Of a DNA stretch of 64,000 nt, positions 1 to 64,000 are shown in pieces. How positions within the stretch are numbered: position 1 is the first letter of the stretch; each line of letters opens with the position of its first letter. The notes beneath the pieces are model-generated. The model was not told the origin of the DNA. It ran no database searches and saw only the letters and a list, made by a program, of their open reading frames with translations. The stretch lies in NCBI RefSeq assembly GCF_027595985.1, contig NC_073313.1:99683552-99747551 (forward strand), in the 5' to 3' direction. This DNA comes from Sorex araneus (lineage: Eukaryota; Chordata; Mammalia; Eulipotyphla; Soricidae). A program made the position numbers and the translations under genes.

Positions 1-141
1 ATATTGAAAGGTATTGGAACACTTGACAGTTTAAAAATTGTGGAGCTTTACAACTCTTTGGTGTGCTGTATTTTCCATAGTAAATAATAAAAAAGAACTT
101 TAATATATTTTAAACTTCCAATAAATACCTAGGAGCTAAAT
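1..141. other. AT-rich sequence, nothing recognised
   Basis: No coding potential, splice pattern or repeat family is apparent in this short stretch at the window edge. Confidence 0.5.
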
Positions 142-173
142 TTGCTGAGAATGGAGAGAGAAAAACCCCAAGC

Positions 174-175
174 AT

Positions 176-226
<51 letters not shown>

Positions 227-254
227 TATATGTATTCATTCATTCATTCATTCA
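174..254 (+). repeat. (TTTA)n / (ATTC)n microsatellite
   Basis: About 14 TTTA units run into several ATTC units. The tract directly abuts the poly(T) end of an antisense SINE, so it probably grew from that SINE's A-rich tail. Confidence 0.9.
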
Positions 255-257
255 TTT

Positions 258-1053
258 TAATTTTGGGGCCACAACTGGCGATATGCAGTCAGAAATTACT
301 CCTGGTGGTACTCGGGGGACCCGATGGGATGCCAGGGACTAAACACAGGTCTCCTGTATCCAAGGCAAAGGCCCCACCCGCCGTACTATCACTCAGGCCC
401 CTAAATGTATTTTTTTGGCAAAGGAAAAGTTATCCTAATAGGACAATTTAAAAGAAATGTAAACTTGTCTGGCGAAAATTACTACAGAATACAAGTTCAG
501 AAATTAACTAGTAGCTGTGGCAGCTGGCTTCATTGTTCTTGACCATCATAATGATCCTTTTTTTCCTTTTTGGGTCACACCCAGCAATGCTCAGGGATTA
601 CTCTTGGCTCTGCACGGGTAATTCCTCCTGGCGGTGCTTAGAGGACCATGTGGGATGCCAAGGATTGAACACCAGTCGGCCACATGCAAAGCAAATGCCC
701 TATCTGCTGTACTATCGCACAGACTCCATAACAATAATTTTTGTGTCCTTAACCTCTCACTCCTGCCCAGTTCTTAGCTGCATGACGTGGCGGTTCTTCC
801 CAGTACTCAGCCATACTGCTGTTTTGTCTTTTAGAGTTGGAGTAGGAGCTACGAAAATCTAAACACATAATTAAAGCTGATTTAGGAGTGCTGATGTTGG
901 GGGCTGGAGCCATAGTACTTGCGTTGTATACAGCCAAACGGGTTCGCAGCACCCCATATGTTCCGAGGAGCACCATCAGGAGCAATTCCTGAGTGCAGAG
1001 CCAGGAGTAAGCCATGAGCACTGCCAGATATGACCCAAACACACAAAAAAGGA
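258..1053. mobile_element. Three SOR SINE copies
   Basis: Antisense copies lie at 258-401 and 556-727, recognisable by 'gggtcacacccagcaatgct' at the T-rich end and '..tatcgcacagactcc' at the head. A sense copy lies at 897-1053, starting 'gggggctggagccatag' and ending in an A-rich tail. All are diverged. Short reading frames across them are chance translations of the SINE. Confidence 0.85.
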
Positions 1054-1366
1054 AGAAATGCTGGTGTCTTTGTCAATAAAGCAAAATGATTTTTAAATCT
1101 ACCTGCCATTTTTTTTAATGAAGAGCCTGATCTGCATGGCAGATTCTATATAGTTTTCTAGGCACAAATAAAAATAAAAACTCAGCTCTAGAATACACTT
1201 CCCAGAGAGATGATCTCAGCCATCGGTTATATGCCTGGATAGCTAAAAGTGCCATTAAAAACAGTTTTACAATTATGCATCAAGTGATCATCTCAATGTA
1301 AGCCTCCTAACAAGTAGAACACAGGAAGTCTATATGAAAACATTATTATATAACTACACATTCTTG

Positions 1367-1612
1367 TACTGGAGCGATAGCACAGCAAGTAGGGCATTTG
1401 ACTTGCACGCGGCCAACCAAGGTTTGATTCTTCCGTCCCTCTCGGAGAGCCCGACAAGCTACTGAGAGTATCCCGACTGCACGGCAGAGCCTGGCAAGCT
1501 AACTGTGGACTATTTGATATGCCAAAAACAGTAACAACAAGTTTCACAGTGGAGACGTTACGGGTGCCCGCTGGAGCAGATCAATGAACAACGGAATGAC
1601 AGTGCTACAGTG
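1367..1612 (+). mobile_element. SOR-headed SINE with RTE-derived tail, complete copy
   Basis: The element starts with the SOR tRNA-like head (A box within 'gatagcacagcaagtag', B box 'GGTTTGATTC'). It then diverges from the A-tailed SOR family: a central body ('cggcagagcctggcaagct', 'gatatgccaaaaacagtaac') leads to a 3' end starting 'tggagacgttac' and closing with 'gacagtgctacagtg'. There is no poly(A). A 13-bp target duplication, 'ctacacattcttg', flanks it exactly (1354-1366 and 1613-1625), so this is one integrated unit and not a chance juxtaposition. The 3' segment matches the 3' end of the RTE LINE at 3606-4290, suggesting RTE machinery mobilised it. Confidence 0.85.
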
Positions 1613-1740
1613 CTACACATTCTTGATTTGATCAAATAAACAAAAATAAATGTAGAAGGGAGATGAATTACAGCAGGTTAGGGGACCTGTCCTGCATGCG
1701 TCAATCAGATGCAACATTAACTGTCTTCATTGAAAATCCT

Positions 1741-1966
1741 GTTGCTCATCGATTTGCTGGAGCAGGCACCAGTAACATCTTCATTTTGAGACTTGTTGTT
1801 ACTGTTTTGGGCATATTGAATACGCCAAGGGTAGCTTTCCAGGCTCTGCCATGCAGACGAGATACTCTTGGTAGCCTGCCAGGCTCACTGAGAGGAGTGG
1901 AGAAATCAAACTCAGGTCGGTTGTGTGCAAGGCAAGTGCCCTACCGCTGTGCTATAGATCCAGCCC
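1741..1966 (-). mobile_element. SOR-headed SINE with RTE-derived tail, antisense
   Basis: Read on the - strand it has the tRNA-like head ('gctggatctatagcacag'), the central body and the RTE-like 3' end ('gtgcctgctccagcaaatcg'). Its tail faces that of the copy at 1367-1612, so the two form a tail-to-tail inverted pair about 130 bp apart. Confidence 0.8.
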
Positions 1967-2124
1967 TCGTTGAAAATATGTGTGATAATTATCCTTATAT
2001 ATTTTTTTGTCTAAAACTATGTGGACTGGCTTTATTATCATTGTTTTGACTATCACAGAAATAACAAAACTTCCCTGTGTAATCAAATAATCAACACTCT
2101 GCATCCCCTTTCCATCTTGAAACA

Positions 2125-2640
2125 TATATATATAAAGTTATTCATACTTGAGTTTCAGGCATACAATTTTCCAAAATCAATCCCATCACCAGTGTCAACT
2201 TCCCTCCACCAATGTCCTCAGATTCGATTCCTTCCTTCTCATCCCCCAATTGCCTCCTTGACAGGCACATTTTTAAGTTTGATTTTTGTAGTTTGGACCA
2301 CATTCTTTCAATTTTGTTAGTTTTGTGGTATTCCAATTTGTAGTATACCATATACAACTAATATGTTCAAGGCCCCTGCCTCCTACTCCTGTTACCTCCT
2401 GCCCACCTCTTCTTAACCTCCCCCCTCAATTTTTTTCCTTCCTATCCTTCTCAGTTCTATAAATTAGGACCAAGGTGATATTAGTATTCCCCTTTGATAC
2501 TTTGCATTCCAAATTTTGTCCTATTATTCTATACATCACAGATAAGGGTGAACACCACTAGATATCCTTCATCTTTTGAATTACTTCACTTAACATAACG
2601 TCCTCCGGAACTAGCCAAATTTCAGAAAATTGCATGTTTT
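2125..2640 (-). mobile_element. Old L1 3' end, antisense
   Basis: The C-rich region ('cacttaacataacgtcc' at its far end) has the same organisation as the other antisense shrew L1 3'UTRs in this window, but is strongly diverged. No usable ORF remains. Confidence 0.65.
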
Positions 2641-2645
2641 GTTGT

Positions 2646-2957
2646 TTTTTGCTTGGGGGCCACATCCAGTTGTTCTCAGGGCTTACTTTTTTGCTCTGCA
2701 ATCAATCCTGGCTGTACTAAGAGGACTATAAGTGGTGTCAGGTATTGAACCTGGGTTAATTGCATGCAAAGCAAGTATCTTACCTGCTGTTCTATCTCTC
2801 TTGCCCCTCAAAATTATTTCTTTGTTTTGATTTGGGAGGCAACACCTGGCAGTGCTCAGGGATTACTTCTGCTCTGTGCTCAAGCATGGCTTCTGGTGGT
2901 GCTGGGGACTCCTGCCAGCTGGAGATTTGATCCAGGATACACCACATACAAGTGACT
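2646..2957 (-). mobile_element. Two diverged antisense SOR SINEs
   Basis: Copies at 2646-2807 and 2828-2957 lie head to tail. Both show the antisense 'gggccacatccagt' / 'cacctggcagtgctcaggg' end. The second lacks its head. Confidence 0.75.
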
Positions 2958-3136
2958 TATATATAATTTCAGCACTTATATATAGTGCTGAAATATACCT
3001 ATCAAATTCATTAAGGAAGTTGATTTTTTCCTCTTCCATTTTCTTTGTTGTTGTGCTCTCTGAGATACGTTAGTAATGCTCTCACATATCTGGTTTTGGT
3101 GCTTGCACACATGTATGGAGTGTTTTGTATTTTTTA

Positions 3137-3605
3137 ATGAATCACCTTGAGATACAGTTACAGACTTACAAACTTTTGTGATTACGTTTCACTTATACAA
3201 TGATCAAGTACCCACCCCTCCACCACCAGTGTTACCAGTATCCCTCCCGCCACCCCCACCTCATATTCCATGCCTCTGTGGCTCTGTGGCAGGCACATTT
3301 CCTTTTACTCTCTCTCTCCTTTTGGGTGTTATGATTTGCAATACAGGCACTAAGTGGCCATCATGTTCAGTCCATAGCCTACTTTCAGCACACATCTCCC
3401 ATCCAAAGCGAGCCTTCCAAGCATTATTTACTTAGTGGTCCCCTCTCTATCCCAGTTGCCTTTCCCCAGCATATGATTCTGGCTTCCAAGCTGCAGAGAG
3501 ATCCTTCTGACCCTTATCTCTGCTGTTCTTGAGAGTTAGTCTCCCATTATGTTACTTTATATTCCAAAATGAGTGCAGTCATTCTATGTCTGTCCTTCTC
3601 TCTAG
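3137..3605 (-). mobile_element. L1 3'UTR, antisense (right part continues after an RTE insertion)
   Basis: It begins with the 3'-end signature 'tgaatcaccttgagatacag' and continues through the C-rich, poorly coding L1 3'UTR to 'tctatgtctgtccttctctc'. The element resumes at about 4291 ('tcatttcacttaacatgata') and runs to about 4395. The 685 bp between is a separate RTE fragment, so the RTE piece was inserted into an existing L1. Confidence 0.85.
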
Positions 3606-4290
3606 TATCACTTGTATCACTTGTCATCCCATTGATCTTCGATTTGCTCGAGTAGGTGCCAGTAACATCTCCATTCGTCCCTGTCGCGTGCTAGTGTAGC
3701 CCAATGGTATCTGCTAGCTCCAGGAACAGGAAGAACCTCAAAATGTTCATTCAGGGTTTTGACTAAGAAGTCTGACCATCTCGTAGGTGGGGGGGGTGCC
3801 ACGCGGTCTTTTGACGTCCCGTGGAATCCAGTCGGTAACAGCAGCTCTAGTCCAGAGGTCATCTCTGAATCACATTATGTGTCTGGCCCATCTGATTTTT
3901 GACTCCTTAGCAAACGAGACAGCATCCCTGATTCTTGATCATTGACAGAGGTCGGAACTCCGGATTCCTTCTCTCAGTTGAGTAAAACTCGATACTCCAA
4001 GCATAGCTCTTTCGATTCCTCTTTGGGATACCCAAATAACATTCTCATCCTGTTTGCCTAAGGCCCAGGTCTCTGAGGCGTATCTTAGTTAGTGCAGGAA
4101 GAACGTTGGAGTAGAAAAGATGTGCCCAGATCTGTAGGTTCTTTGTCCTCTTAACCACTTCTTCGACGCTCTTGAAGGCATTCCACACTGCTCTCTTCCT
4201 TCTGTGCAGTTCTGGCACCAAGTCGTTCCTCATGTTGAGTTCTCCTCCCATGTACACATAGCTGCTGCATATGGAGATGTTCGTTCCGTA
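3606..4290 (-). mobile_element. RTE-clade LINE, 3' fragment (RTE1_Sar-like)
   Basis: Translated on the - strand, with frame breaks, it gives the end of an RTE reverse transcriptase ORF. The region behind RT ('SYVYMGGELNMRNDL', then 'AHLFYSNVLPAL') lies at about 4290-4080. The C-terminal segment at about 3860-3617 includes '[14 protein letters not shown]' and '[12 protein letters not shown]', and the stop is the TGA at 3619-3617. Behind the stop is a short tandem tail (two CAAGTGATA units) instead of poly(A), as RTE elements have. It sits inside an antisense L1. From memory of the family these motifs fit RTE1_Sar, an element shared by the common shrew and parasitic nematodes. A database search is needed to confirm the exact subfamily. 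Confidence 0.8.
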
Positions 4291-4630
4291 TCATTTCATT
4301 TCACTTAACATGATACTCATCATGTCGATCCAATTATATGCAAATTTCATGACTTCATCTTTTCTAACATTGCATACTATTCCATCATGTAGGGTGGTTT
4401 TAAAGTGGAATGAAATCCCCAACTTCTAGGTAGTGGGGGAATTTCCCCAGCTTCTGGCCTGTTTTCTTGGGCCACCAATAGTTGTGGGGTTTTTGACTTT
4501 ATTTTTATAGGGGCCACACTGAGCACTGCTTGGGAGGCCACCAGTACTACATCCAGCGGTGCAGTGATAAAGCTTTGCACATGATAAGCGTCTGCTCTAC
4601 CGCTTAACCATATGTCTGATCTATGTTGCT
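4291..4630 (-). mobile_element. Remainder of interrupted L1, then a diverged SINE-like piece
   Basis: 4291-4395 completes the L1 begun at 3137. About 4487-4620 resembles an old antisense tRNA-derived SINE ('ggggccacactgagcactgc' and 'ctgctctaccgcttaacc'). Confidence 0.5.
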
Positions 4631-4734
4631 GTTTTGTTTATGTGTGAGTAACTATTTGTGCTTGTGAATTCATAAAATAAGCAGAAATATAAATAAAAGA
4701 TCCTTTTAATGATAATTTAAATTTGACTGAGATG

Positions 4735-5235
4735 CTATTTACATAACCAAGATGTGGAAACAGCCTGAGTACCCAAGAACAGATGAGTGGATAAATAAGT
4801 TGTGGTATGTGTACTCAACTATAAAAACGAACTCCTGAAGTTCACTACAACTTGAATAAAACTGGAGGGTGTCATGCTGAGAAAAGTGAAACAAAGGGAT
4901 AGATATCCCAGGACCTTTCTCATATGTAAAGGATAAAGAAACATAGTAAGAAAAAATGATAGATTTTCAACATCTCAGCATTATAGAACTGAGTTTGCTG
5001 AGCAGTGGGAGTGGGTGAGACAGCACCAGGAGACATTAGTGAAGAGATGCTAATACTCTAAGAGATGTAACAACATAACATTCATGAAACTTTATAAACA
5101 TGATCACAAATCATGGTACCTAAATTAAAATTAATATTTAAAGTTTGAAGAGAGTCCAGTGATGATTGCTAAAGGTCAATGTGAGACATACAAGTGGGAA
5201 AACTGGCTTGGTGTGCTGAAGGAACAATTATAACA
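4735..5235 (+). mobile_element. Old L1 ORF2 end plus 3'UTR, sense
   Basis: 'ccaagatgtggaaacagcct' and 'gaacagatgagtggataaat' are the nucleotide signature of the L1 ORF2 C-terminus, followed by a diverged 3'UTR. No intact frame survives. Confidence 0.75.
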
Positions 5236-5237
5236 CC

Positions 5238-5495
5238 CAATTTTTTAATAAATTTTTTATTAGTGAATCACCATGAGGTACAGTTACAGACTTACAATCT
5301 TTTGTGCTAGCGTTTCAGTCATACAATTGTCAAGTACCCATCCTTCCACCAGTGCCCATTTTCCACCACCAATGGTCCAAGCATCTCTCCCGCCACCCCC
5401 ACCCCGCCTCTGTGGCAGTGCATACCCTTTTGTTCTCTCTCTCCTTTTGGGTGTTGCGGTTTGCAATAGAGGTACTAAGTGGCCATCATTAGAAC
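5238..5495 (-). mobile_element. L1 3'UTR fragment, antisense
   Basis: Starts at the T-rich 3' end, then 'gtgaatcaccatgaggtaca', and stops about 250 bp in. It is a strongly 5'-truncated young-type L1. Confidence 0.85.
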
Positions 5496-5557
5496 ATCCA
5501 ATTTTTAACTTGATATGTTAGTAAGGAACAAGAGGAGAATCATATTCTATGTTGTAT

Positions 5558-8365
5558 ATTCTTTCTTTAATTGAATCATTGTGAGACACAGTTACAAAGC
5601 TGTTCATGATCAGGTTTCACTCATACAATGTTCCAACACCTATCCCTCCACCAGTGTAGATTTCTTACCACCAATGTCTCCAGTGATCCTCCTACTATCA
5701 GTCCTCCCCTCCAGCCTGCCTCCATGGCAGGCATTTTTCTTCTTTCTTTCTCTCAACTTTTGGGCATTATGGTTTGCAATACAATAATGAGAGCTTACGA
5801 TGCTTGTTCCTTTACCTACTTTCAGCATGCAGTTCTTATCCAGAGTGATTATTTCCAATTATCTTTGGAACTATAATAATCTTGTTGTAGTAGTACTTTC
5901 TCTATCTCACCTGCCTTATACCCTACCACTTGAGGCAGGCTCCCAATGGTGGACCAATCCTCCTGGCCCTGTTTCTACTATCTTTAGATTTTAGTTTTAT
6001 ACTATGATTTTTGTATACCACAAATGAATGCAATCATTCTATATATGTCCCTGTCCTGATTTATTCCATTCAGCACGATATTCTCCATGTCCATCCATTT
6101 ATAAGTGAATTTCATCACTTCATTTTTCCTGGTGGCTGTATAGTATTCCATTATGTAGATGTGCCATAGATTCTTTAACCAGCCATCTGTTCTCAGGCAC
6201 TCAGGTTGTTTGCAGGTTCTGGCTATTGTGAATGGTGCTGCCATGAGCATAGAAGTGCAGATATTTTTCTCTGCAGTGTGACTTTTGTACCCCTGGGTGG
6301 GTATATTCCCAAAAGTGGTGTTACCGGGTCATATGGAAGCTCAGTTTTAGTTTTTTGAGGAATGCCCAAACTGTTTTCCAAAAAGGCTAGACCCCTCAGC
6401 GTTCTTACAAACAATGAATGAGAGTCCCTTCCTCCCTGCATGCACACCAGCACCAGTTGTTCTTATTCTTCTGGATGTGTTAAAGTCTCTGTGGTGTAAG
6501 CTGATATCTCATTATTGTTTTTATTTGCATCTCGCTGATGATTGGCCATGTAGAGCATTTTTCTCATGTGCCTGTTTGGCTACTTGAATTTCTTCTTTGA
6601 GGAACTTTCTGCTCATCTCTTCTCCCCAATTTTTGAATGGGGTATGATTTTTTCCCTGTAAAGTTCAAACAGTGGCTTATATATCTTTGCTATTAACCCC
6701 ATATCAGATGGATATTGAGTAAATATTTTCCCATTCTGTGGGCTGTCTTTGTATCTTGCTCATTGTTTCTTTTGAGGTACAAAAGTTTTTTTAGTTTAAT
6801 GTAGTCCCATTTGTTTACGTTAGCTTCCATTTGCTAATGGAAATCCAGTGATGTTTTGTCATTGAAATGCCTTTAGCTTCAATGTCATGAGCGGTTCTGC
6901 CTACATTTTCCTCCATGTACCTCATGGATTCAGGTCTGATATGGAGGTCCTTCATCCATTTTTATTTGATTTTTGTGCATAGAGTTAGAAAGAGGTCTGA
7001 GTTCGGTTTTTCACATGTAACTGCCCAGTTTTCCCAGCACCACTTGTTGAAAGGTGCTGGTCCCAGTTCATATTTCTTGCTTCTTTGTAAAAGACTAAAT
7101 TATCATGTATTTTAGTGTCCTCTGTCAGGATATTCAACTCTATTCCATTGGTCTGCAGTCTGTCTTTATTTCAATACCATGCTGCTTTAATTATTACTGC
7201 TTTGTCTCACACTTTGAAATTGGGGAAGGTGATGCCACCTATCTTCTTTTTCTCAAGGATTGCTCTAGCTGTTCATGGTAGTTTATTTTTCCATAAGAAT
7301 TTCAGGAGTGGTTTGCCTATTTCATGGAATCATGTCTTGGGTATCCTTATAGGGATGGTCTCGAATCTGTATAATGCTTTGGAAACTATTGCCATATTGA
7401 CAAACCTTCTGATCCTTGAGAAGGGGATGTATCTCCATTTTCTCATATTTTCTTTTATTTCTTATTTTTTTTGTTTTTGGGTCACACCTGGCGATGCACA
7501 GGGGTTACTCCTGGCTCTGCACTCAGGAATTACTCCTGGCGGTGCTCAGAGGACCATATGGGATGCTGGGATTTGAACCCGGGTCGGCCGCGTGCAAGGC
7601 AAATGCCCTACCCGCTATGCTATCACTCCAGCCCCTTCTTTTATTTCTTGAAGTTGTGTTTTGTCATTTATCTTTGTATAGGTTCTTCACCTCTTTAGTT
7701 AAACTGATTTTGAGGTACTTGATTTTCTGAGGCACAATTGTGAACTGAATTTTTTTAATATCTCTTTTTTCTCTTTCATTATTTGTATATAGGAAAGCCA
7801 CAGATTTTGGAGGGTATTGGCTTTGTAGCTTGCCACTTTACAATACAACCTATTGTTTCTAGGAGTATTTATGTAGAGTCTTTAGAATGTTCGTAGTATC
7901 ATGTAATCTGTAAATAGTGCTAACTTGACTTCTTTTCTTCCCAAAATGCCTTTGATATCTTTTTCTCGCCTACCTGCTATGGCAAGTACTTCCAGTACTA
8001 TATTGAATAGACGTGGGAAACATTGTCTTGTGGCTGATCTTAGAGGAAAGGCTTTTAGTTTTTTCCCATTGAGAATAATGCTTGTTGTGGGATTTTAGTA
8101 AATGATTTTGACTATACTGAGGGAAATTGAAAGCTTTTATCATAATTGGATGCTATATCTGGTCAAATTCTTTCTCTGTGTCTATTGATATTATCATATG
8201 GTTATATTTTCTTTTATTAATATGGTGTATTTTGTTGATTGACTTGCAAATGATAAACCATCCTTGAATCTCCAGGATAAATCCTACTTGGTCATTGTGC
8301 ATGATCATTTGGATTAGCTGTTGGATTTTATTTCCAAGATTTTAAATTTGATGGTTCAATGAGGA
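5558..8365 (-). mobile_element. L1, 3' 2.6 kb including ORF2 C-terminal half, antisense
   Basis: The - strand carries the 3'UTR (5558-6000) and then ORF2 running upstream. The C-terminal end (around 6002-6250) includes 'TDGWLKNLWHIYIMEYY', and the next segment (6223-6453) has 'ELPYDPVTPLLGIYP'. The region continues to about 8365 in the RT half. Frameshifts and stops break ORF2 repeatedly. A SOR SINE at 7464-7635 interrupts it. Confidence 0.85.
7464..7635 (-). mobile_element. SOR SINE, antisense, inserted in L1
   Basis: Well-preserved copy with a 14-bp target duplication, 'ttcttttatttctt' (7450-7463 and 7636-7649). It is younger than the L1 it interrupts. Confidence 0.95.
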
Positions 8366-8476
8366 ACAAATGGAGAAGTATGTTGTATTTTATTGTAAAA
8401 AAACTAAATTGGAATAGTTGTAATTACTATAAATAACTTACCATGAATCTGGACCAAAATTATTAAAAAACATTTT

Positions 8477-8640
8477 TGGAGCTGGAGAAATAGCATACGA
8501 GGTAAATTACTTGTCTTGCATTTGGCTGAACCCAGTTCAAAACCTAGGTACCATCTATTGTCCACCAACCACCATGAGGGGTCATGCTGAGAACAGGGCC
8601 AGGAATAGTATCTGAGTACCACAAAGTGTGGCTCAAAAAC
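8477..8640 (+). mobile_element. Old tRNA-derived SINE, sense
   Basis: 'ttggagctggagaaatagca' at the head and 'gtgtggctcaaaaac' at the A-rich end. Diverged from the SOR consensus. Confidence 0.65.
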
Positions 8641-9280
8641 ATCAATTACATCAACTTCATTTTAATATTTATCAGGAAAAAAACAGAAATAGACAATTTT
8701 TTTTATTTTGAGAAAAAATACCCTTATGAAGCTCCCTGGACTTGGACTTAGTATTCTATTTTATCGTCACTCAGATTTCTTTGATTCAATTTTTTTATAG
8801 TATCAAAGTTTTGGCTGGCCTCCCATGCTGGGGGAAAGTTTTGGGTTTTTTAAAACTCAAACCTTAATGATCTTCAATTGTGAATCTTCATTCTTCTTAT
8901 CTCTCTACTCCAGTGAGCCACTCATGCCCTTGTTCTCCACTGGATTAGTCCTACATCCACTAAATTAGCTACCACAGTCATAAATCAAGAAAAAGAAGAT
9001 GACTTTCCTCCACTATCTTTTCCCTCAATCCATCTAAATAGTAAGCTATTTATTTTTCCTTTCATTTTCAGGCACATATTTCTGACAAAATAAAACCCAT
9101 TACATTAATTTTATAATATTGAGTCCAGGATAAGGTCGAATAAAATGAAGTTGGTCCAGTTTCCTGACAAATCATCAACCTCCTCTTCTTTAATAATAAT
9201 TGTGTAGGTCAGGAGATAGGGAAGAAACCAATAAGATTGGGCACTTGCTTTTATTCTGGAGGGGGCTTTAAAAACAAATC
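8641..9280. other. No gene or recognised repeat
   Basis: AT-rich intergenic sequence with only short chance frames and no repeat signature I could place. Confidence 0.5.
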
Positions 9281-9586
9281 TAGAGGGGCTGAAGCAATAG
9301 CATAGCGGGTACTATGCTATTGCACGCGGCCGACCCGGGTTTGAATCCCAGCATCCCATATGGTCCCCTGAGCACCGCCAGGGGTAATTCCTGAGTGCAT
9401 GAGCCAGGAATGACCCCTGTGCATTGCTGGGTGTGACCCAAAAAGCAAAAAAAAAAATATAGAGACCAGAGTGATAGCACTATGGGCTGAGAGCATGCTT
9501 TTCCTGAGGGAGGCATGGGATCAATCCCTAGCATAGCAGTATCCCCAAGCACTGCCAAGTGTGACTCAAACAAACAAAAACTCAAT
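9281..9586 (+). mobile_element. Two sense SINEs in tandem
   Basis: 9281-9457 is a recognisable SOR copy ending in an A run. A short internal duplication around 'tagcatagcgggtactatgc' has altered its head. 9458-9586 is an older copy ('gagaccagagtgatagcact') with its own A-rich end. Confidence 0.85.
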
Positions 9587-9886
9587 TTAAAGCTCACTGT
9601 GGACATTAGTGGAGAGTGAAGGCATCCTCACTTTCCTCTAGTAAGCCAAATCCTGTCTTTGTCATGATACCTAGTGTCTTTATAGAGGTTGTAATATGGT
9701 CAGTCCTGCCCATAGCTTCTGCTTATGCCCTAGAATTACTCTGAATTCCTGGAATCTTCCCATAATGAAACTAAGTCTTCCTTTGCAGTTATTCTACATA
9801 CAACTACACAGGAATAGCTCTAATTCATGGGAGCTTAAATTAGGCAGGGACCACTGACTTTGAGAGGACATGTGCGTATCCACGGC

Positions 9887-10054
9887 TATTTTGGGTGGGG
9901 ATTTGTTACTGGGCCATACCTGTCAGTGCTCGGGACTTACTCAGATATCACTCCAAGCAATGCTAGTGGGACCATGTGCAGTGTTGAGTCTTGACTCAAA
10001 GTCAGCAGCATGTAAGGCAAGTACCTTTACCCCTATACTACCTCTCCAACCCTT
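9887..10054 (-). mobile_element. Old SOR-type SINE, antisense
   Basis: 'gggccatacctgtcagtgct' through 'ctacctctccaaccc' reads as a diverged antisense copy. Confidence 0.7.
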
Positions 10055-10141
10055 GAAAAGGTATTTTGCCATGCACCAACAGAGAATTTATTTTTAAAAT
10101 ACATAATATGCATAGTTGTTGTTCTTGCTAGAATAATTGGA

Positions 10142-10865
10142 CTGGGGCTGGGGAGAAATATCAAAGAGATGTAGTGCATGACTTGCATTGTGAACCCTGA
10201 TTTTTTTTTCTAGGAAACCTTTTTTTTAATTTTAATAAATTTATTTATTTTTAATTAATGAATCACCATGAGGGTACAGTTACGGATTTATACACATCTG
10301 TGCTTATGCTCCCCCCATACAAAGTTCGGGAACCCATCCCTTCACCAGTGCCCATACTTCACCACCAGTAAACCCAGCATCCCTCCCATCCTCCCCAATC
10401 CCATCTCCCCCCACCCCACCCTGTCACTGTGGCAGGGCATTCCCTTCTGTTCTCTCCCTCTAATTAGCTATTGTGGTTTGCAATAAAGGTGTTGAGTGGC
10501 CACTGTGCTCAGTCTCTAGCCCTCATTCAGCCCGCAACTCCCTTCCCCCACATGGCCTTCTACTACATTATAGTTGGTGATCCCTTCTCTGAGTTGCCCT
10601 TTCCCCAGAATGTGAGGCCAGCCTCCTAGCCATGGAGTCAACCTCCTGGTAGTTGTTTCTACAATTCTTGGGTATTAGTCTCCCACTCTGTTATTCTATA
10701 TGTGAACCCTGATTTTTATCCACAGAACCTTATGCCCCATTTCTAAGTGTAGCCCTGTTGGTCCCCAGTGCATCTGGACTTGAGCAGTGCCATATCACAG
10801 ACTATCACCAAAAATGATTCCCAGACCTCCTGAGCACTGTTTGGGAGGCCAACCAAAATGAAATG
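10142..10865 (+). mobile_element. Old sense SINE split by an L1 3' end
   Basis: SINE halves at about 10142-10206 and 10695-10860 flank an antisense L1 3'UTR (about 10207-10694, signature 'gaatcaccatgagggtacag' near its left end). The sequence 'gtgaaccctgattttt' occurs on both sides and is the L1's target duplication. Confidence 0.8.
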
Positions 10866-11640
10866 TTAGATTTATAATATAAATTATGAAGTAAAATTTA
10901 TTTCTTCTAGTAATAGAGTCTTTTCTCATATAGGAAATTCCCGGAGAGCTGACAAGCCTTAACTAAAGTCATATAGCCATCGGATTAGATGAAACCAGGA
11001 ACCAAAGGATATCCTAAATCTCACTCTGGCACCTCAGACATGGTGTTAACTTTGAATTTTTTAATCTACCAAAGGGTCACATAAACTGTGCTTCTTTACA
11101 TTCATCTACTTAACAGGAAATAGTTGAAAGGTTAATGCACTGTGTTAAGTTGATTGACCTACCCCTCAGTCTGCATTTGAGAAATTAATTCAAACTAAAA
11201 TACATAAGCATGTTTTCCCCTAATAAATTCCAACAGCGGGGTATATCAACCATCAGGTTGATTTCCAGGAGTTAATTCTGCTTTACCCTCTCCATGGTTT
11301 CATTATTTTGTGTTTTCAAACCACCCTCATTTGTTAATCCATGGTTAGGGAGCAGGTAAGTGGATTGCTATGGAAACATCAGTGTTATGTTTGTGTTAAT
11401 AGTTATAATTTGCTCACTTTAACATCTATATTAAATTATGCATTAAATTAAATTCATTATAGGACTGTAATATCATTTTTCTTTTGATAGTTTTTTTATT
11501 GATTCAAGTTTGGTTCAAAATAATCAGCCTTACTCTTGGGTTTTGGTGACATTAGGACTCATTTATGTTGAACTATAGCATGAATAGAAACTGTGACATC
11601 AGAATTACTGCTAGAGAGTAGATAAATTAAGTTGTTTGCA
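10866..11640. other. No gene or recognised repeat
   Basis: AT-rich intergenic stretch with no long frame. A few mid-length T/A runs may be decayed repeats. Confidence 0.45.
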
Positions 11641-11682
11641 ACACATATGGCCCCTTGAGCACTGACAAGAATGATCCCTGAG

Positions 11683-12124
11683 GCAGATATCTCTCTGGAC
11701 TTAGTTACTAAAATACTAAATTACAGAAACCCAAAACTGAGAGGCCGCTAAGTGTGGTCACTCGACCTCATACTTCTTCATCCTCAGCAATGGAAAACAA
11801 ATTATCTAATGCTTCCTTTTCAGCAGGTCTGACTTTAGGGGAGAGACTCTCCAAACAATAATAGTGAGTTTTGTTGAAATATTGTATGCAATCAAAGTGA
11901 AAGTAAAGTGAAATTTATTAGTTACACAGGTGGGGGGGCTTAGGGTGGGGGGCTAGGGGCGTGGGGGGGTTGGGGTGTGAGGGGGCGGGGTGGAGCTATA
12001 CTGGGATTCTTGGTGGTGGAATATGAGCACTGGTGAAGGGATGGGTATTCGAGCATTGTATAACTGAGATTTAAACCTGAAAACTTTGTAACTTTGTAAC
12101 TTTTCACAATAAAAAATTAAAAAA
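11683..12124 (+). mobile_element. L1-like 3' end inserted into a SINE, with 16-bp TSD
   Basis: The element ends 'cacaataaaaaattaaaaaa', carries the L1 3'UTR signature 'ggtattcgagcattgtata', and has a G-rich block (11930-11990). The flanks repeat 'aagaatgatccctgag' (11667-11682 and 12125-12140), which also joins the two halves of the interrupted SINE (about 11640-11682 and 12127-12200). It resembles the antisense element at 34772-35233 more than the other L1s here, so it is a distinct 3'UTR subfamily. Confidence 0.85.
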
Positions 12125-12213
12125 AAGAATGATCCCTGAGAACAGAGCCAAAAGTAAACCCTAAGTACTATCATGTGTGGCCCAATATCCCACGCAAAAT
12201 GAACATGAATTTT

Positions 12214-12620
12214 TGAGAGAGAACAAGAGGTAGAAAGTGGGAGGGATAAAGAGAGAGTGAGAGAGAGAAGGAGGAGGACTAGAAAGAGTAAGAGGAGGCG
12301 GTGGTGGTGGAGGTTGAGGAGCAGAGATTGGAGGAAGAGGAGGATGAGGAGGAGGTGGGGGAAGAGGAGGGAGAAGAGAAGAGGATGAGGAAGAGGAAAA
12401 AGAAGAGAAGTGGGCAATGGAGGAAGAGGGAGGAGGAGGAAAGGGAGGAGGGAGAAAGGGAGAAGGAAAAGGAGGAGAAGAAAAAGAAGGAGGAGGAGTA
12501 AGGGGAGGAGAGATAAAGGGGGAGGAAAAGAAGAAGGAGGAGATAGAGGAGAAAGGGGAGTAGAAAGAGGGAGGAGGAAGAGGAGGAACAGAAGATGGAA
12601 GGGGAGGAGGAGGAGAAGAA
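12214..12620 (+). repeat. Polypurine tract, (GGA/GAA)n-rich, about 400 bp
   Basis: Almost pure A/G on the + strand: GAGAGA at the left, then imperfect GGA/GAA/GGAAGA units. Pyrimidines appear mainly near 12280-12330. The long Leu/Ser/Pro- or Glu/Arg/Lys-rich frames across it are low-complexity artefacts. Confidence 0.95.
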
Positions 12621-12621
12621 C

Positions 12622-13412
12622 CTGGGTTGCTTGCATGATTGTCCTTCATCTAGTTTTCTGCCTGTTCTATTCAGGACGACAGGAATGAACAACTTGTAGA
12701 CAACAGACAGCAGGCAGATTGGGCGATAGTGGCCGATGTCGTGGATGTCTCCCTTCTTGTACAACAGAACGGTCCTGCTGGTTTTCCACAGGGATGGAAC
12801 CTTGCATTGAGACAGGTAGCGTGTGAAGAGCCGAGCCAGTGTATTGATGAGTACTGGTGGCAGATTCTTCAGGTGTTCGTGTCTGACCTTGTGTGGACCG
12901 GGTTTGTACGTGTCTTTACCAATGAAATGGCGTGTCAGATTTCGGAAGGGAGGACGTTGGGAATGACATACCCATCCTGCAGAATTTGGTATGTCAGCAG
13001 GTGGACATGGCTGTCAAAGAGATCCTAGTAGAAGTCGTGAATAATCCTCTTCATTACCTTTCTGGAAGATGTGATAGATCTATCAGGATGTCAGAGGGCA
13101 GTCATCTTGGTCTTGTAGTTGGCAAAGGACAGGCAAGCATTGCCAATACTTTTCCTGGCTTCTGCCGTATCGGCCAACACTACTGCTCTTCTGTCCTTGA
13201 GGTCTTCCTTTATCGCTTCTCTGCACAACTTTGCGAGCTCGGACGTTAGCTTGTGGTTGCCTGAGGCTTGTGCCAAACCACGTTGACAAATGAGCTCAAG
13301 AGTTTCCAAAGACAGGCGGGTGTTTGTGGCTTTCTCATTCTCGGCATTCTTCGAGCAGTCATGGAGGTGCTGAACCAGTCGGTCGTACTCCTTGTCAATG
13401 TTGTCAAGCCAC
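12622..13412 (-). mobile_element. RTE-clade LINE, linker and start of RT (RTE1_Sar-like)
   Basis: On the - strand the sequence reads from the linker between endonuclease and RT ('DNIDKEYDRLVQHLHD', 'LSLETLELICQRGLAQ', 'LTSELAKLCREAIKEDL', around 13412-13100) through frame-broken sequence to an RT motif block at about 12764-12640 ('YKKGDIHDIGHYRPICLLS', then 'LDEGQ'). It stops where the polypurine tract begins. It comes from a different part of the same element as the 3606-4290 fragment. Several frameshifts make it inactive. Confidence 0.8.
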
Positions 13413-14300
13413 CACCACCTCATGCATGAGTGAAGCCTTACAGAACCAGGTAAGCAGAACTTTGCAACCTTGGACTCTAGGCTCAACGAGATCCGGAAAC
13501 AAGATACTCTGTCTGCCTCCTGCAATCTCCAGCACCTTAGGGAGGGGTCAAACACAGACTTCCCCACCCTACCCAAGCCATATAATTACCTCACCGGCCG
13601 ACCCCCACTACCTACACTACCCAGCCACCGCCATGTTCCAGGCCGCTCTCTGGACAGTTGGGCTGAACCTCACACACGAGTAAAGCCCCACAGAACCAGG
13701 TAAGCAGAACTTTGCGACCTTGGACGAGACCCGGAAACAAGATCCTCTGTCTGACATAGAAAGATTGCACTCATCTATGGTATATAGAATAACAGAGTGG
13801 GAGACTAACACCCAAGAACTGTAGAAATAAGTACCAGGAGGTTGACTCCATGGCTTCGAGGCTGGCCTCACGTTCCGGGGAAAGGGCAACTCAGAGAAGC
13901 GATCACCAACTACATTGTAGTCGAAGGCCATGTGGGGGAAGGGAGTTGCGGGCTGAATGAGGGCTAGAGACTGAGCACAGCGGCCACTCAACACCTTTAT
14001 TGCAAACCACAACAGCTAATTAGAGAGAGAAAACAGAAGGGAATGCCTTGCCACAGTGGCAGGGTGGGGTGGGGGGGAGATGGGATTGGGGAGGGTGGGA
14101 GGGACACTGGGTTTACGGGTGGTGGAGAATGGGCACTGGTGAAGGGATGGGTTCCCAAACTTTGTATGAGGGAAGTATAAGCACAAAAGTGTATAAATCT
14201 GTAACTGTACCCTCACGGTGATTCTCTAATTAAAAATAAATAAATTAAAAAAAAAAATCCTCTGTCTGCCTCCCCCATATACATATAGAAGTGTTAAAAT
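13413..14300 (+). repeat. Monomer-type repeat interrupted by an L1 3' end
   Basis: Two related units ('gaaccaggtaagcagaactt' at about 13443 and 13696) belong to the same family as the 30-31 kb array. The second is split by an L1 3'UTR (13754-14256, sense, poly(A) at its end) flanked by the 12-bp duplication 'atcctctgtctg' (13742-13753 and 14257-14268). Confidence 0.75.
13754..14256 (+). mobile_element. L1 3'UTR, sense, 5'-truncated, with TSD
   Basis: Starts 'acatagaaagattgcactca' and ends with 'aattaaaaataaataaatta' plus an A run. This is one of the better-preserved L1 3' ends in the window, and its precise duplication marks a simple truncated insertion. Confidence 0.92.
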
Positions 14301-14303
14301 ATT

Positions 14304-14700
14304 ATCACTGTCACTGTATCACTGTCATCCTGTTGTTCATTGATTTACTCGAGCGGGCACCAGTAATGTCTCTATTACACTCAGCCCTGAGATTTTAGCA
14401 AGCTCTCCTTACTCGTCTTTCCGAATGATTGGAGGCTCTTTCAGGGTCAGGGGAATGAGACCTATCGTTACTATTTTTGGCATATCAAAACGCCACGGGT
14501 AGCTTGCCAGGGTCTGCCATGCAGGTGGGATACACTCAGTAGCTTGCAGGGGTCTCCGAGAGGTATGTATATATCTTTTACTGTATTTGGGATATGAATA
14601 CGCCATAAGGAGCTTGCAAGGCTCTCCTGTGCAGGCAATAAACTCTTGGTAGCTTGTCACGTTCTCCAAGAGAGAGAACAAGGGTATTAGATGTCTCTCG
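14304..14700 (-). mobile_element. RTE-tailed SINE derivative with repeated body module, antisense
   Basis: On the - strand it ends with the RTE-type tail (antisense 'gatttactcgagcgggcacc' at about 14341) and short CAGTGATA-like tandem units. Upstream are two copies of the SINE body module ('ggcatatcaaaacgccacgg' near 14480, 'gggatatgaatacgccataa' near 14588). The SOR head is missing. Confidence 0.65.
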
Positions 14701-15190
14701 GCCGCAAGCCGCTTCCGGGAGCTTGATTTTATAATCTCCTGATGTTGGCCATATTTGGGATTACACGGTGCTGGGGGTAGTTTGTGGGTGTGGCTGCTAA
14801 GCTACTGGAAAATGGGGGCCTCGGTGAAGAAGTCCAAGTCCCAATCCGAGCAGGCTTGGAGATCTCAGCCCCGAGTCCCACACACCTGGGTTCCTCTGCT
14901 GGTCCCTTCATGCGTGAGACTCATCTGAACGTGTGGAGTGTGGCCTTGAGCATGGCTGTGGCTGGGTTCTGGAGGTCTTCAACTGTCAAGGCTCTGCTTG
15001 GGGCAGGGAGGGAAAGGCAACCTGTCTGTCCCCTCCGAGGGGCCCCAGTGAAGACAGCCAGGCATGTGGGGCAAGAGACTCTGTGTTGCTCTCTTCCAGG
15101 AGCTTGGTTTTATAGTCTCTGGATGTTAGCCATTGGTGGGATTACACAGTGCCAAGGACAGTTTGTGGGGTGGCTTCCAAGCTATTGTTA
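14701..15190 (-). repeat. Promoter-like monomers, antisense array
   Basis: On the - strand two units carry a TATAAAA box (antisense 'gttttatagtct' at about 15109 and 'attttataatct' at about 14726), giving a period of about 384 bp. Each is preceded by 'cacacccacaaac'-like sequence. The same units occur on the + strand at 30-31 kb. Confidence 0.7.
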
Positions 15191-15235
15191 AAATATTATA
15201 TTCCTGAAATTCTGTAGTACTGTAAACCAATAATA

Positions 15236-15540
15236 AATTAATTCTGGGGAGGGATACTGGGAACATTGGTGGTGGAGAATGGGCACTGTTGGAGGCATGG
15301 GTATTTGACCATTATATAACTGAAATGTAATCATGAAAGTGTGTAAGTCTTTAATTCTATCTCATGGTGTTTCATTAAAAATGTTATTCAAAAAATTAAT
15401 TTAAAAAACAGATAAAGGATGGAGTATAAATGCATAGTAGACAACTTTTAGGTATTTTTTTTGCATTGCTGGGAATCACGCCTATGGCCTCACACATGCA
15501 AAGTGTGTACTCTACCACTGAGTCACAACCCTGACCTGTT
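15236..15540. mobile_element. Sense L1 3' end, then a tRNA-Ala-like SINE fragment
   Basis: 15236-15415 has the L1 3'UTR signature ('tggtggtggagaatgggcac'). 15456-15530 is antisense to a second SINE type whose head resembles tRNA-Ala ('tgtactctaccactgagtca'). Confidence 0.75.
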
Positions 15541-16030
15541 ATGGGACTTAAAAAAGCACTTAAATGCATATAAAAACATAAAATTATATTTTACTACTTT
15601 AGCATCTCTAGCTATTAGAAGCGAAATTTATAGGTCAAAAGATAAAATATTACTATTTCTAAACAATTTACAAACTTGCTTATTTGGAAAACTTTTACTA
15701 ATGTACTCAAGAGCAAGGAAAAGCGTGTTCCTCGATAAACCTTGTATACATTTGCATTAAAGCAAATATATCAAAGCTTTCCTTCATTGTGTGTCTTTTT
15801 GTTATGGGGGCAGACAGTGAGTTCACACCTGACTGTAGTTAGAGTTCAAACCAACTGTCCATCTGTCTGGCCTCCTTTCTTTGGTTTATATTGGGGAGGC
15901 GGAGGTGGTGGGGTGGCACAAATAGTGGCTTTTAGGGACTACTGCTGGCTTTGTGCTTAGGGTCACTCACTCCTGGCAGGGCTAGGGATCTAATTTTGGT
16001 TATATTTTTAAAAGGCTGTCCACACCAAAA
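15541..16030. other. AT-rich sequence and a weak antisense SINE
   Basis: Mostly unassigned. About 15885-16000 resembles a decayed antisense SOR copy ('ggcttttagggactactgct'). Confidence 0.45.
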
Positions 16031-16799
16031 CTTATGTGGAAATGGAGGCTGCTTATTCAGAGTTGCTTATAACTAAGGAGTCAGCCACCATCACCTGTAT
16101 TCTGTAGAGACCTAAGAGGCAGAGTGTGGAGTGGGAAAACTTTATAGTAAAAACAGAAAGGACTTAGGATTTTTCCAGTTGTAGATTGTAGGCACTGAGA
16201 AGTTAGAAACATTTAAACTAAAAGCAGGGCATCTCATGAAATTAGGGAGCATATTTAGCTTTCTCTGTTGGGCAGGGCTAAAATTAGGAATGCTGGCAGT
16301 TATTGATCACGTCTGAGGATTTCTGAGGAGTCTGTGCTTCACCTTCGTGGGCTGCTCTGTAGCGGTTCTGGGTCGTTACACTAGTCTCCTAAATGGCCAG
16401 GTCATTGTCTATCGTGTATCTAATACACGCTTGAAAAAAAATACAGTTCACTAATTTTGCCCAAATCTTTTATTTTTACCTCTAGGCCATTAATCCACTA
16501 GAAGGTCATCTTTGTATATGTCAGGACAGAGGACATTTTTAGAAGGAATACGTTCAAATTATTTTCAAAAGTGCAATGTCGATCTCTTTATGCGGTGGTA
16601 AAGTGCACATTTCATTCGATGTCAATGGGTTGCTTGCTCCCAGTGCCATTTAAAAGCAATAAAGTCAGGACTCCTCCCCCGAACCTCTCGATCCACTTTT
16701 GAAAATAAAAATCCTGTGTGCTGTGTACTAAGATTCTTTCTTTGACCAACTTCCTAAGACAAGGAGAAGGGCAAAAGAACTCAAGTAAATGGGGACCTG
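16031..16799 (+). other. Repeat-poor 5' flank of TCEAL4
   Basis: No SOR, L1 or ERV signature and no convincing ORF over nearly 800 bp, which is unusual in this window. Distal control sequence is possible, but nothing specific is visible. Confidence 0.45.
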
Positions 16800-17010
16800 C
16801 TCCCCAGAGGTGGTGGGACAGTCGCCGGCTAGTGGGCGGGGCATGGAGGCGAGCCCGGGTGACGCGGTATCACGTGACTGGCGGGCGCAGAATTGGGCAC
16901 CGGTCCGGGTGCCCGCCCTCCGTCCCTGCAGTCGCACCCCGAGCCGGTCCTCGGAGTTAATTGTCGCTCCAGTTTCTTTAAGGTCAGTGCGACGGTTTTT
17001 GTCGCTGCCG
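16800..17010 (+). promoter_or_regulatory. TCEAL4: TCEAL4 promoter with CACGTG (BGW-type motif)
   Basis: A CpG-rich promoter without an obvious TATA box. Around 16858-16930 the segment 'ggtgacgcggtatcacgtga' (CACGTG at 16871-16876) followed by 'gtgcccgccctccgtcc' aligns with the TCEAL3 promoter at 59758-59830. In the BEX/GASP/WEX(TCEAL) cluster a conserved promoter block called the BGW motif, containing an E-box, is known. I infer this is it. CACGTG would suit USF/MYC/MIT-family bHLH-leucine-zipper factors. Confidence 0.75.
16890..16982 (+). other. TCEAL4: TCEAL4 untranslated exon 1 (start approximate)
   Basis: A strong 5' splice site, TAAG|GTCAGTG, lies at 16982/16983, about 106 bp downstream of CACGTG. 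TCEAL3 has the corresponding donor, GCAG|GTCAGTG, at 59937/59938. The transcription start cannot be fixed from sequence, so the left end is a guess. Confidence 0.55.
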
Positions 17011-17565
17011 GTGGACCGCTGAACGGGGGGAGAGAAACGGGCACGGAAAAGTGATCAGGGGGTGTCTAGGTCGCAAGAAGCTGGCCCAAGTGCAGAGATG
17101 GCGGGGGGGGGGGAAGAGGCCGTGGGGAGCTAGCGGCCAGTGGGCGGAGGGTCGGCAAGGCGGACACCCCGGGATTAAAACCCCCGTCTCCGCGCTCGCT
17201 CCTCGCTGTCCTCCGTCCATTTTAGAGCCTGAGATGGTGAGCTAGGAGTGGGCGCCCCAGCGGTGAGGGCGGAGAAATGACCCCCAAGCCCTTAGTCACT
17301 CTGTGCGGAGAGGAGAAAGTTGACCTAGAGTGTGGAGAGGCGAATTGCCGCTGGGGGAATAGGACTCGGGAATCCAAAATTAGTTTGCAAAATGGTTTGG
17401 CGTCCCAGGCATGCAAAGAAATGGCGGCGGGGGGGTGCTGGGGGGAGGGCGGGTGTGGAGGAGCTGGAGGATCAAAATCTTGGGTGAGGGTGACCGGGAT
17501 TCAGGAAAGGGACCCTAGTTTCTTGCATCCACCCAGCGCCCAGCCCGTCTCCTGTCTGTCTGCAG

Positions 17566-17637
17566 ATCTGCCTGTCTGCTGTTCTCAGCACACTGCAGGC
17601 CAGCAAAAGGGGAGCAACCTGTCCAGAATCCCTGCAG
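17566..17637 (+). other. TCEAL4: TCEAL4 untranslated exon 2
   Basis: It is bounded by a pyrimidine-rich acceptor, 'cctgtctgtctgcag' (AG at 17564-17565), and the donor 'ccctgcag|gtcagtgagg' (GT at 17638-17639). It aligns with both copies of the corresponding TCEAL3 exon, for example around the donor 'atccctgcaggtcagtga'. The following intron also aligns with the TCEAL3 intron from 'ggcagaatttggg' onward, so the two genes share non-coding as well as coding ancestry. Confidence 0.7.
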
Positions 17638-17899
17638 GTCAGTGAGGAGGGTGCCACTGGATAGGAGCTCAGAGGGGTGAGGAATGTGGAGGGCAGGGGC
17701 TGGGCAGAATTTGGGTCTTACTGTCCACCTTCCAACATATTTATATGCACTCTGCCACACTGAGCAACTATAGGGAAGTGGCAGGACTTGCTAGGAAAAA
17801 ATAACTGTTGGGTAGCATATGCGTGGGAGGGATGATGGGGTAATGGGTGGGCAGAAGACACACTTGGAGGGTCGAGCCAATTCAGGGGACTCCTGATAA

Positions 17900-18649
<750 letters not shown>

Positions 18650-18726
18650 TGCCCTTGGCAGGCTTTCACCAGGTCCTGGGCTATATAACCTTATGCAGAT
18701 ACTTTAGGTGTCACTCTGGTCTTCCA

Positions 18727-18732
18727 ATTAAA
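18727..18732 (+). terminator. TCEAL4: TCEAL4 poly(A) signal ATTAAA
   Basis: ATTAAA in 'cttccaattaaagccatcta', about 80 bp after the stop codon, is the only good signal before repeats begin. The implied 3'UTR is very short, as is normal for TCEAL genes. Confidence 0.7.
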
Positions 18733-18784
18733 GCCATCTATGATACTGTAGCAGATTTTCATCCTTTGCATGAAAAAATGTTTA

Positions 18785-19196
18785 TGGTGCATTATAAAAT
18801 TTAAAAGGAAACAGTTTGCAGAACCATACATACGGCATGACTTAATTTTTTAAAACTACAAAGATATTTTGTGATTTGCATATGGAGAAAATGCATGGAA
18901 AAAGGTACTTGGTGCATTATAAAATTAAAAAGGAGACAGTTTGCAGAACCGTATAAATGGCATGAGTTCATTTTTTTTTTTGCTTTTTGGGTCACACCCA
19001 GCGATGCTCAGGGGTTACTCCTGGCTTTGCACTCAGGAATTACTCCTGGCGGTGCTTGGGGGACCATATGGGATGCCGGGGATCGAACCCGGGTCGGCCG
19101 CGTGCAAGGCAAACGCCCTACCCGCTGTGCTATCGCTCCGGCCCCCATGAGTTCATTTTTTTAAACTACAAAGATATTTTGTGATCTGCATATGGA
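18785..19196 (+). repeat. Tandem duplication just downstream of TCEAL4, second copy split by a SINE
   Basis: A unit of about 120 bp beginning 'ggtgcattataaaat' and ending 'ttgcatatggag' occurs at 18785-18890 and again at about 18908-18977 plus 19146-19196. The second copy is interrupted by an antisense SOR SINE (18978-19145) with a 17-bp target duplication, 'catgagttcattttttt'. The duplication therefore predates the SINE. Confidence 0.85.
18978..19145 (-). mobile_element. SOR SINE, antisense, near-consensus
   Basis: Little-diverged copy ('gatcgaacccgggtcggccg' intact) with the duplication 'catgagttcattttttt' on both sides (18961-18977 and 19146-19162). Useful as a reference sequence for the A-tailed family. 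Confidence 0.95.
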
Positions 19197-19238
19197 GGAA
19201 GAACTCTGAAAGCTGTGCCCATGAAAAGATAAATGGTG

Positions 19239-19700
19239 TGGGGGCTGGAGAGATAGTACAGCAGGTAAGGTGCTTGCCTTATGTGCAGCTGACACAAAGT
19301 GCAGAGCCAGGAGAACACCCTAAGCACAGTCTGGGTGGCTCAAAAACAAAAACAAAAAAGATTAACTGGTTTTCTGTGGGTAGTTCTTTTCCTGTTTTTT
19401 TTCCCTTTGTTTTCTCCTAAAATTACTTTTTCCATAAAAATAATGAAAGATAAAAATAGAGAAGCATATTTTCAGGATAAAAATCATTGAAGGAAAGGGG
19501 AAAAGTAAAAAGAAGGAACACAATATCAAGAATTATTCATTGAGCTTATAAAGGCACTGGAGACATTTAATATTGTTGGTATTGGTGCCAGAAAGATAGC
19601 TCGATGTGCTTAACAATGCTTTGCATGCATGAGGGCTGGGTTCAGTCCCTAGTACTGCCAGGGGCAACATGATCACTGCAGGCCAATACCCTAAATAAAA
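19239..19700 (+). mobile_element. Two sense SINEs
   Basis: 19239-19366 is a SOR-type copy with an internal deletion ('gggggctggagagatagtac' to an A-rich end). 19585-19700 is an older copy ('gccagaaagatagctcgatg'). Confidence 0.75.
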
Positions 19701-20659
19701 TTCTTGCTGTTAATATGTGAAATTCTGGGTACAATTCACACTAAGATCTCAAAGATGGAGGAATTAACCTGCTAGTTATCATAGATCCATTGCTGTAAGA
19801 TATGTCTTAATATCTGAAACGAGGATTGAATATGAAAGTTGCTTTGCATGATATGAAAATCAGATGATGTATTGCATGTGAGAGTTGTGTTGGGCTAGCT
19901 CCTGTCCTCTTCCCTGCACAAGTAGAAGCAAACCTTGTCGGATATTTTGGAGGACTGAGGGATGTCTTACCTCTGTCCAAAAATAAGTTCAGACAGTTCA
20001 AAGGTAGGTGCCACTCCCCCCAGGCAGTCTTGTCTGTTGAACACTGTCTCTTTTCATGGGTCCTGTAACACCTGAGGTCCTTATTGCTGCTGTTGGCTGG
20101 AGATAATAGACTAAAACAACAGTGCTCAAAAGAAGAATAGAGAATAGTCACTCTATCCCAGGTGGCTAGTACCTAATTGTCACTTGGGACTTGATAAAGT
20201 TCTAAAACCTTCCCAGGGGAAGAGGGATGTGGTTTGACGCATGCTTATCATGTGTGAGGCACTGGGTTTCATCACTGACAGCACACACACAAAACCTTCA
20301 GGTTTTATTATTAATTTGTGTGTGTTTCTCCACTGCATTTAAACAGTGGAGATTGAGTTAGGAGAAAAATATGAGTGTCTGTGCGATTCTCACATACTAA
20401 TCTGTTGTCATCTGACACTTCTTAGGAGTACTCCAAGAAATTACTGTTAAGTCCTGCATTACCACTTCAACAGATCCATCTGCTTACTTCAGTTTTCTCC
20501 TGGAACTTCATTAGTTTTTTAAAAAAAACAGCATTTAATAACTTCAGTGTTGAAAACAAATTTAAACAAATTTCTCCTTTAATGTTGAAAATTAATGTCA
20601 TGTGAATCTTTAAAAATTTTTAATAGTGAATCACCATGAGGTACAGTTACAGAATTTGC
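19701..20659. other. No gene or recognised repeat
   Basis: Unassigned AT-rich sequence. About 20613-20655 is a 40-bp shred of antisense L1 3' end ('agtgaatcaccatgaggtac'). Confidence 0.45.
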
Positions 20660-21780
20660 TTGGGTTTTACAAAGAAGCTTTTATTTTTAGGACAGTTGTA
20701 AATTTACAAATTACTGAAAAAATAGCACAAAGTACTACCCCATACCCAATATCACAAATTTGTTCACATAATAGTATGGCATATTTGTCGCAATAAACTA
20801 CTATTGATACATTATATATATATATATATGTATATGCATACATATATAGTTCCTAAGTATTTTCTTAGTGTTCTTTTCCTTAGGATCTGTTCCAGGATAT
20901 CACATCTAGTTCACTACCATTCATCCAGTCTCCTTAGTACCTTTTGCCTGGGCAGTCTCACACAACCTGATTTTGATGTCCCTGACACAAGCTTCTGAAA
21001 CTGACAAGTAAGGTATTTTGTATATTCTCTGCCTCACAACTTGGGGTTTGCCTGATTTTTTTTTCTTTTGCTTACACAGACATTGTATTTTGGGAATAAG
21101 ACCGCAATGGGAAAGCACCATTCTCATCACAGCACATGAAGGGTACATACTTTCAGTGTTAACACTTTTGATGTTTTGTCACATGGCTGCTGTTAGTGTT
21201 TTTCATGTTTCTTCACAGTAAAGCTGCTCTTTTCTTTTTCTCTTTTCATGCTGTACTTTTTGAACAAAAGTCACTATCTGTGGTTCCATATTTAAAGAGT
21301 GGAGTGTTATGCTCCCCCTTCTTGAAGGTGTAGTATCCACAAATTATTTGTAATGATCCACAGGAGATTTGACTCTTACCCATTCATTTATGTATTCAGC
21401 ATTTAAATTTGTGTTAGTAGAAACTCATTCTAGCTTTATACTTTGGATTATAAGCTAGCACTTGAACCAATTGTTCAAGATTTTGCCATTAGGATTCCTT
21501 TCAGTTGGCTTACGTATCTATTTGACATAGTCCTATTATTGTGCTGTTTTTTATTTTAATGCTTTATTCTTTCTGGCACGACAAAGTGCCCTAGTCTTGC
21601 ATATCTTGTGCTCAAGTCTTAGTATCAGGTGCTTCTCCATCACTTAGTAACTTTGGCTAAAAGATGTTACTAAAGACCGTTACTAAAGACCAAGATCTTG
21701 ATACTAGATATACTTAGTACTATTCAGATATTTCATTACTTCCAAGCCCTCTCAGTTGACAGAGCAATGAGACAGATGAA
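20660..21780 (-). mobile_element. Ancient L1 3'UTR (L1M type), antisense
   Basis: The order of landmarks matches the old placental L1M 3'UTR: 'ttatttttaggacagttgta', 'ccattctcatcacagcacat', 'agtggagtgttatgctcccc', 'ctttatactttggattataa'. It predates the shrew lineage and contains a short (TA)n run near 20813. Confidence 0.75.
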
Positions 21781-21854
21781 TAGATAATAATCTATGAATA
21801 TATAAACATATCTTTACATGTGTATATGTACTTACATCTTTCTTCCTATTTTTT

Positions 21855-22000
21855 GTTCCACCTCTGGCTGTACTCAGGGCTTACTCCTGGCGTCTATACT
21901 CAGAGATCACTCCTGACAGTGCTCCAAGAACCATATGAGATGCTGGGAATTGAATGGATTTACTGAATGCAGGCAAAGCACCTTAATCCTTGTACTATGG
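21855..22000 (-). mobile_element. SOR-type SINE, antisense
   Basis: 'cctctggctgtactcagggc' through 'ccttgtactatggctct'; a moderately diverged copy. Confidence 0.7.
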
Positions 22001-22329
22001 CTCTGTATTTTATTTATGTGGATGGAAATGTTTGCCTTTAATCTTATAGAATGCACTCATTTCCATCCGCACGTTTCTAAAACCACCCGTGTCACTAATA
22101 TTTTTGATAAGATTGTTTCTCACATCTGTAATATACTTAGATGCTTTTGTCACCTTCTGCATTTGGGGAGTGCTGTTGTAAATGGTATTTTTAAATTTGA
22201 ATTCCACTTCTTCATTGCTGTTATATAGGAAATCAGTTAGTTTTTGGTTAGTAGACTGACATTCTTTGACCTGTGGCCAGGAGTTTGTTAATGTTTGGGC
22301 ATTTTCTACACATATGATAAGGTGTAGAA

Positions 22330-23735
22330 ATAGTTATATTTTTTTACATTTAAAAATCTATGATTTTTTTCTTTTCTTTGTCTTGCATTAGTTAAGACTT
22401 CAAGTATGATGTTAATTAGGAGTAATGAAAAAATACATCCTTGCCTTTTTCCTGATCTGACAGTGAAAAGTTCACTTTCTTATTGCTAAGTATAATGTTA
22501 CTTATGTAGCGTTGGAGAGATAGTACAGGGAGTAAGGTACTTGCCTTGTACATGCTGACACTAGTTCAATACCCAGCACCACACATTCCCTGAGCACCAC
22601 CAGTCCTAACTACCTGGGGTATGAAAGAAAGATATAATATTAGTTGTAGATATTCTTTACCAAGTTAAGTTCCCCTCTAGTCTAGTTTGAAAGCCTTTAT
22701 AATTAAGTGGCATTGGAGTCTAGATGCTTTTCTGAATCAAAGGATAGAATTATACACTTCTTCTTTGCTCTGTAAATGTGGTGAATTATATTGATAGAAC
22801 TACAAACGGTTAACTAGCCTTGTATTTCTAGAAAAATTTCCACTTGATTGGTGTATAATTTTTACACTGTTGATTCAATTTACTAATATTTTATTGAGGG
22901 ATTTGTATCAACATTAATGAGATATATTGCCTTGTATTTTTCCTTTCTTATAATGTCTTTTATGGTTTTTGTTTTTCTGGACCACACCCAGCTGTGCTCA
23001 GAGTTTAGTCTGGGCTCTGTACTCAGGGATCACTTCAGGTGGGCCTCAGGTAACTATATGGGGGCGGAAAATAGGACACAGTTTGGCTACATTTAAGGCA
23101 AGTGCCCTGCTCACTGTACTATCATTCACCCCCATTTTCTAATGCCTTTTTATCTGTAATTAGAATTAGGGTAATACTGCCTTCCTAAGAGAGTCAAGAA
23201 GTAGTCAATTCTCTTTTTGTGGTATGAAGAAGTTGTGGACAACTGGTACTTTTTTTTGCAGGGATGTCATTCATTCCCAGCAGTGCTAGGGGACAATGTG
23301 GTACTGGGCATCAAACAGGGAATTCACATATTCAAAGCAAGGGTTCCACACCTTTGAACAATTTCCCAGGCCCCCAACTGGCACTTAAGAGTGTTTGGTA
23401 AAATTCACTGGTGAAGCTCTTTTTGTTCTGGCAATGTCCATCTTTGGAAGATTGCTAATTATTGATTCAATTTCCTTAATAAATTCAAGTTATCTTTTTC
23501 TACTTGTGTTAGTTTCAGTAACCTGTATCTTGAATAAATTGGTTTGTTGATTCATCATGTATCTAGTAGCTTGTACCTTTAATAAACCAATATTCATTTA
23601 AATTATTAAATATGAAGGCACAGAATTGTTCATAGTATCTTTATTTTTTGAAGGTCTACAGTATCAGTACCAATAACCTTATATTTATTTATGGTACTGT
23701 TAATTTAGGGTCTCATCTTTTTCTCAAAAACCCTC
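22330..23735 (-). mobile_element. Old L1 ORF2 region, antisense, with SINEs inserted
   Basis: The nucleotide landmarks of L1 ORF2 in antisense appear ('caagtatgatgttaattagg', 'aatccttgccttttcc'-like), with all frames broken. SINEs interrupt it at 22510-22625 (+), 22965-23138 (-) and 23255-23378 (-). The element resumes at 25428 after a younger L1 insertion. Confidence 0.7.
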
Positions 23736-23744
23736 ATGAAAGAT

Positions 23745-25427
23745 TTTTTTTACTGAAGTAAACAGAAAAGCTTTATTAACAGAAAAATGGAAGTAATAGT
23801 TCAGAATTCTTATTTTTGAGGACTGTTTTTACAACTCAGCATTTTTAAAGTAGGAAATAAGAATGAAATAAATTTTATGCTGTTTGTTTGTTCTTTTATT
23901 AATTTTTTAAAATTTTTTTAATTAGTGAATCACCATGAGGGTACAGTAACAGATTTACACATTTTCATACATGTGTTTCCCTCATACAATGTTTGAGCAC
24001 CCATCCTTCCACCAGTGTCCATTCTCCACCACCAGTGAACCCAGTAACCCTCCCACCCCCTAATCCCCTCCCCCCCGCCTCTGTGGCGGGGCATTCCCTT
24101 TTGTTCTCTCTCTCCTTTTGGGTGTTGTGGTCTGTAATAGGGGTATGGAGTGGCCATTGTGTTCCATCTATAGTCTACTTTCAGCATTCATCTCCCCTCC
24201 CGAGCGGGTCCTCCAACCACAGTTTACTTGATATTCCCTTCTCTATCTGAACTGCCTTTTTCCCCAGCATGTGAGGCCAGCTTCCAACCCATGGAGCCAA
24301 ACTCCTGGTACTTATCTCTACTATTCCTGGGTGTTAGTCTCCTACTCTGTTATTTTATATTCCACAGATGAGCGCAATCTTTATATGTCGGTCTCTTTCT
24401 GACTCATTTCACTTAGCATGATACTTTCCATGTTGATCCACTTATATGCAAAGGTCATGACTTCACCTTTTCTAACAGTTGCATAGTATTCCATTGTATA
24501 GATGTACCAAAGTTTCTTTAACCAGTCATCTGTTCTTGGGCTCTCGGGTTTTTTCCAGGTCTGGCAATTGTAAACAGTGCTGCGATGAACATATAAGTGT
24601 AGATGTCATTTCGACTATACTTTTTTGCTTCTCTGGGATATATTCCCAGCAGTGGTATTGCTGGGTCAATGGGAGATCAATTTCTAATTTTTTTTTTGCT
24701 TTTTGGGTCACATCCGGCGATGCACAGGCGTTATTCCTGGCTCTGCATTCAGGAATTACCCCTGGCGGTGCTCAGGGGACCATATGGGATGCTGGGAATC
24801 CAACCAGGGTCGGCCGCGTGCAAGGCAAATACCCTACCCGCTGTGCTATCACTCCAGCCCCATCAATTTCTAATTTTTTGAGGAGTGTACATATTGTTTT
24901 CCAGAAGCGCTGAACAAGTCGATATTCCCACCAACAGTGTAGAAGGGTCCCTTTCTCCCCACATCCCCTCCAACAGCGGTTGCTTTTGTTCTTTTGGATG
25001 TGTGCCATTCTCTGTGGTGTGAGGTGGTATCTCATAGTTGTTTTGATCTGCATCTCCCTGATGATTAGTGATGAAGAGCATTTTTTCATGTGCCTTTTGA
25101 CCATTTGCATCTCTTCTTCAGGAAAGTTTATGTTCATTTCTTCACCCCATTTTTCTGATGGGGTTGGATGTTTTCTTCTTGTAGAGTTCAACCAGTGACT
25201 TATATACCCTTGATATCAACCCCTTATCGGATGGGTATTGGGTGAATATCCTTTCCCATTCTGTAGATTGTCTTTGTATTTTGGTCACTGTATCTTTTGC
25301 GGTGCAGAAGCTTCTTAGTTTAATATAGTCCCATTTGTTTATCTCTGTTTCCATTTGGTTGATCAATTGCGTGTCATCTTTGAAGATACCTTTAGATTCA
25401 TTATCATGGAGGGTTTTGCTGACTTTG
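23745..25427 (-). mobile_element. Younger L1 with 3'-transduced segment, antisense, nested in old L1
   Basis: The duplication 'tcatgaaagat' lies at 23734-23744 and 25428-25438. Next to the left copy is a T run (the poly(A) tail), then about 145 bp of non-L1 sequence (23751-23895) that carries a - strand AATAAA about 20 nt before the tail. Then comes the L1's own A-rich end and 3'UTR (from about 23896, 'gtgaatcaccatgagggtac'), and ORF2 C-terminal sequence reaching about 25427. A SOR SINE at 24694-24861 interrupts it. The arrangement is that of L1 transcription running past its own poly(A) signal. Confidence 0.82.
24694..24861 (-). mobile_element. SOR SINE, antisense, inserted in L1
   Basis: Flanked by 'atcaatttctaatttttt' at 24676-24693 and 24862-24879. 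Removing it restores a continuous L1 sequence. Confidence 0.95.
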
Positions 25428-25990
25428 TCATGAAAGATACTTTTATAATTATTTTATTTTTTCAAAGAAGCAGCTTCTGTTTTAATTGATTTTTTCCCTT
25501 TATTTTCCTTTATTCACTTTCATTAATTTCTCTATTTCTAAAGAACTCTTATCCACTGCTGGTGGGACTGTTGTCTGGTACAACCCCTTTGAAATCAGTA
25601 TAGAGAGTTCTCCATAAACTTAGAATTGAAATGCCATGTGACTTCCATTTTTGGGGAAAAATTAAGTGGGAAGAAGACAACAATAAGTAATAGGATAACA
25701 GGCATCAGGGCTTCAGTTAGTGATATGAGTGAGGGATACAGATTCAACAGAACTGAAAACATGAGATCTAAGGGGCAGCCACTGAAACTTTATAATGTGT
25801 CTGTCACATTGACAGGTGGGGGTAGAGTGGAGGTTGGGGTGGGGAGGAAATCTGGGAACATTGGTGGAGGGAAGTTGACACTCTTAGAGGAATTGGTATT
25901 GAACTATTTTATGCCTAAAATGCAACTAGCGTAGTTTTATGCCTAAAACTTTGTAAAGCATGGTCTTCAATAAAACCTGCTTTAAATTTT
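25428..25990. mobile_element. End of old antisense L1, then sense L1 3' end
   Basis: 25428-25530 continues the old L1 ('tttcaaagaagcagcttctg'). 25650-25980 is a separate sense L1 3'UTR with 'gggaacattggtggaggga' and 'cttcaataaaacctgc' at its end. Confidence 0.7.
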
Positions 25991-26230
25991 CCTATTTCTT
26001 TTATCTGCTTGCTTTAGATATAAATCATTCCTTTCATTTAATTAGGAGAAACAACAGTGTTTCGGTTTTCTTTAAATATTTACCACAAAACATAGAAAAA
26101 ACTTTATTCATCTACTATTCTCTGGGGAAGGCTGGTTCATTTTAGTACCCTGTCACTCAGGCGTCTGCCAATTCTCTCTCAGTCTCAGTCTGTCTCATTT
26201 TATATTCGTGTTTCTTTTTCCTTTTTTAGG

Positions 26231-26728
26231 GAGTATGGTGGAGGACTCCCAAGCAGTGCTCAGGAGGCCTGGTTGCAACTTAGTCTCAGTTGCCCCATCA
26301 CTTAGTCCAGCACAAGGGTCTGAGGATATGATACTGCTCAGGCCCTGCAATGCCTGGGTTATCTAGGCCATGCTGGTGGTGCTGGTGGCCTCCAGGGCTA
26401 TATCCTGCAGTACTCAGTGTCCTCCAGGGATGTACCCGGCAATGCTCAGGGAACCATAAGGAGCAGGGAATCAAACCCAGCAGTCGAATTCCCTAACTGC
26501 TCTACATCTCCAGGTCTCAGTTTTGTTTAGTTTTGTTCTGTTCTGGGTTTTTGTTTTTGTATTTTTGTTTTTGAGTCACACCTACCAGTGCTCAGGCGTT
26601 ACTTCCAGTTCTATGAATGGGGGTTGCTCTTCACAGTGTTCAGGGTTTTATGTGGTACCAGGGATCATATCCGGGCCTCACACATTCAAAGCTTGCATTC
26701 AGCCTGTGGAGCTATCTCTCAGCCCTAA
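26231..26728 (-). mobile_element. Two antisense SINEs (one long, old type)
   Basis: 26231-26518 is a long, old tRNA-derived SINE rich in 'caagcagtgctcagg'-like blocks. 26555-26728 is a shorter SOR-type copy. Confidence 0.65.
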
Positions 26729-26931
26729 TCTTGCTTCTTCTTCTCCTCAATGACTCTCCTTTCCTCCTTTCTCCCACGTTTCAAGACACTGTAGTGCTGG
26801 ACTCCATAATGTCTGTCAAGATCAGAGTAGAGTAGCATCTGGGTTTGATGAGTGAAGAGATCCATCCTGTCCCTCTGCCAAGCAGTTTACTGATGTTAGA
26901 TTTACTTTTCTCAATTATATATAATTATATA

Positions 26932-26991
<60 letters not shown>
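26932..26991 (+). repeat. (GATA)n microsatellite
   Basis: About 14 near-perfect GATA units lie directly at the tail of an antisense SINE, so they were probably seeded by its A-rich end. Confidence 0.95.
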
Positions 26992-28583
26992 CTTTTTGGC
27001 CACACATGGTGATGCTCAGGGGTTACTCCTGGTTATACACTCAGTAATCATTCCTTGCAGTGCTCAAAAGACCAAATGGGATGCTGAGGACTGAACCCAG
27101 GTTGGCTGCTTGCAAGGCAAATACCCTATCTGTTGTGCTATCATTCTGGCCCCTCACATATACATTAGATATGATGTTAGAGATTTTCTTCAAAGCACTT
27201 CTTTACCTCTGCTAATTTTTTGACATGGAGGAACTTTTCCAGTAGTGCTCAGTGACTCAGGGGCCATTCCTGGCAATATTTAGCTTGGCAGTGCAGGTCT
27301 GATGAGTCAATGCTAGGGCCCAATGATCCAATGCTCTTTAGTTCCAGCAATGCTGAGAACTACTAGGGCTACACTTTTCTGCTTGGGGAGCCTTGTGATA
27401 CTGGAGATCAAACCTGGGACCTCAAACAAGCTAGACTTGTGCTCCAACCTTTCAGGCTTTCTCACCATCCCCTACCTCCCAAAACTTTTGATAAGTTGTA
27501 TTGTTAGTTAAAAAATATTTTTACATTTCTCTCTAGAATTCTTCTTTGGTGTCTCACATGTTGTTTTTCAAATGTTGTAAAATGTGATTGCCAGTGTGAG
27601 GGAAGGGATGGTCAGGAATGTCAAGGAATGTAGAGGACAGACATTGACATTAAGGCAAAAAATAGGAATTTGTTATATTTTAAAGATTTTAATCTTAAAA
27701 AATTAAAAGGTGTGTTGTTAAATTTCTAGATATTTGGGTTATCTATGTAACTGTTATTAACATCTAGTTTCATTCCATTGAGAGCATGCTTTTATGATAT
27801 CTGTTCTTTTAAATTTATTCACCATAGATTTTATTGCCTAGAATATAGAGTCTACTGTGGTTTGGGCCACACCCAGTAGTGCTCAGGGACTACTCCTGGC
27901 TCTGTGTTCAGAAGTGATTGCTTGGTGGTGCTCAGAGACCCATGTATGGTGTTGGGGATTCAAACTGGTTTTGCTGGAATGTAAGGCAAGAATCTCACCC
28001 TGTACCATCCCTCCAATCCATAAGTTTGGATTAATATCAGCTATGTTTGTTTTAGTTTCCATAAGTTTTTGGCTTTTGCTAGTTTAGTTAAAGTTTAGTT
28101 AAATGTTTACACCATTCCATTTTTACAACTAGTATAACAAGTACATATTGTTTTGAAAAAAAATAGTGATTTACTTTAAGTTTGCAGTGTACATTTGGGG
28201 AGGGAGGGTCCCAAGCAGTGCGTAGGAAGCCCAAGGCCTATCCCAGAAATACTTAAAGAACTGGGACAAGTTCACAGTTAGGGCCTAAGGATGCAGTGAT
28301 ATTTCAACCTGTGGTGCTGGGGGTCAGTGGGGGAAAACCCAGTGGTACTCTGGGGAGCAATATACATTTTCAGCTAATATTACTATCAAATAACACCCTT
28401 TTGCTTTGCTTGCATGTCGTGTACTACCTTATTACAGACTATTCAGCATTTCAGCTATCCATATACTATAATCATGCAATTCATCCTTACTATTCTTACT
28501 TTGTTTCACAGAGTGCCAGGGAAACAACTCAGGGACTCACACATGCAAGGGGTGCACTGTTCCTCTGAGCTACATCCTTGGGT
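26992..28583 (-). mobile_element. Cluster of antisense SINEs
   Basis: SOR-type copies lie at 26992-27155 and 27855-28020. Older, longer copies with more than one 'cagtgctcag' block lie at 27222-27460 and 28192-28362, and there is a fragment at about 28500-28583. Between them is unassigned AT-rich sequence with no gene. Confidence 0.65.
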
Positions 28584-28613
28584 CCTATTATTACTTTACA
28601 ACTCTTATGCATC

Positions 28614-28757
28614 AATTCAGAATACCTGGCAAGCTACCTGTGGCATATTCGATATGCAAAAAAACAGTAACAACAAGTCTCACAATGGAGACATTACTGA
28701 TGCCCGATCAATTAATTGATGAACAATGGGATGACAGTAACACTGACAGTGACAGTG
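28614..28757 (+). mobile_element. RTE-tailed SINE, 5'-truncated
   Basis: Starts inside the body ('acctggcaagctacctgtgg') and ends in the RTE-like tail ('gaacaatgggatgacagtaa') plus GACAGT repeats. The tRNA-like head is absent. Confidence 0.85.
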
Positions 28758-29096
28758 ACTTTCATTTATTTAATCTTCAGTGCTCTTCCTTCTTATAGCT
28801 ATAAGTTGCTGATGTATATAACTTTTGTTCTGCCTGAAAAAAACTCTTTAACATTTTCTGCAGAGGGGAAGATTTGTTGGTGCTGAATTCTATTGATTTA
28901 TATTTGAGAATGTTTTAATTTTTCCTTCATTTTCAAAGGATAATTTTCACCAACTTTTAGGTTGGTTAATATTCTTTCCACACTTTAATATTTTATTTCA
29001 CTTTGTGCTTGCATTGTTTCTGGTGAAAATTCCACTACAATCCTTATCCTTGTTCTTCTTCAAGAAGAGTGTTGTTTTTTTTTAGTTTTTATTCTT

Positions 29097-29131
29097 CTTT
29101 CTTTTCTTTTCTTTTCTTTTCTTTTCTTTTC
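29097..29131 (+). repeat. (CTTTT)n microsatellite
   Basis: Seven CTTTT units lie next to the T-rich end of the antisense SINE that follows. Confidence 0.9.
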
Positions 29132-29790
29132 TGTCACACCCAGAATCTCTCAGTAATTACTCCTGGCTTTGCCATCAGCAATCACTCATGGCTGAGCTCA
29201 GGGGACCATATGGGGTGCCAGGGATAGAACCTGGTTCAATTATGCAAATGGCCTACCCTCTGTACTATCTGTCCAACCCCCTATGTATAGATTTTTTGTT
29301 CAATAGTTTCTGTTTTTTATGTGGGTTTTATTTGGGTGGGGAATCTGTTGGACCAAACTCAACTGTGCTCAGGCATTGCTTGCAGCTCTGTTCTTGGAGT
29401 TGCTCCTGATGCTGCTGACTGGTCACACATGAAACAAGTCCCTTAAACCCTGTACTATGTCTCCTATATCTCTTTGTCTTGTGTTTTATGCAAATTTAAT
29501 ATGATATGCCTGTGTGTTGGATGGTTAGGGATTTTTTTTGTATTTATTCTGCTTGATGTTTTCTGAGTCTCCTGGATATTGTTTAGTTTCTCTTACTAAA
29601 TTTGGAAGACCTTCAGCCATGATTACATCAAATACTTCCTCTACTGTTTTCTCAACCTTATGGTATTCCAAATATGCATATTGCTTATTTTATAATTGTT
29701 CTACAGTTCTTGGATGTTCTGACATCTTGGGTTTTATGTTTGGTTTTCATTCCAGTCAATAAGTTTCTTTTGACATTAAAAAATGTCTTT
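29132..29790 (-). mobile_element. Two antisense SINEs and an old antisense L1 piece
   Basis: SINEs lie at 29132-29280 and 29325-29465. About 29490-29790 matches an old antisense L1 block ('tttggaagaccttcagccat', 'ccaaatatgcatattgctta'). A diverged copy of the same block is at 48960-49200. Confidence 0.6.
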
Positions 29791-29989
29791 ATATTATTGT
29801 TTAAGAATTTTGGCAGTTTGGGTTTGTGGTGCCACCAGCAGGTCAACCTGTACCTGTGGGGTGAGTGCATCAGAAGCCTGATGGTGGCTTCAGACTTCCA
29901 GATACCCCAAAATTACTGCTGTGTCTTTGGCCAGACCCCAAAAACTTGGGGCCAAGTTTACCAAAAAATTAAATGGCCAAAAGTTAAGT

Positions 29990-31000
29990 ATGTAGGAGAC
30001 ACACCCACAAACCACCTCCAGCTCAGCTATGTAAGCTCATTTATTGGCCTTGGCCTTATTTTAGAGACCCATAAATCTCAAAAGAGACCAAAAGATGACC
30101 CATAAATCTCAAAAGAGAACAAAAGATGCAGTTAGGGCCTGTAGTGCAGAGGTCGGTGGGAACGTGTGACTGAGAGCTCCAGGCCTGTGTGGATCAGGAC
30201 TAGGCCTCCTTCCCCCAGGTCCACAGTTTTCCAGTAACTTGGTAGTCACACCCACAAACTGCCCCTGGCACCATGTAATCTCATTAATGGTCAAGACCCA
30301 GGGACTATAAACTAAAACTCCGAAAGAGAGCACCACAGAATGTCCTGATCCTGCACCAGGCTGTCTTCACCGGGGCACCCCAGAGAGGAGCGGGTAAGAG
30401 CTCTCCCCGCCCCAAGGTACCCAGCTCCAGCAGCCAAAAACCTCCACAACCCAACCGCCGCCACACTCAATGCTGCTCCCCACATGTTCCGGCCAAGCCT
30501 CACGCATAAGTGAAGTCCTATGGAACCCAGGTAATGCGGAACTTTGTGACCTTGGACTCTGGGCTCAACGGGACCAGGAGCGGAGATCCTCTGCCCATTT
30601 TCCCCAGTCCCTGGAGACTCAGGGTCATGCTTATAAGCCACCGCCTGCCGGTGCCAGATAATCTCACCATCGGCCACTGCCCAGATCACACAGCTGCTTC
30701 TCCTGAAAGGGAGCATAACATGAGGCCCCCATAACCATACCACCAGACTCTGCGCCAAGCTGTTTCACGTGGGGAACCCCAGAGGGGGGCGGGTGAGAGA
30801 CCTCCCTGTCCCGAGGGACCCAACTCCGGCAGCCAAAAATCTCTACAACCCAACCGCCGCTCAATGCTGCTCCCCACACACTCAGGCCGAGCCTCACATG
30901 TGAGTAAACATACTCCCGGACCGCAAAAGCAGCCCCAAGACACATCGTAAAACATTTCCTAACCATTCCCCATAAGTACACACCACATTTGATGGGGTTC
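29990..31000 (+). repeat. Array of promoter-like monomers with TATA boxes
   Basis: Unit landmarks: 'gtcacacccacaaactgccc' (30246), 'actataaact' (30303), 'aaccgccgccacactcaatg' (30452) and a partial repeat 396 bp later ('aaccgccgctcaatgctgct' near 30850). A weaker unit starts near 29990. The region is GC-richer than its surroundings. It is the same family as 13413-13753 and 14701-15190. It could be the 5' promoter monomers of a shrew retrotransposon, but no ORF is attached, so the owner is unknown. Confidence 0.65.
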
Positions 31001-31346
31001 ATATAGTAGGCAATAAATCATAAAGGGAAATATATATATGCATATATACATATTTTCAGATATATATACCAAAGCTTAAATTATCCAAACTTTAACAACA
31101 TGTTAGTGATATCCTATAGAATGTCTTAATGGCTCCTGCCAAATTAGAACAACCTTGACACTGCTTCATATAAAAATACTTTTTTGTAAGCATGTTCAGT
31201 AGCTCTTCATAACAGACAATACAAAATATATTATTTTGGTTGTGTTTTGGGACAGGGATTGGGGTTTGGGATGAAAACATTCAGAATTTGGTGGTGGGAA
31301 AGTGTAATGGTGGTGGGATTGGTTTTTAAAAAATTTTTTTGCTAAT
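31001..31346. other. No gene or recognised repeat
   Basis: AT-rich, with a short run of ATAT around 31030-31070. Confidence 0.45.
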
Positions 31347-31519
31347 GGGGCTGGAGCAATAGCACAGCGGGTAGGGCATTTGCCTTGCACGCGGCCAACC
31401 TGGGTTCAAATCCCAGCATCCGATATGGTCCTGTGAGCACCGCCAAGGGTAATTCCTGAGTGCAGAGCCAGGAGTAACCCCTGTGCATAGCCGGGTGTGA
31501 CCCAAAAAGCAAAAAAAAA
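31347..31519 (+). mobile_element. SOR SINE, sense, A-tailed
   Basis: 'ggggctggagcaatagcaca' to 'gtgtgacccaaaaagc' plus an A run. It sits 65 bp from an RTE-tailed SINE with almost the same head, so the two families can be compared directly here. Confidence 0.95.
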
Positions 31520-31542
31520 TTTTTTTTGCTAATTTTATTTTG

Positions 31543-31806
31543 CGGGCACCAGTAACATCTTTATTGTGAGATTTCTTGTTACTGTTGGAGCAATAGCACA
31601 GCGGGTAGGGCGTTTGCCTTGCATGCGGCCAACCCGGGTTTGATTCCTCCATCCCTCTCAGAGAGTATCTCGCTCCGCATGGCGGAGCCTGGCAAACTAC
31701 CCATTGCGTATTCGATATGCCAAAAACAGTAACAACAAGTCTCACAATGGAGACGTTACTGGTACCTGCTCGAGCAAATAGATGAGCAATGGGATGACAG
31801 TGGTAT
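31543..31806 (+). mobile_element. RTE-tailed SINE, sense, preceded by an antisense tail fragment
   Basis: 31543-31582 is antisense tail ('gcgggcaccagtaacatctt'). About 31583-31806 is a full sense copy: head 'ggagcaatagcacagcgggt', B box 'GGTTTGATTCC', body 'gatatgccaaaaacagtaac', RTE-like end 'gagcaatgggatgacagtgg'. There is no A tail. Confidence 0.9.
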
Positions 31807-31825
31807 GGTGAATTTTATTCTGCAG

Positions 31826-31900
31826 TTCTTGGGATAGAACCCAGGATTTACACAAGGATTTACACAAGTAAAGCATTTTCTCTACCACTGAGCAACATCC
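31826..31900 (-). mobile_element. tRNA-Ala-like SINE fragment, antisense
   Basis: 'tttctctaccactgagcaac' is antisense to a tRNA-like head of the form GTNGCTCAGTGGTAGAG. This family is distinct from SOR. Similar fragments are at 15456, 33712, 58020 and 58250. Confidence 0.6.
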
Positions 31901-32249
31901 CAGATCTCACATGTTTTTGTATACTTTCTTCTTCCCCTATGTCAGAACGCAGAAGGTGTTAGAATTTGGTTATTGCCATTCTCCCATAACTTTGAGACAT
32001 ATCTCTAATAAAATCATTCCCTAGGGGATAAGGCATTTGTTATGAAGAAGACTCTGAGATATAGGGAGGAATGTTCTTCGAAATTATGCAGGTCATGCAT
32101 TAAGTCTACTGTGAAGGCTACAGCTATGGGTTCCAGAACCAACTATGTCTTTTTCTTTCTAAAAGTACCAGATAGAATAGGATTCATTAGGACAATATTA
32201 GTTGGAAATGATCACTCTGGACTAGAACTTAGTGTTGAAAGCAGGTAAA

Positions 32250-32327
32250 GGGTTTCAACACATGAAAGCAGGTAAAGGATTAACACATGATAATCTTTCA
32301 GCATCTTTATCGCAAACCACAATGCCT

Positions 32328-32372
<45 letters not shown>

Positions 32373-32575
32373 AGAGAGTTGCCTGTCATAGAGGCAGGCT
32401 GGGGTGGGGAGTGGTTTGAAAGCGTGGGAGGGAAACTGGGAACACTGGTGCTGGAAAATTGCACTGGTGGAGGGATGGGTGTTGGAACATTGTATGACTG
32501 AAACATAATCATGAACAATTATGTAATGCTCTATCTTATGGTGATTAAATATTTTTTAATTTTAAAAAGTAATTA
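32250..32575 (+). mobile_element. L1 3'UTR, sense, with (GA)n
   Basis: 'gcatctttatcgcaaaccac', then (GA)n at 32333-32369, then 'gtggagggatgggtgttgga' and an A-rich end. The (GA)n expansion lies at the site that is 'gagagagagaaca'-like in other copies. Confidence 0.85.
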
Positions 32576-32813
32576 AAAAGTAGCAGAGCCCTTCACAACT
32601 CTAGAACCGCTCACATAACACACACACCTCTCAGAATTATAATGTAGATATGAGAGAGATATGTTGCCCTAGAACAACGCCCTAGCAAAATCCTAAACTG
32701 TTGTCATACTAAGTTCCATTCCTGCCCTTACTGCTTACTGGCAACTATTTGAATCTTGGGAATATTTTTCGCCTTCCCAGAGTTGAAAATATTCCCTGTT
32801 TAAAATGGGACTG

Positions 32814-32985
32814 AAGGGTCTGAATGATAGTACAATGGGTAGGGTGTTTGCCTTGCACATGACCAATGCAAGTTTGATCCCTTGAATCTCATATTGTCCC
32901 TGATCACTTCTTGGAGCAATTCCTGAGTGCAGAGCCCAGAGTAACCCCTGATCATCACCAGGCGTGGCCCCCAAAACAAAAAAAA
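32814..32985 (+). mobile_element. SOR SINE, sense
   Basis: 'gggtctgaatgatagtacaa' to an A-rich end; moderately diverged. Confidence 0.8.
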
Positions 32986-33364
32986 AGTATTGTAAGAAAA
33001 TTAAGAATGTCTCAACATTTTTTCCCATCCATGATTCCATTATGACCTCATTTCCTTCCTAATGCCCCCTGTCCTACCTGTAGACTCCCAAGATTCATGT
33101 CATGGCCTCCATTCACCACCATTTATTTTTAAGCTCCTTGATCTTTTTTCTTGGTATATCCAATTTACTGATGAGGCAAAGTCAATTTCTGTGATCTCCA
33201 CCTGCGGTTCTCTTGGAATATCCCCTTATGGCTCCCAACTGGGAAATACTTCTAAGTAATATTCTCCTTGTGAGGTATGTATTATTTTATATCCCCTTTA
33301 TTTCCTTTAATTGCTGTTGCAGTGCAAAATGGGTTGCACAGTTAGTTACAGTTGTGAGGAAAAC
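32986..33364. other. No gene or recognised repeat
   Basis: Unassigned sequence without a long frame or repeat signature. Confidence 0.45.
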
Positions 33365-33788
33365 CTGGTAAAATCCCAGCAAAACCTGGGATCACACTCA
33401 GCGGTGATAAAGGGTGATAATTCAAAGCTTCATGTAAAGCAGGCTCCCTAGCACTGAGCCATATCTCCAGAATCTTCTTTTAAACATTGAAATGTTTTTT
33501 TGATGCAGCTCACCAAGGTTAAATTCCTGGCACCACATATGATCCCTGAGTACTGACAGAAGTGACCCCTCATCATAGAGCCAGGGGTGAGTCCTGAGAA
33601 CAGTCAGGTGTGGTTCAGAAAACAAAAAAACAAGTCAGAGTGGGGAGTACTCACTCCCCACTCTGACTTGTTAACAGGAAGAGTGGGGAGTTAGTGTATT
33701 TTTTATTGGTGGTGTTTGGTGGTACCATGGATCAAACCCAGGTATCATGCATGTGAGGCATGTGCTCTACCATTGAGCTCAGAATCTG
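33365..33788. mobile_element. Diverged SINE pieces around a hairpin
   Basis: 33365-33475 is antisense and old. 33505-33628 is sense and A-tailed. 33712-33788 is antisense and tRNA-Ala-like ('catgtgctctaccattgagc'). A perfect inverted repeat at 33629-33672 lies directly behind the A tail of the sense copy. Confidence 0.6.
33629..33672. repeat. Perfect 20-bp inverted repeat, 4-nt loop
   Basis: Arm 33629-33648 (aacaagtcagagtggggagt), loop 33649-33652, and arm 33653-33672 as its exact reverse complement. A third partial copy, 'gagtggggagt', follows at about 33681. Confidence 0.95.
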
Positions 33789-33930
33789 AAACAAATCATA
33801 TTCCATCAATACAGAATGACAAGAGGGATGGTCTAAGAAAAGGAAAAATATTCTCAAATGTAGAAATTTTCTAGTTTTCTTTTCGCTGTTGATTTTATTG
33901 TATTTTAAAATAAGTATATATAATAATTAT

Positions 33931-34232
33931 ACACACTGTATCACTGTTCATCGATTTGCTCAAGTGGGCGCCAGTAACGTCTCCACAAACTATACACACA
34001 AACTTTTATTATCTGTCACAATACATAGCTTTTCCTTGCGATAAGAATGCTCAAGATTTGGGGCTGGAGCGATAGCACAGCGGGTAGGGCATCTGCCTTG
34101 CATGCAGCAGACCTGGGTTCGATTCCCAGCATCCCATATGGTCCCCCGAGCACTGTCAGAATAATTTCTGAGTGCAGAGCCAGGACTAACCCCTGTTAGT
34201 CCTGCTGGGTGTTACCCAAAAAGCAATAAAAA
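33931..34232. mobile_element. RTE-type tail fragment (-) and SOR SINE (+)
   Basis: 33931-33986 is an isolated antisense tail ('catcgatttgctcaagtggg'). 34060-34232 is a sense SOR copy with a partly rearranged 3' half and an A tail. Confidence 0.8.
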
Positions 34233-34734
34233 AATAGAATTCTCAAGATTTATTCCTGTACCAAATTTCAAATATACACTATAGTATTGTTTATTTTTGT
34301 CACCCTGATGTACACTATATCTCCAGGATTTATCTACTGGAAGTTGTTATTGATTACTGATCTCTGTATTAGTACATAGTGATCAGAGAATATAATGTGA
34401 TTTCAGTAATTTCATATTTGTTTAAGCCTCTTTATGGCTAAAGTATAATCAGATTAGGTAAAATGTTTTATTCACAAATTTATTGGTGAATTGCTGTGTT
34501 TATGTGTACAAGGAAGGTTTGTTAGTTCCAATTGCTTACACATTTCAGACTTTTATCTATTTTGTTAACTGTTTATAGAGCCATGTAAGTCTCTCAATTT
34601 TGTGAATTTGTATCTCCTGTCATTCTTTCATTTTAATATTTTAGCATGAAATATTGCATCCAATCAGAATCATACATTCATACAAATACACACAAAATAC
34701 AGCTAGTCTACACATTTATATGTTCATTTATTGG
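34233..34734. other. AT-rich sequence, no gene
   Basis: Possibly a decayed L1 ('gattactgatctctgtatta'). No frame is open. Confidence 0.4.
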
Positions 34735-34771
34735 CCTCCAAAGCAGTGTTTGGGGTTGTGCAGGCCCCTTT

Positions 34772-35233
34772 TTTTAAATTTTTATTAAATCACCATGTGG
34801 AAAGTTACAAAGTTCTAAGGTTTATGTCTCAGTTATACAATATTCAAACACCCATCCCTTCACCAGTGCCCATATTCCACCACCAAAAACCCCAGTTTAC
34901 CCCCCCCACCCCCCTCCCCCTACTGTATAACTAATGAATTTCACTTCATTTTCTCTTTACCTTGATTACGTTCAACACAAAACTCACTATTGTTGTTGGA
35001 GTTTCCACCCAAGAAAGACAGCCCTACTACCAAGGAAGCATTTGATAATTAGTTTTCCATTGCTGGGAATGAAGAGATATGTAGCCCCACTGCTCCAAGT
35101 ACATAACCCCTTTTTTTTCCTTTTCCTTCCCCCCCCCTCATCCCCCTTCCCGCACCTCATAGTATGGTGTATGCCACGCCGTGTTTCTCCCTGAAAATGG
35201 GAAACAACCTGGAAAGAGGGATATTTCCTCTTC
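34772..35233 (-). mobile_element. L1-like 3' end of a second subfamily, antisense, with TSD
   Basis: Begins in T-rich sequence with 'attaaatcaccatgtggaaa' and contains C-rich blocks. Flanked by 'caggcccctttt' (34760-34771 and 35234-35245). It interrupts an antisense SINE (about 34735-34771 and 35246-35413). Related to 11683-12124. Confidence 0.8.
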
Positions 35234-35413
35234 AGGCCCCTTTTAACAATTCTTAACCAACTTGGCCACGGAGTTGTTGACACTTGAGTCCTGTGTTGAT
35301 GCTTGTAGGCCATACCTGAGAGTGTTTTAAGGGACCATGTCGTACTAGGGATCAAGCCAGGGAAGGTTGCATTTATGGTATGCACCTTATCCCTGTACTG
35401 TCTCTTGGCCATA

Positions 35414-36067
35414 ATTATTTATATAAGAAAGTAAAAAGCCTTCTTTAGTAAACAATACTAACTAAACAATATATTTAGCTCTAAGAAAAACTCACTGATG
35501 TACTCTGTCAGTAATTACTCCCTTCCGAAGTGGGTTCACTGGCATTGGAACTGGAATTATGTGCATGGAAAACCATCATTACCAGTACTATAAATCACAG
35601 TAACTCAATCAATAAAAAATAAAATTTAGATAATTACATCATCCCTTGTCACTGAATGTAATCACCCTCTTGAATTTTATGGTAATAACTTTCTTGATCT
35701 TCCTATTTCAGAATCCAAGAAGCAAGGTTTTACCTGCATTGAGGGAAGAGGGTAGGTATATCGCTCAATGGACTACAGCATATGATTTTCATGCAGGAAA
35801 CTTCATTTGATACTGGACATCTTGTGGCCCCTCTGTGCACTGCTGAAAGTAGTCCCTAAAACCACTGGGTGGCTTCACCCTCATTTCTTGTTTTTTTCTC
35901 ACCTTCATTTCTAACTATCATATAGTCATAAATCTATTTTAGATTATTCTCTAGAAAGTAGACCTATAATTTACCAGAATCTGGAGACTATATATATGTA
36001 TGTATGTATACACATACAAATATACTAGATTTATTATAAGGAATTGGCTCATGTGATTGTGATTATG
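35414..36067. other. 5' flank of the provirus: AT-rich, one weak SINE
   Basis: About 35738-35890 is a decayed sense SINE. (TATG)n-like sequence lies at 35990-36015. The left target-site copy ATTATG ends at 36073. Confidence 0.5.
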
Positions 36068-36073
36068 ATTATG

Positions 36074-36410
36074 TGTGGAAGTCGATGTGGAGGTCTCGTT
36101 CTGTTCAGCAGGGCGAACCCTTCGTAGGGCACAGCCGAAAGAACAGACGCAGAGCCCGGAGGAGAGAGAAAAGGCATTTATTCTATGGCAGTTACAGTAT
36201 TTATACCTCCCTGTTGGGAGGAGATGGTGCCAGGACCCCCAACAGAAATGCAGGGTGTGGCACGGGATTTAGCTAGTAATAAACAAATGTTGATAGGATA
36301 AGATCAGTAAGATTAGGAGTGGCAACCTTTGCTAGGTGTGGCATGGGGTTAGCTAGTGATTAAACAAATAGTGACAGGATAAGATCAGTAAGGTAAAATG
36401 GCTCCCTACA
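36074..36410 (-). repeat. Provirus 3' LTR
   Basis: 337 bp, TG...CA ends on the - strand (TGTAGGGAGCC ... TTCCACA), identical by eye to the 5' LTR. U3 holds two copies of a segment of about 63 bp, 81 bp apart (36254-36316 and 36335-36398), an enhancer-like arrangement. Confidence 0.95.
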
Positions 36411-36422
36411 TCTCCCCCTGTT
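36411..36422 (-). other. Polypurine tract of the provirus
   Basis: On the - strand AACAGGGGGAGA directly precedes the 3' LTR, where plus-strand DNA synthesis is primed in retroviruses. Confidence 0.85.
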
Positions 36423-38269
36423 TTGTTTTAAATTAAATGTGGTCAGGGGAGGCATTGTCCGGTATCCCTTGTGACATAAAGACTCCATTTTTGCAGGGAG
36501 AGGAAGGAAAGGATGATCGGGTCTATGCAGGGGGCTCCTCATAGGCCCCATCAATCCTTGGTTTTGGAGTAACCTCTAAGCTATACCGGAATACCTCGCA
36601 GGGAGCCGGGCCAGGGTATCAGCCCTCCCTTGCAGTGCTTTGCCTGGCAACCTGATCCACAAGAATAAATCCTTGGGAGCCCGGCATCCTCAAGGTAAAG
36701 AACTGGGGGAAGATGAGGTCCTACAAATCAAGCCAAAGATCCTTAAACACTCGAAAATCTCATTTGTTACTCTAAGATATTAACCCAGCCCTGGACCCAA
36801 AGTAGCACTTGCTGTAGAGTGTCCAATTGTTGCTCAACATCATGGTTGACAGTAGCCTGCATTGTCCCAAGGTGGTAAGAGCCATTTTGTCATGTTTAGA
36901 CGAAGTTGTGTGTCTGGACCGAGGCTTGAAGAACTATTCCTGCAACAGCATCAGTGGTGGTTACAGCAATGAGTCCAGGATAGCTGTGATCAGAGGCCCA
37001 AGGAATCATCAGGAGCGCCGGAGCAGTTGTGTCAGATCTTCAGTCAGGAGCCCTTTATCGGGGGAGCGTTGCCATTCTCTGGTCAGGTTCACTGGTAACC
37101 ATATGCGATCCGGCCCTTAATAAAATTATACTGTGGGGAGAATCTTGGATTGAGAGGGAAGAATTGAGACAGGTAGATAATGCACAATCACCAGAAAAGA
37201 AAAATCTTTTTGTGAGTGATCAGAGGTAGTATGAATTTGGGACTTGGTATGAATCCAAGTCTGAAAGTGAAGAGGGAGACAGGGAGGCACTCCAATGCAG
37301 ACAGGATCAAGTGAGTATCCTAGAGAAAAAATTAAAAGGTGTTTCTTCTTTATTCGGCAGCTGAGGCATCTGTGAATCCCATGGAGGGGGTAAAAGAAAG
37401 GAATTGTTAGCCCAGATACTGGGTCCTGGCATGGTCCAATCTACAACCTGTAAAAGTGGAGGGTGAGGAATGTAAGTCCAATAGATATGTTCAGCTTACT
37501 AGAATTCAAGAGGATTTCAACTGTTAATAACTATTAATGTTCTCCCAATATGAAATCTGGATTGAAAATTTCAATTTCTTTGTAGGCGCCACATTCTGAT
37601 TAGAAATCTTTGTTTAGACCTGAATCTAGCAAGCTCCAAAGATACTTAGATCTTTTAAATTGCTGGGCTCCATATCACTCTGACCTCCCTTGATTTTGTT
37701 TGCCCAGATCTAAGAATTACTGACTTTAAACTAGCTCTAATACTCGAGTGTTCCACAGACAGAGACAGACAGTCAGACAATAAACATCACACATGTGCAC
37801 AAATATATACTTGATCGATCAATCTGACCCTTCAAGAATGGCAGGAAAAAACTGATAGACTGAGAAAGGAAAGAGCAGTCCCCAGGGCAAAGTGAGCCCT
37901 GTCGGCCGATTGGGAACATTGCTCCCCGTTTCTCTGCCTGAGCAGCCAGTTTCCTGCTTGTTGAAAAAACTGGTCAAGAAATCACTTTTGTTGATATAAG
38001 CTGGCAAAACCTTCTCAAAAGTTGTTGAAAACTAAGCAGAATTAAGAAAGATAATGAGACAATTGCACACACACTAGGAGCACACGCACAAATCTTACTC
38101 CTGCACACGCTCGGACCGGTCCTTCTTTCACGCGGGTGCGCACCCCACTCACCACATTCACACTGAGACTCCCGATCCTGCCCTACGGGCATCATCTTCG
38201 GTCTTGAAGTAACGCTGGTTCCTGCTCCAGCCAGGCCAAGTCTGAATAACTGTTCTGTGAGTGAGACCA
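36423..38269 (-). pseudogene. Degenerate env region of the provirus
   Basis: About 1.85 kb between the pol stop and the PPT has no - strand frame longer than 98 codons. A transmembrane-subunit remnant is recognisable by translation: 'VAGIVLQASVQT' (36914-36949) resembles the fusion-peptide/first-heptad region of betaretroviral TM, and 'LDTLQQVLLWVQGW' follows around 36790-36830. Stops separate and follow these parts. No surface-subunit sequence can be identified, and the space from the heptad region to the PPT is too short for a complete TM. With identical LTRs, this damage must have been present in the source copy. Confidence 0.75.
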
Positions 38270-41200
38270 CTAGTTGGTCACTCCCGACGCGGCTGACTGA
38301 GCAGAAGCAAGTTCCTGGGCAGTGGCAGAAGGGACACTGTCCTCAGAGGATTCATTTATTCTCTGGGTGGAAATTGGTTCAGCCAGAGCAGGTGTGTCGA
38401 CCTGCCTTATCAGTCGTTCGGGGAGCCAGCGGGCTACACTATCAGCAGCATCAAATATGCAGGCTGATCCTCGGCCCCATATAAGGACTGGATCAGGGCC
38501 CTTCCATAGACCACTCAGAGGGTCTTTCCACCTTACTTTTGCATAAGTGTGGCTGGTGGAAGTATGCCAAAAACGGTCCGCTGCGCTGCGACCTTCTTTG
38601 TCCAGTATAAGAAAGTTCATGACAAACAAAGCGTGAGATAGTAACGTCTTAGGGGAAAGCGAGGCTGGGTACAGTTCCTTTTCTGTCTGGAGCTTTTGAA
38701 TATATGTTTTAAGAGTGAGATGGGCTCGCTCCACTATCCCCTGCCCTTGAGGATTATAGGGGATCCCTGTATGATGGGAAATCTGCAGCTTCTTACAAAA
38801 ATGCTCAAACTTTTTTCCAGTGTATCCTGGACCATTGTCTGTTTTTATTAGCTGTGGTTTGCCCAGTACAGAAAAGCAGTGCAAGACATGAGCAATGACA
38901 TTTTTTGAGGCCTCTCCAGTCTGGGCTGAGGCGCAAATAAACCCACTAAAGGTATCAATAGTCACATGCACATATTTAAGCTGCCCAAAGGAATGAATAT
39001 GAGTGACATCCATTTGCCAGATGGCATTAGGGACTAGTCCTCGGGGATTGACCCCTAAGTGAGGCACGGGTAGAAGGGATACACAGGAAGGGCACTGGCG
39101 CACAATCTGCCGTGCCTGCTCACGCGTGATTTTAAACATAAGGCGGAGAGTTTGAGCATTCAGATGGTGAAGGGCATGTGCAGTTGTGGCCTCCTGCAGC
39201 GGATCTGCTTGTAGAGTTAGCGCTGTGAAAGATCGGGTGGCCAAATCTGCCAAGTGATTACCTGCCGCCAGTGGCCCAGGGAGGTTAGTGTGGGCACGAA
39301 GATGACCTATGAAAAATGGAGCTCGCCGGGAGCGAATATACTGTTGGATTTGCAAAAACAATGACGTTGCGGGGGAGGAGGGTTTAATGTAACTAATAGT
39401 CTCCAGTAATGGTATAGAGAAGGCCACATAGGCACTATCCGTGTATAAATTAAAAGGAAGAAGGGAAAAATTTTTAAAAACCATTAGAACAGCTGTGAGT
39501 TCAACCAGCTGAGCAGAGGACTCCTTTGTGGAAAAAGAAACAGTCTCACCCTCACAGGCATAGGCGGCCTGGCCATTAGAGGATCCATCAGTGAAAATCA
39601 CTTTAGCCCCAGGGATAGGGCTGGTCTTAGTGACAACAGGAAAAACCCATTGATGTAAAGCCATAAATTGTATCAACTTATTGGGGGGATAATGATTATC
39701 TAAAATTCCTGAAAAGGAAGCGCAGGCGATGGGCCAATCATCAGTATTTTGAAGAAGCCAATCTATCTGTTCCTTATTGTAGGGTTGAATAACAGAAGCC
39801 GGTTCAAGACCAAAGTGTCTGCGAGAGAAACTCCTTCCTTCAATAATTAAGGATGCCACTAAGAGATAGTAGGGTACAAGAACTTTCTTTGGTGTGGCAG
39901 GAAGGTGAATCCAAGAAACAGGGTTTTCCTGCCAAATTAAGCCAGTGGGAGAATGAGGAGTAGCGAAGATAAGGAGGTGAAAAGGGCGCTGATAATCTAG
40001 AGAGCAAACAAAGTGACCTTCAATCGCTTTTTCTATGAGAACTAGGGATTCTCGGGCTGCTGGTGTCAGACTCCGAGGGGAAGAAGGGTCAGCATCACCA
40101 CGCAAAAGGTCATACAGGGGCATAAGGTCTCCTTTGGTAAGTTTCAGATAGGGACTGAGCCATGTAATATGCCCAAGCAGTTGTTGAAAATCATGTAGTG
40201 TCTTTAATGAAGTAAGCTTCAGCTGCGTTTTTTGCAAAAGTACACGGGACCCCTGAAGACGAAATCCAAGAAAGGTATAAGGGTCAGCGATCTGAATTTT
40301 TTCGGGGGCAATTTGAAAGCCAGACTGAGTAAACGCACGGATCACCTGATTGCAACAGAGCATAGTGGCCTGTGGGTCAGATCCAGCAAGCAGTATATCA
40401 TCCATATAATGGATCATATAGATGTCGGGCCATTGTGCCCTAATGGGAGCAAGAATTTGAGCCACAAATTTTTGACACAGTGTGGGGCTATTTGCCATTC
40501 CCTGGGGTAAGACCTTCCATTGAAAACGTTGCATGGGCTCTTTATAATTAATAGCTGGCAAACTAAAGGCAAAACGGGGGCGATCATCAGGATGCAAGGG
40601 AATTGAGAAGAAGCAGTCTTTTAAATCGAGTACTATCTTATACATTTCTGAAGGGATGGCTGCTGGGGACGGCAGTCCAGGTTGAAGCGCCCCGAAAATG
40701 ACCATGGTTTTATTTACTGCTCGTAGATCCTGTAGCAGTCGCCAACTGCCGTTTTTCTTTTTTATAACAAAAATGGGTGTGTTCCAGGGGGAAGATGTGG
40801 GTTCTATGTGTCCCGCCGCGAGTTGTTCCTGCACTAACAACCTGGCGGCCTGTAATTTTTCAGTGGGAAGCGGCCACTGGTCCACCCATACAGGCTCATT
40901 GGACTTCCACATGATCTTATCCGTATGGGGTGCAGGAGGAGCAGTGGCAGTTACTGAGAATAAACCTAAGCCTGCGCGGTCATTTTTCACTGGGTCGAGG
41001 GCTAGCGGCGCAGGCGTGCCCTGGAGGTATTTTCCTAGAACCTTTCCGGGAGAATAACCTGCTGAAAGGAGCATGTCTAGGCCCTTGGCATCAATTAGTA
41101 TAAGGTCCATCTGTGAAAGAATATCCCTGCCCCAGAGATTGAGTGGGAGCCCGGGCAGAACATAGGGGCGTACCATCCCGGATTTTCCCTCCTTGGTGCG

Positions 41201-41980
41201 CCAATCAAGCGTAAATGAGCTTAACATAGGGTTTTGGGATTGACCTATACCCTGAAGGTGAGTCAATGAGGGGGTGAGGGGCCACCTTTTTGGCCAGTCT
41301 TTTTCAGCAATGACTGTTACATCCGCACCAGTGTCAATCAGACCTAAAAATTCCTTCCCGTTGATCTCTAAAGTCATCAAGCCCTTGTGATTAAGAATGC
41401 GTTGGGCAAAAAATGCAAAAGTCTCTGACATTGGGGGTGGTTTTTGTACTGTTGTTATTGGAATGAGTATTAGCTGTGCTAGCCGCGCGCCAGCGTCCAA
41501 GACTGAAAATGGGGAGAGTGATTCAACTACTACTCCAATCTGCCCTTGAAAATCAGCATCTATAATCCCGGGGAGTACTTGCACGCCCTGAGGAAGCATA
41601 TTGCCTCGCCCAATAATTAGGCCAAAAGTTCCAGATGGCAAAGGGCCACAGGCGTTGACATACACTATCTGGGGACCCTGTTCTTTGACTAATATTGTGC
41701 GGGAGGTGGCACAGAGATCCAATCCGGCTGAGTATGGGATGGCTCTGCAGAGGGGTTGGGTGCCGATGGGTTGAACAGCCCATGATTTTGAGGTGCCCCG
41801 GTCATGGGAGAGGGAGCGAATTGGGGGCTGGACGCCGATGGGTTGAACGGCCCATGATTCTGAGGTGCCCCAGACACGGGAGAGGGAGTGGACTGGGGGC
41901 CCTGGGGCTGGCCCTGTGCCCAGTTTCCCGGCCTGGCCTTCTGGCGGCACTCTGACGCCCAGTGGAAACCCTGTTTGCAC
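38270..41980 (-). CDS. pro-pol: Provirus Pro-Pol: dUTPase, protease, RT, RNase H, integrase in one frame
   Basis: Open frame of 1,236 codons, entered by -1 frameshifting from gag at 41929-41923. Order by residue of the open frame: dUTPase about 78-178 ('SAGLDLCA', catalytic Asp141 in 'GIIDADFQG', where Phe144 replaces the usual Tyr); retroviral aspartic protease about 200-300 ('LIDTGAD', Asp216; 'NLWGRDIL'); G-patch-like linker about 303-341; reverse transcriptase about 360-640 (Asp452, 'YMDD' 525-528); RNase H about 793-915 (Asp798, Glu827, Asp848, Asp912); integrase about 930-1200 (zinc site His935, His939, Cys963, Cys966; catalytic Asp991, Asp1048, Glu1084, i.e. D,D-35-E). No stop or frameshift is present and all these catalytic residues are retained. 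Unlike MMTV/MPMV-type viruses, pro and pol need no second frameshift. Confidence 0.95.
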   Translation of the reverse strand: MQTGFPLGVRVPPEGQAGKLGTGPAPGPPVHSLSRVWGTSESWAVQPIGVQPPIRSLSHDRGTSKSWAVQPIGTQPLCRAIPYSAGLDLCATSRTILVKEQGPQIVYVNACGPLPSGTFGLIIGRGNMLPQGVQVLPGIIDADFQGQIGVVVESLSPFSVLDAGARLAQLILIPITTVQKPPPMSETFAFFAQRILNHKGLMTLEINGKEFLGLIDTGADVTVIAEKDWPKRWPLTPSLTHLQGIGQSQNPMLSSFTLDWRTKEGKSGMVRPYVLPGLPLNLWGRDILSQMDLILIDAKGLDMLLSAGYSPGKVLGKYLQGTPAPLALDPVKNDRAGLGLFSVTATAPPAPHTDKIMWKSNEPVWVDQWPLPTEKLQAARLLVQEQLAAGHIEPTSSPWNTPIFVIKKKNGSWRLLQDLRAVNKTMVIFGALQPGLPSPAAIPSEMYKIVLDLKDCFFSIPLHPDDRPRFAFSLPAINYKEPMQRFQWKVLPQGMANSPTLCQKFVAQILAPIRAQWPDIYMIHYMDDILLAGSDPQATMLCCNQVIRAFTQSGFQIAPEKIQIADPYTFLGFRLQGSRVLLQKTQLKLTSLKTLHDFQQLLGHITWLSPYLKLTKGDLMPLYDLLRGDADPSSPRSLTPAARESLVLIEKAIEGHFVCSLDYQRPFHLLIFATPHSPTGLIWQENPVSWIHLPATPKKVLVPYYLLVASLIIEGRSFSRRHFGLEPASVIQPYNKEQIDWLLQNTDDWPIACASFSGILDNHYPPNKLIQFMALHQWVFPVVTKTSPIPGAKVIFTDGSSNGQAAYACEGETVSFSTKESSAQLVELTAVLMVFKNFSLLPFNLYTDSAYVAFSIPLLETISYIKPSSPATSLFLQIQQYIRSRRAPFFIGHLRAHTNLPGPLAAGNHLADLATRSFTALTLQADPLQEATTAHALHHLNAQTLRLMFKITREQARQIVRQCPSCVSLLPVPHLGVNPRGLVPNAIWQMDVTHIHSFGQLKYVHVTIDTFSGFICASAQTGEASKNVIAHVLHCFSVLGKPQLIKTDNGPGYTGKKFEHFCKKLQISHHTGIPYNPQGQGIVERAHLTLKTYIQKLQTEKELYPASLSPKTLLSHALFVMNFLILDKEGRSAADRFWHTSTSHTYAKVRWKDPLSGLWKGPDPVLIWGRGSACIFDAADSVARWLPERLIRQVDTPALAEPISTQRINESSEDSVPSATAQELASAQSAASGVTN

Positions 41981-43614
41981 TTAGGGCAAGGACTTCTAGG
42001 TCTGGGCCGCGATTTTTTATTGGGACAGTTTCTTAAGAAATGTCCAGGCTGCCGACAGCCAAAGCACAGCTTGTTCTGACTGCTCGATGGTTGAATAGAG
42101 AACTGTTTGAAGGCAGCCCCTATAGCATGCCCTATTTTTTGGGTGGTGGGATCAACCTCGGAGCATAGCCGAATGTATTCTGAGAGGGTCTTCCCACGCT
42201 TATAGGGGCGGAGTGTGGCCTGGCAGATGGGATTAGCATTCTCATAGGCCAAATGGCGGATCAGCTCATTATCTGTCTCTTCGTTTCCCATGAGTTTTTC
42301 AGCCGCCTCCGTGAGGCGCCCTATGAAATCACTATAGGGCTCGTTAGCTCCCTGACGAACCTTGGCTAAGGATGTTACCACCGACCCTTTAGAGGGAAGT
42401 GCCTTCCAGGCCCGGAGGGCAGCCACATGTATTTGGGCAAGTAGCCCTGGGGGAAATTGAGCCTGCACCTCATTAGAATCAAAGGGTGCCTGACCCTGAA
42501 ATTTAGCAAAGATCCAGGATGAGGAAGAGCCTCCTGCCTCGACGTTGCGGCGCGCCATTTCTTGGCATCGTTCTAAATAATCTGCTTTCCACAAGAGATA
42601 GTCTCCCCTACTCAGGACAGCCTTAGCGACTGAGAACCAGTCGTTCGGCGTGAGCCATCCCTCACAAAAGGAGTCCAAAAGGCCAAGCGTAAAAGGAGCA
42701 GTGGGGCCGCAAGAAGAGACAGCAGCCTTTAAATCTTTCAGGTCTTCGAATTTCAATCTACGGTAGCTTTGGCGGATTGGTGCCTGCGGAGCTACGTCCT
42801 GAGGGGAATTTTCCTCTTGGGAATGTGCCCCTTCCTCAGGCTGATCGGCCTCCTCAACTTCTCTGTCTGAGGGATCATCATCAGGTGGAGCCGTGACAGA
42901 GGTGGGGTATTTGGGGGCCCGAGAATGGGACCTGGTAACTGGGAAGGCAGCCATAGGTTTTGAAGCTAGAGTGTGGCAGGGCGGAGGAGAGACCGAATTT
43001 GCACTAGATTCTTGGGAGAGGGTAGAAGGCTGCAGGGCACTCACTAGTTCCTGAACCACCTGCCTTATTAAGGCAGCGGTGTCCTGGGCAAGCTGGCGGG
43101 GTGCCTCACTGGCGTATGGGGGATTAAAAAAGGCAGTGTCATGGGACAGATAATGGAGTGGTGGAGCTGACGGCTGACACCTCTCCTCCTCATCTACCTG
43201 GGTAGCCTTGTCCTCCAGCTTACACCTCTCCTCCTCATCTACCTGGGTAGCCTTGTCCTCCAGGGGCAAGGATTTAAGTTCCGGAGGAGAGGGATCGGGG
43301 ATATCAGAAGTCACAGGATAAAGTCTCAGAGGTGCCTCTGCGTGGGAGGAGTCAGTCCCCTGCATGGGGGGTGCCTCATCCCCAAAGACTGAGGAAGCCT
43401 CTGAACTCTCATACTTTTTCCTCAAAAAAATCTCAATTTCGGAAACACGGTGCTGAATCTCTGAAAATGGCTGACTTTTTCTCGCCTTAAAAATCTCATT
43501 TAAGATCCAAATAAAATTAGCGAGACAAAGGATGCAAATAACACAAAGGATGCAAATAACTGGGGATTCCCAGGAGTAGGTAGGGATGGAGGAATCAGAG
43601 GGTAAGTAGGCCAT
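41689..43614 (-). CDS. gag: Provirus Gag polyprotein
   Basis: 641 codons from the ATG at 43614. The frame stays open upstream to an ATG at 43806, but that lies in the LTR beside the poly(A) signal, at or before the likely transcription start, so 43614 is preferred. Residues 17-38 are strongly hydrophobic ('SPVICILCVICILCLANFIW'), with no Met-Gly myristoylation site, suggesting ER targeting as in intracisternal A particles. 118-132 and 133-147 are a 15-residue tandem repeat. A PSAP late-domain-like motif is at 148-151. Capsid is about 276-511 with the major homology region 'QGANEPYSDFIGRL' (421-434). Two CCHC knuckles lie at 517-530 and 543-556. The Pro-rich tail carries a 24-residue duplication. 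Completely open. Confidence 0.93.
   Translation of the reverse strand: MAYLPSDSSIPTYSWESPVICILCVICILCLANFIWILNEIFKARKSQPFSEIQHRVSEIEIFLRKKYESSEASSVFGDEAPPMQGTDSSHAEAPLRLYPVTSDIPDPSPPELKSLPLEDKATQVDEEERCKLEDKATQVDEEERCQPSAPPLHYLSHDTAFFNPPYASEAPRQLAQDTAALIRQVVQELVSALQPSTLSQESSANSVSPPPCHTLASKPMAAFPVTRSHSRAPKYPTSVTAPPDDDPSDREVEEADQPEEGAHSQEENSPQDVAPQAPIRQSYRRLKFEDLKDLKAAVSSCGPTAPFTLGLLDSFCEGWLTPNDWFSVAKAVLSRGDYLLWKADYLERCQEMARRNVEAGGSSSSWIFAKFQGQAPFDSNEVQAQFPPGLLAQIHVAALRAWKALPSKGSVVTSLAKVRQGANEPYSDFIGRLTEAAEKLMGNEETDNELIRHLAYENANPICQATLRPYKRGKTLSEYIRLCSEVDPTTQKIGHAIGAAFKQFSIQPSSSQNKLCFGCRQPGHFLRNCPNKKSRPRPRSPCPKCKQGFHWASECRQKARPGNWAQGQPQGPQSTPSPVSGAPQNHGPFNPSASSPQFAPSPMTGAPQNHGLFNPSAPNPSAEPSHTQPDWISVPPPAQY
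41762..41905 (-). repeat. 72-bp tandem duplication in the gag/pro overlap
   Basis: Two units starting 'gccgatgggttgaac' at 41762 and 41834. A multiple of three, so it adds 24 residues to both Gag and Pro frames without breaking either. Confidence 0.9.
41923..41929 (-). promoter_or_regulatory. Gag-Pro -1 ribosomal frameshift site GGGAAAC
   Basis: Read on the - strand the heptamer is phased G GGA AAC in gag and GGG AAA C in pro, the X XXY YYZ arrangement required for -1 slippage. MPMV/SRV-type betaretroviruses use the same heptamer. Downstream, GCCCCAG (41908-41902) can pair with CTGGGGC (41873-41867), a candidate stimulatory stem, although the 14-nt spacing is long. Confidence 0.85.
43178..43263 (-). 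repeat. 45-bp tandem duplication in gag
   Basis: 'cacctctcctcctcatctac' occurs at 43178 and 43223. It adds one extra 15-residue acidic unit immediately before the PSAP motif. Confidence 0.9.
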
Positions 43615-43685
43615 TCCCGCACCACGGTGTGTGCCAAGAGAAAGGCGACCCTCAGAAATACTCACTTTTTCCGTGAATTCGACAG

Positions 43686-43700
43686 CCACGTTGGGCGCCA
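43686..43700 (-). other. Primer binding site, tRNA-Lys1,2 type
   Basis: On the - strand TGGCGCCCAACGTGG starts two bases after the 5' LTR. The first 15 bases match the tRNA-Lys1,2 PBS used by MPMV-like and many ERV-K elements; the last three differ. Confidence 0.88.
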
Positions 43701-43702
43701 GG

Positions 43703-44039
43703 TGTGGAAGTCGATGTGGAGGTCTCGTTCTGTTCAGCAGGGCGAACCCTTCGTAGGGCACAGCCGAAAGAACAGACGCAGAGCCCGGAGGAGAGAGAAA
43801 AGGCATTTATTCTATGGCAGTTACAGTATTTATACCTCCCTGTTGGGAGGAGATGGTGCCAGGACCCCCAACAGAAATGCAGGGTGTGGCACGGGATTTA
43901 GCTAGTAATAAACAAATGTTGATAGGATAAGATCAGTAAGATTAGGAGTGGCAACCTTTGCTAGGTGTGGCATGGGGTTAGCTAGTGATTAAACAAATAG
44001 TGACAGGATAAGATCAGTAAGGTAAAATGGCTCCCTACA
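43703..44039 (-). repeat. Provirus 5' LTR
   Basis: Same 337 bp as the 3' LTR. On the - strand TATAAA lies at 43834-43829 and AATAAA at 43811-43806, so transcription should start near 43800 and R/U5 be short. The U3 duplication is at 43883-43945 and 43964-44027. Confidence 0.95.
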
Positions 44040-44045
44040 ATTATG

Positions 44046-44290
44046 GAGGCTGGGAAGTCAGTCCTAATATCTATAATTGACAAACTGGTATTTCAGGGCT
44101 CTTAGTAATGTTGAACAGTTTTCTGCATTCAAATCTAAGCACCATTAGATCTATTAATTACTTTGAAAGGTGTATCCATGATCTTGAAACCATTTTATTT
44201 GTATATACTCTATATCACTGGTACTATTATAAATGATAGTTCTAGAATTTCTATATTGAGACTATTTTTTGCTGATTAAGAGATGCAGTT
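44046..44290. other. 3' flank of the provirus, unassigned
   Basis: Continues host sequence from the left flank after the ATTATG duplication. No gene. Confidence 0.5.
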
Positions 44291-45130
44291 GAGAGCTGGC
44301 TAGGTAGCTCAATGGGCTGGAGTACATGCAGAAACCTGTGTTCAGTCTCCAGCACCACATGGTTCACCACTAAACATTGATAGGAACAACCCCTAGGCAT
44401 GAAGCCAGGATTCTTTCCTGAGCATCATTAGTATAGTTCAAAGACCAAAAATGGGAATAAAGGCAATCAAGGGATAGAGAGATAGTATAGCAAATGGGGT
44501 GTTCGTCTTGCATGTGGTAGAGCTAGGTTCAATGCATGGCACCTCATGTGGTCCTCCAAGTACCTCAAAGAGTGATCCTTGAGCACAGTGCCAGGAGTAA
44601 GCCCTGGGCACAGTAGAATATGGTCCAAAAATCAACAAGAAAAAAAGAATTTTGTACACTTTGTTTTTTTTTGGGGGGTCACACCCGGCAATGCACAGGG
44701 GTCACTCCTGGCTCTGCACTCAGGAATTACCCCTGGCGGTGCTCACGGGACCATATGGGATGCTGGGGATTGAACCTGGGTCTGCTACATGCAAGGCAAA
44801 TGCCCTACCCACTGTGCTATTGCTCCAGCCCCAATTTTTGTACACTTTGTATCTAAAACACTATGAACTTAATCATTATGAAATTTATCTAGGACTCTAG
44901 GATGTGCCTCAATGGTAGAGTGTCTGCCTTGCAGGCATGAAGCCTTGAGTTCAATCCAGACCTCCACCCTATGTACCAGATGTAATCTGGGTGGCATGGC
45001 TGTTCTTTGATCCCAACACCAGGACAAATGTGTAGTCTCCCACTCATCAAAACCAAGTGTATATGATTATAAAAATTAAAGTATTTGGACCTCAGTGAGC
45101 ACCACAACCAAAGTGTAACTCCTAGTCATT
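44291..45130. mobile_element. Four SINE copies
   Basis: 44291-44450 (+, old), 44466-44645 (+, old), 44668-44833 (-, well preserved, duplication 'ttttgtacactttgt' on both sides) and 44888-45130 (+, old, long). Confidence 0.75.
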
Positions 45131-45212
45131 GCAAGAACAGATGAGGAGAGAGAAAATACTCATACATTTTTTTCTATAGGTTATTAGATTTTCTTTTCTT
45201 TTTTCTTTTTCT

Positions 45213-45904
45213 TTGGTTGGGGGTCACACCCAGTGTTGTGCAGGGCTTACTCCTGGCTCTATGTTCAGGGATCACTCCTGGTGGTGCTCTGGAGACCATA
45301 TTTGGTCTCCTGAGAAGAGAGAATTAAATGGGAATTTAATGGGAATTAAACTGGGGTTAGGCATGTGCAAAGCAAGTGCCTTAACCCTTGCCCTATCTCT
45401 TCAGCCCCAGGTTTTTTAAATTATAAAATCATTTGATTGGTGAGTTGATTTTATTTCTTTTCTTGATTTTGGGGGGAAATGTTACTTAGGGTGTTCAGAG
45501 GCAACTCCCAGTGATTCTCAACCAACTGGATGAAGAACTTCAGTGCTAGGACCCAAAGATGCTCTGGTGCTGTTTGGACCCTGTGGTGCTGGAGACTACA
45601 GGCCATACCTAGCAGTGTTAAAGGTCTCAAAGGCGATACCTGTGGTTGTCTGGAAAGCACGTGGTGCTGTGTGTATCGAACTGAGGTCAGGCACCTATAA
45701 GACATGTACCTTGACCCCTGTATTTTCTCCCCATTCCCATTTCCCCCTCTCTTTCTCTCTTCCTATACTTTTGTTTGCTATCCCAGTAAAATTTAGAAAA
45801 TATCTAGGGCTTGTCGCCTTCCTAATTTCAGAGAAAGCATTTCTATTCACTATATTCAACATGTATGTAATGTTCATTCTAAGTGTTTCATGTGTGCACA
45901 TGCA

Positions 45905-45949
<45 letters not shown>

Positions 45950-46480
45950 GCTAGGAGTGAAACCCAGCCATGATCAGGGTTCAGGTCCAGGGGCGACTTC
46001 CAGAAGTGCTCGGCAGCAAACAGGACCACACTCAATGTTTTTTGGAGTACCAGGAATCGAACTCAGGGACTTGCACATACAAAGCGTGTGCTCTAGCATG
46101 AAAACATCATTCCCAGCCATAAGTCTGTGTATATTTTTTTCTTTCATTTTGTTTTTGGAACACACTTGGCATTGCTTGGGGGATACTCCTGAATCAGTGC
46201 TCAGGTATTGTTCCAGGAAATAGTGCTGGGATCAAACTTGGAGCTCCTTCATGCAGAGCATGCACACTAGCCAAGTTAGCCATCTCCCCAGGCTGTATAA
46301 ATATATCATTAACGGGGATCAGAGCAATATCATATCAGGTATTACACTTGTCTTGCATGTGCCTGACCCAGACTTGATCCTCAGCACCCTATATGCCCCT
46401 CCAAGTACTTCCAGTAGAGATCCCTGAGCACAGAGCCAGGAGTAAGCTCTTAGAATCGCAGATGTGGGCCCAAAATCAAA
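45213..46480. mobile_element. SINE-dense block with a (CA)n
   Basis: Antisense copies lie at 45213-45410, 45462-45720, 45950-46118 and 46140-46296, and a sense copy at 46312-46480. Several are the longer old type. (CA)n at 45909-45945 abuts the third. Confidence 0.7.
45909..45945 (+). repeat. (CA)n microsatellite
   Basis: About 18 CA units. Confidence 0.95.
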
Positions 46481-46854
46481 ATATATTTATATATAGATAA
46501 TTAAAACAATAAACAAATTGAAGAAGCCCTTTTCTTTTTCAATCTCTACCTGATAAGGGCTTTTATTCATGAATATTATATGCCTTTTATATATTGAGAC
46601 AGTATTGTTATACTTCATTATATGAACATATTGCATTACATCAATTGAATATCAAACGTTATACTAATCATTCAAGAATGCCTTACCATAGTTGTTATAC
46701 CTTTTCAAATGTGGTCAGATTCTTTCTTATTTTTTCTTTGAATATATGTTGGTTAGATTCATTGGCGAAGTTACCTGACCCTAAGTTTTCTTGGTGAGGC
46801 TATCTTAGAAGACTTGTAATTCAAGATTTTACTTCTTTTTAATTGTTTTTATTT

Positions 46855-48640
46855 TTGTTTTCTGTCCATGCCTGGATATACTTGGGGTTTACCACTGACT
46901 CTTCTCTCAGGGATTACTCCTAGTAGGCTCAAGGGACCATTTGAGGTGTTGGGGATAGAACCTCGGTTGACTGTGTGCAATAAAAAGCACCCTACCCACC
47001 GTAATATTGTTTCAGCCCCAGGATTTACTTCTTTAATGTTAAAAAAAAAACAAAACGAAAGAACTAACGGGATGAGTAGCTTAATGGGCTGGGCAAATAC
47101 TTTGCATACAGAAGTCCTGGTTGGATTCCCAGTACCACATTATTCCCGAGCACCACCAAGGTCACTTCTGACAGACGCCACAGGGTGGGGCACAAAACAT
47201 GCCTAGAAAACCAAAAGATGTTTGATGCATAGTGCTTTTATTATTCTTTAGTTTAAAACATTTTAAATTTCTACTGTGATTACAAGTTTAATACACTTAC
47301 TTTGTAATTTGCATTGAGACAGAGAAAATACTGTGCATCTTCATTTGTTTGAAATTTGTTAAGATCTGTTTTATGACCCAGTATCTAGACATTGTTGAAA
47401 AATGATCTGCATACTAGGGGGCTGGAGAGATAATACGCAAGTAGGTTGCTTGCCTTGCATGTGGACAACAGAGTTTAATCCTTAGTATGCCATATGGTCT
47501 TCCGAGCCCACCAGTAGCGATCCCTGAGCAAAAAGTCCGGAGTAAGCCCCGAGCGCAGTTGGGTGTGGCCCCCAAACCAATCAACAAGTAAAAATAAAAA
47601 GTGCGTACTAGTCATTATATTCTATATGTGGCAATTAGGATACGTTTGGTTATCATTCTGCTTGTAAAATTTATATGCTTATTAAATTTTGTCTCTTTTG
47701 TCAGTTATAGATTAGCAGCATTAACACTGAAATGGGGGATTTGTTTATTTCTCCTTGCAGTCTGTCAAATATTGTCTTATTTATTTTGAGGCTAAAGTAA
47801 TAAGTGCAGATAAACTGTAAATATGGAATAACACTATATTTATAATGCTTTTTAAAAATTCTATTTTGCTAATAATTTATAGTACCTTTCTTTTGGTTAG
47901 TGTTTTCATCTTGTAATACTACTTTAATTTCATTATTTCTGTATAATTGTACTTAAGATATATCTTTTTAAGTCATATATAGTTGTACTTTTTAGAGTCT
48001 GAAAAAGATGTCTTTTAATTGCTTCATGTAGATTGTGTGCAACTCTTTATTGCTATGAATGTAAATTAACCTTATGACAAATTTCCTTCACAGTCCTATC
48101 TGAGCCCTTGTCATTTTTCTTTTACTTATGATTGGAAGTTTCATAATTTTACTCTTCCTTATTACTAGGCAATGAGCATAGTCTTATTTAAAAGCTAATA
48201 TTAATATATATTTTACATACTTCCAAGATAATGACAGAACTTTAAATACTTTAACTCCAGTCTTATTGATTACTATTTATTAATATAAATTATTAATAGG
48301 TTATTGTTTACACCAGAGCATGATTTGCATGCCTAAGGCCAGGGTTTGATCCCTAAAACCACATGGTCTCCTGGAGTACCACTGGGGGTAATCTCAGACC
48401 ACAGACTACAGAAGCAGCCCCTGAGAACTGCTGGGTGTGTCCCCCAAAAATGAGAATTATAATTGTTTTATGTAGTATAGAATTAAATTTTCAGGAATAT
48501 TTACCCTTTTTTTTGGTTTTGGGGCCACACTTATCGATGCTCAGGGGGTACCATATGGGATGTCAGGGACTGACCTGGGTTGGCCTCGTGCAAGGCAAAT
48601 AACTGACCTGCTAGACTATGGCTCCGCTTCTCAGGAATAT
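46855..48640. mobile_element. Five scattered SINEs in AT-rich DNA
   Basis: 46855-47022 (-), 47058-47205 (+), 47415-47595 (+), 48310-48455 (+) and 48515-48638 (-). 47600-48305 is AT-rich with no gene or placeable repeat. Confidence 0.65.
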
Positions 48641-48959
48641 TTATCTTTTTAATTGTTATTTACTCTTCATGTCTAATTTTCCACTTAGGATTATTTTCTT
48701 GTTATCTCAAAAAATGCTGGCAAACTCTCATACTATTTATTTGTTAAGGTCCTTATTTTGCTTTCATTTTTAAGGTATCATTTGCTGGTTATTAATTTAT
48801 GTTTAATGTATATTTCTATCTAGTCACTAAAGATAACATTCTGCTATCTCTATTTCGATTGATCTATTGAGAAGCCAGCAACCAGCCTAGTACTTGTTCC
48901 TTGCAAGTCATATTTAATTTTATGTACATATTTTCTTTGTTTTTGATTTTCTACAAGTT

Positions 48960-49200
48960 CACTATTATATATCAACATGTGAGATTATTTTTGTCATGTT
49001 TGGGTTTTGTTGAACTTCTTGGATGTATGCAATAATGTCTTTTATCAGTTCTGAGAAACCCTCAGTCATTAAATCTTCAAAGATTGCCTCTAGGCTAGGT
49101 CCTATGCCTTCCCAACCATATTTTCCACCTTCGATTGATCAAGTATATATGTATGCACATGTACATGTGATTTTTGGTTTCTTTCTGTCTGTGTTGAATA
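48960..49200 (-). mobile_element. Old L1 piece, antisense
   Basis: 'ctgagaaaccctcagtcatt' and 'gccttcccaaccatattttc' parallel the block at 29490-29790. Confidence 0.5.
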
Positions 49201-49484
49201 CTCAAGTGTTAGAGTCAGGTTAAAATCAGAAATAGAAATCCTTAAACCATGCAGCAATTCAAAAAGTTTTGGTGTTTTTGGAACTTGTTAAGCAAAGGTT
49301 TAAGCAGATTACTAATCAGATTAATTACATATAAATTGTAATTCTTTATCTAAAATTTCTTATTGGAGAAACAATAATGGTTATTAATAGTTGAAATTCT
49401 TTTTAACTTATGGATCTGTACTATCTAGAAAGAGCTGTGGAACTAGAGCCTGAAACTAAAGTGAAATAAGAGTTCAGGGAATCT

Positions 49485-49854
49485 ATAGCTGGAAGCCTAC
49501 TTCATGAGTGGAGGGGAGAAGGCAGCTGGAATAGAGAAGGGATCACTAAGAAAATGATGGCTGGAGGAATCAGTCAGGAGGGGAGATGTGTGCCGAAAGT
49601 AGATAATGAACCAAACATGATGACCTCTCAGTGTCTGTGTTGCAAGCCATAATGCCCAAAAGTAGAGAGAGAGTATGGGGAATATTGGCTGTCATGGAGG
49701 CAGGGAGAGGGTGGGAAAGGGGGGATATACCGGGGATATTGGTGGTGGGGAATGTGCACTGGTGGAGGGATGGGTGTTTGATCATTGTGGGATTGTAACT
49801 CAAAAATGAAAGCTTGTAACTATCTCACAATGATTCAATAAAATTTTTAAAAAA
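49485..49854 (+). mobile_element. L1 3'UTR, sense, with 16-bp TSD
   Basis: The flanks repeat 'agagttcagggaatct' (49469-49484 and 49855-49870). The 3' end is 'gattcaataaaatttttaaa'. Only the last 370 bp of the element was inserted. Confidence 0.93.
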
Positions 49855-49870
49855 AGAGTTCAGGGAATCT

Positions 49871-50303
49871 AAGGCTTTATCTTACAAGCCTTAGCCAATT
49901 TTAATGAAGAATTTAGGCTGTTTTACAAACAATAGAGGTATAAAAGCCATCAAAATAAACCAAGAAAGTTTTCTTATGTTTCCATAAACATTGGCAGTAC
50001 AAGTGTTTTCAGCATGTTTGTATTGTGGAATTGTTAAAGTATTTGGTGTAGAAAGCTCATGATTTGAAATAATTAAGGTATAAAAACTATGGAAATTAAG
50101 CCAAAAGAGGTTTTCCTCATTCTTCATAAAAATTGGTTCCAAGTTCTTATACTGCTATGTCTATATATATATATATACATATATAGTTTGTTTGTTTTTT
50201 TGCATCTGCATTGCATTAGATTATTAAAATGAGAGTTGGAAATAATTGTGGTATCTATAAACAGGTTCAAAAGGTATTGGTTTGGTTCAAAACATGAGTT
50301 TCG
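49871..50303. other. No gene; short (TA)n
   Basis: AT-rich sequence with a TA run near 50162-50180. Confidence 0.45.
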
Positions 50304-50477
50304 GGGCTGGAGTGATAGCACAGCAGGTTGGGCGTTTGCCTTGCACGCGGTGACCTGGGTTCGAATCCCAGCATCCCATATGGTCCCCTGAGCACCGCCA
50401 GAAGTAATTCCTGAGTGCATGAGCCAGGAATGACCCCTGTGCATTGCCGGGTGTGACCCAAAAAGCAAAAAAAAAAT
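50304..50477 (+). mobile_element. SOR SINE, sense, near-consensus
   Basis: 'ggggctggagtgatagcaca' to 'gggtgtgacccaaaaagc' plus an A run, flanked by 'atgagttt'-like repeats. Confidence 0.92.
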
Positions 50478-51555
50478 GAGTTTCTAGGTTATAAAATTTG
50501 TTGCAAAAATTATTCTACCTGTGTTTTATTTGATCTGAGGTTTTTGGTAGCTAAAATTTCTAGACCTAATTAGATATAATTATGACGGGTTGATCTCAGA
50601 TATTAGACTGATAGCTGAAAACTGCCCTTTTTGGGCTTTAGTGATCTTTCAGGGGAAGAGAGGAAGTTGTCTCCTCCCACATTCCTTTTTTTTCTTTTCT
50701 CCCTCTGCCCTTTCTCAACCTTCTGATTTCAGTTTTGAAGTTAGTAAGTTAATATATAAAGTGTTAAAGGTTTTGAATGCCTATCGAATTGAGTATATCC
50801 AGAAAACAAAATATGTATTTGTGATAAAAAGGAATTTCAAGTTTAAAGTATACTGGCAGAAGAGTTTTAGTTCAAGAATTATGAAAAGAAATAGTACATA
50901 AAACAGGAAATTGGGAGGAATATTTGGCTTTCATACTAAGACAGATATAGACAATCTAAAACTTTGAGCCCTTTCTCTATATTATGTGATTTTCAAGAAT
51001 TGTTTAAAATACAAGGTTGAACTGCATATATGACCATTTGAAGCGTATACTGGAGAGAAAATTAAAAATTGAGGTTAAAGTCGTGTAATAGAATAAAACA
51101 CAAGTTGCAGTCCACTGGAAGTGATGAGGTGGGCAAAGATTGAAGGAACATGCAGGTGGATGAAATATATGAATCTTGTGAGCATTTTAACCCTCTTTTA
51201 TCTGTGTCCTCCTAAAGTCTGGAATTTATATCATAAGATCTTTGATTATGAGCATTGTAAACCTTTTGAAGATATATAGGACTAATGTAATGCTTTTGAA
51301 AGAGTACTACAGAGTAAGTACAACTTAGTCGTGGTAAATAAGAATGATTAGCAATCTTAAGAATTCTAAATTTTATCTACAGAATTGTTTCAGTATTTGG
51401 ACTCCTAGATAATTGAAAATCAAGGTTTAATTAGACACGATGTTGTTAAACTGTATATTCTATCTCTACAGAACTTAATGCTTCTGTTGATTTGACTAGG
51501 ACCCATAGCAAACGGGTATTGGACGCATTTTATAAAAAATTTGCTGCTGGAAAAA
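50478..51555. other. Unassigned; possibly older ERV sequence
   Basis: No SINE or L1 signature. It leads directly into the ERV-K pol remnant and may be its upstream part, but no motif supports that. Confidence 0.35.
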
Positions 51556-52056
51556 CAACCCTCCCAATAGTCTGAAAACAGGTTCAGCCTGTTTGGGTTG
51601 AGCAGTGGCCCTTAGCAAAAGAAAAATTTTGCATGAATTGGTTTCAGAGTAGCTTGATTTGGGACATATGATTACTACCTCTAGTTCTTGGAATTCACCT
51701 GTATTTGTTTTTAAGAAAAAGACTGGTAAATGGAGAACATTAACTGATTTAAGAAAAGTCAATGTCTGTATGGAATCAATGGACCCTTTACAGCTGGGCC
51801 TGCCTAATTTGGCCCATAATTCTAAAGAATTGGAATACTATAATAATTGATTTAAAAGATTGTTTCTATAACATCCCTTTAAGGGAAGAGGATAGAGAGA
51901 AATTTGCTTTTAATGTGCCTTATTTAAATAATGAGCATCCTACTAAAAGATATAGGTAGACTGTTTTGTCACCAGGGGTGATGAACAGACCAACAATGTA
52001 CCAATATTTTGTTAATCAACCATTGGATTTAATAAGGACTCAGTACCCTGAGATTC
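51556..52056 (+). pseudogene. Fossil ERV-K-type reverse transcriptase fragment
   Basis: Frame-broken translation gives the N-terminal half of a betaretroviral RT: 'VQPVWVEQWPLAKEKF'-like start, '[19 protein letters not shown]', '[18 protein letters not shown]' and 'SPGVMNRPTMYQYFV', ending before the YMDD box. At least two frame changes and an in-frame stop separate these pieces. It resembles the RT of the 36-44 kb provirus at the protein level but is far older and in the opposite orientation. Confidence 0.8.
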
Positions 52057-52195
52057 AGCAGAGCGTGGCAAGCTACCCATGGCATATTCGATATGCCAAA
52101 AAAAAGGAACAACAAGTCTCACAATGGAGACGTTACTGGTGCCTGCTAGAGTAAATCGATGAACAATGGGATGACAGTGCTATCGTGCTACTACA
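52057..52195 (+). mobile_element. RTE-tailed SINE, 5'-truncated
   Basis: 'cagagcgtggcaagctaccc' through 'gagacgttactggtgcctgc' to 'gacagtgctatcgtgct'. It truncates the fossil RT. Confidence 0.88.
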
Positions 52196-54179
52196 TGTGC
52201 AGCTGTATGAACAGTTTCCTTCAGTTTTCAATTTTAGGGTATTCTTTTATTTTTTACATGTTGTGGCTTCTAGTTAACTGTTGAATTTTTCAAGATTGGA
52301 TTTCATTTTCTGAATATAATAAATGTGGTTTAATAGTCTGTATCTAATGATTAAAAACTCAAAAATAAAAGATATGTTTATGTTACCTCTTATTGCTACT
52401 GTCTGTTACATATAAGGTTTTTTGTTTGTTTGTTTCTGGTATACTTGAAGGTGGACACTATACTTGAACAACTGATTGCGGAAATAGATGAGTTCAAAAG
52501 TGATACTTGAACTTACTCAATCTTACTCCAGAGAAGATTCTGTTTGCAATGATCAGGACAGTGAGGGTGCTTGATGTTTGATAGCATCATACTCTATGTT
52601 GGAAAGAAAGTTTCCTAGTCCACCTAGATGTTGCAAAACCAAATTAAAATGATATAAGGGTACTAATCTTTATTTCTTAACCATACAAGATTTCAAGATA
52701 TTTAACTATTTGTTCTAAAAGAAAACATGGGTGTATTCCTCTTCGACTTCATTAAGATAAAAGTTTATATTAACTGAAATAATGACAGAACATCAAAATA
52801 GACAAAAATTAAAATTTGGATTCACTAACAAAAGTAACCCAAAGCAAGAAAAGGAAGGAAATAATAGAACTTAAAGCAAAAATAAACATGAATTTAAAAA
52901 GACCACAAGGTGAACAAAAACAAGAACTGGTTCTTTGGAAAAATGAACAAGATTTACAAACCACTAGTAAGACTCACAAATAAAGAAAAAGAGAGAAACC
53001 TAACAGGCCAAATCAGAAATGAAAGCAGCAATGTCACAACAGATGCCACAGAAATTCAAAGGATGATCAGGGACCACTTTGAAAACCTGTATGCCACAAA
53101 GCGAGCCTAGAAGAAATGGATAAATTCTTGGATATCTATAAACTTCCAAGGCTGAACCAAGAAGATACAGAATACCAGAACAGATCAATTACCATAGAGG
53201 AAATAAAAAATGGTAATCAAAAGTCTCCCATAAGACAAGAGGCCGGACCAGATGGATTCACTAGTGAGTTCTTCCAAAATTTTAAAGAAGAGCTACTACC
53301 AATTATTTTCAGGCTCTTCCAGAAAATTGAATATATAGAAATCCTCCCGAATAGTTTTATAAGGCAAACATTATCCTCATACCAAGAGCAGACAGACAGC
53401 ACAAAAAAGGAAAATATGCACTAATAGTCCTGATAAATGCAAACATCCTCAACAAAATACTAGCAAATTGAATCCAACAACACATAATAAAAATCATCCC
53501 AGGGATGCAGGGATAGTGTGACATATGCAGTCAATAAAGATGATATAACATACCTATAGAATAAAAATTAAAATATTATCATATCAATAGATGCAAAGAA
53601 AGCATTTGACAAGACCCAGAACTCATTCATGATTTTAAGAAAAGAAACTTTCAATAAAATGAGAGTTGAAGGAAATTTTCTGAACATAGTCAAAGCCATT
53701 TACACAAGATCCCAGCAAAAATTATAGTAAATGGTGAAAAACTTAAAACATTCCCTCTAAGATCAGGCAAAACACAAGGCTGTCCACTCTCACCACTTCT
53801 TTTCAACATAGTATTCAAGAAGTATTTACCGTAGCAATCAGTCAAGAAAAAAATATTAAGGGCATTCAAATAAGAAAGGAAGGAGTTAAGCTCTCACTAT
53901 TTGCAGAGAACATGGTGCTATGTCTAGAATACCCTAAAGACTCTAACAAAAAAGCTCCTAGAAACAATAGATTTATACAGTAAAGGACAGGCAATACAAT
54001 CACATGCTAACATCCATGACTTTTCTATATGCAAATAATAAAATAAGAGAGAGAAATCAAAATAACAATCCCATTCACATTTGTGCCTCAGATAATCAAG
54101 TAGCTAGAAATCAACCTAACAAAAGAGGTGAAGGACCTATGCAAAGTAAACTAGAAACACAATAAAAGAAATAAAAGAG

Positions 54180-54368
54180 GGGGGCTGGAGAGATAGCACA
54201 GCAGGTAGGGCGTTTGCCTTGCACGCGGCTGACCCGGGTTCAAATCCCAGCATCCCATATGGTCCCCTGAGCATGGTCAGGGGTAATTCCTGAGTGCAGA
54301 GCCAGGAGTAACCGCTGTGCATTGCCAGGTGTGACCCAAAAAGCAAAAAAGAAAAAAAAGAAAAAGAA
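54180..54368 (+). mobile_element. SOR SINE, sense, nested in L1
   Basis: 'ggggctggagagatagcaca' to an A/G-rich tail, flanked by 'aaagaaataaaagagg'-like repeats. Confidence 0.93.
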
Positions 54369-54548
54369 ATAAAAGAGGATGTGAGTAAAGGAAAACATAT
54401 CCCCTGCTCATGGATTGGGAGGATTAATATAATCAAAATGGCAATATTTCCCAAAACATTGTATAGAGTCAATGAAGTCCCTATTAGGATACCTATGATA
54501 TTTTTTAAAAAATGGGTCAAATATCCTAACATTCAAATGGGACAATGA

Positions 54549-54549
<1 letters not shown>

Positions 54550-54594
<45 letters not shown>
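54550..54594 (+). repeat. (CA)n microsatellite in L1
   Basis: About 22 CA units in the ORF2 region of the old L1. Confidence 0.95.
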
Positions 54595-54595
<1 letters not shown>

Positions 54596-54696
54596 AAATA
54601 GCCAAATCAATCCTAGGGAAAAAGAAAATGGGAGGGATCATTTTTCCCAAGTTCAAACTGTACTATAAAGTGGTAGTAATTAAAATAATGTGGCTC

Positions 54697-55936
54697 AGAA
54701 TCTGGAAAAAACCCGAGTGCCCGACGCTGGGGGAAAGTCATCCCAGATAGAGAAGGGAACACCAAGTAATATGTGATTGGAGATCCTGCACGGGAAGGGA
54801 GATGTGTGCTGAAAGTAGACTAGAGACTGAACAGGATGACCACTCAATACCCCTATTTCAGGCCACAACACCCAAAAGGAAAGAGAGATATCAAATTGGA
54901 ATGCCTCGCCACAGAGGCAGGGTGGGGGGATGGGACTGGGGGGTGGGAGGGATACTGGGTTCATGGGTGGTGGAGAATGGACACTGGTGGAGGGATGGGC
55001 TCTTAAACATTGCATGAGGGAAAAACAAGCACAAAAATGTGTGAATCTGTAACTGTACCCTCACTGTGACTCACTAATTAATAAATAAATAAAAAAGGAA
55101 AAAAGTAGCCCTAAACCATGCTCTGTTAGATTATAAAAATGTTCCTTTGTATTATTTTCTTTGACAGTTAAATTTTTACAAAATCCTGACTGCTCACTGT
55201 TTTGAACAGTACATTTTATCTATTAGTGCTGATAATGCAAAATAAAATGAATGAGTTCTTTTGTTAAAAAAAAAAACGAGTGCCCGAGAACAGATGACTG
55301 GTTAAAGAAACTTTGGTACATCTATACAATGGGATACTATGTAGCAGTTAGAAAGGATGAAGTCATGAACTTTGCATATAAGTGGATCAACATGGAAAGT
55401 ATCATGCTAAGTGAAATGAGCCAGAAAGAGAGGGACAGACATAGAAAGATTGCACACATCTGTGGAATATAGAACAACAGAGTAGGAGACTAATACCCAA
55501 GAATAGTAGTATATAATACCAGGAGGTTGGCTCCATAGCTTGGAAGCGGGCCTCACATGTTGGGGGAAAGTCATCCCAGATAGAGAGGGGAAGACCAAGT
55601 AATATGTGATTGGAGATCCTGCGCGGGAAGGGAGATGCGTGCTGAAAGTAGACTAGAGACTGAACAGGATGACCTCTCAATACCCTTATTTGGAACCACA
55701 ACACCCAAAAGGAAAGAGAGATATCAAATTGGAATGCCCCGCTACAGAGGTGGGGTGGGGTGGTGGGGATGGGACTGGGGGGTGGGAGGGATACTGGGTT
55801 CATGGGTGGTGGAGAATGGACACTGGTGGAGGGATGGGCTCTTAAACATTGCATGAGGGAAAAACAAGCACAAAAATGTGTGAATCTGTAACTGTACCCT
55901 CACTGTGACTCACTAATTAAAAAATAAATAATTAAA
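54697..55936 (+). mobile_element. Composite young L1: deleted 3' end, transduced segment, second 3' end
   Basis: The whole is bounded by 'aaaataatgtggctc' (54682-54696 and 55937-55951). The first L1 3' end (54697-55090) lacks about 270 bp between 'gagtgcccga' and 'tgggggaaag'. It is followed by 175 bp of non-L1 sequence with AATAAA at 55241-55246 and an 11-A run 20 nt later (55266-55276). A second, undeleted L1 3' end (55277-55936) then follows. Both L1 parts are little diverged. Confidence 0.85.
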
Positions 55937-55986
55937 AAAATAATGTGGCTCTGGACCGATGAAATAGAATTGAAAATCCACAGACA

Positions 55987-56595
55987 GGGGGCTGGAGAGA
56001 TAGCACAGCGGGTAGGGCGTTTGCCTTGCACGCGGCCGACCCGGGTTCAAATCCCAGCATCCCATATGGTCTCCTGAGCATGGCCAGGGGTAATTCCTGA
56101 GTGCAGAGCCAGGAGTAACCCCTGTGCATTGCCAGGTGTGACCCAAAAAGCAAAAAAAAAAAAAAAAAAATCCACAGACAGACCCTCAATTATCAGTTAA
56201 CCGTCAAAAAAACAAAGTGAAATAGTGCAAGGAAAGCCTCTGCAACAAGTGGTGCTGGGAAAGCTCATTGGTCACTTGTAATAAAAAAGGAACTTAGGTC
56301 CCTGTTTAATGCCATGAACCAAAGTCAAATCAAAATGGATTTGATATTAAATATCAAACCTCAATATCATACCTGAATCCATAAGTTACATAGAGGAAAA
56401 CACGACATTGAAGTTTGAGGCATTTTTTTTCTCTTTGGGTCACACCTGGCAATGCACAGGGGTCGCTCCTGGCTCTGCACTCAGGAATCACCCCTGGTGG
56501 TGCTCAGGGGACCATATAGGATGCTGGGACTCAAACCCGGGTCAGTTGCGTGCAAGGCAAACGCCCTACCCTCTGTGCTATTGCTCCAGCCCCAA
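55987..56595. mobile_element. Two SOR SINEs nested in the old L1
   Basis: 55987-56169 is sense, near-consensus, with 'tccacagaca' repeated on both sides. 56427-56595 is antisense with 'agcttgaggtttttt'-like flanks. Confidence 0.92.
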
Positions 56596-57802
56596 AGCTT
56601 GAGGTTTTTTTTTTTTTTTTAAAGGATGCAATGCCACTGGCCAGGCAAGTGAAGCAAAGAAAAACAGATGAGGCTGCATTAAATTAAGAAATTTCCGCTC
56701 TTCAAATGAAACAAAAACCAGAATACCAACACAGACCACAGACTGGGAAAAATTATTTGCCCATCACTCATGTAATAAATGGTTAGTATCCAAAATTATA
56801 TAAAGCACTGATAGAACTTTATAAGAAAACACATCCAACCCCATCAAAAAATGGGGAGAAGAGGTTAGTAGAAACTTTCTCAAGAAGAAATACAAATGAC
56901 CAAAAGGCATATGGTAAAATGTTCTGCATCACTAACAATCAGGAAACCTAAAATAAAAACAACAATTAGATATCACCTCCCATCACAAAGACTGGCACAC
57001 ATCAAGAAGAACAACAATCTGTTAATATGGATGTGGGGAAATTGGTGCTGGTAGGATTGTCATCTGATTTAGAATTTTTAGAAAACAATATGGAAATTCC
57101 TCAAAATACTAGGAATTGGGCTTTCATATAACCCTGCAATTCCACTCCTTGGAATATACTCCAAGAGCCCAGAAATACAATGCAGAAAAGACACCTGCAT
57201 GCCTAGGTTCATTGCAGCACTATTCACAATAGCCAAAATCTGGAAACAACCCCAATGTCCAAGAACAGATTTCTGGATAAAGAAGCTGCAGTAAATATCA
57301 GTGGAATACTGCTAAGCTGTAAGAAAAGATGAAGTCATGCATGTTGCTGATATGTAGATAGATTTGGAGAGTATCATGCTGAGTGAAATTAGAGGGAGAA
57401 GGACAGAGATGGAATAATATTTCTCATAAGCAGAAAATAAATAAAAATAGGTGGGGAATAACAAGTCTCGAAGTCAATTTAAAAAAAAGAGCATGAGAAC
57501 TGATCTCCAGTAGGAAGCTTACTACTGGAGTGGGGGGTGGGAGTGGGGGAGAGATAGGTAGAGGAAGGGGAACACTAAGACAATGGTGGAGGGAACCAGT
57601 TGCTATAAAGGAGGATGGAGGGCAAAAAAGGAGAAAAAATGAAGACCAGGACGGAAATTGGGGTAATTGGTGGAGGAAAGTGGGCAATGGTGAAGGGAAT
57701 CCTGTTGGAACATGGTACACCCGAAACTCAACATGGATAAATGCATAACTTTGTAATTAATGGCGATTCAATTATCTATAAAAACTTAAAAAATCTAGAT
57801 TC

Positions 57803-58655
57803 GGGGCTGTAGATATAGTATAGGGGCTAAACAACTCGATTTCCATGACACTAACCCACATTTGATACCTGGCACCATATAAGGTTCCCAAGCCCCACCA
57901 GGAGCAATCTCTTGGCGTACTAGGAGTAAGCCCCATGTATAGTTGGGATTACAAGCCAAAACAGACAAACAAAAAACTGCACACACAAATCTAGATTCAA
58001 TGAAGAAAAGCTTGAACTGAAGAGCCAGGGATATTGGTTCAGTGGCAGCACATATAGTGAGGCTCTGGTTTCAATTCTTAGTACTGAAAAAAAAAGAGAG
58101 AGAAAAGAAAAATATTAAAACTTGATAAAATTCGCTACCTTTTAAAATGTATGACAGATTTTTCATAAACAAAATAACAAAACAACTAACTCGAAAATAT
58201 ATGTAACATTTATAACAAATGAATGTTTAATACAGTAATATATTTGCATTTGGAGGTTGTGTGGGAATCTAACATGGGGTCTCATGTATTTGAGGCATGC
58301 AGTCTACCACTGAGCTATATCCCAGTCCCTATAGAGTGTATAAAGAATACTTGGGGGCCACCTAGGTAACACAAAGACCTGGGTTCATGATTGATATGCA
58401 TGTAGGAGGCCCAGATTTGATCCATAGCATTGCAATGGTACCTCCTGAGTACCACTGACCTATAGCCCAATTTTTAAAAATTGTGAGTTTTTTTTGGGTG
58501 CCTTGGGTCACACGCAGTGAAGCCCAAGGTTTACTCCTGGCTCCGTGCTCATGGGTAGTTCTTGGTAGTGCTCAGGGAAAGATGTGCAGTGCTGATGATT
58601 CGCACCAGTGTTGGCTGCATGTAGGGCAAGTGCCTTACCTCCCATACCATCCCTC
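57803..58655. mobile_element. Five SINE pieces
   Basis: 57803-57965 (+, old), 58020-58095 (+, tRNA-Ala-like), 58250-58330 (-, tRNA-Ala-like, 'cagtctaccactgagctata'), 58340-58475 (+, old) and 58487-58655 (-, SOR-type). Confidence 0.65.
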
Positions 58656-59439
58656 TCACCCTCTCCCCACTGGAAGGGGCCAGTGATGTAACTCTGGAAT
58701 AAAGTGCCTCTCTTGCATATTCCTAAAGTGGAATATTTTAGGAATTATTTAGGAATATTTATGAATAAATAATATAAATAAAAAATATTTAGGAATATTC
58801 AGTCCTGGCATCACAAAACCTGCAAAAGTGAAAGAAAACAACTTGGAAAATGAGAGAAAATCTAACAACCCAAAGGAAAATATGGAAAAGAACAATTCAC
58901 AAAGATATTAAAAATTGTTCACTAAACACAAATACAAAATAAAATGTCAATTGAGAAGTCTTCTTTCTTACCTATAACATTAGTAAAAAAAAAGTCAGAG
59001 AAGTGCATATGCTGCCCAAGCACATGTGTTGCTGCACATGTGTCGTCGGCATCCCCCTTCCTGAGATGTGTACTTTCATCCCTTCATCCTTTAATGGTTG
59101 GATGTTTACTAGGGCTTTCTCCGTCTTTGCGCCGTTTTTTCTTGCCTGCTTTACTCTCTTTCTCTCCCTCCCTCCCCTTCCTCAAAACTTCCAAATCAAA
59201 CCTATTTTTACTTCAAAGGAATTTCAGAGTGTGTCACAAGTTATGGTGGAAAGAGTATAGAGAAAAAAAAAGCACTCTCCTATATTGTTGGTGGGATAGC
59301 AAAAAAAAAAAAAAGGAGAGAAAGAAAAAAAAAGCAAAACAAGTGTGCTGTTCAGAGGAGGGCACAAAGCAGAGCTGTAGATTTGGGAATCCTGTGTACG
59401 TGGAGGGAACTGAGCAGAGCACACCCAGGGGAGAAGCCG
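58656..59439. other. Distal 5' flank of TCEAL3
   Basis: No gene. A small AT repeat, 'gaatatttaggaat', lies around 58730-58800. A-rich runs near 59260-59335 look like decayed retrotransposon tails. Confidence 0.45.
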
Positions 59440-59739
59440 TGTGTGCCAGAGGATAAAAGGCTGCGGGGCATCCCTGGAGGGAAGCTCCGGAGTCCGCCAG
59501 AGCGCGTCTTGCTCCGGGACCCCGGGGCTCAGTGCTGGGCCATCTAGGCCAAGTCGGGTACCTCCCGGGGACCGCTGCACACCTGGCGCTGCTGGGCATC
59601 TGGGAAAGGATGCGGCCGCGGGCGCTGGCACGCGCTCGGCGGGCTGCCCACCTCCTCCGCGGGCGACTCAGCCCGTGCCACCCCCGGCTGCCCCCCGGCT
59701 GCAGCTGCCCAGTCCGTCGGGGAGGAGGGTGGGGGGCGG

Positions 59740-59830
59740 ACCAGGGGGCCGAGCTCCGGTGACGCCACGGTCACGTGAGCGGCCGGGCGCCGACGTGGGC
59801 AGCAGCCCCGAGCCCGCCCTGCGGTCCGGT
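59740..59830 (+). promoter_or_regulatory. TCEAL3: TCEAL3 promoter core with CACGTG (BGW-type motif)
   Basis: 'ggtgacgccacggtcacgtg' (CACGTG at 59772-59777), then 'gagcccgccctgcggtcc', aligning with TCEAL4 16858-16930. The conserved block extends over about 70 bp while flanking promoter sequence does not align, so this segment is specifically preserved. Confidence 0.75.
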
Positions 59831-59937
59831 CCCGGCGGAGTCCGCGTGAGACGGGCGCCCGGAGCAGCCCGGCGCGGGCGAGGGGCGAGCGGGCTTCGGC
59901 GAGCCCGAAGAGGCGCAGGCCTGCCCGGGGCCCGCAG
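59790..59937 (+). other. TCEAL3: TCEAL3 untranslated exon 1 (start approximate)
   Basis: Donor 'cccgcag|gtcagtgtg' with GT at 59938-59939. The transcription start is not determined. Confidence 0.5.
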
Positions 59938-60469
59938 GTCAGTGTGCGGGGGCGCACGGCGGCCCCCGCGGGGCTGGAGCGGGATGCAGTGCACCCCGCC
60001 GCGGCACGGGCGCTGGAGGGCGGGAGACCCGCACCCCGGGGTCGGTGAGGGGCTCTGGGACCCTGACGCGCGCAGGGAGGGAGGGAGGGCGGCCGCTGCC
60101 ACTTGCCTGCCGCGGCTCCGACCCCCCGTCTTCCGGAGCCCCCCTCCGGATTCCAGCCCGAAGGGATGGGGGAAAGGCGCCCCCGCAGCGCGGCCGACGG
60201 CGAAGCGTAGACGGGTTCTGGAGGGAGCCCCCTCTCGCGCTGCGCCGGGGGGAAACCAAGCTCCGCAGAAGGGCTGGGGGTGGGGTGCCTGCAAGGGAGG
60301 AGGACGCGGAGGCTGAACACTTTGGAAAGCATCCTGATCTGGCGCCAGAGGCCTGAGGAGCAATGGCGGCTGGGATTCGGGGGTGGGGGGATCGTGGCGG
60401 GGGGAGCTTGGCTTCTAGAAAGGTATCGCAGACCACAGTGTGCACACTCCCTGGCCCTGCCTCCTCTAG

Positions 60470-60536
60470 GTCTGTGGAGTCACTTTCCAGCGCTCTGCAA
60501 GGCTAGCACAGGAGGAACTGGCCTGGATCCCTGCAG
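60470..60536 (+). other. TCEAL3: TCEAL3 untranslated exon 2, first copy
   Basis: Acceptor 'ccctgcctcctctag' (AG 60468-60469) and donor 'ccctgcag|gtcagtga' (GT 60537-60538). Aligns with TCEAL4 exon 2 (17566-17637) and with the next copy 166 bp downstream. Confidence 0.7.
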
Positions 60537-60635
60537 GTCAGTGAAAAGGGATGGGTGGGAGGGAAGGCAGGAGGTGGCGTCTGCAAAGGTACCTCACGCC
60601 ACAGCGTGCACCGTCCCTGTCCCTGCCTCCTGTAG

Positions 60636-60701
60636 GTCTGTGCAGCAGTTCCCAGCGCCCTGCAAGGCTAGAAAAGAAGGAACTGTCCGGAGTTCCCACA
60701 G
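60636..60701 (+). other. TCEAL3: TCEAL3 untranslated exon 2, second copy
   Basis: Acceptor 'ccctgcctcctgtag' (AG 60634-60635) and donor 'cccacag|gtcagtga' (GT 60702-60703). The surrounding 166-bp unit (about 60420-60585, repeated at 60586-60740) is duplicated including both splice sites, so either copy, or both, could be used. Confidence 0.65.
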
Positions 60702-61088
60702 GTCAGTGAAAAGGGATGGGTGGGAGGGAAGGCAGGAGGTTGGGGGCAAGGCGTGGGCAGAATTTGGGGGCCCTTCTGCTCATCCTGCAGCCACAGAATC
60801 ACACACACAGGGCCACACTGAAGGAAAGTACAGAAGGTGGCAGGATATTCCAGGTAAATGGGTGGCTCACGTCTGTGGGAAGAACGCAGCGAGGTTAGTG
60901 GTGGGCAAAAGGCACACTCGGAGCCCTGGGCCTGGTCAGGGGAAACCCTGACAAGAGGAAACAGAGGTACTGTGGGAACTTGTTTTCCACCCCACCCCCA
61001 CTCCCGTTTTCAGTCTCCCTTGTCTCACCTTATTCCCTGCTTTCTCTATCACATTCCCCAGGACAAGAAAATAAGGCAAAATCTCGAC

Positions 61089-61685
61089 ATGGAAAACCTC
61101 TACAAAGAAAATGAAGGAAAGCTGGAAAGTGAGACAAAGCCAGAAGTTGAAATAGAGCCGGAAGATGAGGACGAGTCAGACGACGATGAGATGCCCCACA
61201 TCAAGAGGAATCCAGTGCATCGAAAGCGCAAGGTCGTGGAGCTGGCAGATGAAGAGGGGCAGTCTGAAGAAGAGGGCAAGCAGGGAATGCAGGGCAAGTC
61301 CAAGGATGAGGGAAACCCACTCAGTGAGGATGAGCCAGACTTCCAGGGAAAGCCAGGGAGCGAGCCACGGGCTGCTGAGAAGCGCCCTGCCGAAGATCAT
61401 GTGCCCCGCAAAGCAAAACGAAAATCGGACAGGGGGGCAGAGGATTCCTCCAGAGACTGTCAGGAGAACTTACAGGAGAGGCACTTGGGCAGTGAGGAGA
61501 TGAGAGAATGTGGAGATTTGTCAAGGGCTCAGGAAGACCTAAGGAAAAAGCAGAAAGTGGGTGGCTTTCATTGGACACAGAGAGATGTGCAGGACCAGCT
61601 CGCCCCAAGGGGCCAAAGAGGTGTCAGGGGAGCAAGGGGTGGAGGTAGGGGCCAAAGAGGATTACATGATATCCCTTATCACTAA
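61089..61685 (+). CDS. TCEAL3: Transcription elongation factor A-like 3 (TCEAL3)
   Basis: 198-residue CDS in one exon. The acceptor 'cacattccccag' ends at 61061 and 'cgacATGG' is the first ATG of the exon. The frame stays open upstream to 60858, but that part is intron. Residues 1-95 are acidic and repetitive, broken by a basic stretch at 37-49 ('HIKRNPVHRKRKV'). KRPAEDHVPRKAKRK (98-112) is the family's nuclear-signal-like patch, followed by the helical BEX/TCEAL domain (about 113-170) and an Arg/Gly-rich RGG-type tail (174-191) ending 'LHDIPYH'. TCEAL3, TCEAL5 and TCEAL6 are close paralogues. The position directly after TCEAL4 on the same strand favours TCEAL3. The family lacks the TFIIS zinc ribbon and its members are nuclear proteins of unclear mechanism. 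Confidence 0.88.
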   Translation: MENLYKENEGKLESETKPEVEIEPEDEDESDDDEMPHIKRNPVHRKRKVVELADEEGQSEEEGKQGMQGKSKDEGNPLSEDEPDFQGKPGSEPRAAEKRPAEDHVPRKAKRKSDRGAEDSSRDCQENLQERHLGSEEMRECGDLSRAQEDLRKKQKVGGFHWTQRDVQDQLAPRGQRGVRGARGGGRGQRGLHDIPYH

Positions 61686-61902
61686 TGCCTTTGGCCTTGA
61701 ATTCAGATTTCTCTGATGAGAATATTGCAGACCCTGCTTTTCCTGGCAGTCAGTTGCCAGGCGTTGTGCTTTAACCTTATGCCAATACTTTGCTTTAGGT
61801 GTCACTCTTGTTACCAGCAGCCTTTTGACCCAGCTAGAGTGCTCCATCAGTAGGGTATATTCACCCAGATGCATGAAATAGATGTTATTGTACATTGTTA
61901 AC

Positions 61903-61908
61903 AATAAA
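61903..61908 (+). terminator. TCEAL3: TCEAL3 poly(A) signal AATAAA
   Basis: AATAAA in 'ttgttaacaataaagaaaaa', about 220 bp after the stop codon. Confidence 0.75.
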
Positions 61909-61929
61909 GAAAAATCTGTTTTGAGAACT

Positions 61930-62189
61930 GCATTATGGCATCAGCCTATTTTTTGTAAAAATATTTTGCATAATGCATAGGTACACAGAAAAAAAATTCT
62001 GGAATTCCAATCACCTGATGGCTAGAAACTTTCATTTCATTCTTCTGCAGGTATGCCCATCTCCTTGTCTTCCTCTAAGGTCCTCTAGCAACCTCTGGCT
62101 CCTCTCTTGGGTGATTTTGTTTTGCTTTGCTCACTCTTCTTTTTCCTAAAGCATAGGATTATGTTTATCATAATAAAAATAAATCCAGA
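61930..62189. other. TCEAL3 3' flank, unassigned
   Basis: No gene or clear repeat. Confidence 0.45.
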
Positions 62190-62360
62190 GGGGCTGGAGC
62201 GATAGCACAGCGGGTAGGGCGTTTGCCTTGCACCCGGCGGACCCGGGTTCAAATCCCAGCATCCCATATGGTCCCCTGAGCACCGCCAGGGGTGATTCCT
62301 GAGTGCATGAGCCAGGAGTAACCCCTGTGCATCGCCAGGTATGACCCAAAAAGCAAAAAA

Positions 62361-62391
<31 letters not shown>
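62190..62391 (+). mobile_element. SOR SINE, sense, with (AAAT)n tail
   Basis: Near-consensus copy whose A tail has become about nine AAAT units. 'aataaatccaga' is repeated on both sides. Confidence 0.95.
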
Positions 62392-62469
62392 ATCCAGAAA
62401 TCAGTACATGATAAACAACTTAAACATCCAGTGTCACTGTTCAAAGTCACTGTTAAGAGACAGGGCTTT

Positions 62470-62605
62470 GGGGCCAGAGAGATAGTACAGGGGGCAAGTC
62501 ACTTGAATAACATGTGACTCCCCAGCATATGGCCCCTTAAGCCTGCCAGGAGGAATCCCTGGGCACAGAGCCAGGAGTAATCCAATGTTGCCCAAAAACT
62601 GAATA
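62470..62605 (+). mobile_element. Old SINE, sense
   Basis: 'ggggccagagagatagtaca' to 'gttgcccaaaaactg'; shortened. Confidence 0.7.
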
Positions 62606-62759
62606 TGAAAAGGAGACTAGATTTTACTGGGAAGAAGATATTTGATAAGGTGCCTGCCTCCAGAATATGTAAATAATATTCATAGTGCAATATAACAAGA
62701 TTAAGACAGATTTTTTTCCTTAGAGTAGGTAATTTATGCCTTTTATTCACTAATTTTAT

Positions 62760-63850
62760 TTTATTTTTTAAAAATTTTATTGAATCACTGTGAGATAGTT
62801 ACAAACTTTCATGTTTGGGTTATAATCAAACAATGATCAAACACCCATCCCTCCACCAGTGAACATTTCCCTACCACCAATATTCCCGGTACACCCCCCT
62901 TTCCCACCCTCCCCCTGCCTCCATGGCAGACAATATTTCCCCATACTCTCTCTCTACTTTGGGGCATTATGGCTTGCAACATAGACACTGAGAGGTCATC
63001 ATGTTTGGCCCATTATTTACTTTTGGCACACATATCCCATCCTGACTGATTCCTCCAGCCATCATTTCCTTAGTGATCCCTTCTCTATTCCATCTGACTT
63101 CTCCCCCTCCACTCATGAAGCAGGCTTCCAGAGATGGGGCAATCCTCCTGGCCCTTGTATCTACTGTGCTTGGGTGTCAGCCTCATGTGATGTTATTCTA
63201 TACTCCACAAATGAGTACAGTCCTTCTATGTCTGTCCCTCTCTGACTCATTTCACTTAGCATGATATTCTCCATGTCTATCCATTTATAAGCAAATTTCA
63301 TAACTTCATCTCTCCTGACAGCTGCATAGGATTCCTTTGTGTATATGTACCAAAGTTTCTTTAACCAGTCATCTGTTCTAGGGCACTTGAGTTGTTTCCA
63401 GATTTTGGCTATTGTGAACAGTGCTGCAACGAACATATATTTACAGATGCCATTTCTACTGTGCTTTTTTGCATCCTCAGGATATATTCATAGAAGTGAT
63501 GTTGCGGGGTCAGTCATATGGAAGCTCAATTTCTAGGTTTTGAAGCACTGTCCAAATTGTTTGCAAGAAAGGCTGGACCAGTCACTATTACCACCAACAG
63601 TGAAAGAGCATCCCTTTTTCCCCACATCCACACCAGCACTGGTTGCTATTGTTCTTTTGAATGTGTGCCAGTCTCTGTGGTGTAAGATGATATCTCATTG
63701 TTGTTTTAATTTGCATCTCCCTGACGACTAGCAATGTGGAGCATTTTTTATGTGCCTTCTTGGCCATTTGTATTTCTTTTTTTGAAGAAACTTCTGTTTA
63801 TTTCTTCTCTCCATTTTTTGAGGGGGTTGGAGGTTTTTTCTTGTACAATT
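62760..63850 (-). mobile_element. L1 3'UTR and ORF2 C-terminus, antisense
   Basis: 3' end 'attgaatcactgtgagatag' at 62782, C-rich 3'UTR to about 63160, then ORF2 C-terminus (on the - strand 'TDDWLKKLWYIYTKESY' around 63390). Frames are broken. Confidence 0.85.
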
Positions 63851-63854
63851 CTAC

Positions 63855-64000
63855 TAATGGATTAAGACAGTTTTGAAAGTAGGGAAAGATTAAATAGATA
63901 CCTCACCAGAGAGATGAAGATGCCAAATAGTCACATGAAAAGATGTTAATCATCAGGGAAATGAAAATAAATATGATGAGATATCACGTATTAAAGTGGC
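63855..64000 (+). mobile_element. Old L1 ORF2 piece, sense, cut by the window edge
   Basis: 'tcacatgaaaagatgttaat' and 'gaaatgaaaataaat' are ORF2 C-terminal nucleotide signatures. Confidence 0.6.

Follow-up and report, generated by a model that had tools for sequence, protein, structure and literature searches.

Within the 64,000 nucleotides of Sorex araneus DNA analyzed here (‘the window’; positions 99,683,552 to 99,747,551 of NC_073313.1, assembly GCF_027595985.1) lies a full-length SINE of approximately 250 bp, at 1368-1616, that is 91.6% identical to the 251-bp consensus of its family. An exact 13-bp target-site duplication (TSD), CTACACATTCTTG, encloses it on both sides. Read from its 5' end, the element comprises a tRNA-like head, a segment from the 5'UTR of an RTE LINE, a short junction and an RTE 3' end that finishes in tandem ACAGTGCT units. 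These parts, and the related elements of the window and elsewhere in the genome, are collected in Table 1.

The head is also carried by a second class of SINE, which ends in poly(A). As the original prediction held, the copy at 31347 and others in the window share it, and from consensus to consensus the two heads are 95.5% identical over 66 bp. This A-tailed class is presumably Sor. In the window ARAGORN reports tRNA-Ala five times, each time on an A-tailed copy. The head would be a promoter-bearing piece from a small RNA gene, with a predicted pol III promoter.

Most of the remainder is RTE. Positions 65-175 of the SINE consensus are 94.6% identical, over 111 bp, to the consensus RTE 5'UTR, and match the leader directly upstream of the endonuclease frame in all seven RTE copies compared (89-93%; L071, a long copy with leader, and L072-L077). 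About eight bases later, from position 183 onward, the consensus is RTE 3' end (85.7% over 63 bp). The RTE-derived share thus amounts to some 175 of 250 bp, in two pieces of which the leader piece is the larger. The original prediction had assigned the RTE a 3' tail of about 56 bp only; the tail stands, and the ‘body’ between head and tail, 1432-1540, is RTE 5'UTR as well. Judged by these alignments, nearly all of the SINE other than its head derives from one RTE LINE. The RTE reading frame runs to a stop inside the tandem units in 6/6 copies examined, despite lesions further up, which makes most of the SINE tail the terminal part of the LINE's coding sequence. A 150-residue C-terminal query for nematode proteins that would support this frame gave 15 candidates, none significant, so it is from the frame that the coding nature of the tail is argued. 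Conserved RNA structure was looked for in both RTE pieces, and folding was no better than that of shuffles (z -1.4 and 0.3).

Table 1. Features of the focal SINE, its relatives and the RTE-derived families (window coordinates unless a locus is named)
Feature	Position	Strand	Remark
5' target-site duplication CTACACATTCTTG	1354-1366	+	exact 13-bp match to 1613-1625
tRNA-like SINE head (putative pol III promoter region)	1367-1431	+	89% to A-tailed copy 31347 over 56 bp
Segment from RTE 5'UTR	1432-1540	+	82.6% to RTE copy L071
Short junction between both RTE pieces	1541-1549	+	outside either BLAST alignment
RTE 3' end: last ORF codons and tandem units ACAGTGCT	1550-1612	+	78.6% to L071 (1550-1617)
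3' target-site duplication	1613-1625	+	exact 13-bp match to 1354-1366
Second RTE-tailed SINE with head	1736-1966	-	consensus 1-232, 84.5%
RTE LINE, 3' part	3605-4287	-	87.6% to L071
RTE LINE, internal part	12618-13408	-	82.7% and 77.1% to L071
RTE 5'UTR piece, opposite orientation beside 12618-13408	13417-13652	+	82.4% to L071
RTE derivative lacking a tRNA head: piece of 5'UTR and 3' end	14311-14563	-	74.7% to L071 5'UTR
D2 copy	14578-14938	-	77.2% to L061:2251-2617
5'-truncated headless SINE copy	28625-28738	+	consensus 125-238
A-tailed SINE, comparison class	31347-31519	+	shares head with RTE-tailed SINE
Third headed copy (31586-31805), preceded by inverted SINE piece (31542-31586; consensus 162-206)	31542-31805	+	flanks AATTTTATT(T/C)TGC by eye
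Tail-only SINE copy	33934-33985	-	consensus 185-239; GTGTGTATA both sides, duplication by eye
5'-truncated headless SINE copy	52058-52191	+	consensus 119-251
D2 members	L061:2110-2770, L054, L060, L064, L059, L045; window 14578-14938
D3 copies	L079:41-899, L078:91-897, L048:317-1225

Six RTE-tailed copies in the window had been named as sharing the Sor head. Three of them carry it (the focal element and those at 1736 and 31586); two are headless and one is a tail only. In the third headed copy, the inverted piece in front repeats a stretch that the adjoining SINE still keeps, and a duplication, identified by eye, flanks the pair. The tails had, in addition, been expected to agree with the RTE that lies in the window itself, at 3606-4290. 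Four do, over 44-54 bp (at 1736, 31799, 52176 and 33942), and the tail of a further element, at 14311, does so over 68 bp; the tail of the focal copy gives no match to it at E 1e-3, and agrees better with RTE copies L050 (80% over 61 bp) and L071 (79% over 70 columns).

The 3' part of an RTE LINE at 3605-4287 has 40 scored genome matches at 86-88%, itself aside, and a Pfam search of it returned no domain. At 12618-13652 an RTE leader lies inverted beside an inner part, an arrangement that fits twin priming, should that mechanism apply. In copy L050, Pfam recognizes an endonuclease domain (Exo_endo_phos, E 6e-7). The 266-residue reading of L050, with X at a stop, has 653 protein matches, and among the 120 of these listed every stated organism is Sorex or a strongylid nematode: Sorex fumeus, Sorex araneus, Haemonchus, Necator, Angiostrongylus, Ancylostoma, Heligmosomoides and Nippostrongylus. 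The Sorex fumeus proteins, most of which bear the label craniofacial development protein 2-like, place the RTE in a further Sorex species and show that it finds its way into gene annotation. The same joint distribution, within the 120 listed, characterizes RTE1_Sar, an RTE common to Sorex and strongylid nematodes, for which the direction of transfer is unsettled by age and nematode to shrew is favored (PMC6542046). The predicted resemblance of the partner to RTE1_Sar is thus borne out, as a likeness of distribution. RTE1_Sar is an autonomous LINE, unlike the SINE here, and the main text of that paper is without the word ‘SINE’ (PMC6542046). An Rfam search of L071, L072, L061 and L050 for self-cleaving ribozymes at the 5' end of the RTE was negative. 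At L050:4884-5097 an RTE 3' end is followed directly by a 5'-truncated copy of the D2 family described below, perhaps a joint insertion.

RTE sequences of the same kind occur under other heads, or under none. ‘D2’ is a family of approximately 660 bp without a tRNA head, in which the middle resembles the RTE leader at 80% identity and the last part is an RTE 3' end with GAT repeats. The window derivative at 14311-14563 carries a SINE-type tail (ACAGTG), 90.8% identical to the SINE consensus; the D2 copy at 14578-14938 lies directly beside it and points the same way, and the two may therefore be one element with a repeated leader. ‘D3’ (L048, L078 and L079) joins a piece of RTE leader to an RTE 3' end with the SINE-type ACAGTG tail, and a probe from this RTE part has 8,009 candidates in the genome, of which 40 were scored, all nearly full length. 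Upstream of the RTE part, 3/3 D3 copies read share a CpG-rich stretch of at least 520 bp (77.6 and 78.1% identical to L079). Translated past a single stop, one frame of the L079 head has Vav-3 as its best match (chain 2d86_A, E 1.6e-34) and Vav-1 as the next (3.7e-26); the other two frames have no protein match. By this similarity the D3 head is the start of a host VAV coding region with its surrounding sequence, VAV3 being the best match and not proof of identity, and the VAV piece would be a first exon. The similarity to Vav-3 ends at about MSQ, and the shared sequence runs on for some 90 bp before the RTE part. Finally, L017:1-135 is a LINE fragment with a SINE-type tail (GATGAGCAACGG, AGTGATACAGTG), only 79% identical to the SINE over the tail; possibly, it is a trace of a donor subfamily.

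Divergence from consensus, CpG-masked, was measured with consensuses that include some of the measured copies. RTE-tailed SINEs span 0.035-0.116 (n=16; median 0.068 or 0.082, depending on the consensus), and A-tailed SINEs 0.022-0.35 (n=64; median 0.075), so that the A-tailed range is the wider and the older. The burst of the RTE-tailed class thus falls inside the lifetime of the A-tailed SINE, which is what the gain of RTE ends by a resident SINE would predict. Two long RTE copies, at 0.040 and 0.071, fall within the RTE-tailed range; two short RTE pieces, one of them inside the D3 copy L048, lie at 0.15 and 0.19.

One alternative concerns the RTE that supplied the ends. The donor, and driver, might have been an older or different shrew RTE lineage than RTE1_Sar, with the SINE built from its derivatives. 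Two differences tell against a partner of the RTE1_Sar type: from consensus to consensus, identity to the RTE drops from 95% in the 5' piece of the SINE to 86% in the 3' piece, and the SINE tail is built of ACAGTGCT, whereas ACAAGTGAT is the unit in most RTE copies. The tail states of the SINE (GATGAACAACGG, ACAGTG) recur in L048, L078, L079 and window 14311, derivatives that have no tRNA head, and in LINE fragment L017, and are absent from six longer RTE copies; D2, moreover, has a 5'UTR clearly diverged from that of the young RTE. Against this stand the near-identity of the SINE's 5'UTR piece to the young RTE 5'UTR and the overlap of the divergence ranges, and we regard a different donor lineage as unlikely.

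That L1 moves both SINE classes, the RTE pieces being mere passengers, is a far weaker proposition. The two classes do share a head and a genome. They insert differently, however. TSDs were called for 21 of the 50 RTE-tailed copies (5/150 with shuffled partners) and for 29 of the 54 A-tailed copies (9/162 shuffled), the RTE-tailed sample being non-random in that most of its copies are the best matches to the window copy. In a comparison that needs no duplication calls, AAAA occurs at -24 to -6 upstream of 36/54 A-tailed copies and only 5/50 RTE-tailed ones (P 1.8e-9), and TTAAAA upstream of 16/54 and 0/50, respectively; L1-type sites are thus a property of the A-tailed class and not of the RTE-tailed one. 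Among called duplications, at least three A's in the first four bases are found in 26/29 A-tailed and 1/21 RTE-tailed cases. The RTE-tailed class, furthermore, lacks poly(A). Passenger status is, in view of these differences, highly improbable. Assignment to the L1-mobilized (Sor-type) SINEs was considered and rejected, the RTE-tailed class having neither the poly(A) tail nor the TT/AAAA site.

The first bases of RTE-tailed duplications extend the tail unit by 1-5 bases in 15/21 cases, and by at least two in 11/21, a continuation that fits priming on the tandem units and is partly built in by the way in which duplications are called. A Tn-TA insertion signature has been published for RTE LINEs (PMC13295347). 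TA is present at the joint in 10/21 RTE-tailed cases (background 0.217, P 0.0075), but is as common in A-tailed ones (15/29); a T-run is not enriched, TTT at -14 to -5 occurring in 8/21 and 9/29, respectively. Called automatically, TSDs accompany none of seven RTE LINE copies, one of them the D3 copy L048, 1/8 D2 copies and 2/11 truncated SINEs (0/130 shuffled). The RTE LINE figure arises because 6/7 queries did not reach the 5' end of the element; by eye, 2/5 RTE copies (L069 and L070) have likely duplications.

A genome search with the focal SINE returned 8,094 first-look candidates, and the 40 that were scored span 236-246 of its 246 bases at 87-89% identity, the query itself aside. When 39 scored matches are aligned with the window copy (40 rows), the start, the joints and the tandem-unit end prove common to all, with few exceptions at the outermost bases, which suggests that the fusion had a single origin. 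The tail units are mostly ACAGTGCT or ACAGTGAT and poly(A) is absent, as predicted from the window. Random DNA (the first 20 of 80 random 10-kb stretches, drawn from 11 of 65 contigs that hold 2.33 of 2.41 Gb) contains 12 full-length RTE-tailed SINEs in 198,351 readable bases, equivalent to ~145,000 genome-wide (95% range 75,000-254,000) and, at ~250 bp each, to ~1.5% of the DNA sampled. The same sample holds 49 full-length A-tailed relatives (~594,000) and 5 long D2 copies (~61,000). The window is dense in repeats, and L050 has an RTE followed directly by a D2 copy, but the 40 aligned copies have identical joints, random DNA contains 12 full-length copies, and in 21/50 the duplications enclose the whole unit, which leaves a negligible chance that independent SINE and RTE fragments came to adjoin by accident or nested insertion. 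The earlier view that head, body and tail moved as one unit is upheld, both by the exact duplication of the focal copy and by this high-copy family.

We conclude that the focal element is, very probably, a tRNA-headed SINE that is moved by enzymes supplied by an RTE-clade LINE resembling RTE1_Sar. Pol III would transcribe the SINE from its head, the RTE protein would recognize the RNA through both RTE-derived pieces, and base pairing between the nicked target and the tandem units would prime reverse transcription. For the fusion itself, the probable origin is a template switch while RTE sequence was being reverse-transcribed; it would have started from the RTE or from a deletion derivative that has no tRNA head, such as those at window 14311-14563, L048, L078 and L079. 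The joining of a resident tRNA-like head to both RTE ends means that a foreign parasite provided a native one with a new vehicle. A resident SINE recruiting a foreign LINE was what had been proposed; the acquired RTE end and the non-L1-type sites agree with this, and the proposal was incomplete in that the RTE supplied two pieces rather than one.

More broadly, we lean toward the view that one nematode-type Sorex RTE founded several non-autonomous families, each keeping a 5'UTR piece of ~100-200 bp and a 3' piece of 60-100 bp while the promoter was swapped: a tRNA head in the SINE, a CpG-rich VAV3 piece with its first coding stretch in D3, and an older RTE leader in D2. If so, the shared RTE pieces would be the minimal RTE recognition signals, and any promoter placed before them could found a family. 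Since several derivative families keep both pieces, whether the RTE protein needs both becomes testable, and since one head is common to the A-tailed and RTE-tailed classes, the two offer a natural experiment in which the tail's influence on machinery and target site can be followed. The VAV3-headed sister family suggests that a protein gene, too, can supply the head. The published RTE1_Sar transfer between nematodes and shrews is extended by a native SINE that has acquired RTE ends and reached ~145,000 full-length copies.

A literature search, not exhaustive and with subscription literature outside it, returned no paper on an RTE-tailed shrew SINE, and the SINE may already be entered in a repeat database (Repbase or Dfam). 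A search joining VAV3, retrotransposon and shrew likewise returned no paper, and we have not met a protein-gene head on an RTE-driven family in the literature. A study by Gogolevsky (2008) reportedly belongs beside the Bov-tA/Bov-A2–Bov-B, Ped-1/Ped-2 and AfroSINE–RTE1_LA systems. These systems are tabulated together (PMC3747384) and, as in the shrew, pair tRNA-headed with headless RTE derivatives that carry the LINE tail; their partner LINEs differ from the shrew RTE, and the main text of that source contains neither ‘shrew’ nor ‘insectivor’. Sor is described as a T-minus SINE of the shrew (PMC11240701), and the RTE-tailed class differs from it in lacking the A-tail and the L1-type site. For D3, the nearest counterparts are SVA_F1 and pt_SVA_D6, headed by the first exons of MAST2 and STK40 and present in 84 and 94 copies (PMC6139936). 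There, too, a piece of a host gene heads a non-autonomous retroposon family; there the exon is spliced, whereas D3 is an RTE derivative and its head continues beyond the apparent exon end.

SINEs that borrow the tail of a partner LINE were, as had been noted from the start, already known (e.g. Bov-tA, PMC3747384; the AviRTE SINEs of birds, PMC4844689), and because two-ended SINEs of horizontally moved RTEs have been described for AviRTE and Bov-B, the design of the shrew SINE is not new. To the bipartite, RTE-mobilized (Bov-tA/AviRTE SINE) type the shrew adds a SINE family with a small-RNA-gene head, a LINE 5' segment, the 3' end of the same LINE with tandem units, and TSDs. The AviRTE SINEs (ManaSINE1, GymnSINE, MeloSINE and BuceSINE) have a bipartite tail from the 5' and 3' regions of their LINE (PMC4844689). 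They resemble the shrew SINE in joining a promoter head to a two-part tail, in belonging to an RTE that is shared with nematodes and has moved horizontally, and in the several different heads within one element group. The shrew system differs from them in its mammalian host, in its RTE family, in a head that comes from a resident A-tailed SINE, and in its ~145,000 full-length copies.
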